64,000 nt of DNA, taken from contig CAJXCU010000005.1 in the NCBI GenBank assembly GCA_913051935.1, forward strand, positions 1 to 64,000. The letters run 5' to 3'. The notes under the pieces are model-generated. The model did not search any database. It was not told the DNA's origin and saw nothing but the letters and a program-made list of their open reading frames with translations. How positions within the stretch are numbered: position 1 is the stretch's first letter; each line of letters starts with the position of its first letter. Position numbers and translations under genes: made by a program. The DNA comes from an uncultured Flavobacteriales bacterium. GTDB taxonomy: Bacteria > Bacteroidota > Bacteroidia > Flavobacteriales_D > Crocinitomicaceae. This document shows positions 1-64,000 of this stretch, one piece after another.

Positions 1-462
1 GATGACTTGAATTCTGTGCTGGACTATGGAAGCTATAAAACCGAACTTTTTGACAACGGCTCCTTGCAAATCGGCTACTCAAAAGGGGGAGAAGATGTTT
101 TTGATCTTCCTTCTGGACACCCGGACGAAGGGAAACATGTGGCGGCTTATTATTATTGGATCTTTCCCAATATGATGTTTAACTTTTATCCGTGGGGCTT
201 ATCAATTAATATCGTAAAGCCCTTATCAAAAAATAAGACGCGCGTTATTTTCAGGTCATTTGTTTGGGACAGTTCTAAATTAAGCGATGGCGCAGGTGCT
301 GTTCTTGACAAGGTTGAAAGAGAAGATGAGTTTGTTGTTGAGGGAGTACATAAAGGGCTTCAATCTAAAACATATCAAACCGGAAGATTCTCCCCTACTC
401 GAGAACAAGGTGTTCACCATTTCCACAGGCTATTGGCCAAACACCTCAGGTTTGATGCATAG
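1..462 (+). CDS. Rieske-type ring-hydroxylating oxygenase alpha subunit, C-terminal part (5' truncated by window edge)
   Basis: The frame is open from base 1, so only about 153 C-terminal residues are visible. They look like the C-terminal catalytic domain of Rieske non-haem iron oxygenases: a hydrophobic-aromatic stretch around residues 49-67 (YYYWIFPNMMFNFYPWG), then beta strands (LSINIVKPL, TRVIFRSFV), an acidic ED pair and the end motif with GRFSPTREQGVHHFHRL. This end is common in the branch related to choline or carnitine monooxygenases. The Rieske cluster ligands and the iron-binding facial triad must lie upstream, so substrate and activity cannot be judged. Family assignment is fairly sure; the substrate is unknown. 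A leucine codon TTG at base 7 is in frame but should not be taken as a start. Confidence 0.72.
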   Translation, partial: DDLNSVLDYGSYKTELFDNGSLQIGYSKGGEDVFDLPSGHPDEGKHVAAYYYWIFPNMMFNFYPWGLSINIVKPLSKNKTRVIFRSFVWDSSKLSDGAGAVLDKVEREDEFVVEGVHKGLQSKTYQTGRFSPTREQGVHHFHRLLAKHLRFDA

Positions 463-550
463 CAGAAAAACATCTTATTGATGCGCCCTCCCTTGATTGA
501 TATACATATTCACAAAATAAAAAACGGATACCCTCCGCTGTAACTTCGTT

Positions 551-1228
551 ATGAAAAACAGCCATTTATTATTTATCTATCTATCCACAATATTCTTTTA
601 TACTTCATGTAAAAATTCCGTACCTGAAGCCCAAAATCCCCCTGGCAAAAACAAAACCACAACCCTTCTGCCGAATAATTATATTCTCCGTCATAACGAT
701 GGAGATGTAAATGCATTTATTGAAATACCATCAGGAACAATAGAAAAGTGGGAGCTAAACAAATTAAATGGAAAAATTGAACAGGAATTTATTAATAAAA
801 AAGCAAGAATTGTTAATTACATCGGTTACCCTGGAAATTATGGTCTAATTCCACAAACTTTGCTTTCAAAAGAAAAAGGCGGGGATGGCGACCCTCTAGA
901 TGTGCTTGTTATCGGACCTCCCGAAGCCAGGGGAAGCATCATAAAAAGTAAAATAATCGGAGTGCTATTTTTAATGGACCAGGGAGAACAGGACGATAAA
1001 TTAATTGCCGTTTCAGAAAAATCTCAATTCTATCACCTGAATGATATTGCCGAACTGAACAAGAATTACACGGGGGTTTCAGATATTATTAAGCTATGGT
1101 TCACAAATTACAAAGGTCCTGACAAAATTAAATCAACGGGTTTTGGAAACAGGCAGCGTGCTGAGGAGATTCTCACATCGGCCAGGCAAGAATATAAATC
1201 GAACAATGCGCTTATCAAATTTAACTAA
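551..1228 (+). CDS. ppa: Family I inorganic pyrophosphatase, predicted lipoprotein
   Basis: Predicted to hydrolyse pyrophosphate to two phosphates. The soluble family I signature is present: GYPGNYGLIP at about residues 92-101 and the metal-binding DGDPLDV at 112-118 with Asp112, Asp114 and Asp117. A cytoplasmic enzyme of this family is about 175 residues; this one is 225 because it begins with a hydrophobic signal peptide ending in a lipobox-like FYTSC, with Cys20 as likely lipid anchor, followed by a Pro/Lys/Thr-rich linker to about residue 40. It should therefore sit outside the cytoplasm, probably as a membrane-bound lipoprotein. Similar lipid-anchored pyrophosphatases are known in Flavobacteria. 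It stands alone between the oxygenase and the pseudouridine synthase gene. Confidence 0.9.
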   Translation: MKNSHLLFIYLSTIFFYTSCKNSVPEAQNPPGKNKTTTLLPNNYILRHNDGDVNAFIEIPSGTIEKWELNKLNGKIEQEFINKKARIVNYIGYPGNYGLIPQTLLSKEKGGDGDPLDVLVIGPPEARGSIIKSKIIGVLFLMDQGEQDDKLIAVSEKSQFYHLNDIAELNKNYTGVSDIIKLWFTNYKGPDKIKSTGFGNRQRAEEILTSARQEYKSNNALIKFN

Positions 1229-1306
1229 GACTCATTAACAATATTGTTCATTAAAAGCGTGGTCTTTGGCGAACACGAATATTCTTATTTCAACAAAACA
1301 TCTTTG

Positions 1307-1314
1307 TAGTTTTG
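1307..1314 (+). promoter_or_regulatory. Bacteroidota -7 promoter element for the RluA-type gene
   Basis: TAGTTTTG matches the TAnnTTTG consensus exactly. It ends 4 bases before the GTG start at 1319, so transcription would begin at or next to the start codon, giving a leaderless or nearly leaderless message. I did not find a convincing TTG element at the usual distance upstream. Confidence 0.5.
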
Positions 1315-1318
1315 TGCT

Positions 1319-2965
1319 GTGGAAAAAAATGAGCTTCTTCAATTCTTTGAGCAACCTAATGCACTTTCAACATGGCCAAAGGCTTTTCCCTACCCTTTTT
1401 ATCACAAGCCAAATGAGATAGCGCTCAAGGCCGCGGAGCAGGTAAAGCGGCTGCTTGAACAAAACACCAAACATAATTTTAATGAGCAGGGGAAAATGTT
1501 CGGTGTCTTAGTCGTGGAACATAAACCGAGCGAGTTGGGTTTTTTAATGGGTTATTCGGGAAAACTAATGAATGATGAAAGACCACATGGATTTGTTCCC
1601 CCTATAGTAGATGTGCACCAAAAAGACAGTTTTTATAAACAGGAAGAAAAAGTATTAGACGAGCTTACCGAACAAATAGAAAACATCTATGCACTGCCAA
1701 GTTTTATAAAGTCAAAAGAAAAATATCAAACCGCCTTGAATGAACATGGCCGGTTTGTTGCCTCAAGCCGTCAAAAAATAAAAGCCAACAAGCAAATACG
1801 AAAGCAAATAAGGGCCTCTATTCTAAACGAAGAAAACCAAGCGCATGTTGATAAACTTTCCCAATTAAGTCTTGAAAGTAAATTAGAACAAATCTCATTT
1901 AAGAAAGAAAAAAGACACAGGGTTGCCTCCTTATCGGTGCTTGAAGACGCTTATTTAGCTTTTGAAAAAAAGATTAAACGCCTCAAAGCTAAAAGGGCTG
2001 AAAAATCTAAGAAATTACAAGAACAGGTTTTTAAGACAGCTTCTTTTTTAAACTTTGAAGGAGAGAAAAAAGACCTATTATCGTTGTTTGAAAGCACTTA
2101 TGAAGGGGTTCCTCCAGCTGGCGCAGGAGAATGCTCAGCCCCGCGTTTGCTTCAAAGTTGCTACATACAAGGGTTTAAACCGATTACATTTACAGAGTTT
2201 TGGTGGGGGCGATCTCCCAAAAAACAGCTTCGGAAACACAATACGCATTATGCTGCTTGCAGAGGAAAGTGTGAGCCAATTTTAGACCACATGTTAAAAG
2301 GTGTGGAGATAGAGATTAGCCCTCTTGATGTTACTCAAAGAAATAAACCTATCGAGACCTTATATGAAGACAACGAGGTACTTGTTGTGAATAAGCCGCA
2401 TGGGGTATTGTCTGTTCCTGGAAAAAAAATAAAACAATCTGTTCTTAGCATACTTAAAAAACAAAAGGGAGAGGCTTATGAGCTGTTCCCAGTGCATCGA
2501 CTAGACCGTCAAACATCTGGCGTCTTGCTTTTAGCTAAAAGCAAAGCGGTACTTGCTTCACTGCAAATGCAATTCGAAAAAAGAATTACAAAAAAAGAAT
2601 ACGTTGCATTGTTAGACGGCGTACTCGCTGAAAAAAATGGGGAAATTATCCTGCCATTAGCGACAGATTATAATGACCGGCCAAGACAACTGGTTTGCTT
2701 TGAAAGGGGCAAATATGCAGAAACAAAATATGCGTTGTTGGGTATTGAGCAGGGTTTCTCTCGTGTGCGTTTTTATCCTAAAACCGGTAGAAGCCATCAA
2801 CTTCGTGCTCATTCCGCTTTTCATGATGGGTTAAATATGGCGATTGTCGGGGACGACCTTTATGGAAAGCACAATGACCGAATGTACCTACATGCCGAAA
2901 AATTGGTTTTTATTCACCCTGTAACAAACCAAGAATTGACTGTTTGCTCGCCGGTTCCTTTTTAA
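1319..2965 (+). CDS. RluA-family RNA pseudouridine synthase with long N-terminal extension
   Basis: Isomerises uridine to pseudouridine in rRNA or tRNA; the exact target is not predictable. The C-terminal third is the catalytic domain: NKPHGVLSVPG, then HRLDRQTSGVLLLAK with the catalytic Asp at about residue 396, and later the substrate-binding KTGRSHQLRAH. The N-terminal 330 residues hold a basic coiled-coil stretch (about 150-235) and a conserved block around GAGECSAPRLLQ, FWWG and CRGKCEPILDHML with four cysteines. This arrangement of about 550 residues is common in Bacteroidota and differs from E. coli RluA, which is about 220 residues. The GTG start is chosen because conserved sequence begins immediately after it and a promoter element lies directly in front; the next in-frame ATG is some 60 residues further in. 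Confidence 0.85.
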   Translation: MEKNELLQFFEQPNALSTWPKAFPYPFYHKPNEIALKAAEQVKRLLEQNTKHNFNEQGKMFGVLVVEHKPSELGFLMGYSGKLMNDERPHGFVPPIVDVHQKDSFYKQEEKVLDELTEQIENIYALPSFIKSKEKYQTALNEHGRFVASSRQKIKANKQIRKQIRASILNEENQAHVDKLSQLSLESKLEQISFKKEKRHRVASLSVLEDAYLAFEKKIKRLKAKRAEKSKKLQEQVFKTASFLNFEGEKKDLLSLFESTYEGVPPAGAGECSAPRLLQSCYIQGFKPITFTEFWWGRSPKKQLRKHNTHYAACRGKCEPILDHMLKGVEIEISPLDVTQRNKPIETLYEDNEVLVVNKPHGVLSVPGKKIKQSVLSILKKQKGEAYELFPVHRLDRQTSGVLLLAKSKAVLASLQMQFEKRITKKEYVALLDGVLAEKNGEIILPLATDYNDRPRQLVCFERGKYAETKYALLGIEQGFSRVRFYPKTGRSHQLRAHSAFHDGLNMAIVGDDLYGKHNDRMYLHAEKLVFIHPVTNQELTVCSPVPF

Positions 2966-2968
2966 GGC

Positions 2969-5900
2969 TTAGTCGGGAAGGAAAAAACTAAAGACGCTTC
3001 CCTCTCCCGGCACAGAAGAAAATGAGATTTTACCACCGTGATTTTCTATAATTTGTTTCACAAGAGAAAGGCCTATTCCAGAACCTGTTGTCTTTGTTGT
3101 AAATCTTGGTATAAACAACCTGCTTTCATTTTCTGGTTCTATTCCACAACCATCGTCCTCTACTGAGACCTGTAGCCCCTCCCCGTCCGTATTATTTTCA
3201 AGCAACACACGAATTCGTCCATGACCCCTATTCTGAAAAGACTGAATCGCGTTCTTTATAAGGTTATTTAAAACCTGAACCAACTGATCCTTGTCTATTG
3301 AAACCATTTTTTCTTTAAACGGTGTATTAAACTCAAGTTGATACTTTTGATTTCCTTCAAATACAGCAACAGTGTTTTTAATGAGCCTGACAAGGTCTTG
3401 TTTCTCTTTTTGAGGCTCTGGCATACGGGCAAAATTTGAAAACTCATTGGCAATTCTTGCCAGTCCATCTATTTGCTCAATTACACCGTTAACGACTTTT
3501 TTAATCTTCATAAGGCTCCCTTGCGCGTCTTCGGGATCATAGCTATGAAGCAAATGTTGGACACTCAGCTTCATAGGGGTTAACGGGTTTTTTATTTCGT
3601 GTGCAACCTGCTTTGCCATTTCCCTCCAAGCGGACTCTCGCTCTGTTCTGGTAAGCTGTTCCGCTGCGCGTTCAAGCTCTTCAATTTTCTCATTGTATAG
3701 ACGAACAATAGACCCAATCTCGTCATTGGCCATATAGACTATTTTCTTATTTGGCTCTCCGAGCCTAAGCTTTGAAAGCCCGTCTTGCAATACCTGTAGC
3801 GGCTGCGTAAGCCAATTCGAAATGGCCAGAGAAAGAATAATTGAAAGCGCCAACAAAAACATGAAAACATTTATAATAGCTACTAAAAAACCCTGAATTT
3901 GACTTTCATAGTCTTCTTGCTGGCCAAAATGCTGAAGGTTAATATAACCTAGGGTTTTAAGCTCTTTATTGTATACAGGCATGTATGAAGATGTGTAGCT
4001 CAATTTTCCTATGTTTTCCTGTTGAGAAAATTGTCTTTTCTCTCTGTTTCGCAAATTTTCAAACGCGCTTGCATTGATCTGCTCACTCAATAATCCGAGA
4101 TTAAAAATCTGTTGCCTTGAAGAGGAAACAAGAAACCCATCCGAATCATAAATATTTATATCTGTAAGAAAAACTCTTGACAGTTTATTCAATGTCTTTT
4201 CTAAAAAAACGCCATCTTTTGCAATGTCGAAACGCTCCATTTTTGCAATTTTATTCTTCAATTCTTCAGAAACAGACTGAAGTTTCTCATTAATTACTCG
4301 ACTATTATAATTGACATATTGATTTTTTACAAAAAGTCCGCTTCCCGCTCCAAAAAGAAAAAGAGAAAGCACTACCATAGAAACAAGAATAGCCTGAATC
4401 TTAAATGCCAGTGAAACTGCTTTTTTGTCGTTTTCTAGTGTTTTTTGTGAAAACAATAAAAACAATAGACGAATTACACCCATCAAACAGAAAATGTATG
4501 CGTATGGGGTGAATAACGCCAATCCTTCCGGTTGTTTTTTAGACAGGACTACGGTGTTTTTCTGTAAGCCCTTTAAAACGTAATGGCTCTGACCTTCATA
4601 AGTCTTTTGTGACGTGGTGTTTTCTGCGTAGCTGTTTAAATAAATCGGGTAGCTATATGGTCCAAAAGACTTAAATAGTTTTGCGTCTTTGTATTTTGCA
4701 ATTGAATACTTTTTTAAGTAGTCTAACGAGTGGGCTTTATTCGATATTAAAAGGCGAGGAAAGCCAATTTCTTCTGGAATAAGTTTGCTTTTCAGGCCTA
4801 CGAATAATACCGACTCCCCCGTGCTGCTTGTTTGAACGGTTTGCCGAATAACGTAGTTAAATCCGTTTTTAGAAGAAGATATAAAAAACACGTTTGGACA
4901 AATTTCTGATGCCGTACCGTGTTCTTCTATAAAGCCCTCCCATTCAAAAAAAGACATATTCTCCCGAAGAACAATTTCCTTTTGATTAACATCGTAATAA
5001 TTAAATGAACACTCGTATCCCTCCCAAAAACCTTTAAAAAACTTGCGCTCCAAAACATAAGCAAACCGAGATGGTGTAAGGTTCTCTTGTTTTCGCCGAG
5101 AAGTGTTCAATAAAAAAGGGGTGTTTTCGAGTGTTTTGGTCAACGCTTTATATTTTATCTCCAACTCCCTATCCCTTTCGCTTAAGACTTTTTTGGCAAG
5201 GAGTTTCCGTGTTTCAAGGTCTTTTTTATTTTCGATTACTGTGATTTGAGAAACCAGTGCCGCAGATAAAAAGATAGTTGAAAAAACAGACCTCAACAAC
5301 CGTTGGCGAAAGGCGTTTTTATTAAGAAAAAAGAGCCCAGTAAGGGTAAGAAAAAGCGGCAGCCAAATTGATAAAGAAAAACGATCACTAAAAACGATTT
5401 CTATAATCACTAAAACAATACAGAGTATAAATAAAGCTGAAATGCTTCGTGACCCATGCTTTTCAATTAACCCTTCAAAAACAGCCTTAAAAAAAGAATT
5501 GTATGCTAAAAACAGGAGTACAAAAACAAAAATAAGTAGGTATGAAAAAGGTTCGAGCTCAAATAAATTGTCCAAACCCAAGGGAATAGAGGAGTTTTCT
5601 AGAATAAACGGCACTGTTTGTTCAACTACCCACCACAAGGAGACCACCAAAAAACATAGTAAAACCGGATGGGTTTTATTTATTAAAACCTCCCTCAAGT
5701 ATTTAGAAACAAGAAGCCTGCCAAGGCCAAGAAATAAAATAAACACAGAAATAATATTGGGTACCTGAGCATTATATGCGAAAAGCTGAGGGGCGACCAT
5801 TTCAGAAAAAAGCGCCTCTGACAAACTCAGCATATATACAGAAATAAAGAAAACAATTAACCCCGCTCGCTTTAATGCGTTGATTTTTAATTGTAATACG

Positions 5901-6541
5901 CTTAAAAACAAAAATATGCAGATAAAAAACCCTATAGAAACAAGGGTTTTAGACTTTGTTTTACCATAAAAAACCGAGTTGGAAATAGAAAAACAATAAT
6001 CCCCGTTGCTGTTTTTAATTGCATGCCCTTCCTGCTCATCGAGCGACAACAGAAAGAAGGAGGGGCTAATTGCTTTACTAACATGACTAATTAAGTATTT
6101 ATTTTGGTAGCTGTAACGTCGCTTCACTAAAAATGAAACGGCAACAACATGGTCCTCATCTTGAGCCATACAGGTATAATACCATCCGTTTTTCAAATGA
6201 ACCAATCCCTCCGTAGGAAAGCTCAGCGATGCGAGTCTTCGAACAGGCATTTTGTTTGAGCTCCAATAGACCAGAGAATCCTTTTGGTAAACGTGATAAA
6301 TTAAAGTTGTATCGGGGTTTTTATTAAATCCTTTGCCCTGAATTGCTTCAAGCAAAAGCCCCTTAGCTGCTACTTCTGCCTTTTTTTCTTGCTTTAAAAA
6401 ATTAACTTGAGTGTTTTTGAAAACAGCCCCTTCTGTTTTCCAAAATAATTGGGTTAGAACCAGGGCGCATGATAAAATTAGGGTCACTAGAATAAGCCAT
6501 GACCCTGTTTGGGTGAAAAACCTGTTCTTCATGCCCGTCAT
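2969..6541 (-). CDS. Very large membrane sensor histidine kinase, NtrY-like
   Basis: Autophosphorylating kinase of a two-component system; no response regulator is adjacent. At 1190 residues it is unusually long. The N-terminal part has one membrane segment (about 12-32) and an external domain up to about 200, then a block of about eight hydrophobic helices (about 200-435), a second external domain, further membrane segments near 690-760, a third external region, and a last membrane helix near 890-910. After that come a HAMP domain (about 910-960), the HisKA motif AHEIKNPLTPMKLS with His981, and a HATPase domain with N box NLIKNAIQSF, G1 EDDGCGIE and G2 GSGIGLSLVKQI. The HEIKNPLTP form is typical of NtrY-type kinases. 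It starts in an ATGA overlap with the stop codon of udk, so the two are probably translated together. The signal sensed is unknown. Confidence 0.88.
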   Translation of the reverse strand: MTGMKNRFFTQTGSWLILVTLILSCALVLTQLFWKTEGAVFKNTQVNFLKQEKKAEVAAKGLLLEAIQGKGFNKNPDTTLIYHVYQKDSLVYWSSNKMPVRRLASLSFPTEGLVHLKNGWYYTCMAQDEDHVVAVSFLVKRRYSYQNKYLISHVSKAISPSFFLLSLDEQEGHAIKNSNGDYCFSISNSVFYGKTKSKTLVSIGFFICIFLFLSVLQLKINALKRAGLIVFFISVYMLSLSEALFSEMVAPQLFAYNAQVPNIISVFILFLGLGRLLVSKYLREVLINKTHPVLLCFLVVSLWWVVEQTVPFILENSSIPLGLDNLFELEPFSYLLIFVFVLLFLAYNSFFKAVFEGLIEKHGSRSISALFILCIVLVIIEIVFSDRFSLSIWLPLFLTLTGLFFLNKNAFRQRLLRSVFSTIFLSAALVSQITVIENKKDLETRKLLAKKVLSERDRELEIKYKALTKTLENTPFLLNTSRRKQENLTPSRFAYVLERKFFKGFWEGYECSFNYYDVNQKEIVLRENMSFFEWEGFIEEHGTASEICPNVFFISSSKNGFNYVIRQTVQTSSTGESVLFVGLKSKLIPEEIGFPRLLISNKAHSLDYLKKYSIAKYKDAKLFKSFGPYSYPIYLNSYAENTTSQKTYEGQSHYVLKGLQKNTVVLSKKQPEGLALFTPYAYIFCLMGVIRLLFLLFSQKTLENDKKAVSLAFKIQAILVSMVVLSLFLFGAGSGLFVKNQYVNYNSRVINEKLQSVSEELKNKIAKMERFDIAKDGVFLEKTLNKLSRVFLTDINIYDSDGFLVSSSRQQIFNLGLLSEQINASAFENLRNREKRQFSQQENIGKLSYTSSYMPVYNKELKTLGYINLQHFGQQEDYESQIQGFLVAIINVFMFLLALSIILSLAISNWLTQPLQVLQDGLSKLRLGEPNKKIVYMANDEIGSIVRLYNEKIEELERAAEQLTRTERESAWREMAKQVAHEIKNPLTPMKLSVQHLLHSYDPEDAQGSLMKIKKVVNGVIEQIDGLARIANEFSNFARMPEPQKEKQDLVRLIKNTVAVFEGNQKYQLEFNTPFKEKMVSIDKDQLVQVLNNLIKNAIQSFQNRGHGRIRVLLENNTDGEGLQVSVEDDGCGIEPENESRLFIPRFTTKTTGSGIGLSLVKQIIENHGGKISFSSVPGEGSVFSFFLPD

Positions 6542-7152
6542 TTTAAAAGCGTTCTTAATCGTGTGTTTAGCCTGACCATATCTTCCTTGGCACTAGTGTC
6601 GTTCTGAAAAATAAAATCTGCCTGTGATTTATATGGAAGAATGTATTTTTCAAAACAAGGTATAACATGCTCATACCACTGATAAGTTATGTCTTTTTTT
6701 GCATACCCTCTTGTTTTTTGGTCCCTCTCAATGCGTCTTGATAATTGGTGCTTTATATTTACCTCTACATAAATTGAAAAATCTAAGTGCCTTTTTACCC
6801 CGTCAAAATGATACAAAAATAAGCCCTCAACGATAAGTATTTCTTTAGGCCGAATCAAAACTTTTTTTGTTTCGTTAACCGGTGCATTAAAAAAATATTC
6901 CTTAACCTCAATTTGGTTTCCACTTATTAACGATAAAAGGTCTTTTTCTAATAATTTTTCATCGAGCGCGGTAGGAAGATCAAAATTTGTGACATTGTTT
7001 TTATCCTTCTTTTGGTGCTCTTTTGGTAAGTAATAATTATCCATTGTGAACACAGACACCTTCTCGTCTCCTAAAACGCGTTTCAATTTTTTTAGCAGTG
7101 TCGTTTTTCCCGATCCGCTTCCACCAAAAATTCCTATTACAAAAGGCCTCAT
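6538..7152 (-). CDS. udk: Uridine kinase
   Basis: Phosphorylates uridine and cytidine with a nucleoside triphosphate in pyrimidine salvage. The P-loop GGSGSGKTT lies at residues 10-18, followed by the family feature MDNYY near residue 40 and the basic lid region with RRIERDQKTRG. The length of 204 residues is normal. I chose the ATG at 7152 (MRPFVIGIFGG); a TTG four codons upstream is possible. Its TGA stop overlaps the ATG of the large histidine kinase downstream. Confidence 0.92.
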   Translation of the reverse strand: MRPFVIGIFGGSGSGKTTLLKKLKRVLGDEKVSVFTMDNYYLPKEHQKKDKNNVTNFDLPTALDEKLLEKDLLSLISGNQIEVKEYFFNAPVNETKKVLIRPKEILIVEGLFLYHFDGVKRHLDFSIYVEVNIKHQLSRRIERDQKTRGYAKKDITYQWYEHVIPCFEKYILPYKSQADFIFQNDTSAKEDMVRLNTRLRTLLK

Positions 7153-7264
7153 AGACTTATTCAAGGTTGTTAAACAAAGATATGTATTCGTATTGGAATC
7201 AAAAACGCTCTGTTTTTATTATTTAAGGAAAAGACGTACCTTTAATGCTTCACAATTATACCCT

Positions 7265-7882
7265 ATGTCTAAAGTCTTTTTTTATCCCTTTTTTATCCTT
7301 TTTATTTTCAATTATTCATGGTCGCAGACCCCTCTAGGGTCTTCACTAAAAGACCCGAAAAAAAATTATAAAAACGCGAACGGCCCAAGCACATCTCTAG
7401 TTCAAGAAGTCAAGCAAAATGGGTTAATTGTTGTTTTTAGCTGTAACACATGCCCTTTTGTTGTTGGAAGCAAACATTTTCCTGGTTGGGAAAAGCAATA
7501 CAATGAACTATATGACACTTCGATGAAAAATAACATTGGGTTTTTACTCGTCAATTCAAACGAGGCTAAAAGGCAAGACGTTGATGCTTTTGAAAAAATG
7601 CAAAGTCATGCTAAAGATAACAATTATAAAATGGCCTACCTGTTGGATGATAACTCTGTTTTAGCCAATGAGCTACTTGCAAAAACAACACCACATGTTT
7701 TTTTCTACAACGCACAACTCGAACTCATCTACTCCGGTTCCATAGATAACATCTGGGATGGAAAAAGAAAAAAAGAAATGCATTATCTAAAAGACGCGAT
7801 CATGAGCCATGTGAATTCAAAAAAAATAAAACCCTCCTCTACTCCTCCCAAGGGATGTAGTATAAAGCGAGTAAAGCCTTAA
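7265..7882 (+). CDS. Exported thioredoxin-fold (AhpC/TSA-like) protein
   Basis: A 205-residue protein starting with a hydrophobic signal peptide (about 1-20, ending SWSQ). The mature part has a redoxin fold: a beta strand LIVVFSC, the active-site-like pair Cys60-Asn-Thr-Cys63 followed by Pro, and TTPHVF with the cis-proline typical of thioredoxin folds. It resembles the redoxin-domain proteins that are often annotated as thioredoxin-like or alkyl hydroperoxide reductase-like, and probably acts in the periplasm as reductase or peroxidase. The frame stays open to 7046 inside udk, but the ATG at 7265 gives a normal signal peptide and removes the overlap. Substrate unknown. Confidence 0.8.
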   Translation: MSKVFFYPFFILFIFNYSWSQTPLGSSLKDPKKNYKNANGPSTSLVQEVKQNGLIVVFSCNTCPFVVGSKHFPGWEKQYNELYDTSMKNNIGFLLVNSNEAKRQDVDAFEKMQSHAKDNNYKMAYLLDDNSVLANELLAKTTPHVFFYNAQLELIYSGSIDNIWDGKRKKEMHYLKDAIMSHVNSKKIKPSSTPPKGCSIKRVKP

Positions 7883-7914
7883 ACCTCTATTAATTATATA
7901 CCAACTAAACTTTA

Positions 7915-10254
7915 ATGAAACATTTATTTACATCCTTATTTTTAACCTGTTGGGTTTCTTTCTCTTCTTTTGCTCAAACAATTCAGGGAGACGGTGGTCT
8001 ACCGAAAACTTACAAAGCAACTTTAATTACAAAAGATATTGATACATGGGTTTTTGATCAACCCAATATTGGCGCGCTTCAAGCTGAGGATGCTATAAAT
8101 GACCCGAAAGGAGACGCTCCTTGGAGGTTTGGTCATAACAATTATACTGAACTGAATCTAAACAATTCGGGGACGTGGATTGAAACAGTTAATGGCGCAA
8201 AAATATGGCGAGTTGTTGTTTCTTGCGAGGGTGCGCTAACCGTTAACCTAAGTTTCAGTGACACAGAAATCCCTGAAGGAAATGAGTTGTATGTATATAA
8301 CCCTGAAAAAGACTTTATTCTAGGTTCGTTTAATCAAAACCATATCTATAAGGGGGAGCTTGGAACTGAGCTTGTTCCTGGTAACACGGTTGTTGTTGAA
8401 TATTTTATCCCTGAAGGAAATCCCCAGGGTGCTGTAAATATAAACACCGTAACACACGGTTACCGAACAGCAAATGAATTTACAGAAAAGGCTTTTGGTA
8501 GCTCCGGCTCTTGTAATATGAATGCAAACTGCCCAGATGGAGCAACATGGGTGAATGAAAGAAACAGTGTTGTAATGCTTGTTTCTGGAAGTAGTGGATT
8601 TTGCACAGGAGCGCTAATTAATAATACTTTAAATGATGGAAAGCCTTATGTTTTAACTGCTAATCATTGTTATTCAAACCCAACAAACTGGATTTTCCGC
8701 TTCAATTGGCAGGCTGAAAACTGCAACAACCCAGGAGGGTCCCCTTCATTTGTCTCTTTAAGTGGAGCTACGCTGCGCTCAAGAAGAACCCCTACAGACT
8801 TTTGCTTAGTCGAAATTACAGGAGGGTTAACAAACGGAACTGTACCCGCAAGCCACAGCCCGTTTTTTGCAGGTTGGGACAACACAGGGAACATCCCTTC
8901 AACTACTGTTTGTATTCACCACCCAGCAGGCGACATAAAGAAAATTTCATTCGACGATGATGCCGCTTCTGTTTCACAATCAATGGGTTCATCTGAGGCA
9001 AACTCAACATGGACCGTAAGGTGGGACCGAAACACAACAACTGAAGGAGGGTCTTCTGGCTCGCCTTTATTTGATCAAAACCACCGTATTATTGGTCAGC
9101 TTTGGGGCGGTGGTGCTTCTTGTAACAATTTGAACTCGCCAGACTACTATGGTCGTATTTCAAAATCGTGGGAGCCCTCAGGAAGCAATACAACCAACCA
9201 GCTTAAGCATTGGTTAGATCCAAATTCTATTGGTGCTGGATTTGTTGACGGTTACGACCCTTCCGGCGCAAGTGCAGCACAATTCGATGCGGGTGTATCA
9301 AATGCCTCATTAGAAGAATCCGTTATTTGTGGGTCAGAGTTCGTCCCAAGCTTCAACTTGTCTAATCCGGGAGCAGAGACCCTTGTCTCAGCAACTATTA
9401 ACTATAGTATTGATGGAGGAGCGAATCAAACATTTAACTGGACCGGATCTCTTGACCAATATCAAAGCGAGACCATTACACTTCCGTCTGTTACCCTAGG
9501 AACAGGAAACCACACGCTTAGTGTCGAGGTAAACAGCCCTAACAACCAGGCCGATGAAAACAGTAATAATAATGTGGCTAATGAGTCTATTAATGTCATT
9601 GCTACTCCCGAAACTGCGGTCTACGTGACTGTCTCATTATTGACAGACGATTACGCAGAGGAGACCTATATGGAAATAAAGAATAGTAGCGGAAATGTTA
9701 TTTGGAGCGAAGGAAACGAAAATGTCGCTGGAGACTTCGACACAGGAAATGCAAATCCCGATCCAGACCCCACAAACGCTTTTGATAACAATACGGCATA
9801 TGAATGGGATGTTCCTCTTTCCTCTGTTGAGTGTTATACGTTTACCATATACGATTACTATGGAGACGGTATTGATTCGGAGCAGTGGGGAGGTACAAAT
9901 GGAGACCTTGAGCTTTTAGACAATTTTGGTTCTGTCATTTATGCTCTAGCCGACCCAAATTTCGAAGGTGAAGAAAGTTCTGTGGTTAAAAACGCAACTG
10001 TAGGAATAGGGGCATCAGAAGCCCCCCTTGTCTCACTATACCCAAACCCTTCAAGCGGCTACGTTATACTTAAAACAAAAAACATAAATAGCCTGTATGA
10101 GGTAACTGATCTCTCAGGAAAATGCTTGTCTTCAGGAGAAACAGAAGCCGTAGAAACAACTCTTCCTACAACCGGATGGTCGAGCGGAACATATTTCATA
10201 AAGGTCACTGGAATAAACTTTGAGCCTATTATAACCCGTTTTACAATTAAATAA
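7915..10254 (+). CDS. Secreted trypsin-like serine protease with T9SS type A sorting domain
   Basis: A 779-residue extracellular peptidase. After the signal peptide (about 1-20, ending SFAQ) and a beta-rich prodomain of about 170 residues comes a chymotrypsin-fold domain with a full triad: His251 in LTANHCY, Asp295 in TPTDFCLVEI and Ser381 in GGSSGSPLF. Several cysteines suggest disulfides. The arrangement resembles lysyl endopeptidase-like enzymes of family S1. Next follow a CARDB-like domain (about 460-560), a beta domain with acidic metal-binding-like loops (DDYAEE, YGDGIDSEQ), and a C-terminal type A sorting signal: YPNPSSGYV near residue 705 and the final ITRFTIK. The protein should cross the outer membrane through the T9SS. 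Cleavage specificity cannot be read from sequence. Confidence 0.88.
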   Translation: MKHLFTSLFLTCWVSFSSFAQTIQGDGGLPKTYKATLITKDIDTWVFDQPNIGALQAEDAINDPKGDAPWRFGHNNYTELNLNNSGTWIETVNGAKIWRVVVSCEGALTVNLSFSDTEIPEGNELYVYNPEKDFILGSFNQNHIYKGELGTELVPGNTVVVEYFIPEGNPQGAVNINTVTHGYRTANEFTEKAFGSSGSCNMNANCPDGATWVNERNSVVMLVSGSSGFCTGALINNTLNDGKPYVLTANHCYSNPTNWIFRFNWQAENCNNPGGSPSFVSLSGATLRSRRTPTDFCLVEITGGLTNGTVPASHSPFFAGWDNTGNIPSTTVCIHHPAGDIKKISFDDDAASVSQSMGSSEANSTWTVRWDRNTTTEGGSSGSPLFDQNHRIIGQLWGGGASCNNLNSPDYYGRISKSWEPSGSNTTNQLKHWLDPNSIGAGFVDGYDPSGASAAQFDAGVSNASLEESVICGSEFVPSFNLSNPGAETLVSATINYSIDGGANQTFNWTGSLDQYQSETITLPSVTLGTGNHTLSVEVNSPNNQADENSNNNVANESINVIATPETAVYVTVSLLTDDYAEETYMEIKNSSGNVIWSEGNENVAGDFDTGNANPDPDPTNAFDNNTAYEWDVPLSSVECYTFTIYDYYGDGIDSEQWGGTNGDLELLDNFGSVIYALADPNFEGEESSVVKNATVGIGASEAPLVSLYPNPSSGYVILKTKNINSLYEVTDLSGKCLSSGETEAVETTLPTTGWSSGTYFIKVTGINFEPIITRFTIK

Positions 10255-10260
10255 AGACCT

Positions 10261-11385
10261 GTGGCTGGCTTTTATGTGCATATCCCCTTTTGCGCAAAAA
10301 AGTGTTCTTACTGTGACTTCCATTTCTCTACAAGCTTTGAATCATATCGAGAAGACATGATACAGAGCATTTCTAAAGAAATTATAATGAGAAAAGAGGA
10401 GTCTTCGGCACCCCTACTCAGTATATATTTTGGTGGTGGAACACCCAGCCTGCTTTCCGAGAATGAACTTTCTTTTTTGCTCCGTACCATATCTCAAAAT
10501 TATAGCGTTAGTAAAAACGCAGAGATAACACTAGAGGCCAACCCAGAAAACATATCAAAAAAGACGCTTCAATATTGGCAGCGTATAGGCATAAACAGAC
10601 TTAGTATTGGGCTACAAAGCTTCAAGCCTTCTGATCTTGCATGGATGAATAGAGGCCACTCAGCAACTAAGACTATTGCCTGCCTTGATCTAGCCTCTAC
10701 TGAAGGGTTTACTGATATTTCAATTGACCTTATGTATGGTCTTCCTGGATTAGCACTTGATGAATGGGCTTCACACCTTCAAAGCGTCGTGAGCCATAAC
10801 ATTACGCATATATCAGCTTATTGCCTTACTGTTGAAAACGGAACAAAGCTTTCGCGCGATGTAAAACTAGGAAGAAGACGCCTTCCTAATGATGAATTAA
10901 TTGCCAAACAATACGCTCTTCTTGTATCAACTCTTCAGAACTACGGTTTTGAGCAATATGAAGTCTCCAACTTTGCACGAAACAAAAAATATTCCAAGCA
11001 CAACAGCGCTTATTGGAACGGTGTTTGTTATATCGGAGTTGGGCCATCAGCACATTCTTTTCGACGAGAGTCTCGCCGCTGGAACATTTCAGACAACAGG
11101 GCTTATATAAAACACATTTACGAGGGGTCTTCCTTTTATAACGAAGAAATTCTTCAAAATAAAGACATTTGGAATGAGCTGTTTCTAACAGGCTTAAGAA
11201 CGCGTTGGGGTGTTTCTAAACAAAGTATTTCAGCCCTGGGCGGGTTCTCAAAAAAGGAAAAATCCATTTTAGACAATTACCTTGCCATTGGAAAAATGGA
11301 AAACCTTGAGGGAGCCTTCTCACTAACGAAAGACGGGTTTTTATTTGCAGATGGTATTGCTCAAGATTTTTTTAGAATATCATAA
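10261..11385 (+). CDS. hemW: Radical SAM haem chaperone HemW (coproporphyrinogen oxidase-like)
   Basis: A 374-residue radical SAM protein. The cluster motif CxxxCxxC is at Cys11, Cys15 and Cys18 within HIPFCAKKCSYCDF, followed by FGGGTPSLL and the conserved GLQSF and DLMYGLPG. The short length and lack of the HemN C-terminal features favour HemW, a haem-binding chaperone, over the coproporphyrinogen dehydrogenase HemN. It starts with GTG only six bases after the protease stop, so it may share that transcript. Confidence 0.88.
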   Translation: MAGFYVHIPFCAKKCSYCDFHFSTSFESYREDMIQSISKEIIMRKEESSAPLLSIYFGGGTPSLLSENELSFLLRTISQNYSVSKNAEITLEANPENISKKTLQYWQRIGINRLSIGLQSFKPSDLAWMNRGHSATKTIACLDLASTEGFTDISIDLMYGLPGLALDEWASHLQSVVSHNITHISAYCLTVENGTKLSRDVKLGRRRLPNDELIAKQYALLVSTLQNYGFEQYEVSNFARNKKYSKHNSAYWNGVCYIGVGPSAHSFRRESRRWNISDNRAYIKHIYEGSSFYNEEILQNKDIWNELFLTGLRTRWGVSKQSISALGGFSKKEKSILDNYLAIGKMENLEGAFSLTKDGFLFADGIAQDFFRIS

Positions 11386-11991
11386 GTAATAAACTCCGCT
11401 AATTCTTCTTCTTCGCAGCAGCATGTCTTTAAAAGAGACGTTTATTCGAATTTCAGCTCCTAAAGGAAGTTTTTTTATTTTTCTGATAACTGCCTGGCTT
11501 AATTGAGCGCTTTTGAGTGTCACAACTTCTTTCTTATTTAGAATTATTGAAAATTCGGTTATATTAAAAGTCATTGCAGGCCACGCCTCACTTGGTCGAA
11601 TTACTGGAACCAGGTTTGTAGTGTCCAATGTTCCTTCAGGGCCAACATCCCCTATAAACAATACCATTTGTGGCCCTTTTAATATCTTAAAAGAAAACTT
11701 ATCAATAAATATTTTTTCTCTGCTTCCGTCTGGGCTATCCACATATGAAGCAACATTCAGCAGTCCTGTTGATCGAGTGACAGTATCTAATACCTCTATT
11801 AAATATTGACCCATTTTATTTGTGGGGTGTATTTTAAGAGTTCCATCAAAACATATCGGCGTTCCTTGTTTTATATAAAACTCGTTCACAATGTCGGTGT
11901 AAAAAACAGAGTCTTTTTTACTATTAAAAGTATAGTTTTGTGCCTTGATACTAAAAGAAAGTAAAGAAAAAACAACAACTATTTTAAACAT
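11380..11991 (-). CDS. Small secreted protein, weak resemblance to the GldM C-terminal domain
   Basis: A 203-residue protein with a signal peptide (about 1-17, ending IKAQ). I do not recognise it with certainty. The pattern from about residue 90 onward (FKILKGPQMVLFIGDVGPEGTL, then FNITEFSIIL and a closing basic loop LRRRRISGVYYL) recalls the C-terminal immunoglobulin-like domain of the gliding motor protein GldM, but the rest of GldM is absent. Its ATG overlaps the rpiB stop codon as TAATG, so it is translationally coupled to rpiB. Its 3' end overlaps that of hemW by a few bases in convergent orientation. Function unknown. Confidence 0.7.
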   Translation of the reverse strand: MFKIVVVFSLLSFSIKAQNYTFNSKKDSVFYTDIVNEFYIKQGTPICFDGTLKIHPTNKMGQYLIEVLDTVTRSTGLLNVASYVDSPDGSREKIFIDKFSFKILKGPQMVLFIGDVGPEGTLDTTNLVPVIRPSEAWPAMTFNITEFSIILNKKEVVTLKSAQLSQAVIRKIKKLPLGAEIRINVSFKDMLLRRRRISGVYYL

Positions 11992-12425
11992 TAAGAACAG
12001 GGTATTTTATTTACTCTACGTTGGTGCCGTCCGCCTTCAAATTCAGTCTTAACAAAAACATCTATACATTTTTTCGCGTTTGAGGTTGATATATAACGTG
12101 CCGGCAGAGATAAAACGTTGGCGTCATTATGCTGCCTTGCTAATTCGGCAATTTCTGAGGACCAACACAGAGCGGATCTAACACCGCTATGTTTATTGGC
12201 AGACATGCTTATTCCATTGCCAGACCCGCAAATTAAGATGCCTTGGATACCTTCTTCTTGTACCATCTTTGCCAAAGGGTGTGCATAATCAGGATAATCT
12301 ATACTTTCGGTTGAATGGCAACCAAAATCAACAACATTATATCCTTTCTTTTCTAAATACAAAACGAGCTCGCATTTAAGATCATAACCAGCGTGATCTG
12401 CGCCTATTGCTATTTTATTCTTCAT
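11991..12425 (-). CDS. rpiB: Ribose 5-phosphate isomerase B
   Basis: Interconverts ribose 5-phosphate and ribulose 5-phosphate in the pentose phosphate pathway. The family pattern is clear over 144 residues: IAIGADHAGYDLK at the N-terminus, then YPDYAHPLA and GSGNGISMSANKHSGVRSALC with the active-site cysteine-containing loop ILICGSGNG. It is the last gene left of the A+T-rich gap at 12426-12851 and is transcribed away from it, coupled to the downstream small secreted protein gene. Confidence 0.93.
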   Translation of the reverse strand: MKNKIAIGADHAGYDLKCELVLYLEKKGYNVVDFGCHSTESIDYPDYAHPLAKMVQEEGIQGILICGSGNGISMSANKHSGVRSALCWSSEIAELARQHNDANVLSLPARYISTSNAKKCIDVFVKTEFEGGRHQRRVNKIPCS

Positions 12426-12598
12426 TTTTTAAAATTAAAATTAATTCATATTTAAATCAATATTGTTAATTAATCGTTGATAACTATGTGTATCTTTTTT
12501 TTCAAAAGAATCTTTTTTTTTCAATCAAAACCTGTTTTTAAAACCTCTTATTTGCTCGGATTATTTATACCGTTTTTTTCAATGTTTTATGCACAAAA

Positions 12599-12630
12599 AA
12601 TTATAAACATTGTTTTTTAATTATAAACAT
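12599..12630 (+). repeat. Direct repeat AATTATAAACAT, two copies 20 bases apart
   Basis: The 12-mer occurs at 12599-12610 and 12619-12630. The start-to-start distance of 20 bases is about two helical turns, so a protein binding both copies would meet the same DNA face. Each copy contains TTATAAACA, one base off the DnaA box consensus, and they follow an exact box at 12587-12595. This suits DnaA sites or an operator pair. Confidence 0.55.
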
Positions 12631-12829
12631 ATTAAGAAGGATTAGAAAATACATTATTTGTTAATTTATTGTTTACAAGGCGAATACCTAAATATAAAAT
12701 GTTCATTTCTTTTCAAAATTGTTTATTTGTTTCAAAAAAACTCTTTTTCTTTTTTTTATTCACAAATGAACACTCTTAATAATAGTAGTAATTTTAATTA
12801 ATTCTTTTTTTTATAAAATATTAAACGCT

Positions 12830-12837
12830 TAATCTTG
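12830..12837 (+). promoter_or_regulatory. Probable -7 element for the DUF4175-RsbW-like-ybeY operon
   Basis: TAATCTTG matches TAnnTTTG at seven of eight positions and ends 14 bases before the ATG at 12852. The extreme A+T content around it makes chance matches likely. Confidence 0.35.
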
Positions 12838-12851
12838 TTCATAAGTAAAAA

Positions 12852-15800
12852 ATGAATAATCTGGATCGTATAAAAGACGAGCTCAATGCATTTATTGAGA
12901 AGTTTTATAAAAATCAATTTATAAAAGGGATTATTGTTTCTTCTATCGTTTTTTTATGTTCTTTATACTTAATCTCTTTGGTTGAGTTTTTTGGACGTTT
13001 CAACTCAACAGTTCGATTTTTCTTTCTTTCTTTCTTCGTTGTAATTAATTTTCTTTTTGCCTTAATTTATTGTCTTGTACCCCTTTTCAATTATATTAAG
13101 CAATCACGTAGGTTAAGCCCAGAGAAAGCCTCTAAAATGATTGGTTTAATTTTTCCTGATATTGCCGATCAATTAACAAACTTGTTGCAATTAAATAGAA
13201 GGTTGTCAATTCAGGAAGATGAGCAGGTTAATCTTTTAAGGGCATCCATCGAACAAAAAGCTGAAAAAATAAGTGCAATTGAATTTTCGAGTGGAATATC
13301 TTACAATGAAAATAAAAGGTATTTAAAATATTTTTTACCCGCCATTCTCATATTTTTTATTTTTTTAGGTTTTTTACCCGAATTATTTACTCAAGGATCC
13401 TTTCGTGTTTTAAATTTTTCAAAAGAATTTAAAATTGAAGCACCTTATGAATTCATGTTAAACTCTGCAGATATTAGTATTACAGAAGGTGAGGATATTC
13501 ATTTAAATCTCAATTTAATCGGAGAGGCTTTTCCTAACAAATTATATATCAATTCTAGTCAAGGTACATTTCTAATGACTAAAGTGAGGTCAAATTTATT
13601 TGAATATACTTTACGAAATCCTAAAAACAACGAAACATTTTATTTCTCTTCAAAAGAACACAAAAGTGACACCTATACAGTAGAAGTTTTAGGTAAAACT
13701 GTTTTAGGTAAATGGGATGCAAAAATAACCTATCCCCCATACTTAAAAAGACAAGATGAAGTAATTAAAAATTCAAGTGACTTTTCTGTACCTGAAGGTA
13801 GTATTATAACATGGAGTGGAAGAGCAAAGAATGTATCTAAGGTGCAGATTGAATTAGATTCAATCAAAGAAACATTTTTAAAATCCGGATTTACATATCG
13901 TAAACAATTTATAACAAGTAGTTTATTAAACGTTTGTCTTACGAACAAATACACTGAAAAACGAGATACTTTAAGTTATAAAGTGTTCGTTGTAAAAGAT
14001 GAATTCCCATCTATTTCTGTTACCGAAAAAAGAGATAGTACACGTAATGGTGCCTTTTACTTTGAAGGAGTTGTTTCAGATGATTATGGTTTAACGGCAT
14101 TAGATTTTAATTATTCGATAAACTCTATGAATAAAAGCAATAGAGCTGAACGAATAAAAATTCTAAATGTAAAAGGAACTAAAAATAGTTTTAGATATTA
14201 TATTGATTTTAACCTATTGGATATTTCTTTAAATGACGAAATAAGCTATTATTTTTCTGTGAAAGATAATGATGGTTTTAACGGTTACAAAACAACAAGA
14301 AGTGGGCAATTTTCTTACAAGCTTCCAGATCTAAAAACATTGAACAAAAAAAGAGAAGAGGAACAAGGGGATATTAAAAAAGAAATAAGTGATGTATTGA
14401 AAGCATCTCAAAAATTTCAGGAAGAAATAAAGACATTAAAAAAAGAGCTTAGAAATAGTAAGTCAAATCAGTGGAATAAGCTTAATGATCTTAAAAATTT
14501 AAAAGACCAACAACAAGAATTATTGAATAAACTAGAAAGTATTCAAGAAAAAATTGAAAATTCCACACAAGAAAAAAATAAACTTTCTGAACTGGATAAG
14601 GAATTATTAAAGAAACAGGAATTATTAGAACAATTACTTAATGAAGTAATGGATGACGAATTAAAAAAATTATTGGAGGAATTAGAAGAACTACTAAAAA
14701 ATAATGAGCAGAAGGAGTTAAATGAAAAAATGGAAGAACTTGATCAAAGTGCCGAGAATATGGAAAAGCAACTTGATCGCAGTCTGGAAATGCTTAAAAA
14801 ATTACAAGTAAATGAGAAAATAGATGATTTAGAAAAAGAACTGAAGGAATTGTCTAAAAAACAAAAGTTAATTGCGGAAGAAAAGGAGAAGTCATTAGAA
14901 GAACAAAATAATATCAATAAAGCATTCAATGAAATACAAGAGGAATTAGAAGAATTAAAAGAGCTAAATAAAAAACTTGAAACACCTCTGAAAATAGAAG
15001 ACACAAAATCAACTGAAGAGCAGATAAGTGAAAACCTTAAACAGGCTGAAGAGCAAATTCAAAAAAATAAAAAAAATAAAGCAACGAAAAATCAAAATTC
15101 AGCGGCACAGCAAATGCAAGAACTTGCCGAAAAATTAGATAAAATGCAAAAGGATTCTGCACAAAAACAGGAAGAGGAAGACATGGATGATTTAAGAAAA
15201 ATTCTTGAGTCTTTAATTTTACTGAGTGTTGAACAAGAAGAAGTAATGGAAAATATTCAAAGGGTTCAAGTCAATGATCCTGCTTTTCGAAAATACGGTA
15301 GGGTTCAAAGACGAATTAATGACGATACTGATATTGTTAAAGACAGTTTATTAGCATTAGCAAAACGTCAGCCGATTCTCGCTACGTTTATTGATAAAGA
15401 ATTGGGTGATTTAGAATTTAGTCAGGATAAAACTATAGATTTTATAGGGGATAGAAAGAAACGAAATGTTACTGAAAATCAACAGGGCGCAATGACATCT
15501 TTCAATAATTTAGCCCTTCTATTAAATGAGGTTTTACAGAGTATGCAAGCTCAAATGCAAATGATGACGCCTGGTAGTGGTCAGTGTAATAAACCAGGAG
15601 GTAAAGGAAAACCAAAGGCTGGTCCGGGTATGAAACCAGGAGACATGAAAGAAATGCTGAAAAATCAGCTGAATCAACTGAAAAAAGGCATGAATAAAAA
15701 AGGTGGTAAAGATGGAACGAGTGGAGATAACGGTTCAGGTGGAATAGGCAATAAGGGTTTAGCTAAAATAGCAGCAGAACAATCAGCGATACGTAAAAAA

Positions 15801-16166
15801 CTGGAAGAATTACGAAATAAATTAAACAAAGAGGGTAAGGGCGCAGGAAATGGCTTGAACCCTTTGATAGAAGAATTAAAAGAGCAACAAAAAAATATTG
15901 TCAATAAAAATATTACTAAAGAAACAATTAATAGACAGCAGGAGATTTTAACAAGGTTATTGGAAAGTGAAAAAGCATTGATAGAAAGAGGGTTTGAGGA
16001 AAAAAGAGAATCTAAAACAGGAAAAAACACCCAAAATAGTAACCAAAATCGGTTTAATCAGTATAACAAAGAAAAACTAAAGAAAATCGAATTATTACGT
16101 TATGCTGAGCCATCCTATAAAAAATATTATAAAGAAAAAGCAAACGAATATTTTGATGAAAATTAA
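12852..16166 (+). CDS. DUF4175 family membrane protein with long coiled coil
   Basis: A 1104-residue protein of a Bacteroidota-specific family with no known function. Two N-terminal hydrophobic helices lie at about 24-46 and 55-80, a third at about 160-178, followed by a beta-rich external domain (about 190-490). From about 495 to 760 it is a very charged Glu/Lys/Leu/Gln coiled coil. A later region contains Gly/Pro/Lys/Met-rich low-complexity sequence (about 890-985) and a basic, Asn-rich C-terminus. The gene is visibly richer in A and T than neighbouring housekeeping genes, mostly through Lys, Asn and Ile codons. It is followed after 14 bases by the RsbW-like ATPase gene and then ybeY, which suggests one transcript. 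A structural or cell-envelope role is plausible but unproven. Confidence 0.8.
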   Translation: MNNLDRIKDELNAFIEKFYKNQFIKGIIVSSIVFLCSLYLISLVEFFGRFNSTVRFFFLSFFVVINFLFALIYCLVPLFNYIKQSRRLSPEKASKMIGLIFPDIADQLTNLLQLNRRLSIQEDEQVNLLRASIEQKAEKISAIEFSSGISYNENKRYLKYFLPAILIFFIFLGFLPELFTQGSFRVLNFSKEFKIEAPYEFMLNSADISITEGEDIHLNLNLIGEAFPNKLYINSSQGTFLMTKVRSNLFEYTLRNPKNNETFYFSSKEHKSDTYTVEVLGKTVLGKWDAKITYPPYLKRQDEVIKNSSDFSVPEGSIITWSGRAKNVSKVQIELDSIKETFLKSGFTYRKQFITSSLLNVCLTNKYTEKRDTLSYKVFVVKDEFPSISVTEKRDSTRNGAFYFEGVVSDDYGLTALDFNYSINSMNKSNRAERIKILNVKGTKNSFRYYIDFNLLDISLNDEISYYFSVKDNDGFNGYKTTRSGQFSYKLPDLKTLNKKREEEQGDIKKEISDVLKASQKFQEEIKTLKKELRNSKSNQWNKLNDLKNLKDQQQELLNKLESIQEKIENSTQEKNKLSELDKELLKKQELLEQLLNEVMDDELKKLLEELEELLKNNEQKELNEKMEELDQSAENMEKQLDRSLEMLKKLQVNEKIDDLEKELKELSKKQKLIAEEKEKSLEEQNNINKAFNEIQEELEELKELNKKLETPLKIEDTKSTEEQISENLKQAEEQIQKNKKNKATKNQNSAAQQMQELAEKLDKMQKDSAQKQEEEDMDDLRKILESLILLSVEQEEVMENIQRVQVNDPAFRKYGRVQRRINDDTDIVKDSLLALAKRQPILATFIDKELGDLEFSQDKTIDFIGDRKKRNVTENQQGAMTSFNNLALLLNEVLQSMQAQMQMMTPGSGQCNKPGGKGKPKAGPGMKPGDMKEMLKNQLNQLKKGMNKKGGKDGTSGDNGSGGIGNKGLAKIAAEQSAIRKKLEELRNKLNKEGKGAGNGLNPLIEELKEQQKNIVNKNITKETINRQQEILTRLLESEKALIERGFEEKRESKTGKNTQNSNQNRFNQYNKEKLKKIELLRYAEPSYKKYYKEKANEYFDEN

Positions 16167-16180
16167 TATTTGTAAATGCT

Positions 16181-16594
16181 ATGAAAGACGAGTATAGTGT
16201 GATAGAGTCTCTTAAACTTACTTCATCGTATAATTCCGTAGCGGATATTGAACGTCTAATTGACAAAGTATGTACTAGTGTTGGTGTGAATGAAGATGCC
16301 TACGGGAACGTTCTAATTGCTGTTACAGAGGCTGTAAATAACGCCATTCAACATGGAAACAAAGAGGATGAGGGGTTAATCATAAATGTTTCTGTTAAAG
16401 ACAACCCAAAAAATGTGTGTTTTAGTGTAAAAGATGAGGGAATGGGGTTTGACTATGATAATCTACCAGATCCTACTGCTCCTGAAAATCTTCTAAAAGA
16501 AAACGGTAGAGGAATTTTTCTCATGCGGAACCTCGCTGATAAGGTTGAATTTACTGGAAAAGGAAGTGAAGTTTCCCTGTTTTTTAACAAATGA
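16181..16594 (+). CDS. RsbW/SpoIIAB-like ATP-binding protein (GHKL anti-sigma-factor kinase family)
   Basis: A stand-alone HATPase domain of 137 residues. The N box is EAVNNAIQHGN (about residues 48-58), G1 is DEGMGFD (about 86-92) and G2 is GRGIFLMRNLAD. This spacing is typical of serine/threonine kinases that bind sigma factors and phosphorylate an anti-sigma antagonist, such as RsbW. No STAS-domain antagonist or sigma factor gene is nearby, so the partner is unknown. Its stop overlaps the ybeY ATG by four bases, so both are probably translated together; this pairing looks usual in Bacteroidota. Confidence 0.85.
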   Translation: MKDEYSVIESLKLTSSYNSVADIERLIDKVCTSVGVNEDAYGNVLIAVTEAVNNAIQHGNKEDEGLIINVSVKDNPKNVCFSVKDEGMGFDYDNLPDPTAPENLLKENGRGIFLMRNLADKVEFTGKGSEVSLFFNK

Positions 16595-16995
16595 CATCTG
16601 TCTTTTTTGAAGATATAGCTCCTATTAATATTCCTGAGGTTTATTTTTCAAATAAAATATCTTATATAATTGAAAATGAGGGTTTTATAGAAGGGAATAT
16701 CGTCTTAGTCTTCTGTTCTGACGACTATTTACTTGACCTAAATATTAAACATTTAAACCACAATTACTTTACCGACATTATAACCTTCCCTTATCTGCAC
16801 GATGAAAACTTGACAGGTGATCTTTTTATAAGTATTGATCGGGTAAAAGCAAATGCAATAAAAGAAAATGTTTCTTTCGACATAGAATTAGAACGTGTAA
16901 TTTATCATGGGGTATTGCACCTTTGTGGTTATAACGATAAAACGGAACAACAAATTAATGAAATGCGCTCCAAGGAAAACTTTTATTTACAGTAA
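16591..16995 (+). CDS. ybeY: Endoribonuclease YbeY, rRNA maturation factor
   Basis: Metal-dependent RNase needed for 16S rRNA 3'-end processing and ribosome quality control. The zinc-binding motif appears as HGVLHLCGYNDKT near residue 110; the third histidine of the classical HGxLHLxGYDH form is replaced, as is usual in Bacteroidota versions. TDIITFPY in the middle is the other conserved block. Length 134 is typical. It overlaps the RsbW-like gene and is followed two bases later by the first parS site. Confidence 0.88.
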   Translation: MTSVFFEDIAPINIPEVYFSNKISYIIENEGFIEGNIVLVFCSDDYLLDLNIKHLNHNYFTDIITFPYLHDENLTGDLFISIDRVKANAIKENVSFDIELERVIYHGVLHLCGYNDKTEQQINEMRSKENFYLQ

Positions 16996-16997
16996 AG

Positions 16998-17013
16998 TGT
17001 TTCACGTGGAACA
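16998..17013. promoter_or_regulatory. parS site 1 (ParB/Spo0J binding site)
   Basis: TGTTTCACGTGGAACA is the reverse complement of an exact match to the parS consensus TGTTnCACGTGAAACA. It lies two bases after the ybeY stop codon. Together with the second site it forms a 17-base perfect inverted repeat. parS sites normally cluster near the chromosome origin and load the ParB/SMC segregation machinery. Confidence 0.85.
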
Positions 17014-17039
17014 ATTATGTTTATTTTCTTTTTTTGATT

Positions 17040-17047
17040 TAATTTTG
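17040..17047 (+). promoter_or_regulatory. -7 promoter element for mnmG, overlapping parS site 2
   Basis: TAATTTTG is an exact TAnnTTTG match. Transcription would begin around 17052, inside the second parS site, with a leader of about 16 bases before the mnmG ATG at 17068. ParB bound there could interfere with the promoter. Confidence 0.5.
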
Positions 17048-17061
17048 TTCCACGTGAAACA
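17046..17061. promoter_or_regulatory. parS site 2 (ParB/Spo0J binding site)
   Basis: TGTTCCACGTGAAACA matches the parS consensus at every position. It is inverted relative to site 1, with centres 48 bases apart, and ends six bases before the mnmG start codon. No parA or parB gene is inside the window. Confidence 0.88.
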
Positions 17062-17067
17062 AACAGG

Positions 17068-18939
17068 ATGTTAACAAAGTACGATATTATTGTTGTTGGT
17101 GCCGGACACGCCGGCTGTGAAGCAGCACATTGCGCCGCAACCATGGGAAGTAGTGTTCTTTTGGTGACTATGAACATGAATACGATTGCTCAAATGAGCT
17201 GTAATCCAGCCATGGGCGGTGTTGCTAAGGGTCAAATATTGCGCGAGATTGACGCGTTGGGTGGGGGCTCTGGTATTGTGAGTGATAAAAGTGCTATCCA
17301 GTTTCGAATGCTCAATAAATCAAAGGGTCCTGCAATGTGGTCTCCAAGAAGTCAAAATGATAGACAGATGTTTTCAACGGAATGGAGGATGCTTCTTGAA
17401 CGCAACAAAAATGTAGATTTTTGGCAGGACATGTGTACGGGAATTATCGTTGAGAAAGGAAAGGTTTTAGGAGTTAAAACCGCTCTAGGAATAGAAGTTA
17501 AATCAAAAACAGTCATACTTACCAATGGTACGTTTCTAAACGGCCTTATACATTTAGGTGAAAAGCAGTTTGGTGGAGGAAGAGCAGCAGAAAGAGCATC
17601 TACTGGAATAACAGAGCAGTTAGAAGAGCTTGGTTTTTCTTCAGGAAGAATGAAAACCGGGACCCCTCCGCGGGTTGATGGAAGATCATTAAATTATTCT
17701 AAAATGGAAGAGCAACCAGGAGACCCGTCTCCATCTAAATTTAGCTTTTCAGATACAAAACCATTATCGAAACAACGCCCTTGTTTCATAACTTACACAA
17801 ATCCTGAAACACATAAAACATTAGAAAAGGGTTTTGACCGTTCTCCAATGTTTAATGGCGCAATTAATAGTACCGGACCTAGATATTGTCCTAGTATTGA
17901 GGATAAAATAAATCGTTTTGCCGACAGGGAAAGGCATCAGATTTTTGTTGAGCCAGAGGGTTGGGACACCATTGAAATTTATGTAAATGGATTCAGTACC
18001 TCTTTACCAGAAGAAATTCAACTCGAAGCAATGCGAACAATACCTGGTTTCGAAAAAGTCAAAATGTTTCGCCCTGGTTATGCCATAGAGTATGATTATT
18101 TTCCACCGACACAACTTAAACACACGCTTGAGACAAAACGTATTGATAACTTATATTTCGCAGGTCAAATAAATGGAACGACAGGTTATGAAGAGGCCGC
18201 TTGCCAGGGATTAATGGCTGGAGTAAATGCAAGTTTGAAAACAAGAAATAAAGCCCCCTTTCTTTTGTCTAGAAGTGAGGCTTACATAGGAGTATTAATA
18301 GACGATTTGATTACAAAAGGAACGGACGAACCATATCGTATGTTTACAAGTAGAGCCGAGTATAGAATTTTATTGCGTCAAGATAATGCCGATATAAGGC
18401 TTACCCCCCTTGGTTTTTCGATAGGTCTGGCTAGTGAAGAAAGAATAAATAGGGTTAATTTGAAAATAGAGGGCACACAAAACTTTAAAAAACATTTAAG
18501 AAAAATAGCTATTTCTCCGGCTGACGTTAATCCGTTTTTAAAGAGTATAGGTAGTGCGCCTATCTCACAGAAAGTAAAGCTTTCTTCAATTATTACCCGG
18601 CCTAAGGTGTATTTAAAAAACCTGTTAGATCTCTCTACGGAGGCAAAGGAAAAGGCTTTAATTGCAAATACCACGCATGATGAAATTTTGGATCAAGCAG
18701 AAATACAAATGAAATATGATGGGTATATTGAAAGAGAGCAAGACCAGGCCGAAAAAATGAATCGTTTAGAAAACGTAAAAATCCCATTGGATATGGACTT
18801 TAAAAAATTAAACAGCCTCAGTTCTGAAGCAAAAGAAAAATTATCGGAAATTAAACCTGTTACAATCGGACAAGCTTCACGGGTGTCAGGTGTTTCACCA
18901 AGTGATATTTCTGTACTTTTAGTATATCTTGGAAGATAA
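17068..18939 (+). CDS. mnmG: tRNA uridine-34 carboxymethylaminomethyl modification enzyme MnmG (GidA)
   Basis: FAD-dependent partner of MnmE that modifies the wobble uridine of several tRNAs. The dinucleotide-binding motif [11 protein letters not shown] lies at about residues 8-18, followed by [11 protein letters not shown] and the signature [10 protein letters not shown] near residue 200 and [14 protein letters not shown] near 368. At 623 residues it is full length, with the C-terminal helical domain present. The gene is often close to the origin in bacteria, and here it directly follows two parS sites. Confidence 0.96.
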
Positions 18940-19047
18940 AACGGCTTTACAAGCCATTTAAGGCCGTTAACACGACCCGTCTACACAACACCATTAAAAA
19001 ACAAGTAAAACAACGCAGCGTTAAAATATGAGGCCCGTTTTTAACGG

Positions 19048-20139
19048 TTATTGAAAAACGCGCACATAATCCACAGCCATTGTTTGTGGGAAGACCGTAT
19101 TTTGGTTTGGGCTACCTGGCCAGTTTCCTCCAACAGCAACATTCAAGATGAAAAAGAAATTATTTTGAAAGGCATTTAGGTTTGACCCACTGATATTTAT
19201 ATCGTGATACTGAATATCATCTCTTAAAAACCTAATTGAAGTAGCATCCCATATAATTGAAAAGACGTGAAACTCCTCTGCATATATTTCTCCTACCGAT
19301 AAAGAACTAGCATCTCCATAAGAAGCTTGCGTTCCATTATCGTTCCAATGAACAGTGCCGTATATGGTTCTGTCGTTAAAAGCCCCGCCTCCAACAAGCT
19401 CCATGATGTCTATTTCACCACAAGAAGGCCAACCAACGGTATTAATATTTTCGCCAAGCATCCAAATAGCCGGCCAATAACCTTGCCCATAAGGTAGCGC
19501 TGCCCGAACATCTATACGTCCATACTTAAAAAATTGTATGCCTTGGGTTTTTATCCTAGAAGAGGTATAGTTGAATGATGCGGTGGGTTCTTCTTTTGCT
19601 GTTATTTTCAATAGACCGTCTTCAACAACCGTATTTTCCTCTTTATAAAATTGAAGCTCATTGTTTCCCCAGCCCCAAGAACCATTACCAAGGTCGTGAG
19701 TCCAGTCCGAAGACAAGGAGGATCCGTTGAATTCATCACTCCAAACTAAAGAATAACCGGGATAGTTATCTGGGGTTGTGTATCCTGTTGTGGGGATTCC
19801 GCCCGTATACCCGACGTCTGAAATAGCGATAAATTCAAATAATTCTATGTAATCATAAACAGTTACATGAGCACGAACTTTTACTAGATATTCACCAACC
19901 GCGGAAAAAGTGTAAAATGCGCTACCGTCATTAGATTCGACGAAGGAGGAATCTCCATTGTCATAGAACATAAAGCTGTAAAAATTTGCACCTTCAGCTG
20001 TGGCTTGTAGCTCAACCAACCCTTCATCTATAGTAATATTTGTATTTAGGTTCGTGGGAAGTATAATAGACGACGTGGGGGTTTTGGGATCGCATGACAG
20101 AAGAAGGGCAAGACAAAGTAAAAGTAAAAAAAACTTCAT
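19048..20139 (-). CDS. Glycoside hydrolase family 16 lipoprotein, probable endo-beta-1,3-glucanase (laminarinase)
   Basis: Predicted to cut beta-1,3-glucan such as laminarin at the cell surface. The signal peptide ends in LLSC, giving a lipid-anchor cysteine near residue 16. A beta-sandwich domain of about 85 residues comes first, then the GH16 domain from about residue 130 (SLVWSDEFNG) to the end. The catalytic block is GEIDIMELVG with Glu242 as nucleophile, Asp244, and Glu247 as acid/base. The insertion of Met between Ile245 and Glu247 is the form found in laminarinases rather than lichenases, and PYGQGYWPAIWML is also typical. The ATG at 20139 is preferred over a GTG two codons upstream. 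It is the last gene of the Sus-type operon. Confidence 0.88.
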   Translation of the reverse strand: MKFFLLLLCLALLLSCDPKTPTSSIILPTNLNTNITIDEGLVELQATAEGANFYSFMFYDNGDSSFVESNDGSAFYTFSAVGEYLVKVRAHVTVYDYIELFEFIAISDVGYTGGIPTTGYTTPDNYPGYSLVWSDEFNGSSLSSDWTHDLGNGSWGWGNNELQFYKEENTVVEDGLLKITAKEEPTASFNYTSSRIKTQGIQFFKYGRIDVRAALPYGQGYWPAIWMLGENINTVGWPSCGEIDIMELVGGGAFNDRTIYGTVHWNDNGTQASYGDASSLSVGEIYAEEFHVFSIIWDATSIRFLRDDIQYHDINISGSNLNAFQNNFFFILNVAVGGNWPGSPNQNTVFPQTMAVDYVRVFQ

Positions 20140-20160
20140 AAACACTTGTTTTTCAAATAA

Positions 20161-21030
20161 TTACTGCTCTGGCTTCAGCCGAAGATACCACATGAGTTCC
20201 CCTGTGTGATGGCCAAAAGCAAGGTACATCGAGTTTTCAGTTAGTTCAATAATTTTATACGTATTAACACCTGTCCCAAAACCGATGAAAGAATTACCCG
20301 AAACAGTAATTGTGGTATCAGAACCCTCTATTACGCTCCACGACTCATTAAGCTGGTTGTTATATGGAGCGGTGAAATCAGCAAGGTTTTCAAAAGACCC
20401 AGGGTATTGGTCCGCAATCGTGTTATGTACATATACATCACCATTTGTAATCATATCAAAGCGATATTCGTTGAGGTAAAAAATAAAACGATCGTCGTAC
20501 ATGCCACATCCTGGTTTTGCCATTTCCGGAGCCGACCACCATTCTGGAGTATATCCTAGGGGAGAGACAGGGTCGGGCCCAACTCCGAAGTGGCCTGCTG
20601 TTGTTGAATCAATATACCACGATTTAAAACCAGGCCCGTTTATGCCGCCAGTTAACATGGTGAAAATAGGATTATCTAAAAGACCAGGATCTGTTTGATC
20701 AATAATTATTTCTTGGCTACTTGTTTTGCTTCCCCCACTATTGAAAACGCTTAGGTTAACAGTATAATTACCAGCATTGGGATAAATAGAGGAAACAACA
20801 GCGCCCTCACCGGTTAACCCGTTGCCAAAATCCCACATATTGATAATATCAGGGTTTGTAGCGGTAAAAACAATTACATTGTCATTTGTATCAGAAGGCG
20901 CGTATGTGAAAATAGCATCAGTCTCTTTCGGTGGAGACCCCAGCTGTGGGTTGTCTTTTTTACAAGCGCTAATTACGACTGTCAACAGAATTGAAATAGA
21001 TGTAATGAAATTGAGGCATTTATTTTTCAT
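20161..21030 (-). CDS. PKD-domain lipoprotein, likely surface glycan-binding protein of the locus
   Basis: A 289-residue lipoprotein: signal peptide 1-22 with Cys23 in the lipobox ISAC. A PKD domain covers about 40-115 (NMWDFGNGLTGEGAVV). The remaining 170 residues are rich in Trp, Tyr and Gly (PEWWSAPEMAKPGCG, GHHTGELMWYLRL) and resemble the jelly-roll part of proteins found beside SusD in laminarin-type loci. It lies between susD and the GH16 gene, with 9 and 21 bases of spacing. Binding of beta-glucan at the cell surface is inferred from context, not shown. Confidence 0.75.
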   Translation of the reverse strand: MKNKCLNFITSISILLTVVISACKKDNPQLGSPPKETDAIFTYAPSDTNDNVIVFTATNPDIINMWDFGNGLTGEGAVVSSIYPNAGNYTVNLSVFNSGGSKTSSQEIIIDQTDPGLLDNPIFTMLTGGINGPGFKSWYIDSTTAGHFGVGPDPVSPLGYTPEWWSAPEMAKPGCGMYDDRFIFYLNEYRFDMITNGDVYVHNTIADQYPGSFENLADFTAPYNNQLNESWSVIEGSDTTITVSGNSFIGFGTGVNTYKIIELTENSMYLAFGHHTGELMWYLRLKPEQ

Positions 21031-21039
21031 GATTTATTT

Positions 21040-22509
21040 TTAATATCCGTTATTTTGAGACCAATTACCTCCTGCCAAATCTATCTCTAAGGTTGGTATT
21101 GGAAACAATTCATGTGTTCCTATTTGAAAGCCCTCTATTTCAGATCCGGCCCTTCCCCATCTGACAAGGTCAAAAAACCAATGTCCCTCACACGCAAGCT
21201 CAAGACGACGCTCGTTGAAGATGTCATCAATAGAACTTACAGTTATTGTTTCTATCCCCACCCTATTTCTAACCTCATCAACTTTGTTTTGTGCTTCAGA
21301 GATGTTGCCATTTTGAAAGTGGGCTTCAGCGGACATTAATAAAACGTCTGCATAGCGAATAACGCGGTAGTTTACAGGGCTTGTAAGGTCGTTATCTGGC
21401 AAACCAAGTTCGTTTTGTCTTTTAATATATTTGTTATTGTAATACCCTGTGTGACCTCCGGCCCCAATACCATATGTAATGTTTTCAGGGTTGGTCTGCG
21501 CAGCAATAAAAGCGTCTATATCTAGAATTGTCATATCTCTCCTTGGGTCAGTTGGGTCAAAGGCATCATATAGGTTTTGTGTGGGTAGGTTATAACTATT
21601 TCCATCTCCATATATTGGCCCGTCATACTGCCGAATACCTTGAAACCCCGGCCCGGCATTACCCTCTAAACAGATTAGACAACCATACCCGCCTCCTTCA
21701 GCACCAGTATATTCAACATCAAAAACAGTTTCACTGTTATTTTCGTTTGCAACCGAAAACAGGTCTGTGTAATCGTCAATTAAACTGTAAGTTCCGCTAT
21801 TGATTACCTCATCTAGAACATTTGCCGCATCGCTATACTTTTTTTGGTACAGAAGAATTTTTCCTAAAAGAGCCATTGCCGCACCTTTTGTTGCTTTTCC
21901 TTTTATGAGTGAAACCTGATCTAAAACTAAAGACGCGTCAAGCAGGTCTTTTTCTATTTGCGCATACACTTGAGAAACAGGTGCTCTTTCTATTTCTGTT
22001 ACCTCCTGAGCCCCAATTCTTTCGTTAATAATTAAGGGAACATCACCAAAAAACTTGACAAGCTCGAAGTAATAAAAAGCACGCAGAAACTTTGCCTCTG
22101 CAAGAATTTTATCTTTTCCAACAAACTCAATATTGTCTTTATTTTCCATAATAAAATTACAACGCGTTATTCCGGCATAGTTCCATCTAAACAAATTGCG
22201 AAGCTCTGTATTTACACCACCATGTGTCATTTCGTCTATTTGATGAAGCCCCTGTGTGTCGTTCACGCTTTCTCCACCGGCAATTGTATTATTGCTAGCA
22301 ATCTCACTAATCCAAACAGACAGAAATGTTCCTTGAAGAAGGTCATATGCGCCAATAAGGGCTTGTTCGTAGTCTTCAGGAGACTGAAAATAGTTTTCAG
22401 CATCTTGTGTATATGGAGGGTTTACAGTTAAAAACTTATCGCACCCTGAAAAAACCAAGCCACAAATTAAAACCGCAAGGCTAATTAATCGAGTTTGTTT
22501 ATTTTTCAT
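21040..22509 (-). CDS. SusD/RagB family nutrient-binding outer membrane lipoprotein
   Basis: Surface lid protein that captures glycan and passes it to its SusC partner. The signal peptide ends with Cys23 in FSGC. The family pattern is clear: N-terminal FLTVNPPYTQDAENYF, TPR-like helices such as AKFLRAFYYFELVKFFGDVPL near residue 135-155, and the C-terminal RYADVLLMSAEA and RRLELACEGHWFFDLVRWG. The length of 489 is normal. It begins three bases after the susC stop codon. Confidence 0.94.
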   Translation of the reverse strand: MKNKQTRLISLAVLICGLVFSGCDKFLTVNPPYTQDAENYFQSPEDYEQALIGAYDLLQGTFLSVWISEIASNNTIAGGESVNDTQGLHQIDEMTHGGVNTELRNLFRWNYAGITRCNFIMENKDNIEFVGKDKILAEAKFLRAFYYFELVKFFGDVPLIINERIGAQEVTEIERAPVSQVYAQIEKDLLDASLVLDQVSLIKGKATKGAAMALLGKILLYQKKYSDAANVLDEVINSGTYSLIDDYTDLFSVANENNSETVFDVEYTGAEGGGYGCLICLEGNAGPGFQGIRQYDGPIYGDGNSYNLPTQNLYDAFDPTDPRRDMTILDIDAFIAAQTNPENITYGIGAGGHTGYYNNKYIKRQNELGLPDNDLTSPVNYRVIRYADVLLMSAEAHFQNGNISEAQNKVDEVRNRVGIETITVSSIDDIFNERRLELACEGHWFFDLVRWGRAGSEIEGFQIGTHELFPIPTLEIDLAGGNWSQNNGY

Positions 22510-22512
22510 CTT

Positions 22513-25500
22513 TTAAAATTTAATGTTTAAGCCACCCATAATTGTTTTTGCCTGAGGATAAAATCCATAGTCTACACCTGCAGATAGCGTTCCTCCGCCA
22601 ATGTCTGGGTCAAACCCAAGATATCTGGTTAAGGTAACTAGGTTGTTACCTGAAATATAAAACCTTAAAGATTCAATTTTAAGCTTACGAAGGATTTTGC
22701 TCTTTTTGGGAAAGGAATACCCTAATTGAATATTTCTTAAACGAATAAACGAACCGTCTTCGACATAATAATCAGAGAAGGAGGTATTTCTGGTTTCACC
22801 TGTGGTTAGCCTTGGATGTTCATTGGTCGACCCGGGGCCCGTCCAGCGATTAATAACATAGTCTAGTTGATTCGCATATGGTTGTTGTCTTTCATAGTTT
22901 CTGATAATTTCTTGTCCAATGGCAGCATAAACATTAGCGCCTAAATCAAAACCTTTGTAGCGCAGATTAAGTGCAAACCCCATTGTAAAGTCGGGTATAG
23001 GTGATCCTAAAAAAGTTTTATCAAGATTGTCCCCAAAGGTAATTTCACCATCACCATTTTGATCAATAAAAATAAAGTCTCCCGGTCTTGCGCCCTCTTG
23101 AACCACGTCGTGGTTATCTATCTCCTCTTGTGTTTGAAAAACACCTGCGGTTTGTAAACCATGAAAGTACCCAATTGCGAAGCCTTCTTCAAAGCGTGTT
23201 GCGACATCCCCCCCAACGCTAAATTGTGCTCCTGGCAAATAGTCTACTCCCTCGGGCACACTTGTCACCTTATTGGTAATATGTGAAAAATTCAAGCTGA
23301 TGTTTGTTTTAAAGTCTCTTGAGGGCTTGTTGTGATAGGCAACTTCCAGCTCAACACCTTTGTTTGACACATTGCCAGCATTTATTATAGGCGATGAGCC
23401 TCCTGGGCCATAAGAACCAATCACACCCGATACATCTGGTTGAAATAAAAGGTCGTTGGTGTTTTTGATAAAGTAATTTGTAGTGAGGTCTATTGCGCCC
23501 CACATTGTCAAGTCCAAACCAGCGTTAAATTGTCTAGTTGTTTCCCATTTTAAGTCCGGGTTTGCAGCACGACCGAGAGCTGTTCCAATAACAATGAGGT
23601 CGTCAAAAACATAAACCCCTTCTCCGTTAAGGAGTGCACGATATGCAAAGTTCTCTATTTGGTCATTTCCAGAAACACCAAAACTTAATCGGAGCTTCAT
23701 AAAATTAATCGCATCAAGATTAAAAAACCGTTCCTCAGAAACAATCCAAGCTGAAGAGAGTGTCGGGAACAGGCCATATCGGTTGTTCGGACCAAACTTA
23801 CTAGAACCGTCACGACGTAGTATACCAGAAACAATATATTTAGAATCGTAGGCATATTCCGCTCTAATAAAAGCTGAAACCAAACGCTCTTTGAATTCGA
23901 ATGAACCAACATTATTTAAGTAGCCCCCTGTTGCTGTATTTGCAGAGATGTCTGCATAGTCCCACGAGTTGTTGGGAATGTTGAAGGCCGTTCCGTTCAA
24001 CGCGGCCCCCTTTCGCTGAAATACAGACGCGCCGAGAGTTGTTTTCACCTTGTGCGCCTCATTAAAAGTTCTGTCATAATTAAAATAACTTTCAAATGTA
24101 AGGTCGCTGAATGAAGACCTCTGCTCGTATACACTCGCACCACGTTCAACAAAAACACTGTCGGCAATCTCAACAAGAGGGGATTCTAATTCCGCATTTA
24201 GTGCAGAATTAGCGTATTTTCCTGGACCATACCATGCTAAAGGAGAAAAGCTTTTTGCTTCTACAACAGCATAGTTATAATTAAACCTATTGGTAAACGA
24301 TAAGTGCTTGTTAAACTTGTAGACCAACTCTTCCTTTCCAACAAATTTATCAGCAATACTGTAATTATAAGAGTTCTCCATTTGCGCAATGGGATTAATT
24401 ATATCAGCGACTTCTTCCAGATAGCTATAGTTTCCATCAGGGGTCCGAATTGGCTCGTTTGGAAAGGCATTAATAGTGTTGTATAAAACAGACCCAATGC
24501 CGTTTTCAGATAGCGTAGATCGGTTGTCGCTTGAAAATAAAAAGACAGAATTGAGAACGAGTTTTTTGGAAAGATCTGTGCTTAAGTTTAGCCGTGCATT
24601 ATATCTTGAGAAGTTGGCTTTTGAGCCACCAACAATTCCTTCTTGCGCATAATAGGTCGCCCCTAGAGAGTAGCGCGTGTTTTTTGTTCCTCCACTAACA
24701 CCAAAGTTGTAACTCTCAACAGGTGATGATTGAAATACTGAATCTTGCCAATTTGTTCCTTCGCCAATTGCTGTATTTACAAACGGCATGCTCTGCCCGC
24801 CAAATGCAAACATTTCGTTTTTAATTACAGCGTATTCTTCAGCGGTTAGAAGGCCGAGCTTATTTGCTGTTTGTTGAACCCCCTTGTACATACTAAATTC
24901 TATTTTGGGTTTCGCATTAAGTTTGCCCTTTTTTGTTTCAACAATGATTACACCATTAGCTGCACGCACACCGTAAATACCCGCGGTGGCGTCTTTGAGC
25001 ACATTGATCGATTCAATATCATTTGGATTTAATGCATTTAATCCTTCAGAATCATATACAACCCCGTCTACTAGAATCAAAGGGTCATTATCTCCAAAAG
25101 TTGAAAGCCCTCTAATCCGAATGCTAGATGAGCCACCAGGCGAGCCTGAGTTTGTATTAATTGCGACGCCAGAAACCTGCCCTTGGAGGGCTTGGTCCAT
25201 TCTTGAAAGGTTGAGTTTTTCAATATTTTCTCCTTTTACTTTTGCAGCGGCACCAGTAAGCTCTTTATTTCTTGTGCTTCCGTATCCAACTACCACCACT
25301 TCATCAAAAATTTGAGACTCGGTCTCCATAGCTACGTTTAATTCTATCTGATCAGCGACCAGGAATTCTTTAGTTTGATATCCGATATACGAAAAACGCA
25401 AAACAAGCCCATCCTTTTTTTGTGTAGTAATGCTATATTTTCCATTTCCATCGGTAACGACACCATCTGTTGTATTGGCAAAAACAACCTTTACCCCAGG

Positions 25501-25611
25501 AAAAGTTTGCTGTTTTTCATCCGAGACAGTTCCGCTTACAGTGATTTCTTGCGCGGAAGCATTTGTAAAAACAAAGCATGCTGCCACAAAGAAAATAAGT
25601 AGGTGTTTCAT
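22513..25611 (-). CDS. SusC/RagA family TonB-linked outer membrane transporter
   Basis: TonB-dependent porin that imports oligosaccharides released at the cell surface. After the signal peptide (1-20, ending SAQ) comes a carboxypeptidase-like regulatory domain (about 23-100), the SusC signature VVVGYGSTRNKELTGA near residue 108, a plug domain with GLSTFGDNDPLILVDGVVYD, and a 22-strand-type barrel to the C-terminus, which ends in a beta strand with terminal Phe. Length 1032 is typical. It is the first gene of a four-gene minus-strand operon with susD, the PKD lipoprotein and GH16. No regulator gene (hybrid kinase, SusR or ECF sigma) adjoins it. Confidence 0.95.
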   Translation of the reverse strand: MKHLLIFFVAACFVFTNASAQEITVSGTVSDEKQQTFPGVKVVFANTTDGVVTDGNGKYSITTQKKDGLVLRFSYIGYQTKEFLVADQIELNVAMETESQIFDEVVVVGYGSTRNKELTGAAAKVKGENIEKLNLSRMDQALQGQVSGVAINTNSGSPGGSSSIRIRGLSTFGDNDPLILVDGVVYDSEGLNALNPNDIESINVLKDATAGIYGVRAANGVIIVETKKGKLNAKPKIEFSMYKGVQQTANKLGLLTAEEYAVIKNEMFAFGGQSMPFVNTAIGEGTNWQDSVFQSSPVESYNFGVSGGTKNTRYSLGATYYAQEGIVGGSKANFSRYNARLNLSTDLSKKLVLNSVFLFSSDNRSTLSENGIGSVLYNTINAFPNEPIRTPDGNYSYLEEVADIINPIAQMENSYNYSIADKFVGKEELVYKFNKHLSFTNRFNYNYAVVEAKSFSPLAWYGPGKYANSALNAELESPLVEIADSVFVERGASVYEQRSSFSDLTFESYFNYDRTFNEAHKVKTTLGASVFQRKGAALNGTAFNIPNNSWDYADISANTATGGYLNNVGSFEFKERLVSAFIRAEYAYDSKYIVSGILRRDGSSKFGPNNRYGLFPTLSSAWIVSEERFFNLDAINFMKLRLSFGVSGNDQIENFAYRALLNGEGVYVFDDLIVIGTALGRAANPDLKWETTRQFNAGLDLTMWGAIDLTTNYFIKNTNDLLFQPDVSGVIGSYGPGGSSPIINAGNVSNKGVELEVAYHNKPSRDFKTNISLNFSHITNKVTSVPEGVDYLPGAQFSVGGDVATRFEEGFAIGYFHGLQTAGVFQTQEEIDNHDVVQEGARPGDFIFIDQNGDGEITFGDNLDKTFLGSPIPDFTMGFALNLRYKGFDLGANVYAAIGQEIIRNYERQQPYANQLDYVINRWTGPGSTNEHPRLTTGETRNTSFSDYYVEDGSFIRLRNIQLGYSFPKKSKILRKLKIESLRFYISGNNLVTLTRYLGFDPDIGGGTLSAGVDYGFYPQAKTIMGGLNIKF

Positions 25612-25652
25612 AGTTAGTCGTTTTCAGCGTAAATATATTGTTTTTTTGTTGA

Positions 25653-25669
25653 AGTGTAAAAAATACACT
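25653..25669. repeat. Inverted repeat upstream of the susC operon, candidate operator
   Basis: AGTGTA and TACACT form perfect six-base arms around five A residues. It lies 42-58 bases before the susC ATG and 16 bases upstream of a likely -7 element (TATATTTA on the minus strand at 25630-25637), about where a regulator would contact the promoter. Confidence 0.4.
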
Positions 25670-25763
25670 AAGTGTCAGTTTGCCCAATGAAATAGCGCAT
25701 TTACAATAAAAAAAGCAGGTATAAATGAAATATAAATTATTATAAAGATTCGTTGTCTTTTTA

Positions 25764-25771
25764 TAATTTTG
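25764..25771 (+). promoter_or_regulatory. -7 promoter element for the 2-hydroxyacid dehydrogenase gene
   Basis: TAATTTTG is an exact TAnnTTTG match and ends seven bases before the ATG at 25779, so the message would have almost no leader. The divergent susC promoter lies about 130 bases to the left. Confidence 0.5.
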
Positions 25772-25778
25772 AGCCATT

Positions 25779-26723
25779 ATGCGGAAGGTTGTATTTATTG
25801 ATGTTGTTCACGATGTGCTTAGAGAAAAATTAGAAGAGCATCAATATACTTGTGTAGATGCAACAGGGTTTAATGCCGATTTTATTAGACAAGAGATAAA
25901 AAATGCGTTTGGGATAGTCATTCGCTCCAGATTTACCTTAGATGAATCCTTTTTAAAGCATGCTGAAGACTTAAAGTTTATTGCACGGTCCGGATCGGGG
26001 ACAGAAAATGTTGACCTTATTTATTGTAAGCATAAGGGAATTCATGTTTTTTCTTCACCTGAGGGAAATAGAAATGCGGTTGCGGAGCACGCCCTAGGCT
26101 TTGTGTTGTCTCTATTAAATAATATCCAACGATCACATGAAGAAATCAAACGAGGATTTTGGAACAGAAAAACCAATACAGGAAAGGAGCTTTATGCCTG
26201 TACCGTGGGTATTATCGGTTGCGGAAATAATGGTATGGCTTTCGCTCAAAAGATGAGGGACCTAGGGGCGTCTGTCTTGGTGTATGATAAGTACAAAACA
26301 ATAGAAGAGCCCGGCATAATACAGGTTTCTTTGGACGGTATGTATGGTGAGGTGGACATTCTTAGCTTTCACGTCCCGCAAAATGAAGAAACCATTGGCA
26401 TGGGAGACTATATGTTTTTTTCAAGATTTAATAAACCGCTAATAGTTTTAAATATTTGCCGAGGAAAAGTAATTGAGACAAGAGGTCTTGTCCAGGCGAT
26501 GAAGGAAAAAAAAGTTTTGAAAGCGGCTTTGGACGTTATAGAGTACGAAACAAAATCATTTGAGCGCTTTTTTGAAAACGCTCTCCCGGAGGACTTTGTT
26601 TTTTTAAAGTCAAACCCAAATGTTATTTTGACTCCTCACATAGCGGGCTGGACAACTCAAAGCTATTATGAATTAAGTAATGTTTTAGCCCAAAAAATAA
26701 TTAAAGTATTTAATCGGTCATAG
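25779..26723 (+). CDS. D-isomer-specific 2-hydroxyacid dehydrogenase (phosphoglycerate dehydrogenase-like)
   Basis: A 314-residue NAD-dependent oxidoreductase. The nucleotide-binding motif is VGIIGCGNNGMAFAQ (about 143-157), preceded by GNRNAVAEHALGF. The catalytic Arg lies in NICRGKVIETRGLV, and the catalytic His in ILTPHIAGWT near residue 290. It lacks the C-terminal ACT domain of long SerA enzymes, so it could be a short phosphoglycerate dehydrogenase or another 2-hydroxyacid dehydrogenase. serC is not adjacent, which leaves the pathway open. Confidence 0.82.
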   Translation: MRKVVFIDVVHDVLREKLEEHQYTCVDATGFNADFIRQEIKNAFGIVIRSRFTLDESFLKHAEDLKFIARSGSGTENVDLIYCKHKGIHVFSSPEGNRNAVAEHALGFVLSLLNNIQRSHEEIKRGFWNRKTNTGKELYACTVGIIGCGNNGMAFAQKMRDLGASVLVYDKYKTIEEPGIIQVSLDGMYGEVDILSFHVPQNEETIGMGDYMFFSRFNKPLIVLNICRGKVIETRGLVQAMKEKKVLKAALDVIEYETKSFERFFENALPEDFVFLKSNPNVILTPHIAGWTTQSYYELSNVLAQKIIKVFNRS

Positions 26724-26750
26724 AATAAATGCTGCTTCTTTTAAATCAAG

Positions 26751-27269
26751 CTAATCAGTGCTATTATTAATTTCTTTGTAACCCAAAAGGAGTGTTTTTT
26801 TTATTCCAGGTACAATGGTCGTTGTGTATTCTTTAACAATCGGATATAGGACGGATCTCTGTTTTGTTGTAATAGGGACTACCTCATTATTTGGGTCCAA
26901 GGAATTTAAAACAAGAAGCGTGCAGCCAGCGAAAAGACCCCATTTTAGAACACCTATGACCGCTCCAAAAATTTTGTTGAATACAGAAAGCCAAACAAAA
27001 GCGATAAATTTTTCAAACAGCTTTCCAAGGAAGCGAACTACAAGAACTACAAGAACGAAAACAATTAGAAAAGATAAAAAAGGAACAAGCATCCCATCAT
27101 TTTCATCTCCTGTGAAGTAAAGGCTGATTGTGTTTGAAAAATGAAAGGCAAAGTAGACCCCGGCTAATAAGGACCCAAAAGTGAAAAGCTCCATTATCAG
27201 CCCTTTTCTCCAGCCAAGAAACACACCAATGCATAAAAACGCAAGAATACAAAGGTCCAAGTTGTTCAT
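26751..27269 (-). CDS. CvpA family inner membrane protein
   Basis: A 172-residue protein with four hydrophobic helices (about 5-22, 28-48, 62-84 and 98-122), the typical CvpA layout with GWRKGLIMELFTFGSLLAG at the front and FNKIFGAVIGVLKWGLFAG further on. In E. coli CvpA is needed for colicin V production and bile resistance; its molecular role is unclear. It is single, divergent from tadA. Confidence 0.85.
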   Translation of the reverse strand: MNNLDLCILAFLCIGVFLGWRKGLIMELFTFGSLLAGVYFAFHFSNTISLYFTGDENDGMLVPFLSFLIVFVLVVLVVRFLGKLFEKFIAFVWLSVFNKIFGAVIGVLKWGLFAGCTLLVLNSLDPNNEVVPITTKQRSVLYPIVKEYTTTIVPGIKKTLLLGYKEINNSTD

Positions 27270-27355
27270 AAGGGTGAAAATAGAAAGATAAGAGATATGC
27301 GAGTGAATTATATATCATAAATTTACGAAGTAAAGAACGTTAATAACCCAGGGTA

Positions 27356-27811
27356 ATGATAGAAGTATATAATGATGAGTTCTTTATGAGGCAGGCGCTT
27401 ATCGAAGCAAAAAAGGCATTTGATAAGAACGAGGTACCTGTCGGAGCAGTTGTTGTTTTACAAAATAGAGTTATCGCTCGAGGCCATAATTTAACCGAAC
27501 AACTCTCAGACGTCACCGCACATGCCGAAATACAAGCCATTACATCAGCGGCACAGTTTATAGGGGCTAAATATTTAAAAGGCTGCACAATGTATGTTAC
27601 TCTTGAGCCTTGTGCAATGTGCGCAGGGGCTTTATTTTGGTCTAAGATAGATAAGGTTGTATATGCTACAAGAGATAAGAAAATGGGCGCTGGCCAGCAT
27701 GAAACACCAATATATCACCCATCATCATTGGTGGTAAAAGGTCCGCTTCAAGAGGAAAGTCAACAGCTTTTGAAAGCGTTTTTTTCAAACAAAAGAAAAT
27801 CAACTATATAA
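27356..27811 (+). CDS. tadA: tRNA-specific adenosine deaminase
   Basis: Deaminates adenosine-34 to inosine in tRNA-Arg. The zinc site of the cytidine deaminase fold is present: HAE at residues 56-58 with Glu58 as proton shuttle, and PCAMC at 85-89 with both ligand cysteines. Length 151 is normal. Its last 12 bases overlap the end of recO on the other strand. Confidence 0.93.
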   Translation: MIEVYNDEFFMRQALIEAKKAFDKNEVPVGAVVVLQNRVIARGHNLTEQLSDVTAHAEIQAITSAAQFIGAKYLKGCTMYVTLEPCAMCAGALFWSKIDKVVYATRDKKMGAGQHETPIYHPSSLVVKGPLQEESQQLLKAFFSNKRKSTI

Positions 27812-28492
27812 GGTTTCCCTAATAATATTTACGGATTTTTTAGAATCGTAACCGGGCAAGTGGTAGTTGCAGTAATCCAAAAGTAAATCAAAAACAAGGT
27901 GTTCTATTCCATTTTTTAGTATGCTTGGTCCGTAGAAAACAGAATAAAAACAGCGAACCACTTCTTGATTATTAACAGTTTTTGAGGATGCATATTTGGG
28001 GTTAAAAACACCCGTAGTAATATCGAAAGAACTAGGTTTTTTTTCATTACCCCTTAGTGGTTTATGTCCCGAGTAAGAAATTAGCTCTGATAGGAAATGA
28101 ATCGGAAATTCTTTTATACGGTTTTCATTGTTGAGCAGTAAAATTTTTTCTTTGATAAAAAAGAAAAATGAAGGGTCTTCAACACCGCTGTTAAGGAAGG
28201 ACTTAATGCTTTCTGCAACAAAAAATGCGACAAGAATTTTTACAGGTGAGTTATAGGTGTCTTCAAGAGCCACGGACCTTTCAACCCCGTTTATGTTCTG
28301 TAATCCAGAGTTTGACCAGCGGAAAAACGAGGCTTCATATAATCCGAGCACCAAAGGCTTTACTTTTTTCTTTTTTCCCCCTTTAATGATTCCGTTTTGA
28401 AGCCCGTATTTTTCAGAAAAAAAACAGACCCACAAACTGCTCTCGGAGTAGGGTTTAATGTCAAGAACTACTATTTCTGCAACCTCTTTCAC
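27800..28492 (-). CDS. recO: DNA repair protein RecO
   Basis: Loads RecA with RecR at single-stranded gaps. The N-terminal OB-fold pattern is recognisable (IVVLDIKPYSESSLWVCFFS, then IIKGGKKKK), followed by the helical domain. The zinc-finger cysteines of many RecO proteins are not visible, which is common in this phylum. It starts five bases after the stop of the TonB-dependent receptor gene and is probably cotranscribed with it. Confidence 0.85.
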   Translation of the reverse strand: MKEVAEIVVLDIKPYSESSLWVCFFSEKYGLQNGIIKGGKKKKVKPLVLGLYEASFFRWSNSGLQNINGVERSVALEDTYNSPVKILVAFFVAESIKSFLNSGVEDPSFFFFIKEKILLLNNENRIKEFPIHFLSELISYSGHKPLRGNEKKPSSFDITTGVFNPKYASSKTVNNQEVVRCFYSVFYGPSILKNGIEHLVFDLLLDYCNYHLPGYDSKKSVNIIRETLYS

Positions 28493-28497
28493 GGGCC

Positions 28498-30954
28498 TTA
28501 TTTACTTGGTTTTTTTGGTCTGAAATCAATTTTATAATAAAATATGGGCAAAAATCCAAGCTGCTTTTTCTGTGCTGTTGGTTCATAACCAGGGCTTGAA
28601 ACAACGCTTGGGTCAAGTGAAGGCGCATATGCCAGGCCTAATAGATTGCTTGTGTTTAAAATATTAACTAAATCTAACCCAATCTCATGTGCAGTTTTTT
28701 TGGCGTTAAGCCTCCAGCTCACCTTGAGGTCTATTCTAAAGTAATCAGCAAACTGACGCTCGTTAAACAAAGAGTCTTGAAAAACAATCTCTTTTAAATC
28801 TTCTGTAGCATCAATATCAACATAGCCATATCTTTTCCCACCTGCACGTGTGATTTTTACCCCAACACCAACGGTGTTGTTGTTGCCAATATTAAACTCT
28901 TTACCCGCAAGAAAATTCACAACATATGAGCCGTTATAAGAGGTGTTTCTTTGGACCCCATCGCTGCCCGTATATTTTGAGTCATATAGCGTTCCGGAAA
29001 AAAGAAAAAAGAAGCTTTTGTTGAAATACTTTTGAACCGTCAATTCTAGTCCATAATTTAGCCCCGTTCCAGTGTTTTCTAATGAGTCTGGGAAAAGCCT
29101 TGCGAACCCGCTGCCCATATTAATCATTGAGAATGCCGAAGGGGAAACTGTTACAGGTACCTGATATAAATATTGATAATAAGCTTCTGTTTTAATACTA
29201 AACCCCTTGTCAAATGTTTTTTCATATCCAAGACCACTATGAATACTTTTCATAAGGCCCATATCTCGGTTTTGATATATTTTGTTTCCGTTTATATCTA
29301 ATTGATGATATGAGTACGTGTATAGTGGTTGCATTTGGCTGTGCAAACCTGCACCCGCAAAAATAGACTGGTTATTTTTAAAACGATATTTAATCGCCGT
29401 TCTTGGCTCTACAGGGCTTAGGCTATTCGCATTTGAATAATATTGGCTATGCAGCCCAAGGGTGAAATCTAGGTTGTCACTTGCTCTATATTTCCACTGT
29501 ACAAAGGGCTGAGCTAAAAGCTGTGTCCCCGAATAATCCCAGCGGTTTTTAAAATTGTCCGGAGTGTCGAGGTCATACAAAACAGAGTCGGATTGAAATA
29601 AACTGAAAACATCTAGATTGACACCTGTTTTGATGAGGTTCTTTTTATTTATTTTATGATTTAAGCTGAAGTGCCCAGATGTTTTTATGGTATTGAAATT
29701 GTAGCCCATCATCAAATACGATGTGTCAACAGAGATAGAGGTATCCGCACCTACAACAGAAAGAGATCGCTGTAAATAATCATGTCGGCTATGTTGTTCC
29801 TCAAATGAAGTGGCAATGGTTGCAGAAACAAATGTTTTTGCATTTAATGGTTTTTTATAGTTTAAACCAGATACATACATTGAGGTACCAAATTTTTGAT
29901 CACGGTCTCCCTCACCGTAAAACTCCGTCGAATACTCTGTCTGCTCCGAAATAAGGATGTTAATATTGCTTTTTCCACCAATACCAAACCAAGATAATTG
30001 CCCACCTTTTTTAAGGGGGAAGTTAAACTTAAATGAAGCATCCCCATATTGAGGAACAGCGTCAGTTCCAATTTGTATGCCAACCTGCTGAAAAATAGAA
30101 AGTGTCGAATATCTACCCATAACCAAATAGCTTGATTTGTTTTTCTTAGAAAGCGGACCCTCTGCAAGAAATTCTGTCCCTAAAAAACCGAACTGCCCCG
30201 TAAACTCATGTCTATTGTTATTTCCGTTTCTAAGTTTTAGATCAAAAACACCTGAAGTACTATTACCATATTCTGCAGGAAATGCACTCATAAAAAAATC
30301 AGAGTTTGCTAAGATTTTGTTATTAATAATAGATACGGGGCCACCGGTGCTTCCGGCTATAGCGAAATGAGAGGGGTTGGGAATGTCGATTCCCTCGACA
30401 CGCCACACAACACCTAGAGGGCTATTTCCCCGAATAATAATATCGTTTCTTGAGTCATCAGCACCTTGAACACCGGCAAAGTTAGACGCCATTCTTGCGG
30501 GGTCCATTCTTGAACCCGGATACCGGTTGGTTTCTTCAACGCTAAACTGTTGTGCTGAAATTAAAGCCAACTCGTTCAATACCTCTCCTCTTTTTCGGCC
30601 ATGCACAACCACCTCCTCCTGCTCAGAAACAAACTCTACTAGGGGTATATTGACAACAACTTCTTTTGCAGAAGTCACCTCAACCGTAATTGTGTTTGTT
30701 GAATACAGTGAATAGCTCACTTGCAACTCATGCTTCCCGACGGGGACGTCATTTAGTATGAAATCGCCATCAAAATCTGAAAGTGCACGATATTTTTTTT
30801 CGGTTTGCACTCCCGGAATTAAAATAGCCTTTGCTCCTATCAACGGAAATTTTGTTTCATTGTCAAAAACTTTTCCACGTATGGTTTGCGTGGGCTGTTG
30901 AGCAAGACTTAAAAGGGATAAAAAAAGAAACGCAAAAAGCGGTATTCGGAACAT
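28498..30954 (-). CDS. TonB-dependent receptor with carboxypeptidase-like N-terminal domain
   Basis: Outer membrane transporter of about 818 residues, not of the SusC class: it lacks the SusC signature and no SusD follows. The signal peptide ends SLAQQ (about 1-18); a carboxypeptidase D regulatory-like domain covers about 20-105 (GKVFDNETKFPLIGAKAIL), then a plug domain with GVQGADDSRNDIIIRGNSPLG, then the barrel. The substrate could be siderophore, metal or a small organic compound. I chose the ATG at 30954; a TTG nine codons upstream would spoil the signal peptide. Confidence 0.88.
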   Translation of the reverse strand: MFRIPLFAFLFLSLLSLAQQPTQTIRGKVFDNETKFPLIGAKAILIPGVQTEKKYRALSDFDGDFILNDVPVGKHELQVSYSLYSTNTITVEVTSAKEVVVNIPLVEFVSEQEEVVVHGRKRGEVLNELALISAQQFSVEETNRYPGSRMDPARMASNFAGVQGADDSRNDIIIRGNSPLGVVWRVEGIDIPNPSHFAIAGSTGGPVSIINNKILANSDFFMSAFPAEYGNSTSGVFDLKLRNGNNNRHEFTGQFGFLGTEFLAEGPLSKKNKSSYLVMGRYSTLSIFQQVGIQIGTDAVPQYGDASFKFNFPLKKGGQLSWFGIGGKSNINILISEQTEYSTEFYGEGDRDQKFGTSMYVSGLNYKKPLNAKTFVSATIATSFEEQHSRHDYLQRSLSVVGADTSISVDTSYLMMGYNFNTIKTSGHFSLNHKINKKNLIKTGVNLDVFSLFQSDSVLYDLDTPDNFKNRWDYSGTQLLAQPFVQWKYRASDNLDFTLGLHSQYYSNANSLSPVEPRTAIKYRFKNNQSIFAGAGLHSQMQPLYTYSYHQLDINGNKIYQNRDMGLMKSIHSGLGYEKTFDKGFSIKTEAYYQYLYQVPVTVSPSAFSMINMGSGFARLFPDSLENTGTGLNYGLELTVQKYFNKSFFFLFSGTLYDSKYTGSDGVQRNTSYNGSYVVNFLAGKEFNIGNNNTVGVGVKITRAGGKRYGYVDIDATEDLKEIVFQDSLFNERQFADYFRIDLKVSWRLNAKKTAHEIGLDLVNILNTSNLLGLAYAPSLDPSVVSSPGYEPTAQKKQLGFLPIFYYKIDFRPKKPSK

Positions 30955-31044
30955 AACAATCGGTTTTAAGCGAATGTACAAGTATTATTCAATTCTTGTC
31001 AAGGTCAAATTTATTCAAAAAGGATATTTTTTTGTGGAATAATA

Positions 31045-31067
31045 GTTTAGCACGGTCTTTGCTAAAC
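31045..31067. repeat. Perfect inverted repeat upstream of the exported thioredoxin-like gene
   Basis: GTTTAGCA and TGCTAAAC form eight-base arms with a seven-base loop (CGGTCTT). It lies 37-59 bases before the ATG at 31104, where it could be an operator or a hairpin in the leader. No T tract follows, so it is not a terminator. Confidence 0.5.
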
Positions 31068-31103
31068 AACAATGAAAACATTAATTTTAACAAAAACAAA
31101 ATC

Positions 31104-31568
31104 ATGAAGACCACTCTTACCTTATTTTTCATACTCTTTTTAACGCTGAGCTTTGGACAAAGCAAAATCGTTTGGCACAACAACCTGGAAAAAGCGCTTG
31201 TTGTTTCGAAAAAAGAAAAAAAACCGATAATGATGTTTTTTACGGGAAGCGACTGGTGTGGTTGGTGTATTCGCCTACAGAAAGAGGTTTTTTTTAAAGA
31301 AGAATTTAAAAAATGGGCTAAAGAAAACGTTGTGCTTCTTGAGCTTGACTTCCCTAGAAGAAAAGCATTGGCTCATGAGATTAAGGAACAAAACATGAAG
31401 CTTCAAAGTCAATTTGGTATTCGGGGCTACCCCACGGTATGGTTTGTTTCCCCAGACGAGGACGCTCAGGGAAATCTTCAGTGGGTAAAGCGGGGCAGAA
31501 CAGGCTACGTAGCTGGGGGACCAGGCGCCTGGATTTCAAATGCAAATACGTTGTTGGCCACAAAATAA
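31104..31568 (+). CDS. Exported thioredoxin-like protein with CGWC active site
   Basis: A 154-residue protein with a signal peptide (1-19, ending SFGQ) and a single thioredoxin fold. The redox pair is Cys52-Gly-Trp-Cys55 in GSDWCGWCIRLQ, and GIRGYPTVWF carries the cis-proline. It resembles the thioredoxin_7 group of periplasmic thiol-disulfide proteins. The frame is open 36 codons further upstream, but that stretch covers the inverted repeat and has no export signal, so the ATG at 31104 is preferred. Confidence 0.83.
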   Translation: MKTTLTLFFILFLTLSFGQSKIVWHNNLEKALVVSKKEKKPIMMFFTGSDWCGWCIRLQKEVFFKEEFKKWAKENVVLLELDFPRRKALAHEIKEQNMKLQSQFGIRGYPTVWFVSPDEDAQGNLQWVKRGRTGYVAGGPGAWISNANTLLATK

Positions 31569-31572
31569 ACAT

Positions 31573-32028
31573 TTAAAAGCACCCTTTTATTTCCTCAGCG
31601 GTATATCCTTTTGTTGCTAGAAATCGCATGACTTTTGATTTTATCCTATAATCGGAATCAAACCTAGGAAGCGCTCTGGTTTTTTTGTCAAATAAATAAT
31701 TTAGGTTGCTATAATAAAGCGTTTTGTCAATTTTTTTGATGCCATTATCAATCATTTGTTGTTGGATTCTTTTTTCAAAAAGCCCGGCTCTGATCTTATT
31801 TGTGCCCCACTTTTTAATAGAAACCTTTCCTGTTATGTAACTCTCAACGAAACGCTCTTCATTCAGGAAGCCTGAGGATATTAAGTGCTGAAGTATCTTT
31901 TGAGTTTTACTTTGCTCTTCTATACCGATGGTCTTAATTTTTTTTAGCACCTCGTATTTACATCGGTCTTGATAAGCGCAATATCGCTCTAATCTAACCA
32001 GTATTTCATTGAACCCTAAAGAGCTCAT
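31573..32028 (-). CDS. recX: RecX family regulatory protein
   Basis: Modulator of RecA filaments. The 151 residues show the three-helix repeat pattern of RecX: LVRLERYCAYQDRCKYEV near the start, GFLNEERFVESYITGKVSIKKWGTNKI in the middle and KVMRFLATKGYTAEEI at the end. Sequence similarity within RecX is always low, but this order is characteristic. It begins two bases after the RNase G stop codon. Confidence 0.82.
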   Translation of the reverse strand: MSSLGFNEILVRLERYCAYQDRCKYEVLKKIKTIGIEEQSKTQKILQHLISSGFLNEERFVESYITGKVSIKKWGTNKIRAGLFEKRIQQQMIDNGIKKIDKTLYYSNLNYLFDKKTRALPRFDSDYRIKSKVMRFLATKGYTAEEIKGCF

Positions 32029-32030
32029 TA

Positions 32031-33578
32031 TTAATAGGAAATTTTCTTTTTGTTTTTGTCAGTAATCTTATACTCTAAGAGACGATATGAAGATAAGCCA
32101 TTTATGGAAACCCACTTTTTATGTTTAAGAAACCATCTCATTTGTTTGCTAAGTAAGCCCTTCGTAAAAAACGCTTCTAAGTAAGGATGAACATTTAATT
32201 CTAGCCCGTTCTTGAGCTCTTTCTGCATAACATATTCGATGTTTGATTCGATTTCTTCAGCAAAAAGAATACTGGCCTGGATCTCTCCTGACCCCTTACA
32301 AGCAGGGCAGGTTTCACCCGTTTTAATTTCCGTTTCAGGCCGAACGCGCTGTCTTGTGATTTCCACGACCCCAAACCTTGACGGAGGAACAATATTGTGT
32401 TTGGCACGATCAGGCTTCATAAACGCCTTCATTTTGTCAAATAAAGCTCGATTGTTCGCTTTTTCGTGCATGTCAATAAAATCGACACATATTATACCGC
32501 CCATGTCTCGGAGCTGCAGCACCCTCGCTATTTCTTCTGCAGCTTCAATATTTGTTGCCAATGCATTTGATTCCTGCCCGTCAGCCCCTTTTCGGTTTCC
32601 GCTATTTACATCAATGACATGCATTGCTTCAGTGTGCTCAATGATGAGGTATCCACCACTGGGTAGCGGCACTTTTTTACCAAACAAGGTTTTTATTTGC
32701 TTGCTTATTCCAAATCGCTCAAAAACATCTAGCTTTCCACTATAATGTTTTACAATCCTCTCTTTTCCTGGTGCAATTGATGAGACATACTCTCTAATTT
32801 CATCATAAAGAATATCGTTATTGACATGAATGTTTGAAAAGTCTTTATTCAGAAGGTCTCTTAGCATCGAAGAGGTTCTGTTTAGCTCGCCTAGGAGTTT
32901 TTTTGGCCCCCTAGTCCCCTTGATACTAGAGAACATTTCATTCCATTTTTCTAGAAGTTGTTTGAGGTCTTGTTCGAGCTCTTCCGTAGACTTTTTTTCC
33001 GCAACCGTACGGATAATCACACCGAAATTCTTGGGTTTTATTCGGGTCATCACCTCCTTTAATCTCTTCTTTTCTTGGTTTTCTTTGATTTTTTGTGAAA
33101 CTGAAACTTTATCCGAAAAGGGAACTAGAACTAAATATCTTCCTGCAATAGTCACCTCAGAACAAAGTCGTGGACCCTTTGTAGATATCGGCTCTTTGGC
33201 AACCTGAACAAGAATCGACTGAGAAGAGCTTAATACTTCGGATATTTTGCCGTGTTTTTCAATATCATTTTCTAGCTTGAAATACCGAAGCTCAGAAACG
33301 TTTTGCTTTCCGCGAAGGGTGTTTTTACAAAAACGAGCGAAGGACCGGTACTGTGGCCCAAGGTCGAGATAATGAAGAAAGGCATCTTTTTCGTAGCCCA
33401 CGTCAACAAAGGCAGCATTCAGACTGGGAACAACCCTTCTGACCTTTCCAAGATATATATCACCAACAGCAAAGTCAGCACCACCACGATCCTCATGTAA
33501 CTCTATGAGTTTTCCGTCTTTTAATAGTGCTATCCAGATGTCGTTGGCTCGAGAATCAACAACAATTTCTAATTTCAC
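32031..33578 (-). CDS. rng: Rne/Rng family ribonuclease (RNase G-like)
   Basis: Endoribonuclease for rRNA maturation and mRNA decay. The S1 domain is at the N-terminus (GDIYLGKVRRVVPSLNAAFVDVG, about 37-60). The catalytic centre has the metal-binding Asp in HVIDVNSGNR and the second Asp in GGIICVDFIDM. The zinc-link cysteines are in TCPACKGSG near residue 425. With 515 residues it lacks the long degradosome scaffold of RNase E, hence RNase G-like. The small ribosomal protein and HU-type genes lie upstream on the same strand. Confidence 0.92.
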   Translation of the reverse strand: MKLEIVVDSRANDIWIALLKDGKLIELHEDRGGADFAVGDIYLGKVRRVVPSLNAAFVDVGYEKDAFLHYLDLGPQYRSFARFCKNTLRGKQNVSELRYFKLENDIEKHGKISEVLSSSQSILVQVAKEPISTKGPRLCSEVTIAGRYLVLVPFSDKVSVSQKIKENQEKKRLKEVMTRIKPKNFGVIIRTVAEKKSTEELEQDLKQLLEKWNEMFSSIKGTRGPKKLLGELNRTSSMLRDLLNKDFSNIHVNNDILYDEIREYVSSIAPGKERIVKHYSGKLDVFERFGISKQIKTLFGKKVPLPSGGYLIIEHTEAMHVIDVNSGNRKGADGQESNALATNIEAAEEIARVLQLRDMGGIICVDFIDMHEKANNRALFDKMKAFMKPDRAKHNIVPPSRFGVVEITRQRVRPETEIKTGETCPACKGSGEIQASILFAEEIESNIEYVMQKELKNGLELNVHPYLEAFFTKGLLSKQMRWFLKHKKWVSINGLSSYRLLEYKITDKNKKKISY

Positions 33579-33648
33579 AAAAGTAGATTAAGTTAAACGA
33601 ACAATATCTGAACAGAATGCACAGATATAAAAAAGCTAAAAAAAGAGA

Positions 33649-33741
33649 TTATTTCTTCTTTTTATGGCGGTTTTTTCTAAGTCGTTTTTTTCTTTTGTGT
33701 GTAGACATTTTGTGTCTTTTTCTTTTTTTACCGCTTGGCAT
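33649..33741 (-). CDS. 30-residue very basic protein of the bS22/mS38 (AURKAIP1/COX24 C-terminal) type
   Basis: A complete reading frame of 30 codons plus stop: ATG at 33741, TAA at 33649. The protein begins MPSGKKRKRHKMSTHKRKKR and consists of Lys, Arg and His for about three quarters of its length. The core pattern KRKRHKM-x-x-HKRKKRLRKNRHK fits the COX24_C/AURKAIP1 motif of mitochondrial mS38 and the small mycobacterial bS22, which bind the small ribosomal subunit near the decoding helix. A consensus promoter element lies 65 bases upstream. I recall near-identical short proteins in many Flavobacteria; the ribosomal role is inference by family. Confidence 0.78.
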   Translation of the reverse strand: MPSGKKRKRHKMSTHKRKKRLRKNRHKKKK

Positions 33742-33805
33742 AACTATATATTTTAATGTGTATAAAAATTTCGTCTAAATAAATGCTTCTTTAAAGAGAG
33801 GGATG

Positions 33806-33813
33806 CAAAGGTA
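33806..33813 (-). promoter_or_regulatory. -7 promoter element for the small basic protein gene
   Basis: On the minus strand TACCTTTG is an exact TAnnTTTG match and is followed by CATCCC. Transcription would start near 33801, giving a leader of about 60 bases. The element lies just after the end of the HU-type gene. Confidence 0.5.
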
Positions 33814-33837
33814 TAGATAAAATTTTAAAAAATAATT

Positions 33838-34128
33838 TTATCCGACAGAGACGTTGTTTTTTACCTCGTCAACAAAAACTTTGGCAGGTTTAAAACTTGG
33901 GATATTGTGAGCCGGGATAATGATTGTCGTGTTTTTGGAAATGTTTCTTCCCGTTTTTTGAGCACGTTCTTTAACGACAAAGCTTCCAAATCCCCTTAAG
34001 TATACATTCTGTCCTTCTGATAAAGATTTTTTAATAGAGTGCATAAACGCTTCAACAGCACGCAATGCTTCCGACTTCTCTAATCCTGTTTCCTCTGATA
34101 TACCTGCTACAATCTCTGCTTTTGTCAT
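33838..34128 (-). CDS. HU/IHF family DNA-binding protein
   Basis: A 96-residue histone-like protein that bends or packages DNA. The pattern is clear: MTKAEIVAGISEETGLEKSEA at the front, then GQNVYLRGFGSFVVKERAQKTGRN leading into the DNA-inserting arm with IIIPAHNIPSFKPAK, where the Ile-Pro pair is the usual wedge. Bacteroidota have several paralogues, so HU versus IHF naming is arbitrary. The ATG at 34128 is chosen; an upstream TTG extension would cover the promoter. Confidence 0.92.
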   Translation of the reverse strand: MTKAEIVAGISEETGLEKSEALRAVEAFMHSIKKSLSEGQNVYLRGFGSFVVKERAQKTGRNISKNTTIIIPAHNIPSFKPAKVFVDEVKNNVSVG

Positions 34129-34161
34129 AATTAATCTATTGTTTAAAATCTTGAATTGGTA

Positions 34162-34195
34162 CAAAAATATATTTTACATTTCTTATTTTAGTCAA
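34162..34195 (-). promoter_or_regulatory. Promoter of the HU/IHF-type gene
   Basis: On the minus strand TTG (34195-34193) and TATTTTTG (34169-34162) are separated by 23 bases. Both match the Bacteroidota -33/-7 pattern, with expected transcription start near 34157, about 30 bases before the ATG. Confidence 0.55.
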
Positions 34196-34227
34196 TTGAC
34201 ACAAAAAATTAACATATTAAGGTTTAA

Positions 34228-35250
34228 ATGGTTCATTTTCATACACAATTAATCAAGTGGTATGACACACACAAGAGGGATTTACCTTGGCGGCACACAA
34301 GAGATCCGTATAAAATATGGTTGAGTGAAATTATTCTTCAACAGACGCGTGTTGCGCAGGGGCTTTCTTATTATGAAAAGTTTGTTTCTACTCACCCAAC
34401 GGTATCTTCGCTTGCAAGCGCTTCCGAAGAGGAGGTTTTGAGCTTGTGGAAAGGGTTGGGCTATTACTCGCGTGCCAGAAACCTTCTTAAGACGGCTAGA
34501 CAAGTTCAAGATGAATTTAAAGGAGAGTTTCCAAGGACATATAATGAATTGATTAAATTGACAGGGGTGGGGCCGTACACAGCTGCAGCCATATCTTCTT
34601 TTTGTTTTGATGAGCCAAGAGCGGTCTTAGATGGCAATGTTTTTCGCGTACTGAGTAGGCTTTATGATATTGATACACCAATAAATACAACAAAAGGTCA
34701 AAAAGAGTTTAGCGAATTAGCTGAAGCCATGTTAAATAGCAAACATCCTGCAAAACACAATCAGGCAATAATGGAATTTGGCGCCCTACAGTGTGCTCCA
34801 AAAAACCCTCAATGCCCGCGCTGTCCTATATTAATAGAGTGCGTCAGTCACAACAAGGGAACCATAGAGGTTAGGCCACAAAAAGTTAAAAAAGTCAAAA
34901 AAAAGAAAAGGTATTTCCTCTACACTGTTTTTATTGACAGAAAAAATAAAAAGGTTTATTTGAAAAAGAGAACAGAGAAGGATATTTGGTTCAATTTGTA
35001 TGACTTTCATCTCTTTGAATACACTTCTCAAGAGGATTTTGAAGCGATGATTAAGACCAAAGGCGTTGTCACAAAAAAACACCTACTTACCCACCAAACG
35101 CTTTATGTTGGGTTTTTATTACAGGATGCAAATGTTCATGAGGGCAGGTTAAAAAGCTTACAGCCTTATGATATGGGAGAGATTAAAAAACTTCCAATGC
35201 CTATACTGCACGAGAAATATATCCTGGAGCACCTTGATTTTCTTGTTTAG
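34228..35250 (+). CDS. mutY: A/G-specific adenine glycosylase MutY
   Basis: Removes adenine mispaired with 8-oxoguanine. The helix-hairpin-helix is LTGVGPYTAAAISSF (about 110-124) and the catalytic Asp lies in AVLDGNVFRVLSR near residue 136. The iron-sulfur cluster cysteines follow the C-x6-C-x2-C-x5-C pattern in CAPKNPQCPRCPILIEC. The C-terminal NUDIX-like domain that recognises 8-oxoguanine is present. Divergent from the HU-type gene. Confidence 0.95.
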   Translation: MVHFHTQLIKWYDTHKRDLPWRHTRDPYKIWLSEIILQQTRVAQGLSYYEKFVSTHPTVSSLASASEEEVLSLWKGLGYYSRARNLLKTARQVQDEFKGEFPRTYNELIKLTGVGPYTAAAISSFCFDEPRAVLDGNVFRVLSRLYDIDTPINTTKGQKEFSELAEAMLNSKHPAKHNQAIMEFGALQCAPKNPQCPRCPILIECVSHNKGTIEVRPQKVKKVKKKKRYFLYTVFIDRKNKKVYLKKRTEKDIWFNLYDFHLFEYTSQEDFEAMIKTKGVVTKKHLLTHQTLYVGFLLQDANVHEGRLKSLQPYDMGEIKKLPMPILHEKYILEHLDFLV

Positions 35251-35270
35251 TGATTAAAGGTGTATTTTTG
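35243..35270 (+). promoter_or_regulatory. Promoter of the pdxA operon
   Basis: TTG at 35243-35245 and TATTTTTG at 35263-35270 are separated by 17 bases and match the Bacteroidota pattern. Transcription would start near 35275, about 37 bases before the pdxA ATG. The -33 part lies within the end of mutY. Confidence 0.55.
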
Positions 35271-35311
35271 TCTCGCGAAAAACACAAGGGTTTTTTAATG
35301 CATTAAAAACA

Positions 35312-36406
35312 ATGAAAATGGCTAAAAGCGTGAGAGTTGGTATTACAATTGGTGATAAAAATGGAGTTGGGCCTGAGGTTATTTTAAAAGCGCTCGAAGA
35401 TGAGCGTATAATGTCTGGAATAATCCCTATCATATACGGTTGCGATTCTGTTTTACAGCATTATAAACACTCGCTAGGAATGGATCAGCTTAGTTTTGAA
35501 CTTATTTCTTCGGCAAAAAAAGCGCAACAAAAAAAAATAAACATAGTGAATGTCTTAAATGACAAAAGTCTTGTGAAAGAAGGCCAAGAAGAAGAGTCTT
35601 CAGGTAAGCTAGCAATTAAGTCAATTGAGGCGGCAAGTGAAGATATTTCCTCAGGATTAATAGACGCTATAGTTACAGCGCCAATTTCAAAAAACGTTTG
35701 TCAAAATGCTGGTTTTGATTTTCCGGGACACACAGAGTTTTTTATATCCATGTCGAATGGCGCGGAAGGGATAATGATTCTTACATCCTCTTTAATGAAG
35801 ATTGCTTTAGTTACGACCCATGTCCCATTAAAAGATGTTCCATCGATAATCACAAAAGAAGCCATAAAATTAAAAGCAGAGGTTTTTCATCATTCTCTAC
35901 AAAAGGACTTTGGTATTTTAAACCCAAAAATCGCAATCCTCTCTTTGAATCCTCATTCAGGAGAAAATGGGAAAATTGGCACCGAGGAAATCGAGGTTAT
36001 TGCACCCGCAATTAATACCCTCAGAACTGAAAACATTCTTGCTTTTGGGCCATTTCCTACAGATGGTTTTTTTGGGTCCTCAGCGCCTTCAAATTATGAT
36101 GGTGTTCTTGCGATGTATCATGACCAAGGACTTTCTGTCTTCAAGGCATTATCTTTCGATGAAGGAGTGAATTACACCGCGGGCCTCCCAATTGTAAGAA
36201 CTTCACCCGATCATGGAACAGCGTTTGATATTGCGGGAAAAAATATAGCGTCTGCAACCTCAATGCGCAACGCGTTGTATTCTGCTGCTGATATTTTTGC
36301 CAACAGAGCACAACACAAAAACCTTAACGCGGACCCGTTGCCTGTAAAAAAAAGAGAAAAAGCAGACAATTGGCGTTCAAAACCAAGGGATTCAAAAAAA
36401 AATTAA
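35312..36406 (+). CDS. pdxA: 4-hydroxythreonine-4-phosphate dehydrogenase
   Basis: NAD-dependent step of pyridoxal phosphate synthesis. Family features: GITIGDKNGVGPEVILKAL at the start, metal-binding His residues in FPGHTEFF, TTHVPLKDV and MYHDQGL, and TSPDHGTAFDIAG. The 364 residues include a short basic tail beyond the usual end. Two ATG codons (35312 and 35318) are possible starts. It heads the run that ends with accC. Confidence 0.95.
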   Translation: MKMAKSVRVGITIGDKNGVGPEVILKALEDERIMSGIIPIIYGCDSVLQHYKHSLGMDQLSFELISSAKKAQQKKINIVNVLNDKSLVKEGQEEESSGKLAIKSIEAASEDISSGLIDAIVTAPISKNVCQNAGFDFPGHTEFFISMSNGAEGIMILTSSLMKIALVTTHVPLKDVPSIITKEAIKLKAEVFHHSLQKDFGILNPKIAILSLNPHSGENGKIGTEEIEVIAPAINTLRTENILAFGPFPTDGFFGSSAPSNYDGVLAMYHDQGLSVFKALSFDEGVNYTAGLPIVRTSPDHGTAFDIAGKNIASATSMRNALYSAADIFANRAQHKNLNADPLPVKKREKADNWRSKPRDSKKN

Positions 36407-36414
36407 TACATTTG
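36407..36414 (+). promoter_or_regulatory. Possible internal promoter for DUF177-rpmF-plsX-fabH
   Basis: TACATTTG is an exact TAnnTTTG match directly after the pdxA stop codon and 22 bases before the GTG at 36437. No good TTG element was found at the usual distance. It would separate the ribosomal and lipid genes from pdxA. Confidence 0.4.
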
Positions 36415-36436
36415 CCGTCCCATTTTAGTATTACAA

Positions 36437-36946
36437 GTGCATAAAAATTTAGATATTCCGTTTGTAGGCCTGAAACAAGGGGTGCACAATTTCAATTTTG
36501 AAATTAGCAATACGTTCTTTGATGCTTTTCCTTTTTCCATCGTTGAAAAAGGATCTATTTCTGTCGAGTTGTCTTTGGATAAAAAAGATACATTAATGAT
36601 CGGTTCCTACAAAGTCACGGGAACTGTAGTTTCAAACTGTGTTACATGTAACGAGCAGTTTGACGCACCGATTAGTGGTGAGATGAAGATTTACTATAAG
36701 TTCGGCGATGAAAACGAGGATGATGAAAATTTAATTGTTTTACCACCCGAAGCATATAAAATTGAACCCGCTCAACAGATTTACGAGCTGATAACTGTTT
36801 CTCTGAGCGCAAACCCTAGGCATAAAGAAGGGGAATGCAACCAAGAAGTATTATCTTTGCTCAAAAGGTATCAAAAAGAGGCGAACGAAAATAAAAATAA
36901 AGAAGTTGATCCTAGATGGGATAAACTGAATAAGTTGAATAAATAA
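36437..36946 (+). CDS. DUF177 (YceD) family protein
   Basis: A 169-residue protein of the family that almost always precedes rpmF; in E. coli YceD and in plants the family is linked to 23S rRNA accumulation. Typical parts are the two Cys in [13 protein letters not shown], which can bind metal, and the acidic [11 protein letters not shown] stretch. The start is GTG at 36437, since the conserved IPFVGLKQG follows soon after. The next gene is rpmF, 10 bases away. Confidence 0.85.
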
Positions 36947-36956
36947 AAGACTTGCA

Positions 36957-37148
36957 ATGGCACATCCAAAAAGAAAAATCTCGAAAACGAGAAGAGATAA
37001 AAGAAGAACTCACGTTAAAGCAACAGCTAGTAATGTAGCGACTTGCCCGACAACAGGACAGCCTCATTTATTTCACCATGCACATTGGCATGAAGGAAAA
37101 CTTTACTATAAAGGAAAGGTGATAGCTGAAAAAGCTATCGAAGCCTAA
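36957..37148 (+). CDS. rpmF: 50S ribosomal protein L32
   Basis: Small basic protein of 63 residues: [21 protein letters not shown] at the front and [19 protein letters not shown] in the second half. It has only one cysteine, so the four-cysteine zinc ribbon of other L32 proteins is missing; this is normal for Bacteroidota. It sits between DUF177 and plsX as in most bacteria. Confidence 0.95.
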
Positions 37149-37162
37149 TCATATCTCATAAC

Positions 37163-38098
37163 ATGAGAATTGGTTTGGATGTTTCTGGTGGTGATTTTGC
37201 ACCAACAGCAAACTTGGATGGTGTTTATTTAGCCATGCAAGAACTTTCTGAGTCAACCTTTTTTCTTTTCGGCGACCAGGAAAAAATCACCAAACACAAA
37301 TCATTTGAGAATCTTGATCCAGAGCGTATCAAAGTTGTCAATGCTCCGCAAACCATTTCATATAATGATCATCCCGCTCGAGCAGTTTTGAAAAAGCCAA
37401 AAAGCTCAATTGCTGTTGGTTTAAATTGGTTGTCGACCCGAAAAATAGATGTTTTTTCGAGTACAGGAAATACGGGAGCAATGCTCGTGGGCTCAATATA
37501 CAAGTCAACTACAATACCAGGAGTTATTCGCCCGTGTATTACCTCAACACTTCCCACAATCAATGGGGACAAAACTGTCTTACTTGATGTGGGATCAAAT
37601 GCTGATTGTAAGGCTGATGTCTTATGCCAGTTCGCAGTTTTAGGGTCTATTTATGCCAAGCACGTTTTTTCAAAAAAGCGCCCAAAAGTAGCGCTGTTAA
37701 ATATTGGTGAAGAGGAGTCTAAAGGAAATCTTTTGACCATAGCCGCCCATGAACTATTAAAAACACAAGATGACATTCACTTTATTGGCAATCTTGAAGG
37801 GAGGGATATTTTCTCGGGCAAAGCTGATGTAATTGTTTGTGACGGCTTTACAGGAAATATTGTTTTGAAACAAGCAGAAGGAATTTTTTCACTCATGAAG
37901 AAGCGTGGAATAAAAGACGAATATTTTGACAGCTTTAATTACGAAAACTACGGTGGAACGCCAATTTTAGGAATAAGAGGTAACGTAATTATCGGTCACG
38001 GCATTTCAAATGATATCGCAATTAAAAATATGTTGTTACATTCGTATGAAGTTGCAAGCTCAGGGCTCGCCAAAAAAATTAAAAAAGCATTCAAATAA
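37163..38098 (+). CDS. plsX: Phosphate acyltransferase PlsX
   Basis: Converts acyl-ACP and phosphate to acyl-phosphate for phosphatidic acid synthesis. Recognised by GLDVSGGDFAPTANLDG (usually DAMGGDxAP), SSTGNTGAMLVGSI and VCDGFTGNIVLKQAEG. Length 311 is normal. Its stop codon directly abuts the fabH ATG, so the two are likely translated together. Confidence 0.95.
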   Translation: MRIGLDVSGGDFAPTANLDGVYLAMQELSESTFFLFGDQEKITKHKSFENLDPERIKVVNAPQTISYNDHPARAVLKKPKSSIAVGLNWLSTRKIDVFSSTGNTGAMLVGSIYKSTTIPGVIRPCITSTLPTINGDKTVLLDVGSNADCKADVLCQFAVLGSIYAKHVFSKKRPKVALLNIGEEESKGNLLTIAAHELLKTQDDIHFIGNLEGRDIFSGKADVIVCDGFTGNIVLKQAEGIFSLMKKRGIKDEYFDSFNYENYGGTPILGIRGNVIIGHGISNDIAIKNMLLHSYEVASSGLAKKIKKAFK

Positions 38099-39085
38099 AT
38101 GAAAACAACAGCGGCGATTAAGGGTGTCTATGGTTATGTGCCTGATAATGTGGTCACTAATCACGACTTGGCCAAAGTTGTTGATACCAACGACGAGTGG
38201 ATTACTAGCAGAACAGGCATTAAAGAAAGGAGGCACCAGGTTGAAGGCGCGTCTTCTGACATGGCTCAAATGGCAGTTGATGGTTTGCTAAAAAAGTTGG
38301 ATGTTAATCCGCTAGAGATTGATCTTGTTGTAGTGGCAACAGTAACCCCGGATTATCCATTTCCGTCAACAGCAAATGTGCTTTGTGACAAGTCTGGAAT
38401 GAAGAACGCATGGGGATTTGATTTGAAAGCGGCTTGTTCAGGGTTTATCTATGCCCTTTCTACAGGAGCTCAATTCATAGAATCAGGGAAATACAAAAAG
38501 GTGATTGTGGTAGGTGTAGATAAAATGACATCGATTATTGACTTTGAAGATAGAACCACTTGTATTATTTTTGGAGATGGCGCGGGTGCTGTTCTTCTTG
38601 AGCCAGATAAAGAAGGGCTCGGGGTCCAGGACTTTATTTTAAAAAGCGATGGTTCAGGACGAGAGTATTTGGTTCAACCAGGAGGAGGGTCGCTTCACCC
38701 ACCAACCCATGAAACGGTCGATAATAGAATGCATTTTGTGAAGCAAGAAGGAAAGCAGGTTTTTAAGTTTGCCGTAACCAATATGGCTGATGTGTCCGCA
38801 GAAATAATGGAAAAAAACAACCTCCAAAGCGAAGATGTAGATTGGCTTGTTCCCCACCAGGCTAACCTAAGAATTATTGATGCAACTGCGAATAGGATGG
38901 GGTTGCCGAAAGAAAAAGTAATGATTAATATTCAAAAATATGGAAACACCACTGCTGCAACTTTGCCATTGTGCTTGTGGGATTATGAAAACCAGCTCAA
39001 AAAAGGGGACAATATCGTTTTATCGGCCTTTGGAGGAGGATTTACTTGGGGAGCGGTTTATTTAAAATGGGCATACAATTCTTAG
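38099..39085 (+). CDS. fabH: 3-oxoacyl-ACP synthase III
   Basis: Starts fatty acid synthesis by condensing acetyl-CoA or branched acyl-CoA with malonyl-ACP. The triad is visible: Cys113 in [11 protein letters not shown], His in VPHQANLRI and Asn in [22 protein letters not shown] near residue 35 is the usual CoA-binding start. Length 328 is normal. It follows plsX without a gap, and accB begins 23 bases later. Confidence 0.96.
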
Positions 39086-39108
39086 TCGTAAAATAAAAAC
39101 TAAACATT

Positions 39109-39600
39109 ATGAATTTTGATGAAATTAAAGATTTAATAAAGCTTGTTTCTAAGACAGGTCTAGGGAAGGTTAAAATCGAAAAAGAAGATTTCCAAATTAC
39201 AATTTCGGGAAATAAGAACAGTAAGGCTGAGCAGCCGATTATTGTTCAATCACCTCAGCCAACCATGATGGCGCCCCCGGCTGCGGCCCCGGCCCCGGCA
39301 TTAGATTCAGCGCCAACATCTCAAGCAAAGGAGAAGCCTGCCAAAACAGAAGAGGACAATTTAGTTACAATCAATTCTCCAATGATTGGAACGTTTTATC
39401 GTTCCTCAGGTCCGGATAAAGATGCTTTTGTTAATGTGGGAAGTACTTTCACGGTTGGCGATAAGTTGTGTATCGTTGAGGCCATGAAAACATTTAACGA
39501 AATTGAAGCGGAAATATCTGGCAAAATTGTTAAAGTTTTGGTTGATGATGCAAGCCCTGTAGATTATGACCAACCCTTATTCATGGTTGAGCCAGCTTAA
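39109..39600 (+). CDS. accB: Biotin carboxyl carrier protein of acetyl-CoA carboxylase
   Basis: Carries carboxybiotin from AccC to the carboxyltransferase. Biotin is attached at Lys127 in [14 protein letters not shown] flexible Ala/Pro-rich linker lies at about 50-80, and the biotinyl domain covers about 84-163. Asparagine-free hammerhead features ([13 protein letters not shown], the AccB thumb) are present. accC follows 14 bases later. Confidence 0.95.
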
Positions 39601-39614
39601 TAAAACTTACGAAC

Positions 39615-40949
39615 ATGTTCAAAAAAATATTAATTGCCAACAGGGGAGAAATAGCGTTGAGGGTTATCAGAACCTGTAAAGAAATGGGAATAAAAACGGT
39701 TGCTGTTTATTCAACTGCTGATAAAGATTCTTTACCGGTTCGTTTTGCAGATGAAGCAGTTTGTATAGGTCCTCCGCTTAGCGCAAAGTCTTATTTATCA
39801 ATACCAAGTATTATTGCTGCTGCAGAAATTACAAATGCGGATGCAATCCATCCGGGGTATGGGTTTTTATCAGAAAACGAACAGTTTTCCAAGGTTTGTC
39901 AAGAGCACAATATAAAATTTATAGGTGCCCTTCCAGAGCAAATCTCAGGAATGGGAGATAAGGCTACGGCGAAAGCAACAATGATAAAGGCAGGAGTTCC
40001 TTGTATTCCCGGTTCTAAGGGCTTGCTCAAGGACACTGAGGAGGCTAAGAAAAAAGCCAAGGTTGTAAAGTATCCAGTTATTCTTAAAGCGACCGCTGGT
40101 GGTGGTGGAAAAGGTATGCGAATCGTCTCGAAAGAGTCCGATCTTGAAGCGGCTTGGGATTCCGCTAAGCAAGAGGCGGCAGCAGCTTTTGGTAATGACG
40201 GTCTTTACATGGAAAAGTACATAGAGGAGCCTCGCCACATTGAAATTCAAATTGCCGGAGATCAATTCGGAAATGCCTGCCACATGTCTGAACGAGATTG
40301 CTCTATTCAAAGGAGACACCAAAAACTTGTAGAAGAAACACCATCTCCGTTCATGACGGACGCCCTGAGAAAGAAAATGGGTGAGGCCGCTGTAAAGGCA
40401 ACAAAAGCTGTAAACTATGAAGGTGTAGGAACGGTAGAGTTTTTAGTGGATAAAAACAGAGATTTTTATTTCATGGAAATGAACACTAGAATTCAAGTTG
40501 AGCATACCATTACAGAGGAGGTAATCGGACATGATTTAATCAAAGAGCAAATCAAAATTGCAGCTGGAGAAAAAATATCGGGAAATGATTATTTTCCTAC
40601 AATGCACGCTATTCAATGCCGAATTAATGCTGAAGATCCGGCGCATGACTTTAGGCCTTGCCCTGGAAGGATAACGGATTATCACTGTCCAGGTGGACAC
40701 GGTATTAGAATAGATGCTCATGTTTATTCTGGATATACCATTCCTTCAAATTACGATTCAATGATCTCGAAGCTTATCGTTGTCGCTAGAACCCGAGACG
40801 AGGCAATTTTAAAGATGAAAAGAGCCCTTGGTGAATATATCATCGAAGGGGTGAAGACAACAATCCCTTTTCATCAAAAGCTTATGGAAGATCCAGATTT
40901 TGTAAAAGGAAACTTTACAACGAAATTTATGGAGTATTTTGAGTATTAA
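39615..40949 (+). CDS. accC: Biotin carboxylase subunit of acetyl-CoA carboxylase
   Basis: ATP-dependent carboxylation of biotin on AccB. ATP-grasp features: [21 protein letters not shown] at the start, the glycine-rich [11 protein letters not shown] near 165, [13 protein letters not shown] and [13 protein letters not shown] with the metal-binding Glu. Length 444 is normal for a separate subunit. The carboxyltransferase genes accA and accD are not in the window. Confidence 0.96.
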
Positions 40950-41020
40950 TTTACTCTAATAAGCAACCAATATCTTGGTTTTACGTTTCTAATGCGAGTT
41001 AAAAATCTTAAATTAGTTTC

Positions 41021-41353
41021 ATGAGAAAAATTACTGTTTCGATCATTTTATGTGCATTCGGCAATATTTTTTCTTTGGAGGCGCAAGTATCAACAAGCTT
41101 TAAGCAGCCAAGTATTGAGAAGAAGTCTGTGTTGGCTCCGGAAAAAGCCAAAGAGATTCAAAATCAAATAGCTAGAATTGATGCGCATCTTCAAGCGATA
41201 GAAACGAAAAAGACCTTTGTTCTTTCAAGTGTATCAGAAACGGAGCGAGCAACTGCTTCAGGATGGTTTGATTCTATGCAAGAGATACAAAATCAATTAA
41301 TTGCAAAAAAAACAAAGCTTGTTAATTACTTGAAAAGTTTTGGTGATGAATAG
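41021..41353 (+). CDS. Small exported protein coupled to the giant adhesin gene
   Basis: A 110-residue protein with a signal peptide (about 1-21, ending LEAQ), followed by a mostly helical stretch rich in Lys, Gln and Ala with heptad-like spacing (about 45-105). No family recognised. Its stop codon overlaps the start of the 2138-residue gene by eight bases (ATGAATAG), so translation is probably coupled, which suggests a function tied to the large protein, for example as partner or stabiliser. This is inference from position only. Confidence 0.65.
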   Translation: MRKITVSIILCAFGNIFSLEAQVSTSFKQPSIEKKSVLAPEKAKEIQNQIARIDAHLQAIETKKTFVLSSVSETERATASGWFDSMQEIQNQLIAKKTKLVNYLKSFGDE

Positions 41354-44300
41354 AATTCTATTTGCTTTTTCTGCTGTTTTCGTATGCTTTATTGCATTCT
41401 CTCAAGGAGGGGTTAATTGCCCTGAAATGGCTCCAATATGTACGGATGTTGGTCTCAATTTCACAGCCAACGCTGATGGCGATGAAGCAAGCACACTTGA
41501 TCCAGGGAATAATTATGATTGCTTAATAGGTCAACCAAACCCTACGTGGTACTATTTTCAAATAGCAACAGATGGAAACATCGAAATGGAGCTGGCGGCT
41601 ACCTTTGATATTGATTTTGCTATTTGGGGCCCCTTCTCTTCTTTGTCTGTTGCCCAAGCCGCTTGTGGTTCTCTCGGAAATCAGACACCTCCCGACCCAA
41701 ACAATGGTAATTTAGTGGATTGTAGTTTTTCTATAGCGGCGGTTGAAAACCCTGTAATAACAGGAGCTCTTACGGGTGAAGTTTATGTAATGTTAATTAC
41801 AAATTACGCTGGAATGGTACAAGATATTGCATTAACTCAAACTGGGGGTACTGGATCCACAGATTGTGACATAGTAATTAACCCTCCATGCTCAATTTCC
41901 GCCCTAAATACAACCGTTTCAGGATGTGATTTTATTACAAATAATTACAGTGTAACGGGCACAATAGAAACAACAAACCCGCCCACATCTGGGGATTTAG
42001 TTGTTGAGGATTGTGATGGAAATACATCTGTTATTGCTTCGGCACCCTTCAACGCTACCTCTTTTCCATTTACAATTAGTAATCTTTCTGCCAATGGAAG
42101 CGCATGTACCCTTCAAGCATATTTTACCTCCGAAACTGCTTGTTCACAAACAATTAATTATGTTTCTCCTGCCTGTATTAATAATTGTCCGGCATATGAA
42201 AATCAAGCATCTTCTCCTACAGAAGCCTGTGGAAATCAACAGTATTTTTTAGAGGTTCAAAATTCAGCATGTGATGGCATTGTGAATTTTGAAGTAATAG
42301 GCGATTATGGGACTTTTCCAACTGAAATTTCTTGGTCCATAACTAGTAATTTGACTGGAAATATTGTGGCTAGTGGCGCAGGTACGGCAGCAGGCGGGGC
42401 TTTCGCTGTTACCGTTGGGCCACTTGACCCGAACATTGAAGGTTCCATATTTGATTTGCAAGTAGAAGATGCCTGGGGCGACGGGTTTTCCGGTGGTGGC
42501 TATATTCAAGTTGAATCAGTTGACGGATCAACGGTTTATGCTGGTCCTATTGAGAACTTTGATGCGGTTACGAATCAGTATTTTAATACTGGAATTATTG
42601 TTTCACCTTCAACGATTAGTGTAGATGCACCTAATGGAACCATAACATCAAACATAGGTAATTGCGCGAATCATAGTGTGGCGATTACTTTAGAGAATAA
42701 TAACTATTGTACCCCAACGGTTGTCGATTTACCTTGGTCAATAACATGTGATTTGACTGGTGGTCTGATTGCAAGTGGTGTCCATACTGTAACGGTCTAT
42801 CCACAGGTACCCACTAGCGCATCAGATTTAGTTTCTATAGATTGGAATTCAACAACTTGCTCTTGGGAGGTTACTCCACAAAATGACTGTGGAGTTCTTG
42901 ACCTCGGTGTGTTATACTCTATATCCCCTGATCCGATGTCCTTGGGCCCGGCCTGTGCTGATGGAACAGAAGAATTTACGGTAACTTACCTAGGTTTTAT
43001 AAATGGACCAGACTGCTGCTCTACAGGAGGCCCACTCACACCAGCAACATATACCAATAGCCAGGTAACAACTGATTTTATTACACAAACAGCCTATGGT
43101 GGCACAAATAACGCTGCTTATGGTACGGTTCCAGCAAGCGGGGTAGGTGGAAACTCAACATCATTAACAATCAATGTATCAGGTTCAGGATATTGTTTTC
43201 CGAATGTGCCAACCGATCCGTTCGCTTTTCCTGTAGACCCCAATCCAGATTCATATTATGTCGATATATATGTTGACGGTGTACAGATAGCGATTTATGG
43301 CCCTCTTTATGATCCTCCCGGAAGTTTTAATTATTCTTTTTCTCACGCTGATTTGTTGGCCTCGGGAGTAACATACAATCAAAATAGCATCATCGAAGTC
43401 TATGTTTTTCCCAATCAGTTTGCTTATCTTGGGCCCCCAATTATCAATACGACTTATGTTCCTGGAGTAGATTGTAATACTTTAGCCGCGGGTGAATGGT
43501 CAGCGAGCAATTTTTCAATTGATGTAAATGCTACATACGAGCAACTCGTGCCTTCTCCAGCGAACTGCACCTTTGTTGTCAGTGAGCCATATACATGCTG
43601 CGTAACGAACTCAATTACCGCCTTACCACCTGCAAATGAAAATGTTGAATGTTTATTAGATGTTCCAGCTGCAGATATAAATTCAGTCACAAACATTGTA
43701 AGTAATTGCCCAACAGTAGTTGCTTTTGTTTCAGACGTATCTGATGGAAACACTTGTCCAGAGATTATTACACGTACCTATAGCGTATCTGACGATTGTG
43801 GAAACGTTACCAATCTTACGCAAACAATTACAATAAATGATTCTACCCCCCCAACAGCAATAGGCCCAATGGCACTGACAGTAGAATGTGTCGACGATGT
43901 TCCTGTAGCTGATATTTCTGTTGTGACTGCCGCCGACAATTGTACTGCAAATCCGACAGTATCCTTTGTTTCTGTGGCATATACTGCAGTTGACGGTTAT
44001 ATTGTAAATGATGATCTTTCTTGGATTTCTTCTACTTCAAATTTATTTCAAAGCCCAGACTACGATTTTTGTAATAGCCCGGTAAACTATTCGATATCTA
44101 CGCAAACATCAAGTTCATCAATTATTCCTGGAACTACTACACTTTTAATTCCGTCTGATATTAATACAGATAATTCTCCACAAGTTGATATCAATATTAA
44201 TTTTAACCAACCTGTTCAAAACCTTGGTATTTACGTAAAGGATTTAGACCAAAACCTAGACCCTACTAACGGCAACAATTTAGAAGAGTCATTATCTGAC

Positions 44301-47300
44301 CTAACTGTTAACGGTATGCCTACTGTACCATTTATCATACCTGTAACAGGTATAATTCAATGGGATGCTATCAATCAAATAATTTCATCCGTTGGGAACA
44401 ATGCTTCAGGATGGATCGTATTGCCAGTCGCCGTTGAGTCTTTTAGTTTCACTTATAATAGACCAGGTATTTTGTATGGTCTTCAGATTGATTCAATACA
44501 CTTTGATTGTATGCAGCCAAACCCTTTTCTTCCTGAATGCACAGAGTTTGTTACAAGAACTTATAGCGTGACAGATAATTGTGGTAATGAAACTTTAGTA
44601 ATACAACCAATTACTATAAGTAATATTACGCCACCAACAGCATCAAATCCAGCGGGAGTTACTGTGGAATGTATTGATGATGTTCCAGCAGCAGATGTTT
44701 CTGTTGTAACAGACGCGTTGGACAATTGCACAGCCATTCCTACGGTTGCTTTTGTTGAAGATGTATCTGACGGGAACACGTGCCCGGAGATTATCACACG
44801 TACGTACAGCGTGACAGACGATTGCGGAAACGTTGCCAATCTTACGCAAACAATTACAGTAAATGATTCTACCCCTCCAACAGCATCCAACCCAGCAGGC
44901 TTGATTTTCGAATGTATAGGTGATGTCCCAACACCTGATATTTCGGTTGTGAATGATGCCGCAGACAACTGCACAGCTGTTCCTACAGTTTCATTTGTTG
45001 AAGATTTATCCGATGGGAACACTTGTCCTGAGATCATTACGCGCACTTATAGCGTAACAGACGACTGTGGAAATTCAATTAATGTTACACAAACAATTAC
45101 GATTAACGATATCACGCCACCGACAGCATCAAACCCTGCTAATATTAATATTCCTCTTGCGCCTGTACCTGCACCGGACATTACAGTAGTTACAGACGCT
45201 GCGGATAATTGCACTCTTTCGCCAATTGTTGCTTTCGTTGAAGATCAATCCGATGGTGGAGATTGTCCAGAGGTAATTACAAGAACCTACAGTGTAACCG
45301 ACGACTGTGGTAATGAAACTTTAGTCAACCAATTAATCATAATCGGCGGAGGCTTGGTTCCCTCTCCAACCGTTGCTGCAAACGGACCTATTTGTGAAGG
45401 AGAGGACGCTGTATTTACGATTGATGGACTGGCCGATGCCGTTGTAACGTATGATATTGGTGCTGGGCCTGAAACAGTAACACTCCTCGGCGGAACAGGT
45501 GATGTAACTGTATCCTCCGTAAACTCTGATGTAACAATCACTTTGTCGAATATATCCGATGGATCGTGTAGTTCAATGATTGAGATATCAGAAACGATAG
45601 TTGTAACCCCCCTTTCATTTCCAACCTTTACAGGCTTCGGCCCTTATTGTCTAAATGAAACTCCAGATATGCTTCCTATTTTATCTGTTGAGGGTTATTC
45701 AGGAACATGGAATCCACCAAATATTGATACCTCGACTTCTGGAATTGGAATATATACCTTTACCCCAGATCCCGGTCAATGCGCCCAATCTGCGACTCTG
45801 GATATTTCGATTCAGCCTTTGATTGCGCCTAGTTTTATTCAAATAGAACCTTTATGCCTGAATGCTTTGGATCCTGGCCTGCCGACACTTTCACAAGATG
45901 GTATATCTGGAATCTGGAGTCCATCTGCAATAAACACCTCGGCTATTGGGGGAAGCACTTACACATTTACTCCTGATGCAGGCCAATGTGCTGCGGTTTT
46001 CAATATGGACATAGAGATTATTCCATTGCCTGAAGTTTCTTTGACCGACCAATTGATTAACTGTATAACAAACACCTCGGGAGCTCAAATCGGAATGGCG
46101 GGTGTTGTTGGAAATACCTATTCTTGGTCTCCATTGGTAGGAATCACGAACCCAAGCATATCTGACCCAATTGCAACGCCGTCAACAACAACATTATATA
46201 CCTTGACAGTAACCGGTGTAAATGGGTGCACTGCTGATGGAACGGTTAATGTAACAGTTGACGATGTTCCTCCTAACGTGGGAATTACAAATAATACAGG
46301 AACAACAACATTAAGCTGTACGCAACTTGAAATTAGTATTACTGCTACGGGCGCTGATATCTATTCATGGGACAATGGTCTCGGAAACATTTCTTCTCCT
46401 ACCATTACTTCTCCCGGAATTTATACTGTTACAGGAACGGGGCCAAATGGATGCCAATCCAATGCTCAAATTGAAATAATTCAGGATAATGGGGTTGATT
46501 TAATGTTGGTCTTGGGGCAATCAGAAATATGTTCTGGTGAAACAGTTGAGATATCAATGAATAGCGCTACCGCAACGGATTTTAATTGGACGGTCATTCA
46601 AAATGGAGTGACGGGAGCCTCAGATGGATCGGTCATAAATACTGTATCAGGCGCTACTGTTTCCCAGGAATTAACACTTGACGGTTCAGTAAACGGAACG
46701 GTTGATTATGTTGTTGAACCTTTGCTAAGTGGTTGTGTGGGCTTAGCACAAACAGTTACTGTGACTGTTTTGTCACCTGAGACGCCACAGTTCAGCCAGC
46801 TTGGACCATTTTGTCTCAATGATGTGGCAGGCGTACTTCCTTCAACTTCAATGGAAGGTATATTGGGTTCCTGGGCACCACCAACAATCACTACAAATAC
46901 TGCTGGGCTGAGCACGTATAATTTCTCTCCAAATCCAGGGCAATGCGCTGTTTCCCAGAATATGGATATTGTTGTAAATGACCTACCTATCGTTTCCTTT
47001 AGCGGAGATAGCTTACTTGGATGCGCTCCACACAGTGTCGTTCTATCAAGCCCAAATGATGTGTGCACGTGGACGATAAGCAATGGTATTATTTTAGAAG
47101 GAAACCAGGTAACACTTAACCTGACTAATCCCGGCTGTTATGATGTGACATTAGAGGTTGATGAAAATGGATGTACCAATAGCCTTACGATGCCAAATTA
47201 CTTGTGCGTACAAGAAGATCCAATAGCCAACTTTACAGTTTCACCAGATGTCTTTACTGACAATGATGTTTTGGTCTCTTTCACCAATCTAAGTTCAGGA

Positions 47301-47756
47301 GCAAGCTCTTTTTTATGGGATTTTGGAGATGGAAACACGAGCAGTTACATCAATCCAACAAATTTATATGAAACCACAGATGAAGGTGCGCTAATCACAC
47401 TTACGGCGATCAGTGAATTTGGATGTACCGATCAAGTTCAGTTGGTAATAGAATACGATGAGCAGGAAATCTTTTATATCCCAAATACCTTTACGCCAGA
47501 TGGGGATAATTTTAATCAGATGTTTACACCAGTTTTTTATTCAGGATTTGACCCATATAATTTTGAAATGCTAATATTTAACCGGTGGGGGGAAATCGTT
47601 TTTGAAACGCAAAACTCTGAAACAGGATGGGATGGGACCTATGGGGTGAACGGAACAAAAGCAATGGACGGGACCTATTCTTGGAAAATCACCTATAAGA
47701 ACCCTAAAACTGATCAGCGAAAAGTTATCTCAGGACATGTAACTTTACTGCGTTAA
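41346..47756 (+). CDS. Giant T9SS-secreted adhesin-like protein with HYR-like repeats and type B sorting domain
   Basis: About 2136 residues. Signal peptide 1-20 (ending AFSQ), then an N-terminal domain common to such proteins (WYYFQIATDGNIEMEL, FAIWGPF; about 35-180). Many Cys-containing beta modules follow. Five HYR-like repeats of about 80 residues carry TPPTASNPA, DNCTA and RTYSVTDDCGN (about 760-1340); the second is split by some 180 foreign residues. Three copies of a module with GPFCLN, GTW-PP and FTPDPGQCA follow, then a PKD domain (about 1955-2040, FLWDFGDGNTS). The last 90 residues are the gliding motility-associated C-terminal domain: IPNTFTPDGDNFNQMF and FNRWGEIVFE, a T9SS type B signal. 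Likely a surface or extracellular adhesin. The ATG at 41346 is preferred to TTG 41340. Confidence 0.85.
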   Translation: MNRILFAFSAVFVCFIAFSQGGVNCPEMAPICTDVGLNFTANADGDEASTLDPGNNYDCLIGQPNPTWYYFQIATDGNIEMELAATFDIDFAIWGPFSSLSVAQAACGSLGNQTPPDPNNGNLVDCSFSIAAVENPVITGALTGEVYVMLITNYAGMVQDIALTQTGGTGSTDCDIVINPPCSISALNTTVSGCDFITNNYSVTGTIETTNPPTSGDLVVEDCDGNTSVIASAPFNATSFPFTISNLSANGSACTLQAYFTSETACSQTINYVSPACINNCPAYENQASSPTEACGNQQYFLEVQNSACDGIVNFEVIGDYGTFPTEISWSITSNLTGNIVASGAGTAAGGAFAVTVGPLDPNIEGSIFDLQVEDAWGDGFSGGGYIQVESVDGSTVYAGPIENFDAVTNQYFNTGIIVSPSTISVDAPNGTITSNIGNCANHSVAITLENNNYCTPTVVDLPWSITCDLTGGLIASGVHTVTVYPQVPTSASDLVSIDWNSTTCSWEVTPQNDCGVLDLGVLYSISPDPMSLGPACADGTEEFTVTYLGFINGPDCCSTGGPLTPATYTNSQVTTDFITQTAYGGTNNAAYGTVPASGVGGNSTSLTINVSGSGYCFPNVPTDPFAFPVDPNPDSYYVDIYVDGVQIAIYGPLYDPPGSFNYSFSHADLLASGVTYNQNSIIEVYVFPNQFAYLGPPIINTTYVPGVDCNTLAAGEWSASNFSIDVNATYEQLVPSPANCTFVVSEPYTCCVTNSITALPPANENVECLLDVPAADINSVTNIVSNCPTVVAFVSDVSDGNTCPEIITRTYSVSDDCGNVTNLTQTITINDSTPPTAIGPMALTVECVDDVPVADISVVTAADNCTANPTVSFVSVAYTAVDGYIVNDDLSWISSTSNLFQSPDYDFCNSPVNYSISTQTSSSSIIPGTTTLLIPSDINTDNSPQVDININFNQPVQNLGIYVKDLDQNLDPTNGNNLEESLSDLTVNGMPTVPFIIPVTGIIQWDAINQIISSVGNNASGWIVLPVAVESFSFTYNRPGILYGLQIDSIHFDCMQPNPFLPECTEFVTRTYSVTDNCGNETLVIQPITISNITPPTASNPAGVTVECIDDVPAADVSVVTDALDNCTAIPTVAFVEDVSDGNTCPEIITRTYSVTDDCGNVANLTQTITVNDSTPPTASNPAGLIFECIGDVPTPDISVVNDAADNCTAVPTVSFVEDLSDGNTCPEIITRTYSVTDDCGNSINVTQTITINDITPPTASNPANINIPLAPVPAPDITVVTDAADNCTLSPIVAFVEDQSDGGDCPEVITRTYSVTDDCGNETLVNQLIIIGGGLVPSPTVAANGPICEGEDAVFTIDGLADAVVTYDIGAGPETVTLLGGTGDVTVSSVNSDVTITLSNISDGSCSSMIEISETIVVTPLSFPTFTGFGPYCLNETPDMLPILSVEGYSGTWNPPNIDTSTSGIGIYTFTPDPGQCAQSATLDISIQPLIAPSFIQIEPLCLNALDPGLPTLSQDGISGIWSPSAINTSAIGGSTYTFTPDAGQCAAVFNMDIEIIPLPEVSLTDQLINCITNTSGAQIGMAGVVGNTYSWSPLVGITNPSISDPIATPSTTTLYTLTVTGVNGCTADGTVNVTVDDVPPNVGITNNTGTTTLSCTQLEISITATGADIYSWDNGLGNISSPTITSPGIYTVTGTGPNGCQSNAQIEIIQDNGVDLMLVLGQSEICSGETVEISMNSATATDFNWTVIQNGVTGASDGSVINTVSGATVSQELTLDGSVNGTVDYVVEPLLSGCVGLAQTVTVTVLSPETPQFSQLGPFCLNDVAGVLPSTSMEGILGSWAPPTITTNTAGLSTYNFSPNPGQCAVSQNMDIVVNDLPIVSFSGDSLLGCAPHSVVLSSPNDVCTWTISNGIILEGNQVTLNLTNPGCYDVTLEVDENGCTNSLTMPNYLCVQEDPIANFTVSPDVFTDNDVLVSFTNLSSGASSFLWDFGDGNTSSYINPTNLYETTDEGALITLTAISEFGCTDQVQLVIEYDEQEIFYIPNTFTPDGDNFNQMFTPVFYSGFDPYNFEMLIFNRWGEIVFETQNSETGWDGTYGVNGTKAMDGTYSWKITYKNPKTDQRKVISGHVTLLR
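44631..45359 (+). repeat. Three tandem 243-base repeats encoding HYR-like modules
   Basis: Units begin at about 44631, 44874 and 45117 with CCACCAACAGC-like sequence (proteins TPPTASNP). The period is 243 bases (81 codons). Two further, more diverged units lie before them from about 43626 and 43847. The repeats sit inside the giant adhesin gene and could allow unequal recombination that changes repeat number. Confidence 0.8.
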
Positions 47757-47781
47757 TCTCGAATAAGGAAGAAAAACTTGA

Positions 47782-49038
47782 TTGAGCCACTTAACGACCT
47801 ATTCTGTAAAAATTAACCGAGCTTTATGGTTATTGGCCGCGCTGATACCAATAATTATTATTCCCATAAAAGGGCTGCCGGACATTTTTAATACTGCGAA
47901 AGCGCCAGTCTTGTCAATAGGCGCAGTTTATATTGCTTTCTACCTTATTAAAATAAGGGAGTTCAAATTTAAAAAGGTTAATTTTTTATTATTGGTCTAC
48001 ATAAGCTGGGTTTTTATTGCGTCACTTGTGGCCTATAAGCCGATATTAGCTTTAACCGGGGTTTCATCAACTGCAGGAAGGTTTGAAGGTTTTTTAACCT
48101 TGCTTTTTTATGCAATTATTTTTTATGCAGCAAAAGTTCACATGCGATTAACGCAAAAGAACATTCATTTTTTTCTGTCTATACAAACATTTGTGGCTTT
48201 ATATGCCATTGCACAGTTTTTTAAAATAGACCCTCTTGTTGAATATATGAATTACACCAAGGGGTCCTATGCAACAATTGGAAATCAAAATTTTTTAGCA
48301 TCATGGTCTCTGTTGATGTTGGTTATATCGGTAGGCTTTTTCCTCAAATATCAAAAATTAAAATATGCTATTTTCCCCATATTGTTTTTTGGTGCCCTTT
48401 TAGCCTCAAACACGAGGGGGGCATGGATCTCATTACTGATGATAGGTATAGCTTCATTATACTTTATGAGGTATTACAAATTCAGAAATTACTATTTAAT
48501 TGTTTTAGGTTCTTTTGTTTTGGTTTTTTTTACGATGAATGTTCTGAGCAAAAGCAAGATTCAGCAAAGAACCAAAACAATCAAAAGTGAACTCAATATA
48601 AAAAATGAATGGGCCGGATCAGGCAGAGCCCTTATTTGGAGGATGTCTTTTGACATTATTCAAAAACACCCTTTTTTTGGTGCTGGTCCAGAAAACCTAA
48701 AAGAGGCGCTTAAGCAAACAAAAAATAAACGCTCAAAAGCATACGGAAAACTAACTGGTCACACTGTGGATAAGGCGCATAATGACCTTCTTCATATTGC
48801 CGCTGTATCGGGAGCACCTGCACTGATCTTATACCTTCTCTTTATAGTGTTTATTTTCATACAGAACCGGAGGAGTATTTTAGGTTTAAGCACAAAGAGT
48901 GTGGTCGCATTTGCGGTTGTAGCTTATATCATTCAATCGCTATTCAACATAAGCGTGATTGCTGTTGCACCTATTTTTTGGATTTTATTGGGGCTTTTAG
49001 CTGGGAAAGACGGCAAGCTTGTTATCCGTGATGTTTAG
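47782..49038 (+). CDS. O-antigen ligase/polymerase-like membrane protein (Wzy_C domain)
   Basis: A 418-residue protein with about ten to twelve hydrophobic helices. The large external loop ends in the Wzy_C motif, here GRALIWRMSFDIIQKHPFFGAGPENLK near residue 285-310, then HNDLLHIAAVSG. Such proteins polymerise or ligate surface glycans, or glycosylate proteins. It starts with TTG at 47782, 25 bases after the giant adhesin gene, and may be cotranscribed with it; glycosylation of the adhesin is thinkable but unproven. Its last four bases overlap the isoaspartyl peptidase gene, which is on the other strand. Confidence 0.82.
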   Translation: MSHLTTYSVKINRALWLLAALIPIIIIPIKGLPDIFNTAKAPVLSIGAVYIAFYLIKIREFKFKKVNFLLLVYISWVFIASLVAYKPILALTGVSSTAGRFEGFLTLLFYAIIFYAAKVHMRLTQKNIHFFLSIQTFVALYAIAQFFKIDPLVEYMNYTKGSYATIGNQNFLASWSLLMLVISVGFFLKYQKLKYAIFPILFFGALLASNTRGAWISLLMIGIASLYFMRYYKFRNYYLIVLGSFVLVFFTMNVLSKSKIQQRTKTIKSELNIKNEWAGSGRALIWRMSFDIIQKHPFFGAGPENLKEALKQTKNKRSKAYGKLTGHTVDKAHNDLLHIAAVSGAPALILYLLFIVFIFIQNRRSILGLSTKSVVAFAVVAYIIQSLFNISVIAVAPIFWILLGLLAGKDGKLVIRDV

Positions 49039-49877
49039 GTAAAAATAGTATTACTTTCTCCATCAAAGGACGCGTAAACAATTTTTGGATGAGATTCTGA
49101 AAAAAACACATCTCCATTTTTGGATACTGCAATGGCTCCGGCAAAGCCATCATATGGCTTTAGTTCCTCGAAGGTTTTTTTAAAAGCTTCTTTTAAGGTA
49201 TAGCCATCCGTAACACGTGTGACTATTTTTGTAGCGAGGCCTGAACTAACAATATCTTCTCCAACACCAGTACAACTTACTGCACAGTGTTCGTTTGCAT
49301 AATTCCCTGCGATCGTAGCGGAATCTGAAACTCTTCCTGGAATTTCAAAGCCCTTTCCTCCTGTGGATGTTGCTGCGGCAAGTTTTCCGTTTTGATCTAA
49401 TACAACACAACCAACCGTTCCCGTTCCTAGACTTTCTTTTTTTGCAAGGTATTCTATTTTTCGTTCTCCTGTTTCTGTTGAAAAGAAGGGGAAACCTTCC
49501 TTAGAAGCATACTTTGTTGCTCCTTCTCCGCCAAGAACGCGGTCATCTTCACGCATGAGTTTCTGCGCTACGAAAATAGGGTTCTGAACATTCTCAATAT
49601 TTATTACTCCACTAAACTTATGGCTTGTACCGTCCATAATTGCGGCGCTCATGCGGATTTTACCATCCTGCTGAATTTGTGACCCTATCCCGGCGTTAAA
49701 TAACGGGCTGTCCTCAAGCAGCGAGGTCGCAAATATGGATGTAGAAACAGCATTATTATTTTTTAAATACGTTTTAGATTTTTCTAAAATATCAAGAAGG
49801 GCGTTTTGTTTGAGAAGTTTCGTTTCGTTAGATTGAGAGGACTCGCTAAAGAAGCCGCCGTGTATCAGTATTCTCAT
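49035..49877 (-). CDS. Isoaspartyl peptidase/L-asparaginase (Ntn hydrolase, T2 family)
   Basis: Removes beta-aspartyl residues from dipeptides. The self-cleavage and nucleophile site is TGTVGCVVLD near residue 155, where the Thr becomes the new N-terminus after autoproteolysis. SATIAGNYAN and SCTGVGEDIV match the substrate-binding loops. At 280 residues it is somewhat short but complete, and no signal peptide is visible. Its ATG overlaps the cyanophycinase stop (ATGA). Together they could convert cyanophycin to beta-Asp-Arg dipeptides and then to aspartate and arginine. Confidence 0.88.
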   Translation of the reverse strand: MRILIHGGFFSESSQSNETKLLKQNALLDILEKSKTYLKNNNAVSTSIFATSLLEDSPLFNAGIGSQIQQDGKIRMSAAIMDGTSHKFSGVINIENVQNPIFVAQKLMREDDRVLGGEGATKYASKEGFPFFSTETGERKIEYLAKKESLGTGTVGCVVLDQNGKLAAATSTGGKGFEIPGRVSDSATIAGNYANEHCAVSCTGVGEDIVSSGLATKIVTRVTDGYTLKEAFKKTFEELKPYDGFAGAIAVSKNGDVFFSESHPKIVYASFDGESNTIFT

Positions 49878-50752
49878 GAAAGCTCATTTTCTTTTTTACG
49901 AATTTTAAATGTATTGCTGCTTAATACATATGAATCTCCCATGCTCATAACATGAACAATTAAATTTTCAATAGAAATAGGTTCCCCAATAGAAATATCA
50001 GTGATATTCGTGTCTTTAATACTTCTTCCATCTACGAGAATCACAAGTCCTGAACCTAAAGCCTCCATTTCATCTCCACTCGAAATCAATAGCCCGGTAT
50101 CCTCACCAAGCCCTAGCCCAATTATTTTTGGGTTCGAAACTACTGCTTGAAACAGCCTACCAATTCGCCCCCTTTTTACAAAATGTGTATCAATCGCAAC
50201 ATCGCTCATCAACCCAAGTCCTCCAGTGATTTTCACCTCTCCTTTTAATAACGCTTCTTTACTTGAGCCCTGATAAATCATATTTCTTGAGGCGCAAGCT
50301 GCTCCTGCAGAGGTTCCAACATATAGAAAAGGCTCGTTATGATATTTATTCAAAATAAGATCGTGAATAGGCGTACCTCCTATAATAGAGGTCAGTCTCA
50401 ATTGATCACCTCCTGTAAAAAATATAACATCTGCTGTTTTTACCCGATCAATAATGGCTTTGTTTTGACAATCCTCTCTTGATTCAATCTCCAAAACACC
50501 GATATTGTCTGCACCCAAAAAATGAAAGGCCTTAGAGTATTCTGGGCCAACAACATCTGGTATTCTTGACGCCGTTGGAACCACCTCAATTCTAGAGTCA
50601 GTTCCTTTGTCGGACTCGTCGATAATTCGTTTTAAAATACCGCGTTCAAAAAAGTTAAGATTGTTGTCAATTTTCCCGGTAAAATCACTTTCTGTAAAAC
50701 TTCCCGTGTCTATCCCCCCCCCAATAATAATCAGTTTTCCTACAGGCCTCAT
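49874..50752 (-). CDS. cphB: Cyanophycinase (S51-family serine peptidase)
   Basis: Predicted to cut the polymer cyanophycin (multi-L-arginyl-poly-L-aspartate) into beta-Asp-Arg dipeptides. About 292 residues from the ATG at 50752. The catalytic Ser lies in the elbow VGTSAGAACAS; GGIDTGSF near the start, FFTGGDQLRL and LGLGEDTGLLI are typical of the family. No signal peptide is seen, so it should be cytoplasmic. The reading frame continues 41 codons upstream to a TTG, but that part is not conserved and contains the dut promoter. A run of nine G (coding strand) lies 30 bases after the ATG. Coupled to the isoaspartyl peptidase gene. Confidence 0.87.
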   Translation of the reverse strand: MRPVGKLIIIGGGIDTGSFTESDFTGKIDNNLNFFERGILKRIIDESDKGTDSRIEVVPTASRIPDVVGPEYSKAFHFLGADNIGVLEIESREDCQNKAIIDRVKTADVIFFTGGDQLRLTSIIGGTPIHDLILNKYHNEPFLYVGTSAGAACASRNMIYQGSSKEALLKGEVKITGGLGLMSDVAIDTHFVKRGRIGRLFQAVVSNPKIIGLGLGEDTGLLISSGDEMEALGSGLVILVDGRSIKDTNITDISIGEPISIENLIVHVMSMGDSYVLSSNTFKIRKKENELS

Positions 50753-50861
50753 ATAAACAAAAATAGTTTTTTTGATGGTTAATTTGTTTAGAAAACACAA
50801 ATTGTTAATTCCTTTGTTGATTTCTATTGGCATCATGCCCAATTCTCTTTTCCAATATATG

Positions 50862-50869
50862 TAAATTTG
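50862..50869 (+). promoter_or_regulatory. -7 promoter element for the dut operon
   Basis: TAAATTTG is an exact TAnnTTTG match that ends seven bases before the dut ATG at 50877. The transcript would start only a few bases before the start codon. Confidence 0.5.
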
Positions 50870-50876
50870 ATTCAAG

Positions 50877-51317
50877 ATGTCGATAAAAGTTAAAATAATA
50901 AATCAATCCAATAACCCTTTACCTGAATACAAGACTTTGGGATCTTCCGGAATGGATATTCGGGCATTCACCCCCAGAAAGTTATGTATTCAACCTCTTG
51001 AAAGAGCATTGATTAAAACAGGGCTTTTTTTAGAGATGGAAACAGGTATAGAATGTCAAGTGCGTCCGAGAAGTGGCTTAGCATTAAAGCAGGGCTTAAC
51101 CGTATTAAATACTCCAGGTACTGTTGATGCTGATTACAGGGGTGAAATTGGGGTGATTTTAATTAATTTATCAAATAAAGAGGTCTTTGTCGAAAATGGA
51201 GATCGAATTGCTCAGCTTGTTTTTTCCAAAGTCGAATCGATTGACTGGGATCGAGTAGAATCTACAGGAAAGACAGAACGCGGCTCAGGAGGCTTCGGAA
51301 GTACGGGATTAAAATAA
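50877..51317 (+). CDS. dut: Deoxyuridine 5'-triphosphate nucleotidohydrolase
   Basis: Hydrolyses dUTP to dUMP and so prevents uracil incorporation. All five trimeric dUTPase motifs are seen: GSSGMDIRAF, PRSGLALKQG, GTVDADYRGEI with the catalytic Asp, GDRIAQLVF, and the C-terminal RGSGGFGSTG. Length 146 is normal. It is the first gene of an operon that continues through envC; the next gene begins six bases later. Confidence 0.96.
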   Translation: MSIKVKIINQSNNPLPEYKTLGSSGMDIRAFTPRKLCIQPLERALIKTGLFLEMETGIECQVRPRSGLALKQGLTVLNTPGTVDADYRGEIGVILINLSNKEVFVENGDRIAQLVFSKVESIDWDRVESTGKTERGSGGFGSTGLK

Positions 51318-51323
51318 AAAAGA

Positions 51324-52340
51324 ATGAATATTATTGTACCAATGGCAGGTCGTGGAAGCAGGTTGCGTCCGCATACGCTTACCGTTCCTAAACCCCTAAT
51401 AAAAGTAGGGGGTAAACCAATTGTTCATCGCTTGGTAGAGGATATTTCTAAGATGTGCCAAGAAAAAATTGATGAGATTGCATTTGTAATAGGGGACTTT
51501 GGCGCGCAAGTCGAGGCAGACCTAATAGCTGTTGCAGCTGATTTAGGTGCCAAGGGGTCTATTCACTATCAGAAAGACCCACTGGGCACAGCTCATGCCG
51601 TTTTATGCGCTGAGCAATGCCTGGAAGGGCCGGTGATCGTAGCTTTCGCCGACACTTTATTTAAAGCAGATTTTCAAATTTCTGAGGGTATCGACGGGAT
51701 GATTTGGGTAAAACAAATTGAGGACCCAAGTGCTTTTGGGGTGGTCAAACTAAATGAGGTAAATGAGATCATAGATTTTGTTGAGAAGCCTATGGAGTTT
51801 GTGTCAGACTTGGCCATGATAGGGATCTATTTCTTCAAAGACGGCGCAGCTCTAAAAAGCGAAATAAACTACTTGCTAGAGAATAATCTTCAAAAAGGAG
51901 GGGAGTATCAGCTGCCAGACGCGCTGCGACGGCTCACCGAAAAGGGGACTGCTTTTTTGCCAGGAAAAGTTGATGCTTGGTTAGATTGTGGTAATAAGAA
52001 AGTGACAGTGGAAACAAATAAACAGGTTTTGAATTTCGATTATGAAATGGGGCTAAATCTTGTGGATAAAAATGCCGACGTTGTTAACTCCACAATTGTC
52101 CAACCTTGCTTTATTGGTGCTGGTGTCAAAATAATAGATTCAGTAGTTGGTCCTCATGTTTCTATAGGAGAGAACTCAATTGTACGCAGTTCTGTTTTAT
52201 CAAATTGCTTAATTCAAAATGACGTTTCGTTAGCACACCTAAACTTAAAAGACTCCATGATAGGAACCTCAGTAGAGATTCATCAAAAACCAAAAGATTT
52301 AAGTGTTGGGGACTTCACCAAAATACATGATGCTATATAG
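51324..52340 (+). CDS. Sugar-phosphate nucleotidylyltransferase
   Basis: Transfers a nucleotide to a sugar 1-phosphate. The N-terminal Rossmann-like domain starts with IIVPMAGRGSRLRPHTLTVPKPL, the nucleotide-binding loop and Lys. DPLGTAHAVLCAEQ and WLDCGNKK also fit. The C-terminal part (about 245-325) is a hexapeptide-like left-handed helix with IGAGVKIIDSVVGPHVSIGEN. Glucose-1-phosphate thymidylyl- or uridylyltransferase are both possible. Its 3' end overlaps the TPR gene start by about 14 bases. Confidence 0.87.
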   Translation: MNIIVPMAGRGSRLRPHTLTVPKPLIKVGGKPIVHRLVEDISKMCQEKIDEIAFVIGDFGAQVEADLIAVAADLGAKGSIHYQKDPLGTAHAVLCAEQCLEGPVIVAFADTLFKADFQISEGIDGMIWVKQIEDPSAFGVVKLNEVNEIIDFVEKPMEFVSDLAMIGIYFFKDGAALKSEINYLLENNLQKGGEYQLPDALRRLTEKGTAFLPGKVDAWLDCGNKKVTVETNKQVLNFDYEMGLNLVDKNADVVNSTIVQPCFIGAGVKIIDSVVGPHVSIGENSIVRSSVLSNCLIQNDVSLAHLNLKDSMIGTSVEIHQKPKDLSVGDFTKIHDAI

Positions 52341-54063
52341 GTTTTTTCTAGTCTTTACTGTCTGTCTTTGCGGTTGCAAAGAGAGTTTACCAATAGCTAG
52401 CCCAAAACAGCAGAGGTCAAATGAGTTTATACAGTCTTTCCATGAAGGTGTAAGGCTCAAGCTAAAGGGAAATTATTACGAAGCCATAGATCGCTTTAAA
52501 GCTTGCATAGAAAAACAACCTTTAGATGACGCCTCTCATTTCGCTTTAGCACAAACCTATTTGCTTGTTGGCGATCTTAAATTGGCGGAGGTACATACAT
52601 TGTCTGCTCTTGAAGCAGACAAAAATAACTTGTTTTATCAAGTCGAGCTGGCTTACATGTTGAGAGAAAATGGCTCATTTGATGACGCGGCAGAATTATT
52701 TGAGCTAATCTCTAAATCTCGTATCCGAAATACTGAGTATTACATTGCAGCGATTGATTGTTATAAAAGAGCGGGGAATTATTCAAAGGCAATCAAAGTT
52801 ATTGAAAGCCTAGAAAGAGTTAGAGGAAACCACTTAGAGGCAGCAATTAGAAAGCATAGAATCTACACGGAAATGGGAAGGTTAAAAGAAGCAGAAAAGG
52901 TTTTGCTCGTTTTTCATAAGACACATCCAAAAAACACAATGGCCCTTGCTAGCTTAGTTGATTTTTATATTCAGAACGACAACCAACCAAAAGCTCTTCA
53001 AATGCTAAAAGCTCTTGTAGTTGAGGACCCACAAAACGGAATGGGGTTTTTAATGCTTGCTGAGTACGAATACCAGCAAGGAAATAGAAAAAAGGCAGGA
53101 GATTATTTTTATAAGGCGATTCTTTCGGAAAATATCACAGTTAAAGAATCGGCAAGCGCATTTGATTATTTGGTTCATCACAAAGAAAATAAGCGGGTGG
53201 AAGTTTGCATTGAAGTACTTCAAAGGTCATTTCCCGACAATGATACAATTCTGACTGTATTGGGGAATTATTATTACAAAAAAGCTTCTCAAAATGATAA
53301 ATCACGCAAGCAAGAAGCCATACAGAAAGCAATAAATAAGTATGGTGAAGCTCTAAAAATAAATCCGAACCATTTTGACCTTTGGCAAAAATTAATGTAT
53401 ATGCACTATGATTCCAAGAAATGGGAAAAATTAAGGTCAGTCGCGGAAGCTACCACTAGAACTTTCCCACTGAGACCCGAGTCTTATTATTTTGGATCGG
53501 TTGCGTGCAATCAATTAGAAAAATACGAGCGCGCCTCTGAACTCGTGGATATGGGCCTAACTTTTATTATCGACGACCCTGTTCTCGAGTCTGATTTGTT
53601 AGGGCAAAGAGGAGAAGCTTTTTTCGGGATGGGCATTCCTGAAAAGGCCATGGTATGTTATTTGGAGGCAATAGATTTAAAAGCGCCCACGGCCGCTTAT
53701 TTGAGCTTTAATTTGTGTATGAATATGTATCAGCGCGGATTTAAGCTAGAGGAGGCTTTGGTCTTACTAGAGGCTTCAGAAGGCTTAGAACAACTTCACG
53801 GTGTGGAAGATGATTCGTTTTATTTATTGAAAGCTGATTTACTGTTTGCCTTGGCGCGTTATGTAGAGGCTTTGAACACGTTAAACGAAATTGATACTGA
53901 GGCAAAAAATATGATTATTGATGTTTTAATCCGAAAAGGTGATGCCTCCGCCAAACTTATGCAACAAGAAAAGGCATTGCGTTATTGGAAGGAAGCGCAG
54001 CAGTTAGGCGGGAGCAGTCGTAAGCTGATTGAAAAAATAGAAACAGGTCGTTATGTTGAATAG
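52327..54063 (+). CDS. TPR-repeat lipoprotein
   Basis: A protein of about 578 residues. A signal peptide (MMLYRFFLVFTVCLCGC) ends at a lipobox Cys near 17. Most of the rest consists of TPR helices: GNYYEAIDRFKACIEKQPLDD is the first repeat and about twelve follow up to the end. TPR lipoproteins act as scaffolds in envelope complexes. Its stop overlaps the DUF4292 gene by 11 bases. ATG 52327 and 52330 are equivalent starts. Confidence 0.82.
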   Translation: MMLYRFFLVFTVCLCGCKESLPIASPKQQRSNEFIQSFHEGVRLKLKGNYYEAIDRFKACIEKQPLDDASHFALAQTYLLVGDLKLAEVHTLSALEADKNNLFYQVELAYMLRENGSFDDAAELFELISKSRIRNTEYYIAAIDCYKRAGNYSKAIKVIESLERVRGNHLEAAIRKHRIYTEMGRLKEAEKVLLVFHKTHPKNTMALASLVDFYIQNDNQPKALQMLKALVVEDPQNGMGFLMLAEYEYQQGNRKKAGDYFYKAILSENITVKESASAFDYLVHHKENKRVEVCIEVLQRSFPDNDTILTVLGNYYYKKASQNDKSRKQEAIQKAINKYGEALKINPNHFDLWQKLMYMHYDSKKWEKLRSVAEATTRTFPLRPESYYFGSVACNQLEKYERASELVDMGLTFIIDDPVLESDLLGQRGEAFFGMGIPEKAMVCYLEAIDLKAPTAAYLSFNLCMNMYQRGFKLEEALVLLEASEGLEQLHGVEDDSFYLLKADLLFALARYVEALNTLNEIDTEAKNMIIDVLIRKGDASAKLMQQEKALRYWKEAQQLGGSSRKLIEKIETGRYVE

Positions 54064-54847
54064 GTTTACATTTTGTACTCTATTAATTTTTCTGACAGTG
54101 AGCTGTGCTAAACAGTGGTCTGATAGCGAAACCAAACCAAAAAAGCTACCTAAGTTGAAGCAAAAGGAGTTTATTGCAAAGCTAGATAGCATTTCACTAT
54201 CGGCACCACATTATATGTATACCAAACTTAAGGTAAATTACAAGGGGGCAGACAATAAAGGATCGTTTAAAACAACTCTAAAGTCTGTTCAAGACTCCGC
54301 AGTAAGCGCTGTGGTGTCCTTTGCCAGAATCCCTGTATTTAGTGTTTTGATTGATTCCTCAACGCTCACTATTGTAAATAAAAAAGACAAATGTTTTTCA
54401 GAACAATCAGTTGGTGAATTTTCAAAAAAAGTCGGTGTTGATTTAGCACTTCACAATGTCGAGGAATTTATTTTTGGGCACGCTATTGGTTTTTCAAATG
54501 ATAAAAAATACCATATGTTAAATGACCCATATCAGTATGTCTTATCCACACACAGAAAAGGTGGCGGCCGAAAAAAGAAAGAGGTTGTTTACCGTTATAA
54601 CTTAGCTCCGAGTCAGAACCACCTAGCATCGGTATTTATTTCAGCGCCTATGGATTCAACAGAAATAGAGATCAAATATCTCGAATGGCAGAAGGCAGCT
54701 AAGTTTCTTATTCCCAAGGTAATAGAAATGAATATTCAAACAAGAAATAATGTTGGACAAATAACTTTAGAATATACGAGGCTTGATGCAGTTACCTCTG
54801 ATTCGCTTTTTTTAAATATCCCTGAGAAATATGAAAAGTGTAATTAA
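54053..54847 (+). CDS. DUF4292 family lipoprotein
   Basis: A 264-residue lipoprotein with the lipobox VSC, Cys18. The mature part resembles the LolA/LolB-like beta fold of DUF4292 (YMYTKLKVNYKG, then SALVSFARIPVFSVLIDSS-like strands). Family function is unproven; a role in lipoprotein or lipid handling has been suggested by fold. It lies between the TPR gene and envC with overlaps on both sides, as in other Bacteroidota. Confidence 0.82.
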   Translation: MLNRFTFCTLLIFLTVSCAKQWSDSETKPKKLPKLKQKEFIAKLDSISLSAPHYMYTKLKVNYKGADNKGSFKTTLKSVQDSAVSAVVSFARIPVFSVLIDSSTLTIVNKKDKCFSEQSVGEFSKKVGVDLALHNVEEFIFGHAIGFSNDKKYHMLNDPYQYVLSTHRKGGGRKKKEVVYRYNLAPSQNHLASVFISAPMDSTEIEIKYLEWQKAAKFLIPKVIEMNIQTRNNVGQITLEYTRLDAVTSDSLFLNIPEKYEKCN

Positions 54848-56084
54848 TATTCTTGTTTTTATTGGATTGGTTGCTTCAGGGGTTCTTTCTCAATCTAACA
54901 CGCAAAACCTTAAGAAGCAACAAAAAAAAATAGAGCGTAAAATTTCAAACACGAAAAATCTTTTAAAGAAAGTAACTAATTCAAGAAAAGAGTCTTTGAG
55001 CGAACTGCAGCTAATTAATAGCCAGATCGAGAGTCGAGAGAGTCTTTTGCGATTATATGATCGCCAGGTGCTTTTGGCCGAGGGTACAATCCAACAAAAA
55101 CAGGAAGAAATTGATGTTTTAAATGAGCGGGTTGAAAAACTAAAAGGCCAATACAAAGACATGGTTATTCATGCATATAAATCACGTAATAAAAATGGCC
55201 AGATGATGTTTGTCTTGTCGGCGGATAATTATTACGAAGCCCAAAAACGAAACAAGTATTTGAAAAATGTGACAGTTTTGCACAAAAAGCAAGTTGCTAT
55301 AATAGAAACCAATCAGAGCAAGATCAAATCAGAAATTGCTGCAATTGAAGTTGAAAAAAACAGAAAGGAATCCCTTTTAGCGCAGAAACGCCGCGAACGC
55401 GAGGAGATTGAATCGGACCGACAAAAAAAAGAGGATGTTCTAGCAAAAATCCAACAGAAAGAATCTTCCCTTTTGGCAGAAATTAAAGCGAATCAAATAA
55501 AGCGTCAGGCATTAAAGAAAAAAATTGCGGAGGCAATAAAACGAGAGCTAGCAGAAATAGAAAGAAAGAGAAAAGAGGCAGAGCGCAAACGGAGGGAAGA
55601 AAACCCTGACTTAGCCAAGTTGCCGGGCTTCGCTGACGAATCCTCAGAGGGGAGAATTATTAGCAAGAATTTCGAAAAAAATAGGGGCACCTTACCTTGG
55701 CCTGTCGAATCCGGAGCAATTATAGAAGGGTTTGGAAAGAACAAACACCCTTCCTTAAAGGATGTTTATACTAATAATAATGGCATCGATATTTCTTGTC
55801 GCCCCGGCTCCCCGATACGGGCTATTTTTTCTGGGGAGGTAACGGCTGTTTTTCCGATTCCTGGCGCAGGGAGAGTAATCATTCTTAAGCACGGTAATTA
55901 TAGAACGGTATACAGTAATTTAAAAGAATCTTTTGTTTCAATTGGCGATAAAGTGAATACAAAAACCGAAATAGGCCTTGTTTTGTCAACGGAAGACTCT
56001 TTAGGAACCTTACATTTCGAGGTGCACCTGGTCAGCGGGATGACCACAAAAAGCCTTAACCCCGCTCTGTGGATTGATCGCTAG
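54831..56084 (+). CDS. EnvC-like murein hydrolase activator (coiled coil plus degenerate LytM domain)
   Basis: A 417-residue exported protein: signal peptide 1-20, long coiled coil (about 25-255, rich in Lys, Glu, Gln), and a C-terminal LytM/M23 domain (about 285-417). The second zinc motif HxH is present (HFEVH), but the first position has NNNGID where active peptidases have HxGxD, so the zinc site is incomplete. That is typical of EnvC-type activators of amidases during daughter-cell separation. The 3' end overlaps the end of a Wzy-like gene by 29 bases, convergent. Confidence 0.87.
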   Translation: MKSVINILVFIGLVASGVLSQSNTQNLKKQQKKIERKISNTKNLLKKVTNSRKESLSELQLINSQIESRESLLRLYDRQVLLAEGTIQQKQEEIDVLNERVEKLKGQYKDMVIHAYKSRNKNGQMMFVLSADNYYEAQKRNKYLKNVTVLHKKQVAIIETNQSKIKSEIAAIEVEKNRKESLLAQKRREREEIESDRQKKEDVLAKIQQKESSLLAEIKANQIKRQALKKKIAEAIKRELAEIERKRKEAERKRREENPDLAKLPGFADESSEGRIISKNFEKNRGTLPWPVESGAIIEGFGKNKHPSLKDVYTNNNGIDISCRPGSPIRAIFSGEVTAVFPIPGAGRVIILKHGNYRTVYSNLKESFVSIGDKVNTKTEIGLVLSTEDSLGTLHFEVHLVSGMTTKSLNPALWIDR

Positions 56085-57495
56085 CACTAAGATTATTTGT
56101 CATTGTAACCACCATAGCACACATTGCCCATATCGGAATTGCCGCCTTGTCAGTATCGAGATAATTGTTTAAGAATGCATGAATGAAGTATGACGCAAGG
56201 GAAACAATGATTCCCATTACAAGTATTTTCACGTCATTGTTTTTATCATATCGATGATATAGCCTAATTGACGAGTAAAATACGGCTGCTACGATAGACA
56301 TGAAAAGTAGCATACCAATCAATCCAGACTCTGATAGCGAGCCTAGGTATTCACTATGCGCATTCCCCATATCTCCGAAATTAGTTGAAATAATGGTGAG
56401 ATTTTCAGGGTCTTGAAATGCTGCATATTCAAAGGCATATGTTCCGGGGCCAAAGCCAAGCAGAGGCTTTTTTTTAAACATTTGATATGCACAATCCCAA
56501 CGATTTATGCGCTCCAGATTTGATGCGTCCGTTGTCACATTTGCTGCACTTTGAATTTTTTCATCAAAAGCTTCTGTAGTATGCTCGTGTGTGTTTTTCG
56601 CCAATACCATCTGTATTTTATCCCATTGCGCATATAGAGTTCCGAATGCTATCAAGGCTACACAAAAGAGCAGCTTGAAGCTGACCTTAAAATAAACCAA
56701 GGCACCAACAAAAGCAGCACAAATTATACTGAGCCATGCAGCGCGTGTATAGGAAAAAATTAGACCAATAATTAAAACTAGATTGATTATGATCAGAATT
56801 GCTTTTGATAGTGCGGGCCTTCCTTTTTGCTTAAGCAGTGCTAAGCTTATGGGCAGGCAAAGGGCGATAATTGCCCCATAAATGGTATGGTCTTTGAAAA
56901 AGGGCCACATTACCCAATGCCCCTCCTCTTCGCCAAAACCATATTTGGAATGGTGTACAATGGTATAACAAACAACCAAACTACAAGCCGCGATGAAGTA
57001 CCAAAGAAAACGAACTCTGTTTTCGTGGTTTTTGAAAAAGTATGTCCCGAAAATTAAAACAGGAACAATAAACCAAAGTTTAGAGAGTAAAAACTTAAAA
57101 GACACAATAGGGTCCGAACTTGTTATTGAAGTAATCAGCATCCAAGTAAGATAGGCTAATACGGTAATAATAATGGGGTGTCTCCAAATATGCGGGTCTA
57201 GAAAAGGTTTTTTAAGCTGTAAAAATAGAAACCATAGCATGAACCCAAAAAGTAAGGGTTCTGTGGGTAGATATAAACCAAACCCATCGACATATTCCTC
57301 TATATTAACAGAAAGCGGTGTGAGAAAGGCAATGAATAGAAAGAATTTTTCTGTTTGAAAAATAGCTAGATAAATAAAAAGGAGACTTATCGGAAAAAGA
57401 GACAGGTATTCGAGGCGAAGCCAATTGAAAAATGTAAATAGCGCTGTTAGTAACAGCAGTGCAATAGCGATACTTATTTTTTTATTGATTGCCAT
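56056..57495 (-). CDS. O-antigen ligase/polymerase-like membrane protein (second Wzy-like protein)
   Basis: A 479-residue protein with about twelve hydrophobic helices. The Wzy_C motif is RINRWDCAYQMFKKKPLLGFGPGTYAFE near residue 325-350, followed by NAHSEYLGSLSESGL. It probably polymerises polysaccharide repeats assembled with the Wzz-like protein encoded one base upstream. Last gene of the kinase-regulator-Wzx-Wzz-Wzy operon. Confidence 0.85.
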   Translation of the reverse strand: MAINKKISIAIALLLLTALFTFFNWLRLEYLSLFPISLLFIYLAIFQTEKFFLFIAFLTPLSVNIEEYVDGFGLYLPTEPLLFGFMLWFLFLQLKKPFLDPHIWRHPIIITVLAYLTWMLITSITSSDPIVSFKFLLSKLWFIVPVLIFGTYFFKNHENRVRFLWYFIAACSLVVCYTIVHHSKYGFGEEEGHWVMWPFFKDHTIYGAIIALCLPISLALLKQKGRPALSKAILIIINLVLIIGLIFSYTRAAWLSIICAAFVGALVYFKVSFKLLFCVALIAFGTLYAQWDKIQMVLAKNTHEHTTEAFDEKIQSAANVTTDASNLERINRWDCAYQMFKKKPLLGFGPGTYAFEYAAFQDPENLTIISTNFGDMGNAHSEYLGSLSESGLIGMLLFMSIVAAVFYSSIRLYHRYDKNNDVKILVMGIIVSLASYFIHAFLNNYLDTDKAAIPIWAMCAMVVTMTNNLSASDQSTERG

Positions 57496-57496
57496 T

Positions 57497-58492
57497 TCAA
57501 GCAGCCTTCTTTAATTCTCTATAACGTTCAAGAATCAAAAGGCAAAAAACTATAAAGATGAAGGAACCTATTGCCGCAACAATGGTTAAAATCATTCGCT
57601 TAGGTTGGTCTTTTCTATCGGCAACCTCAGCACTTTGTACGATAAATTTATGGCTAAATTTTGTAGAGGCATCCGATTCTGCTTGCTCATATGCAACCTT
57701 AAAGTCCTCTAGCTTGGTTATCTTTTCGTTCCTGGACCTCTCTAAACCATCGAATAAAGAACCATATTTTGAGTTGATATCAATCTTTTTTCTAAGCTCC
57801 TCTTTTTCTTTAGTGCTCTTGGAGTCAACAAGAGCCTGAAATAACCTTGACCTAACATCAAGTGAGACTACACCTAATTTAGCCAGTCGATCCATTTCAT
57901 CTAAGAGCGCTTGAATTTCAGTATCTAGCTGGTCCTTTTTTCTTTTGGTTATTTCAAATGCCGGAAGTGTTCTTTCTTGAATCATTTCATTTTTAACGGT
58001 GTCAATGAGTCCCACAACTGCATTTGCCATTTCTGAGGCGAGCTTCGGGTCTTCATCTAAGACGTCAATTTTAATCGAGCCGAAACGGGTCCGCTCAAAG
58101 GAAAAGTGTCCTTCGTAGGCTTTGTTAAGCTTAAACATTTTATTTGGGTCATCGGCCCCTATCTCATATCGATCAATTAAATTATATTTTGAGACAACAA
58201 AATCACGAATTCGTGAGGATTGAAGGATTTGTACAAGTTGCTCTGCTTGATCCTCCTCTCCAAAGTCCATAGATGAAGCCTTCACGTTTCGAGACTCATA
58301 AAACGAAACCGAACTAGACTTTGATGGAAAGACGATAGCGGTAGATAGAAATAAAGGCGTAATAAGAAAAGAAAGTGCATAAGTGGCGACACTTACAGAC
58401 AAAGTGAATCCAATTACCAGCTTTCGTCTTCTGAATAAAAAAGCGAGCAATTTTTCTCTTTCCTTGGTTAAATTTAATTCTTGATTTTCCAT
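57497..58492 (-). CDS. Wzz/chain-length determinant family protein
   Basis: A 331-residue polysaccharide co-polymerase type protein. It has a membrane helix near 27-48, an external domain with coiled coil (about 60-290), and a second membrane helix near 300-322 followed by a short basic tail. No cytoplasmic tyrosine kinase domain is attached. Sets the length of polymer made by Wzy. It follows the flippase gene after 73 bases. Confidence 0.85.
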   Translation of the reverse strand: MENQELNLTKEREKLLAFLFRRRKLVIGFTLSVSVATYALSFLITPLFLSTAIVFPSKSSSVSFYESRNVKASSMDFGEEDQAEQLVQILQSSRIRDFVVSKYNLIDRYEIGADDPNKMFKLNKAYEGHFSFERTRFGSIKIDVLDEDPKLASEMANAVVGLIDTVKNEMIQERTLPAFEITKRKKDQLDTEIQALLDEMDRLAKLGVVSLDVRSRLFQALVDSKSTKEKEELRKKIDINSKYGSLFDGLERSRNEKITKLEDFKVAYEQAESDASTKFSHKFIVQSAEVADRKDQPKRMILTIVAAIGSFIFIVFCLLILERYRELKKAA

Positions 58493-58565
58493 GGGTTTTA
58501 TTTGAGATTACGAAAATAGAACATATAAACACAAGTAAAACTTAAATTCTAAGAATTTATTTGAT

Positions 58566-59996
58566 TTACTTGGAGGTAAGAATGAGTTTCTTAATTGCCT
58601 TTAAGTCAATTAGTGAGAGCATAAATATGAGCCCAAGACCAGTTATGATTTGAATTAGCATAAGGTATGTTGAGCTAGCGTAAAAAGTACTCACAGCATA
58701 AAGGCCCGCTGTGAGTAGTAAAAATTTAAGAACTCCATTTGGCTTTTTTGGGATTTTGAATTTTTGAACACAGTACAGGAATTGTGCAATGGCCGTCAAA
58801 CCTTGAGTAGCAAAAGTAGCAATGGCAGCACCTAACGCGCCATAATCAGGTATCAGCACTATATTAATTGAAATATTAGCGACAATACCGAAAGCAGAAA
58901 TACTATTGAGTATTTTAAGATTTCCATTGGCCGATAAGAGGGTTCCAAAAATAAAATTCATACCAATGGGAAAAAAACCAAGCATAAGAAATTGAAATGG
59001 TCCGATGGCATCTTGGATATCATCGTAGATCCATCCCAGGATTAATGAAGCATTGCAAACAGTTACAAAAACAATTATTATGATTCCACCAAGTAACAAG
59101 TTTGCGGATGTTTTTACCAGGTCTAAAACAACAGCTACAGACGTTTTAAGCTGTTTAGAGAAAATAGGGAACAATAATCCCGCGAAAATCATCCCAAACA
59201 TAAATAATGCGTCCAATAGCCGAAATCCTTGAGCATACACCCCTGCCTCATAAGCACCATTTGAATGAATCCGTTCTAACATAACTCCATCTATTCTTGT
59301 ATACAGAATCATCAACACAATAAGTAGGGCATAGGGCCAGCTTTTTTTGACAACTGATACGCCAAAACTAAAGTCCCATTGTAAGTAGGGGCGTTCAAGG
59401 TGTTTCACGAGTAGGCAAAGGCCAATAATTAGTGATGAAGCATAGCAAAAAGTTTGGATCCAAATAAAGTCTTCAATTTTAATTTGCTTCGAAGCATAGG
59501 ATGAAAAGAGCCAAACACCACCAATAATAATTAATAAAAAACGGTCTAGAACAGATATAAGTGCATCGGTTTTAAAGAAGTGAAAACCAGCAAAATGACT
59601 TCTTAAATAGGCAATACTCAAGATCAAAAACTGGTTTAGCATTAAAAAGCTGAGCAAATAAATGGGTTTTCCCGAATATCCTAGAAAAAACGCTAGGCTA
59701 AACGTGAAAATTGAGTAGAGCGAGAAAAGAACAAGCCTGAATGAAAAAACCTTTCGAAAGTATTTTTTAATCTTTTCCGGTTCCTGGGCAAGGTTTTTAG
59801 TTGTGAAATTATTAATCCCAAGGTCTAAAAGAATATTGAAAAGAACGGATAAATTTAGCAGAGAGAAGTACAAACCGTAATTTTCAGGCCCGACACGATT
59901 TTGTACAGTGGCATCTATCCCAAATAAGGCAATGGGTTTTACCAAAAGGTTCAAAAGCACCATCAAAATCAAATTCGAAAAAAAGATTCTTTGCAT
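58566..59996 (-). CDS. Polysaccharide flippase-like membrane protein (Wzx/MATE-like)
   Basis: A 476-residue protein with about fourteen hydrophobic helices and the pattern of oligosaccharide flippases: FFSNLILMVLLNLLVKPIALFG at the N-terminus and DYGALGAAIATFATQGL late in the protein. It would translocate lipid-linked repeat units across the inner membrane. It begins one base after the response regulator stop codon, so it is in the same transcript as the two-component system. Confidence 0.86.
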   Translation of the reverse strand: MQRIFFSNLILMVLLNLLVKPIALFGIDATVQNRVGPENYGLYFSLLNLSVLFNILLDLGINNFTTKNLAQEPEKIKKYFRKVFSFRLVLFSLYSIFTFSLAFFLGYSGKPIYLLSFLMLNQFLILSIAYLRSHFAGFHFFKTDALISVLDRFLLIIIGGVWLFSSYASKQIKIEDFIWIQTFCYASSLIIGLCLLVKHLERPYLQWDFSFGVSVVKKSWPYALLIVLMILYTRIDGVMLERIHSNGAYEAGVYAQGFRLLDALFMFGMIFAGLLFPIFSKQLKTSVAVVLDLVKTSANLLLGGIIIIVFVTVCNASLILGWIYDDIQDAIGPFQFLMLGFFPIGMNFIFGTLLSANGNLKILNSISAFGIVANISINIVLIPDYGALGAAIATFATQGLTAIAQFLYCVQKFKIPKKPNGVLKFLLLTAGLYAVSTFYASSTYLMLIQIITGLGLIFMLSLIDLKAIKKLILTSK

Positions 59997-59997
59997 A

Positions 59998-60699
59998 TTA
60001 CTTCTTTACGAGAAGCTTGAAACCAATACCATGGACATTCATGATTTCGATATTTCCGTCCTCTTTCAGCAATTTACGTAATTTGGCGATGTAGACATCC
60101 ATGCTTCGCCCATTAAAATAATTGTCATCTCCCCATACCGCTCTGAGCGCGGCTTGTCTATCAAGCAGTTCGTTCTGATTCTTTACAAGTAGTCGGAGTA
60201 ATAAATTTTCTTTTGTGGTTAATTTTTTTGCGCCTTCTGTTAAATGAAGCATTCTTAATTCTGGCTCGTAGGGTATTTTCCCAATCAACACCTTTTGTCC
60301 GACAACCCTCTTTTTTTGTTTCGTTCTATTCAGGACTGCTTTCATTCTTGCCAAGAGCTCCTCCATTGAAAAAGGCTTCGTTAAATAATCATCAGCACCG
60401 AGGTCAAATCCTTTTAATTTGTCATCCCCCATAGCTTTTGCTGTTAAGAATAGAAAAGGTATTTCCTTATCTAGTTCTCGAATTTCTGAGGCCAACGTAA
60501 AGCCATCCATCTCAGGCATCATAACATCAAGAATTAAGAAGTCAAAGTTGTTTTTTGGATCATTAAAAAGGTCATAAGCAAGCTTTCCGTTTTTTGCGAG
60601 AACAACCTCAAATCCCTTATTTTTCAAATAAGTCCAAAGGAGCTTCCCTAAATTCTCGTCGTCTTCGGCAAGTAATATATTTATGCTTGGTTCTTTCAT
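59998..60699 (-). CDS. OmpR-family response regulator
   Basis: A 233-residue regulator. The receiver domain (about 1-122) has the acidic pair Asp13-Asp14, phospho-acceptor Asp58 in LILDVMMPEMDG, and the conserved Lys in YLTKPFS. The C-terminal winged helix (about 135-233) shows LTTKENLLLRLLVKNQ and YIAKLRKLLKED. It overlaps the histidine kinase gene by four bases (ATGA) and directly precedes the flippase gene. Confidence 0.94.
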   Translation of the reverse strand: MKEPSINILLAEDDENLGKLLWTYLKNKGFEVVLAKNGKLAYDLFNDPKNNFDFLILDVMMPEMDGFTLASEIRELDKEIPFLFLTAKAMGDDKLKGFDLGADDYLTKPFSMEELLARMKAVLNRTKQKKRVVGQKVLIGKIPYEPELRMLHLTEGAKKLTTKENLLLRLLVKNQNELLDRQAALRAVWGDDNYFNGRSMDVYIAKLRKLLKEDGNIEIMNVHGIGFKLLVKK

Positions 60700-62315
60700 G
60701 TATTTATTGTTATGTCAAAAGTCGTACCTTTTCCGAATGTGCTGCTTACTTTTAGCAACCATCCATAGCCATCACAAACCTTTTTAACGTAATTTAACCC
60801 TAATCCAAAACCTTTAACATCATGAAGATCCCCTGTTGGAACCCGGTAGAGGTTGTCAAAAATTTTTGTGAGATGCTCTTTTTTGATACCCAGCCCTTTG
60901 TCAGAGACTGTAAGAACGACATGATCTGCATTTTGTTTTATTTCTATTTTTATTTTTGCTGGCGACGGACTGTATTTAATAGCATTATCGAGTAGGTTTG
61001 CGATCACACTTTTGAGGTGGGTCTCTTGGGCATTTACCATAATATTTGACTGGGAGCTTTCGAATTGAATTTCGCAGTCCTTAGGTTCAACTCTAAATTT
61101 TGCATTGTCCACCAAAACCTTTGAAAGTGCAACAATTTCAACGGGCCCTCCTTCCCATATGGAGTCTTTACGATCTAAAATAGAATTTTGTAGAATGTTT
61201 TCTACCAATGTTTCGAGCCTTTTGTTTTCTTGGGCAATCATTCTTAAATAGGGCTCAATGATTGGAAGGTGACGTTTGTCGATTATGTCTGGATCTCTTA
61301 GCGCTTGACACGCAAGAGCAATTGTTGAGATAGGGGTCTTGAATTCGTGGGTCATATTAGAAACTAAACCCGCTTTTATTTCAGATAGTTTTTTTTGTTC
61401 GACAATCGTTTTTACCATAAATACTAGAGCGGCCAATACAATACAAATAACTAGTAGAGCGCCAATTATTGGTAGCCTCATTTCTGTCAGTAAAAATCTG
61501 TTTTGGTGCGGAAAGTTTAGCTGCAGAAAAAGAGATTCGCTCACTGGGTTTCCTGGAAAAAGCTTGGCTTTGTCCATGTCAATATTCGTCTCTTTTTGTT
61601 CGTACTTTCCGCTTGACTCTTCAAATGTTACGGGTATATCTTGGGCATTATAGACGCAAAAGGTGAATTCTTTGGGCAGTCGCTCTTCTTTTATTTCGAA
61701 AGAAATGATTGAGTCTAAGAAGACTGCATCAATTCTTTGCTGAGGACTTTTGAGCACATTGTCCTTAAATGCTTCGAGCATTATATCATTGATATATTTG
61801 GCTTTTTTAAAAATCTGCTGTACCGCTTGTTGGTTGAGCTGTAAAGAAAGCTGACTCGAGTCGTTGCCTTTTAGTATGCCTGAACCGCTATTGAATACAT
61901 CTTGAATTTCTTGATAGTTTTTAGCGAGCACTTTTTGTTCAGTACTTAAACCTGTCAAGGAGTCATATGCCTCACCTCGAATTACAAGGTATTTTTCTCT
62001 TTTTCCATTATTTACTATAATCGTATCTCTCAAACTGACGGATTCCTTTGAAGCTGTTAGAGACTGAAATTCTGACTTTAAAATATCCTGGTATTCTAGA
62101 CTGAAATCTTGATTTATAATCTTCATGTAGCGTCGATAATCCTCAGCCTTTTCGTGTTTAAAAGCAATTTTGTTTTGAAATGTTATTATTTCAGACGCGA
62201 GCTCCTTTTTCTTTTGGTCATAATTGAGGTAAAGCTGAAATGATTGAACAATGAGTAGACTAAACATTGATAATGCAAGCAAAATAACGGCTAAATTGAT
62301 TTGTTTCGTTCTCAT
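60696..62315 (-). CDS. Sensor histidine kinase paired with the OmpR-type regulator
   Basis: About 539 residues. A membrane helix near 8-28, an external domain of some 240 residues with helical start, a second membrane helix near 275-298, then HisKA with phospho-acceptor His323 in NMTHEFKTPIST, and a HATPase domain with NLLDNAIKYSP, SDKGLGIKKEH and FGLGLNYVKKVCDG. The HEFKTP form is the common OmpR-partner type. I chose the ATG at 62315 just before the first hydrophobic helix; in-frame ATGs at 62348 and 62384 are alternatives. Confidence 0.9.
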   Translation of the reverse strand: MRTKQINLAVILLALSMFSLLIVQSFQLYLNYDQKKKELASEIITFQNKIAFKHEKAEDYRRYMKIINQDFSLEYQDILKSEFQSLTASKESVSLRDTIIVNNGKREKYLVIRGEAYDSLTGLSTEQKVLAKNYQEIQDVFNSGSGILKGNDSSQLSLQLNQQAVQQIFKKAKYINDIMLEAFKDNVLKSPQQRIDAVFLDSIISFEIKEERLPKEFTFCVYNAQDIPVTFEESSGKYEQKETNIDMDKAKLFPGNPVSESLFLQLNFPHQNRFLLTEMRLPIIGALLVICIVLAALVFMVKTIVEQKKLSEIKAGLVSNMTHEFKTPISTIALACQALRDPDIIDKRHLPIIEPYLRMIAQENKRLETLVENILQNSILDRKDSIWEGGPVEIVALSKVLVDNAKFRVEPKDCEIQFESSQSNIMVNAQETHLKSVIANLLDNAIKYSPSPAKIKIEIKQNADHVVLTVSDKGLGIKKEHLTKIFDNLYRVPTGDLHDVKGFGLGLNYVKKVCDGYGWLLKVSSTFGKGTTFDITINT

Positions 62316-62440
62316 CAGATGCAACGAATCTAAATAAAATCGTGTCATTGCAAAAGAAATGTTAACCATTTTTAACATGCCCACGAGCAGTGCAGAAAGC
62401 TTTATGTGTTTGTTTACACTTTTTTATAGGGTCAATTGAT

Positions 62441-62448
62441 TAATTTTG
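62441..62448 (+). promoter_or_regulatory. -7 promoter element for serS
   Basis: TAATTTTG is an exact TAnnTTTG match, 19 bases before the serS ATG. TTTG at 62409-62412 is farther upstream than usual (28 bases), so the -33 element is uncertain. Confidence 0.5.
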
Positions 62449-62467
62449 TTAGCAATAACTCCTGATT

Positions 62468-63748
62468 ATGATTGAAATACAGCGTATCAAAGAAAGAACG
62501 GAAGAGGTCCTAGCGGGCATAGGCAAAAGGAATATTGATGCGACGAAAGAGATTGCACAAATCATTGCTTTAGATTCGGAATGGCGTCAAAAAAAAACGC
62601 AGCTCCAACAGCTCGAAACAGAGATGAATTCTATTTCTAAACAGATTGGTGTTTTATTCAGTACTGGCAAACAAGACGAAGCAAAAGCGCTTAAGGCTAA
62701 AACAGCCGTACTGAAAGAGTCGCTTCAGGAACACAAGCAGTCGGCGGAGCAGCTTGAAAACCAAATAAACGATTTGCTATTTTCTCTTCCTAATGTTTGC
62801 ACCGAAGATGTGCCAAAGGGGAAAGACGAAGCTTCAAATGAGATCGTAGAAGCATTTGGGTCGAGCCCTTCTTTGGAGGATTCGAGGGACGCTCATTGGG
62901 ACTTAGCCAAGGAATATGAGCTGATAGACTTTGAGCTTGGTGTCAAGGTAACAGGAGCTGGATTTCCGTTCTACAGAGGACAAGGGGCAAGATTACAAAG
63001 GGCATTGGTTTCTTTCTTTTTAGATGAGGCGGCTGACGCTGGATATGAAGAGTTTGTTTCTCCTTTAATGGTGAATGAAAATAGTGGGAAAGGGACAGGT
63101 CAACTTCCAGATAAAGAGGGTCAAATGTATTACATTGAGGCAGATAATTTGTACATGATACCAACGGCGGAAGTGCCGCTAACGAATATATATCGGGATG
63201 TGCTTCTTCCTGATCCTAATTTTTCGATTAAACTAACCGGTCATACGCCATGTTTCAGAAGAGAGGCGGGTTCTTATGGAAAAGACGTTCGCGGATTAAA
63301 CAGGTTACATCAATTTGAAAAAGTGGAAATTGTACGCATTGAAAATCAGGAAAATGCAGCGCGCGCACTTGGTGAAATGATTTCACATGTAAAATCGCTC
63401 TTAGAAAAACTTGGTCTACAGTATAGAATTTTACGTTTATGCGGTGGAGATACGGGTTTTGCAGCTGCAATTACCTATGATTTCGAGGTTTATTCTGCTG
63501 CTCAAAAAAAATGGTTAGAGGTCAGCTCGGTTTCAAGATTTGATACCTTCCAATCTAATAGATTAAAACTTCGATATAAGGATGAAAATAAAAAATCTCG
63601 ACTGTGCCAGACATTAAATGGTTCGGCATTGGCTTTACCGAGAATTATGGCTGCGCTATTAGAAAACAACCAGCTTAAAGACGGGATTAATATTCCGTCC
63701 TGTCTTCATAAATATACCGGCTTTAAAAAAATCTCAAAAAGTAGCTAA
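62468..63748 (+). CDS. serS: Seryl-tRNA synthetase
   Basis: Class II aminoacyl-tRNA synthetase. The N-terminal long coiled-coil tRNA-binding arm covers about 25-105. Class II motif 2 is TPCFRREAGSYGKDVRGLNRLHQFEK near residue 258, and motif 3 is NGSALALPRIMAALLENNQ near residue 380. Length 426 is normal. It is divergent from the sensor kinase gene. Confidence 0.96.
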   Translation: MIEIQRIKERTEEVLAGIGKRNIDATKEIAQIIALDSEWRQKKTQLQQLETEMNSISKQIGVLFSTGKQDEAKALKAKTAVLKESLQEHKQSAEQLENQINDLLFSLPNVCTEDVPKGKDEASNEIVEAFGSSPSLEDSRDAHWDLAKEYELIDFELGVKVTGAGFPFYRGQGARLQRALVSFFLDEAADAGYEEFVSPLMVNENSGKGTGQLPDKEGQMYYIEADNLYMIPTAEVPLTNIYRDVLLPDPNFSIKLTGHTPCFRREAGSYGKDVRGLNRLHQFEKVEIVRIENQENAARALGEMISHVKSLLEKLGLQYRILRLCGGDTGFAAAITYDFEVYSAAQKKWLEVSSVSRFDTFQSNRLKLRYKDENKKSRLCQTLNGSALALPRIMAALLENNQLKDGINIPSCLHKYTGFKKISKSS

Positions 63749-63758
63749 AACGCATACA

Positions 63759-64000
63759 ATGATAAAAATTCTGTTTTTTGTGGTACTTTTTTTGATGTCT
63801 TGTTCGGACCTTAAACGAGAGGAGCAATTGGTCAAATTGAACACACTACAAACAGAATTAATCGAAAGCCAAAATGAATTTCAAAACGTATATATCGATT
63901 CTTTACATGTTATAACGATGGCATCGAGTGATCTCGAGCGTAAGCTGAAACAAAACTACAAATCTGACACGATAGATGTTGCCCTCGGGAAGCGCATAGA
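63759..64000 (+). CDS. Lipoprotein, N-terminal part (cut by window edge)
   Basis: An ATG at 63759, ten bases after serS, opens a frame that continues to the window end (about 80 residues). It starts with a short signal peptide and a lipobox Cys near residue 15 (FLMSC), then a charged helical stretch with many Glu, Gln and Lys (KLNTLQTELIESQNEFQ). No family recognised from this part. It could be cotranscribed with serS. Confidence 0.7.
   Translation, partial: MIKILFFVVLFLMSCSDLKREEQLVKLNTLQTELIESQNEFQNVYIDSLHVITMASSDLERKLKQNYKSDTIDVALGKRI

Follow-up and report, generated by a model that had tools for sequence, protein, structure and literature searches.

The question raised by this locus is where replication of the chromosome begins, and whether one A+T-rich intergenic gap (positions 12426–12851) is itself the origin or lies merely close to it. 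The window, that is, the whole stretch of DNA analysed, consists of bases 1–64000 of contig C5 (70160 long) from a draft genome of 2.36 Mb in 100 contigs, and the closest named relatives are metagenome genomes of the Flavobacteriales (Crocinitomicaceae). Origins in the Flavobacteriaceae have been predicted to lie away from dnaA, near mnmG (PMC11278836, PMC12843772). Our analysis indicates that the gap is almost certainly the chromosomal replication origin. The gap and its neighbourhood are composed as follows.

12426–12851, no strand: oriC (almost certain), comprising the entire A+T-rich (18% G+C) intergenic region; skew change point, box density and conservation.
11991–12425, minus strand: rpiB, encoding ribose-5-phosphate isomerase B, an origin-flanking marker gene; NCBIfam TIGR01120 above cut-off, and synteny.
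12852–16166, plus strand: gene for a 1104-aa DUF4175-like protein, origin-flanking in its own genus; Pfam PF13779, barely over the cut-off.
16998–17013, no strand: parS site 1 (TGTTTCACGTGGAACA); sequence scan.
17046–17061, no strand: parS site 2 (TGTTCCACGTGAAACA); sequence scan.
17068–18939, plus strand: mnmG (gidA), a known origin-neighbourhood gene; NCBIfam TIGR00136.

A preliminary description of this DNA had presented the gap as a candidate chromosomal origin, a proposal now supported by the position of a skew switch and by the density of DnaA boxes. It put the G+C content at about 18% (18.1% when computed), had the genes on both sides pointing away from the gap, and placed mnmG nearby, parS 4.2 kb off and dnaA elsewhere, all of which agrees with the map: the gap is bounded by the diverging rpiB (minus strand, ending at 12425) and 1104-aa gene (plus strand, starting at 12852), beyond which come an RsbW-like ATPase gene, ybeY, the two parS sites (32 bp apart) and mnmG, and dnaA is on a separate contig, C10. 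The gap had also been called the only long one, which needs qualifying; it is the sole very A+T-rich one, but the gap at 33579–34227 is longer (649 nt, 30% G+C). This longer gap carries one TTATACACA at 33757; searched for RNA families and tRNAs, it gave no match, and the one ORF in it (108 aa, TTG start) is doubtful. A search of 12426–12851 for RNA families, tRNAs and convincing small ORFs found none. The parS sites adjoin mnmG in most relatives, and no further parS match with up to one mismatch was found in the whole draft genome. The parB gene is on contig C17, and is far from the origin in two single-contig chromosomes (G038 and G054).

The DnaA boxes outside the conserved core of the gap are listed below.

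12587–12595, plus strand: DnaA box TTATGCACA, first of the upstream cluster; position kept in relatives.
12601–12609, plus strand: DnaA box-like TTATAAACA, second of the upstream cluster; alignment with relatives.
12621–12629, plus strand: DnaA box-like TTATAAACA, third of the upstream cluster; alignment with relatives.
About 12836–12844, minus strand: DnaA box-like TTATGAACA, adjoining the DUF4175-like gene; survey of relatives.
12473–12483, minus strand: conserved CGTTGATAAC block near rpiB, possibly a divergent DnaA box (TTATCAACG, minus strand); six-relative alignment, role putative.

Two exact TTATNCACA boxes had been reported and were recovered at 12587 and 12756, together with the two one-mismatch boxes at 12601 and 12621; three of these (12587, 12601 and 12621) do lie within 43 bases, and these three sites, about 15 and 20 bp apart, hold their positions across six aligned close relatives. 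The statement that all boxes share one orientation is correct for the four named boxes but not for the fifth, box-like site near 12836, which is on the minus strand. Another exact box, at 12280, falls within rpiB. Scanning for strict TTATNCACA does not work in many relatives, and the workable class is TTATNNACA, which occurs five times in the 426-nt gap (11.7 per kb) against 0.29 per kb in 290 kb of the organism's own sequence (contig C5 and eleven 20-kb samples from other contigs). The 426-nt segments ranking highest for box density in these 290 kb all overlap the gap. An equal density in other A+T-rich gaps, named beforehand as evidence against an origin, was not observed, as none of the six further low-GC gaps (1182 nt) contains TTATNNACA. 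When the gap was dinucleotide-shuffled 3000 times, two exact or five loose boxes were never reached, a result that carries some selection, the gap having been picked beforehand, whereas the ranking over 290 kb is independent of that choice. The gap ranks top, the other low-GC gaps are empty and the shuffles fail, and the earlier worry that box matches were partly due to chance is thus answered. A dnaA-linked origin was tried as a separate candidate and rejected: the C10 stretch has no box cluster at dnaA, its box density is far lower, and it fits worse.

The core of the gap resembles a known type of unwinding module, the bacterial basal unwinding system (BUS), in which box-bound DnaA nucleates a filament along one strand of a set of triplets, opening the duplex (PMC8287927, PMC10721633). 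Its parts are as follows.

12756–12764, plus strand: DnaA box TTATTCACA, first box of the unwinding module; box scan and alignments.
12764–12772, plus strand: weak DnaA box AAATGAACA, second of the pair and sharing 1 bp with the first; almost unchanged across 29 loci of the genus.
12773–12775, plus strand: spacer CTC (GCC in many relatives); same-genus alignment.
12776–12790, minus strand: five trio-like triplets, a proposed DnaA single-strand binding run; alignments, role suggested by the BUS layout.
12776–12825, no strand: predicted DNA unwinding element, the least stable 50 bp of the 290 kb of own sequence; nearest-neighbour stability.

A BUS was taken to have one or two co-oriented boxes, the best with at most two mismatches and the second with at most four, followed after 0–16 nt by three or more NAN triplets on the trio strand. 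In the gap, TTATTCACA has one mismatch to TTATCCACA and AAATGAACA has four, and the five central-A triplets begin 11 nt from the first box and 3 nt from the second. They read TTA ATA ATA GTA GTA on the box strand and 3'-AAT TAT TAT CAT CAT-5' on the opposite strand. The preferred trio is 3'-GAT-5' (first base G or A); the first bases here are A, T, T, C and C, so the run is a variant rather than a standard trio, and its third triplet varies within the genus. By analogy, the triplets may constitute the run to which DnaA binds as single-stranded DNA. The 50 bp of lowest predicted stability start at 12776.

Both the position of this module and its neighbourhood are conserved in relatives. The strongest block in the six-relative alignment runs from TTTTTATnnACAnATnAACA to CTTAATAATARTARTAA and ends at 12791, and the whole of 12756–12790 (two co-oriented boxes, 3-bp spacer and five triplets) is kept in 29 same-genus loci, with the consensus TTATACACATATGAACAGCCTTAATAATAGTAATAAATTT. 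When 150 genomes of the order were scanned for the core pattern, up to one mismatch being tolerated, 14 of the 15 own-genus genomes matched, each of them once except for one genome with a second, one-mismatch match; in the fifteenth, the contig ends at the gap. The outgroups lack one T, so that an ungapped matrix failed in them. With one missing T allowed, a matrix built from the own genus only was applied to ten outgroup genomes with 200 shuffles; it found the block upstream of rpiB, directed away from that gene, in four of them (G038, G049, G058 and G044), beating 200 of 200 shuffles, and the block was not above shuffles in the other six. The order rpiB–gap–DUF4175 is kept in the genus, and an rpiB-upstream gap is present in the other families examined; across from rpiB, the outgroups have a MORN_2-repeat protein gene (one genome examined) rather than the DUF4175-like gene.

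The location of the skew switch, the box density, the conservation of the block and the low duplex stability are seen directly in the sequence; for DnaA binding, filament polarity, melting, helicase loading and the role of ParB, we infer the following course of events. DnaA would load on the co-oriented cluster at 12587–12629 and on the twin boxes at 12756–12772, from which an ATP-DnaA filament would extend rightwards on one strand of the triplets at 12776–12790 and melt the A+T-rich stretch 12776–12825. Helicases would be loaded at this melted stretch, with forks departing both ways, and ParB bound at parS, 4.2 kb off, would mark the same region for segregation.

The same origin could also be read with reversed polarity, the trios being the plus-strand 5'-TAG-3' repeats (3'-GAT-5' leftwards), served by right-hand boxes such as TTATGAACA at 12836 and unwinding leftwards. 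The plus-strand run TAATAATAGTAGTAA fits 3'-[G/A]A[T/A]-5' exactly, and several relatives retain the minus-strand box near 12836. However, this box is about 45 nt away, as against a spacer of 0–16 nt in known BUS modules (PMC8287927), and is not genus-wide, whereas the left-hand twin boxes are; in H. pylori, moreover, inverting the trio block abolished melting (PMC8235120). With no conserved box close on the right, and given that reversed trios fail in H. pylori, leftward unwinding is less likely than rightward, and we regard it as improbable.

Further evidence for an origin in the gap comes from GC skew, which had been proposed as a check on the candidate. Coding-strand effects made raw 2-kb skew in the window too noisy, and, as genes occupy both strands, GC skew at third codon positions was computed with a strand term, a single change point being sought. 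In the organism's own contig, skew is about −0.12 on the left and +0.08 on the right, and the best points are at 11.4–12.0 kb (residuals 117.4 and 117.6) and the gap (120.8), compared with 167 without a change. At the resolution of genes, the sign change falls no more than about 1 kb from the gap, in a single contig of a 100-contig draft; skew alone does not distinguish the gap from points up to about 1–2 kb to its left, but those points are coding. In a same-genus relative with a 2.2 Mb contig (G017), the analysis covered 400 kb surrounding the locus; the change again lies about 1 kb from the gap, with the best point at 1112.9 kb and the homologous gap at 1114.0–1114.5 kb (residual 603.2 at the gap, 601.6 at the best point and 899 without a change), with bootstrap quartiles of 1112.3–1114.7 kb and a 90% range of 1110.4–1149.6 kb.

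The complete, single-contig 3.98 Mb chromosome of a member of another family (G038) separates the genes that flank the gap in the window. Near its position 1 lie rpiB (883), mnmG (15.5 kb) and parS (17.4 kb), and the DUF4175-like gene, at 3.35 Mb, is 630 kb from the rpiB-upstream gap. The change point, at −1.3 to +0.4 kb, coincides with the rpiB-upstream gap (residual 681.6, compared with 680.4 at best; bootstrap 90% range −4.1 to +2.6 kb), and the opposite switch was located, with coarse sampling, at about 2.0–2.2 Mb, half a turn off. In the single-contig chromosome of a third family (G054), which has a strong strand effect, coarse skew sampling agrees to about 100 kb. A sign change is, then, present at the gap in the own contig and G017, and at the rpiB-upstream gap in G038, where the residuals and gene positions show that the switch follows the rpiB-upstream gap rather than the DUF4175-like gene or mnmG. 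In Prevotella oral taxon 299, rpiB is away from the skew switch, and the linkage to rpiB is therefore not phylum-wide. The 1.77 Mb Prevotella sequence NC_022111.1 is filed as a plasmid in PLSDB; its size suggests that it is a chromosome.

Alternatively, the origin might adjoin mnmG and parS (16.9–19.0 kb), with the gap no more than an A+T-rich neighbour. Ori-Finder 2022 put oriC near mnmG in Mariniflexile litorale (PMC11278836), Algorimicrobium has been treated likewise (PMC12843772), and parS is located there. Against this, the residual in G038 is 757–767 at mnmG/parS, 15–17 kb off, compared with about 681 at the rpiB gap; at the ybeY–mnmG gap it is 137.2 against 120.8 in the own contig and about 624 against 603 in G017. 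Furthermore, the ybeY–mnmG gap is just 72 nt long and has no exact box. An origin at mnmG is consequently very improbable, and since the Mariniflexile and Algorimicrobium papers name a neighbouring gene rather than a site, the two views may in fact agree. The idea that the gap does no more than house divergent promoters and their A+T-rich UP elements, its boxes being chance matches or sites for DnaA as a transcription factor, can scarcely be credited, for although the genes diverge from the gap and A+T-rich DNA raises the number of chance matches, the box count is above that of every shuffle and every other low-GC gap, the skew switch is left unexplained, and the block remains upstream of rpiB in families with a different opposite neighbour.

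In most other families of the order that were examined, rpiB is about 4–6 kb downstream of mnmG and the gap upstream of rpiB points outwards; in the own genus, rpiB and the origin gap are to the left of the DUF4175-like gene–ybeY–mnmG block. These gene orders suggest that a local rearrangement moved rpiB and the origin together. Where the surroundings have been reshuffled, the origin goes with rpiB and not with the DUF4175-like gene.

With the gap taken as the origin, its unusual triplets can be compared with the residues of DnaA that contact the trios. In Bacillus, the box strand reads CTACTATTACTTCTACTA, i.e. 3'-GAT-5' trios opposite (PMC10201434), and the G and A of the trio are held in the complex by R202/E228 and N187/E183 (PMC10721633). 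In all seven Flavobacteriales DnaA proteins sampled (from G000, G002, G015, G017, G038, G049 and G054), R202 is replaced by V, I or S and E228 by V or A; N187 is replaced by H except in G038, and E183, I190, K222 and R264 are kept. Two Bacteroidales DnaA are altered further (E183 to H, N187 to V, I190 to T, and K222 to V or M). The DnaA of Priestia and Paenibacillus match that of Bacillus, and Aeromonas keeps E228 and has K at 202. These few sequences are consistent with an ordinary DnaA origin that may use a Bacteroidota variant of the trio code. That the Bacteroidota code differs in this way, with a DnaA that has lost the residues for a first-base G (R202 and E228) and origins carrying matching 3'-NAT-5' triplets (A, T or C first), is a serious but tentative possibility, falling somewhat short of probable. 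If it were true, the origin and the initiator would have changed together, and should the triplet variation prove genuine, with DnaA varying to match, initiator–origin co-evolution at the single-strand step would become directly testable.

Among the closest known systems is incC of Bacillus subtilis (PMC8287927), with which the gap shares co-oriented boxes, a short spacer, central-A triplets opposite the boxes, an unstable A+T-rich stretch and an additional box cluster upstream. The gap differs in its weaker boxes (of the TTATNNACA types), its 3'-(A/T/C)AT-5' rather than 3'-GAT-5' triplets, and in adjoining neither dnaA nor dnaN. The oriC of Campylobacter jejuni (PMC6052347) likewise has twin boxes with a 1-bp overlap before the unwinding element and a degenerate trio, but is located between dnaA and dnaN, and its flanks are unrelated. 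The predicted origins of Mariniflexile (PMC11278836) and Algorimicrobium (PMC12843772) have in common with the gap the phylum, the gene neighbourhood, a location away from dnaA and agreement with GC skew; here, by contrast, the site is pinned to the rpiB-upstream gap, 4–17 kb from mnmG, with a defined module.

The oriC itself is of a known kind; what looks new is its precise location and the variation in the trios: in a literature search covering few subscription journals and no supplements, no paper was found that sites oriC in the rpiB-upstream gap or describes Bacteroidota trios. Origins in the Bacteroidota are mostly software predictions named for a nearby gene, whereas in this case one gap and a conserved module can be indicated. 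The rpiB-upstream gap together with the block could serve as an oriC finder for Flavobacteriales drafts, for use in growth-rate estimates based on read depth. A minus-strand cluster (19048–25611) that starts about 6 kb from the origin resembles a polysaccharide utilisation locus, its genes encoding a GH16 glycosidase, a PKD-domain protein, a 489-aa protein and a TonB-dependent receptor.

Follow-up and report, generated by a model that had tools for sequence, protein, structure and literature searches.

The window, by which we mean the whole 64,000-nucleotide stretch analysed here, carries two parS sites inside the 72-bp gap between ybeY and mnmG (Table 1). A sequence pattern search confirmed the reading of the first-pass annotation that both 16-mers match at every position: each fits TGTTNCACGTGAAACA without a mismatch on one of the strands, and both agree with TGTTNCACGTGNAACA, the pattern by which chromosomal parS sites were recognized. 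The 17-base perfect inverted repeat described earlier was likewise recovered, since the arms 16998-17014 and 17045-17061, which include one flanking base, are 17-nt perfect reverse complements 30 nt apart; however, as each parS site is near-palindromic, this repeat largely follows from the sites and is not independent evidence. A search of the complete assembly (2,364,614 bases in a draft of 100 contigs, 90.7% complete) returned these two exact sites only, so that the many scattered motif copies named beforehand as an argument against parS were not found. The reversed control pattern gave 0 matches when no mismatch was allowed, whereas with up to 2 mismatches the motif was found at 12 places as compared to 9 for the control. 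By arithmetic, a palindromic site with 14 fixed positions is expected about 0.009 times per 2.36 Mb, and therefore the pair cannot be ascribed to chance.

Table 1. Coordinates of the parS sites, the candidate origin and the surrounding genes in the window.
Feature	Position	Strand	Remarks
rpiB	11991..12425	-	adjoins candidate oriC; family matches
Candidate oriC, intergenic gap	12426..12851		holds the AT-richest 400 nt (GC 0.177) of the scanned stretch upstream of mnmG
DnaA box TTATTCACA, box-like AATGAACAC, spacer TCT, trinucleotide run TAATAATAGTAGTAA	12756..12791	+	DnaA-trio-like, predicted
DUF4175 protein	12852..16166	+	conserved neighbour
RsbW-like histidine-kinase-type ATPase	16181..16594	+	conserved neighbour; below RsbW cut-offs
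ybeY	16591..16995	+	gene call, family matches
parS site 1 (distal), TGTTTCACGTGGAACA on plus strand	16998..17013	-	TGTTCCACGTGAAACA on minus strand; exact match; equivalent site in relatives
Predicted sigma-A -7 box (TAnnTTTG) of mnmG, TAATTTTG	17040..17047	+	ends on first G of the parS site 2 core
parS site 2 (proximal), TGTTCCACGTGAAACA	17046..17061	+	exact match; 14-nt core ends 7 nt before mnmG ATG
mnmG (gidA), tRNA-modifying enzyme	17068..18939	+	TIGR00136, 840.7 bits

A ParB gene was expected in a genome with such sites, and one was found above the family cut-off, located on a different contig immediately behind a ParA gene and forming the single ParA-ParB pair. Its product comprises the domains ParB_N, HTH_ParB and ParB_C and carries the motif GERRYRA, which we take to have a role in CTP binding. 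It is alignable with solved ParB/Spo0J structures, and alignment with Caulobacter ParB revealed that the equivalents of R173 and G201 are retained (numbering from PMC7383237). As stated in a section of the same study, these two residues are R and G in ParB but Q and R in Noc, and mark binding of parS as opposed to the Noc site (PMC7383237). Noc, which acts with NBS in nucleoid occlusion, is a ParB paralogue, and its model TIGR04285 matches the ParB of this genome at 226 bits; however, this score is under the cut-off of 315, and the residues at both positions are those of ParB. The genome of the window hence encodes a chromosomal ParB that is cognate to the sites and has specificity residues of the parS type.

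Comparison of the ybeY-mnmG gap in relatives, which had been suggested as a check, revealed parS-type sites there too. The nearest named relatives of the mnmG gene belong to Crocinitomicaceae metagenome genomes (87-88%), so that the window probably stems from this family of Flavobacteriales. Exact parS sites, numbering 1-3 per genome and commonly single, were present in 53 of 60 family genomes, the reversed control giving 0 in 60/60, and MnmG was found in 58 of the 60. Nearly all genomes with exact sites (52/53) have one no more than 250 bp from one end of mnmG; in the exception, G020, the exact sites lie 455 and 611 bp upstream of mnmG and a one-mismatch site lies 9 bp upstream. Three near-complete genomes devoid of exact parS (G004, G012, and G038) possess one-mismatch sites at the same place, while the remaining four of these seven (G021, G028, G032, and G057; 59-84% complete) were left out of the assessment. 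The 250-bp surroundings of mnmG contained a site with 2 or fewer mismatches in 76 of 80 named loci, the exceptions being L283, L287, L288, and L300.

The tie to mnmG extends beyond the family. In a phylum sample of Bacteroidota, exact parS was present in 111 of 148 genomes. Of 143 genomes assessed, 123 had a site with one mismatch or none no farther than 250 bp from mnmG (upstream in 44, downstream in 38, on both sides in 41) and 20 lacked one there, these counts not being independent since the genomes are related. At the family level, at least one genome with a site at mnmG was found in 27 of 33 families; no genome of f7, f9, f16, f19, f23, and f30 in the sample had one within 250 bp, the sites of f19 lying 457-503 bp downstream of mnmG and the exact parS of f16 and f30 being located elsewhere. 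In 100 fetched mnmG loci, the 250-bp flanks contained 81 sites without a mismatch, 139 with up to 1 and 166 with up to 2, as compared to 11, 20 and 24 in the other 447,140 bp, while the reversed control gave no site in the flanks at any of the three levels and 0, 0 and 1 sites elsewhere. As ybeY was detected upstream of mnmG only in part of the phylum sample, parS is tied to mnmG rather than to the whole neighbourhood. This tie is unusually firm, and the candidate origin described below is close. Our literature search, the coverage of which did not extend to Livny 2007, reportedly the main parS survey, found no report of it in Bacteroidota, and no priority is claimed. Two local arrangements were seen besides: f11 (L044, L048, L069, L071, L315, and L316) shows three parS-like sites just past mnmG, at about 1, 38 and 158 bp and with similar spacing between loci, and further sites about 5 kb off, and f16 (L320, L321, and L322) has parS sites in pairs that are spaced by 46-50 bp and located between other genes, the mnmG tie being lost or moved in this family.

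Since the genome of the window is a draft, the position of the origin was argued from a relative. In the complete genome of G059, the cumulative GC-skew minimum, read contiguously over 1.55-1.95 Mb, lies at 1,758,001 and parS at 1,745,808, i.e., 12 kb apart, and parS is 1.74 Mb away from dnaA and 2.3 Mb from parB (dnaA at 64-1458, mnmG at 1.74 Mb, and parB at 4.08 Mb). Skew sampled at 20 points was negative throughout 0-1.4 Mb (7/7 samples), positive between 1.63 and 3.95 Mb except at 2.10 Mb (-0.026; 10 of 11 samples positive) and negative at 4.19 and 4.42 Mb; taken alone, this coarse series placed the origin at 1.18-1.62 Mb, roughly one sampling step off mnmG, and the contiguous 400-kb read shifted the estimate to 1.758 Mb. 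In G115, mnmG (2.567 Mb) falls within the coarse range of 2.28-2.80 Mb, and dnaA and parB fall outside it. For G059, dnaA was rejected as an origin marker given its distance from the skew minimum, and simple DnaA-box density was also discarded, the densest 600-bp window being at 1.856 Mb, away from that minimum. As a separate observation, parB lies near the antipode of parS in G059 (2.30 of a possible 2.32 Mb) and at 1.91 of a possible 2.18 Mb in G004, and has no antipodal position in G115.

In the window, the gap adjoining rpiB, 4.2 kb from parS, is judged from its sequence to be a likely replication origin. The order DUF4175, rsbW-like, ybeY, and mnmG is retained in all 21 family loci besides the window; rpiB was found in 12 of these and in the window, and not in the other 9 fetched loci. 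Within the 700 nt before rpiB, 28 DnaA boxes with at most 1 mismatch were counted across 13 sequences including the window, as compared to a mean of 2.82 (sd 1.74, max 8) in 200 shuffles, although one sequence, L335, had none. Local skew minima scatter in the fetched family loci. A DnaA-trio origin, or basal unwinding system (BUS), is described, in a part of the cited source, as one or more DnaA boxes followed by a spacer and then DnaA-trios (PMC8287927). The candidate oriC displays this architecture by sequence, with a box, a box-like repeat, a short spacer and a TAA/TAG run, the last being the only run of at least four TAR trinucleotides in the 64 kb; it differs from BUS in that it adjoins rpiB rather than dnaA and is a prediction. 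The element was aligned in 11 sequences including the window, which were chosen because it was already visible in them. Thus, clustering of parS near the origin, and with it the origin-proximal domain proposed in the first-pass annotation, is supported indirectly by the GC skew of G059 and by the conserved candidate oriC.

Taken together, we are highly confident that the two sites are a chromosomal parS cluster, in other words the bacterial centromere belonging to a ParABS system of flavobacteria, situated about 4.2 kb away from where replication likely starts. The system shares with the chromosomal ParABS of B. subtilis, C. crescentus, and P. aeruginosa the same 16-bp site, present in few copies near the origin, the canonical ParB domains with parS-type recognition residues and the location of ParA beside ParB. 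Contrarily to these species, the sites of complete family relatives are unlinked to parAB and dnaA, those of the window's family are fixed to mnmG, and Smc-ScpA was not detected in the family. Following this, we propose that the single ParB, encoded elsewhere beside ParA, would bind both parS sites, close as a CTP clamp and slide over nearby DNA, and that ParA would subsequently move the newly replicated origin region apart. A centromere and a candidate origin are thereby named for a large and little-studied flavobacterial group where dnaA does not indicate the origin.

Of the earlier interpretation, the identity of parS, the ParB gene and the proximity to the origin stand, whereas two functional roles, the loading of SMC and a benefit of the inverted spacing, do not. 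Loading of Smc-ScpAB condensin by parS at the origin is known from other bacteria, as part of the cited work describes for B. subtilis (PMC13342612), and Smc and ScpA are present in other members of the phylum: a set of 27 mostly complete genomes spanning it yielded ScpA in 16, and 6 of 20 genomes had a full-length Smc that passed the cut-off. In the window's family, however, ScpA was detected in 0 of 60 genomes by a search that was positive in 9 of 14 control genomes, and full-length Smc above the cut-off in 0 of 7 genomes tested, so that canonical SMC loading is unlikely and we consider the chance that this pair loads Smc-ScpAB to be very slight. Segregation in this family would then probably proceed without Smc-ScpAB, which makes it a natural test of the role of ParB-parS where that complex is missing. 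For two gut Bacteroidetes, a section of another report mentions no condensin (PMC10197239). Smc was seen in several Bacteroidota families (G061, G092, G133, G110, G123, and G117) and not in the tested f5 and f6 genomes or in the window's family.

The close inverted spacing, at first suggested as a possible aid to the loading or spreading of ParB clamps, varies among relatives. At least two upstream cores were present in 75 regions, and the last pair contained at least one palindromic core in 60 of these; among the 15 resolvable pairs, 10 were direct and 5 inverted, the latter being the class of the window, and the centres of the last two cores were 24 to 171 apart. Since both orientation and spacing vary, the inverted pair is not a conserved design, and the inverted arrangement was dropped as a functional feature. 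The same variability led us to reject a reading in which the repeat would form a 17-bp hairpin in the mnmG-leader RNA and serve as an attenuator or a terminator, its resemblance to parS being secondary. Although the transcript of the gap folds at -26.3 kcal/mol (z -4.24 against shuffles), single sites are common, sites also occur past the mnmG stop, no T run follows the hairpin, and a transcript from the start predicted below, inside parS site 2, would miss one arm or more; we therefore regard such a hairpin as extremely improbable.

The overlap of the proximal site with the predicted -7 box of mnmG is a new point beyond the first observation. According to a portion of a transcription-start map of Flavobacterium, the sigma-A box TAnnTTTG is located at -12 to -5 (PMC9723704), which would place the mnmG start at about 17052, inside parS site 2; a clear -33 box was not seen upstream of this -7 box in the window. 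Among 97 distinct upstream regions from the family and near relatives (107 before merging), a parS core lies at most 16 nt from the mnmG ATG in 87, and 7-12 nt away in 82 of these. In 43 of the 87 proximal cores, the first G is also the last base of a TAnnTTTG match, as compared to 3 of 90 other upstream cores and against a background of 84 out of 18,764 positions overall. Because of this overlap, ParB at the proximal parS would probably also touch mnmG transcription, and its binding may compete with RNA polymerase at the predicted promoter. The same counts would suit parS sites that serve merely as operators, bound by ParB or by another palindrome-binding regulator of mnmG, with no role in segregation. 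Yet 44 of the 87 proximal cores have no such overlap, sites past the mnmG stop are unlikely operators of its promoter, and the skew minimum lies close to parS in G059; hence, this reading appears highly unlikely, and the parS cluster is better understood as a centromere. The fixed tie to mnmG, being a strong regularity, calls for an explanation. Speculatively, and on balance rather doubtfully, the centromere of most Bacteroidota might have stayed tied to the promoter and end of mnmG despite moved neighbours, dnaA and parAB, and, in the window's family lacking Smc-ScpA, ParB loading and mnmG transcription might compete at a single start site, by which segregation would be coupled to the capacity for translation. 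Additionally, among the paired cores, 37 of 37 asymmetric proximal parS sites had C in their upstream half and A in the ATG-side half, perhaps because A-rich sequence is favoured ahead of the start codon.
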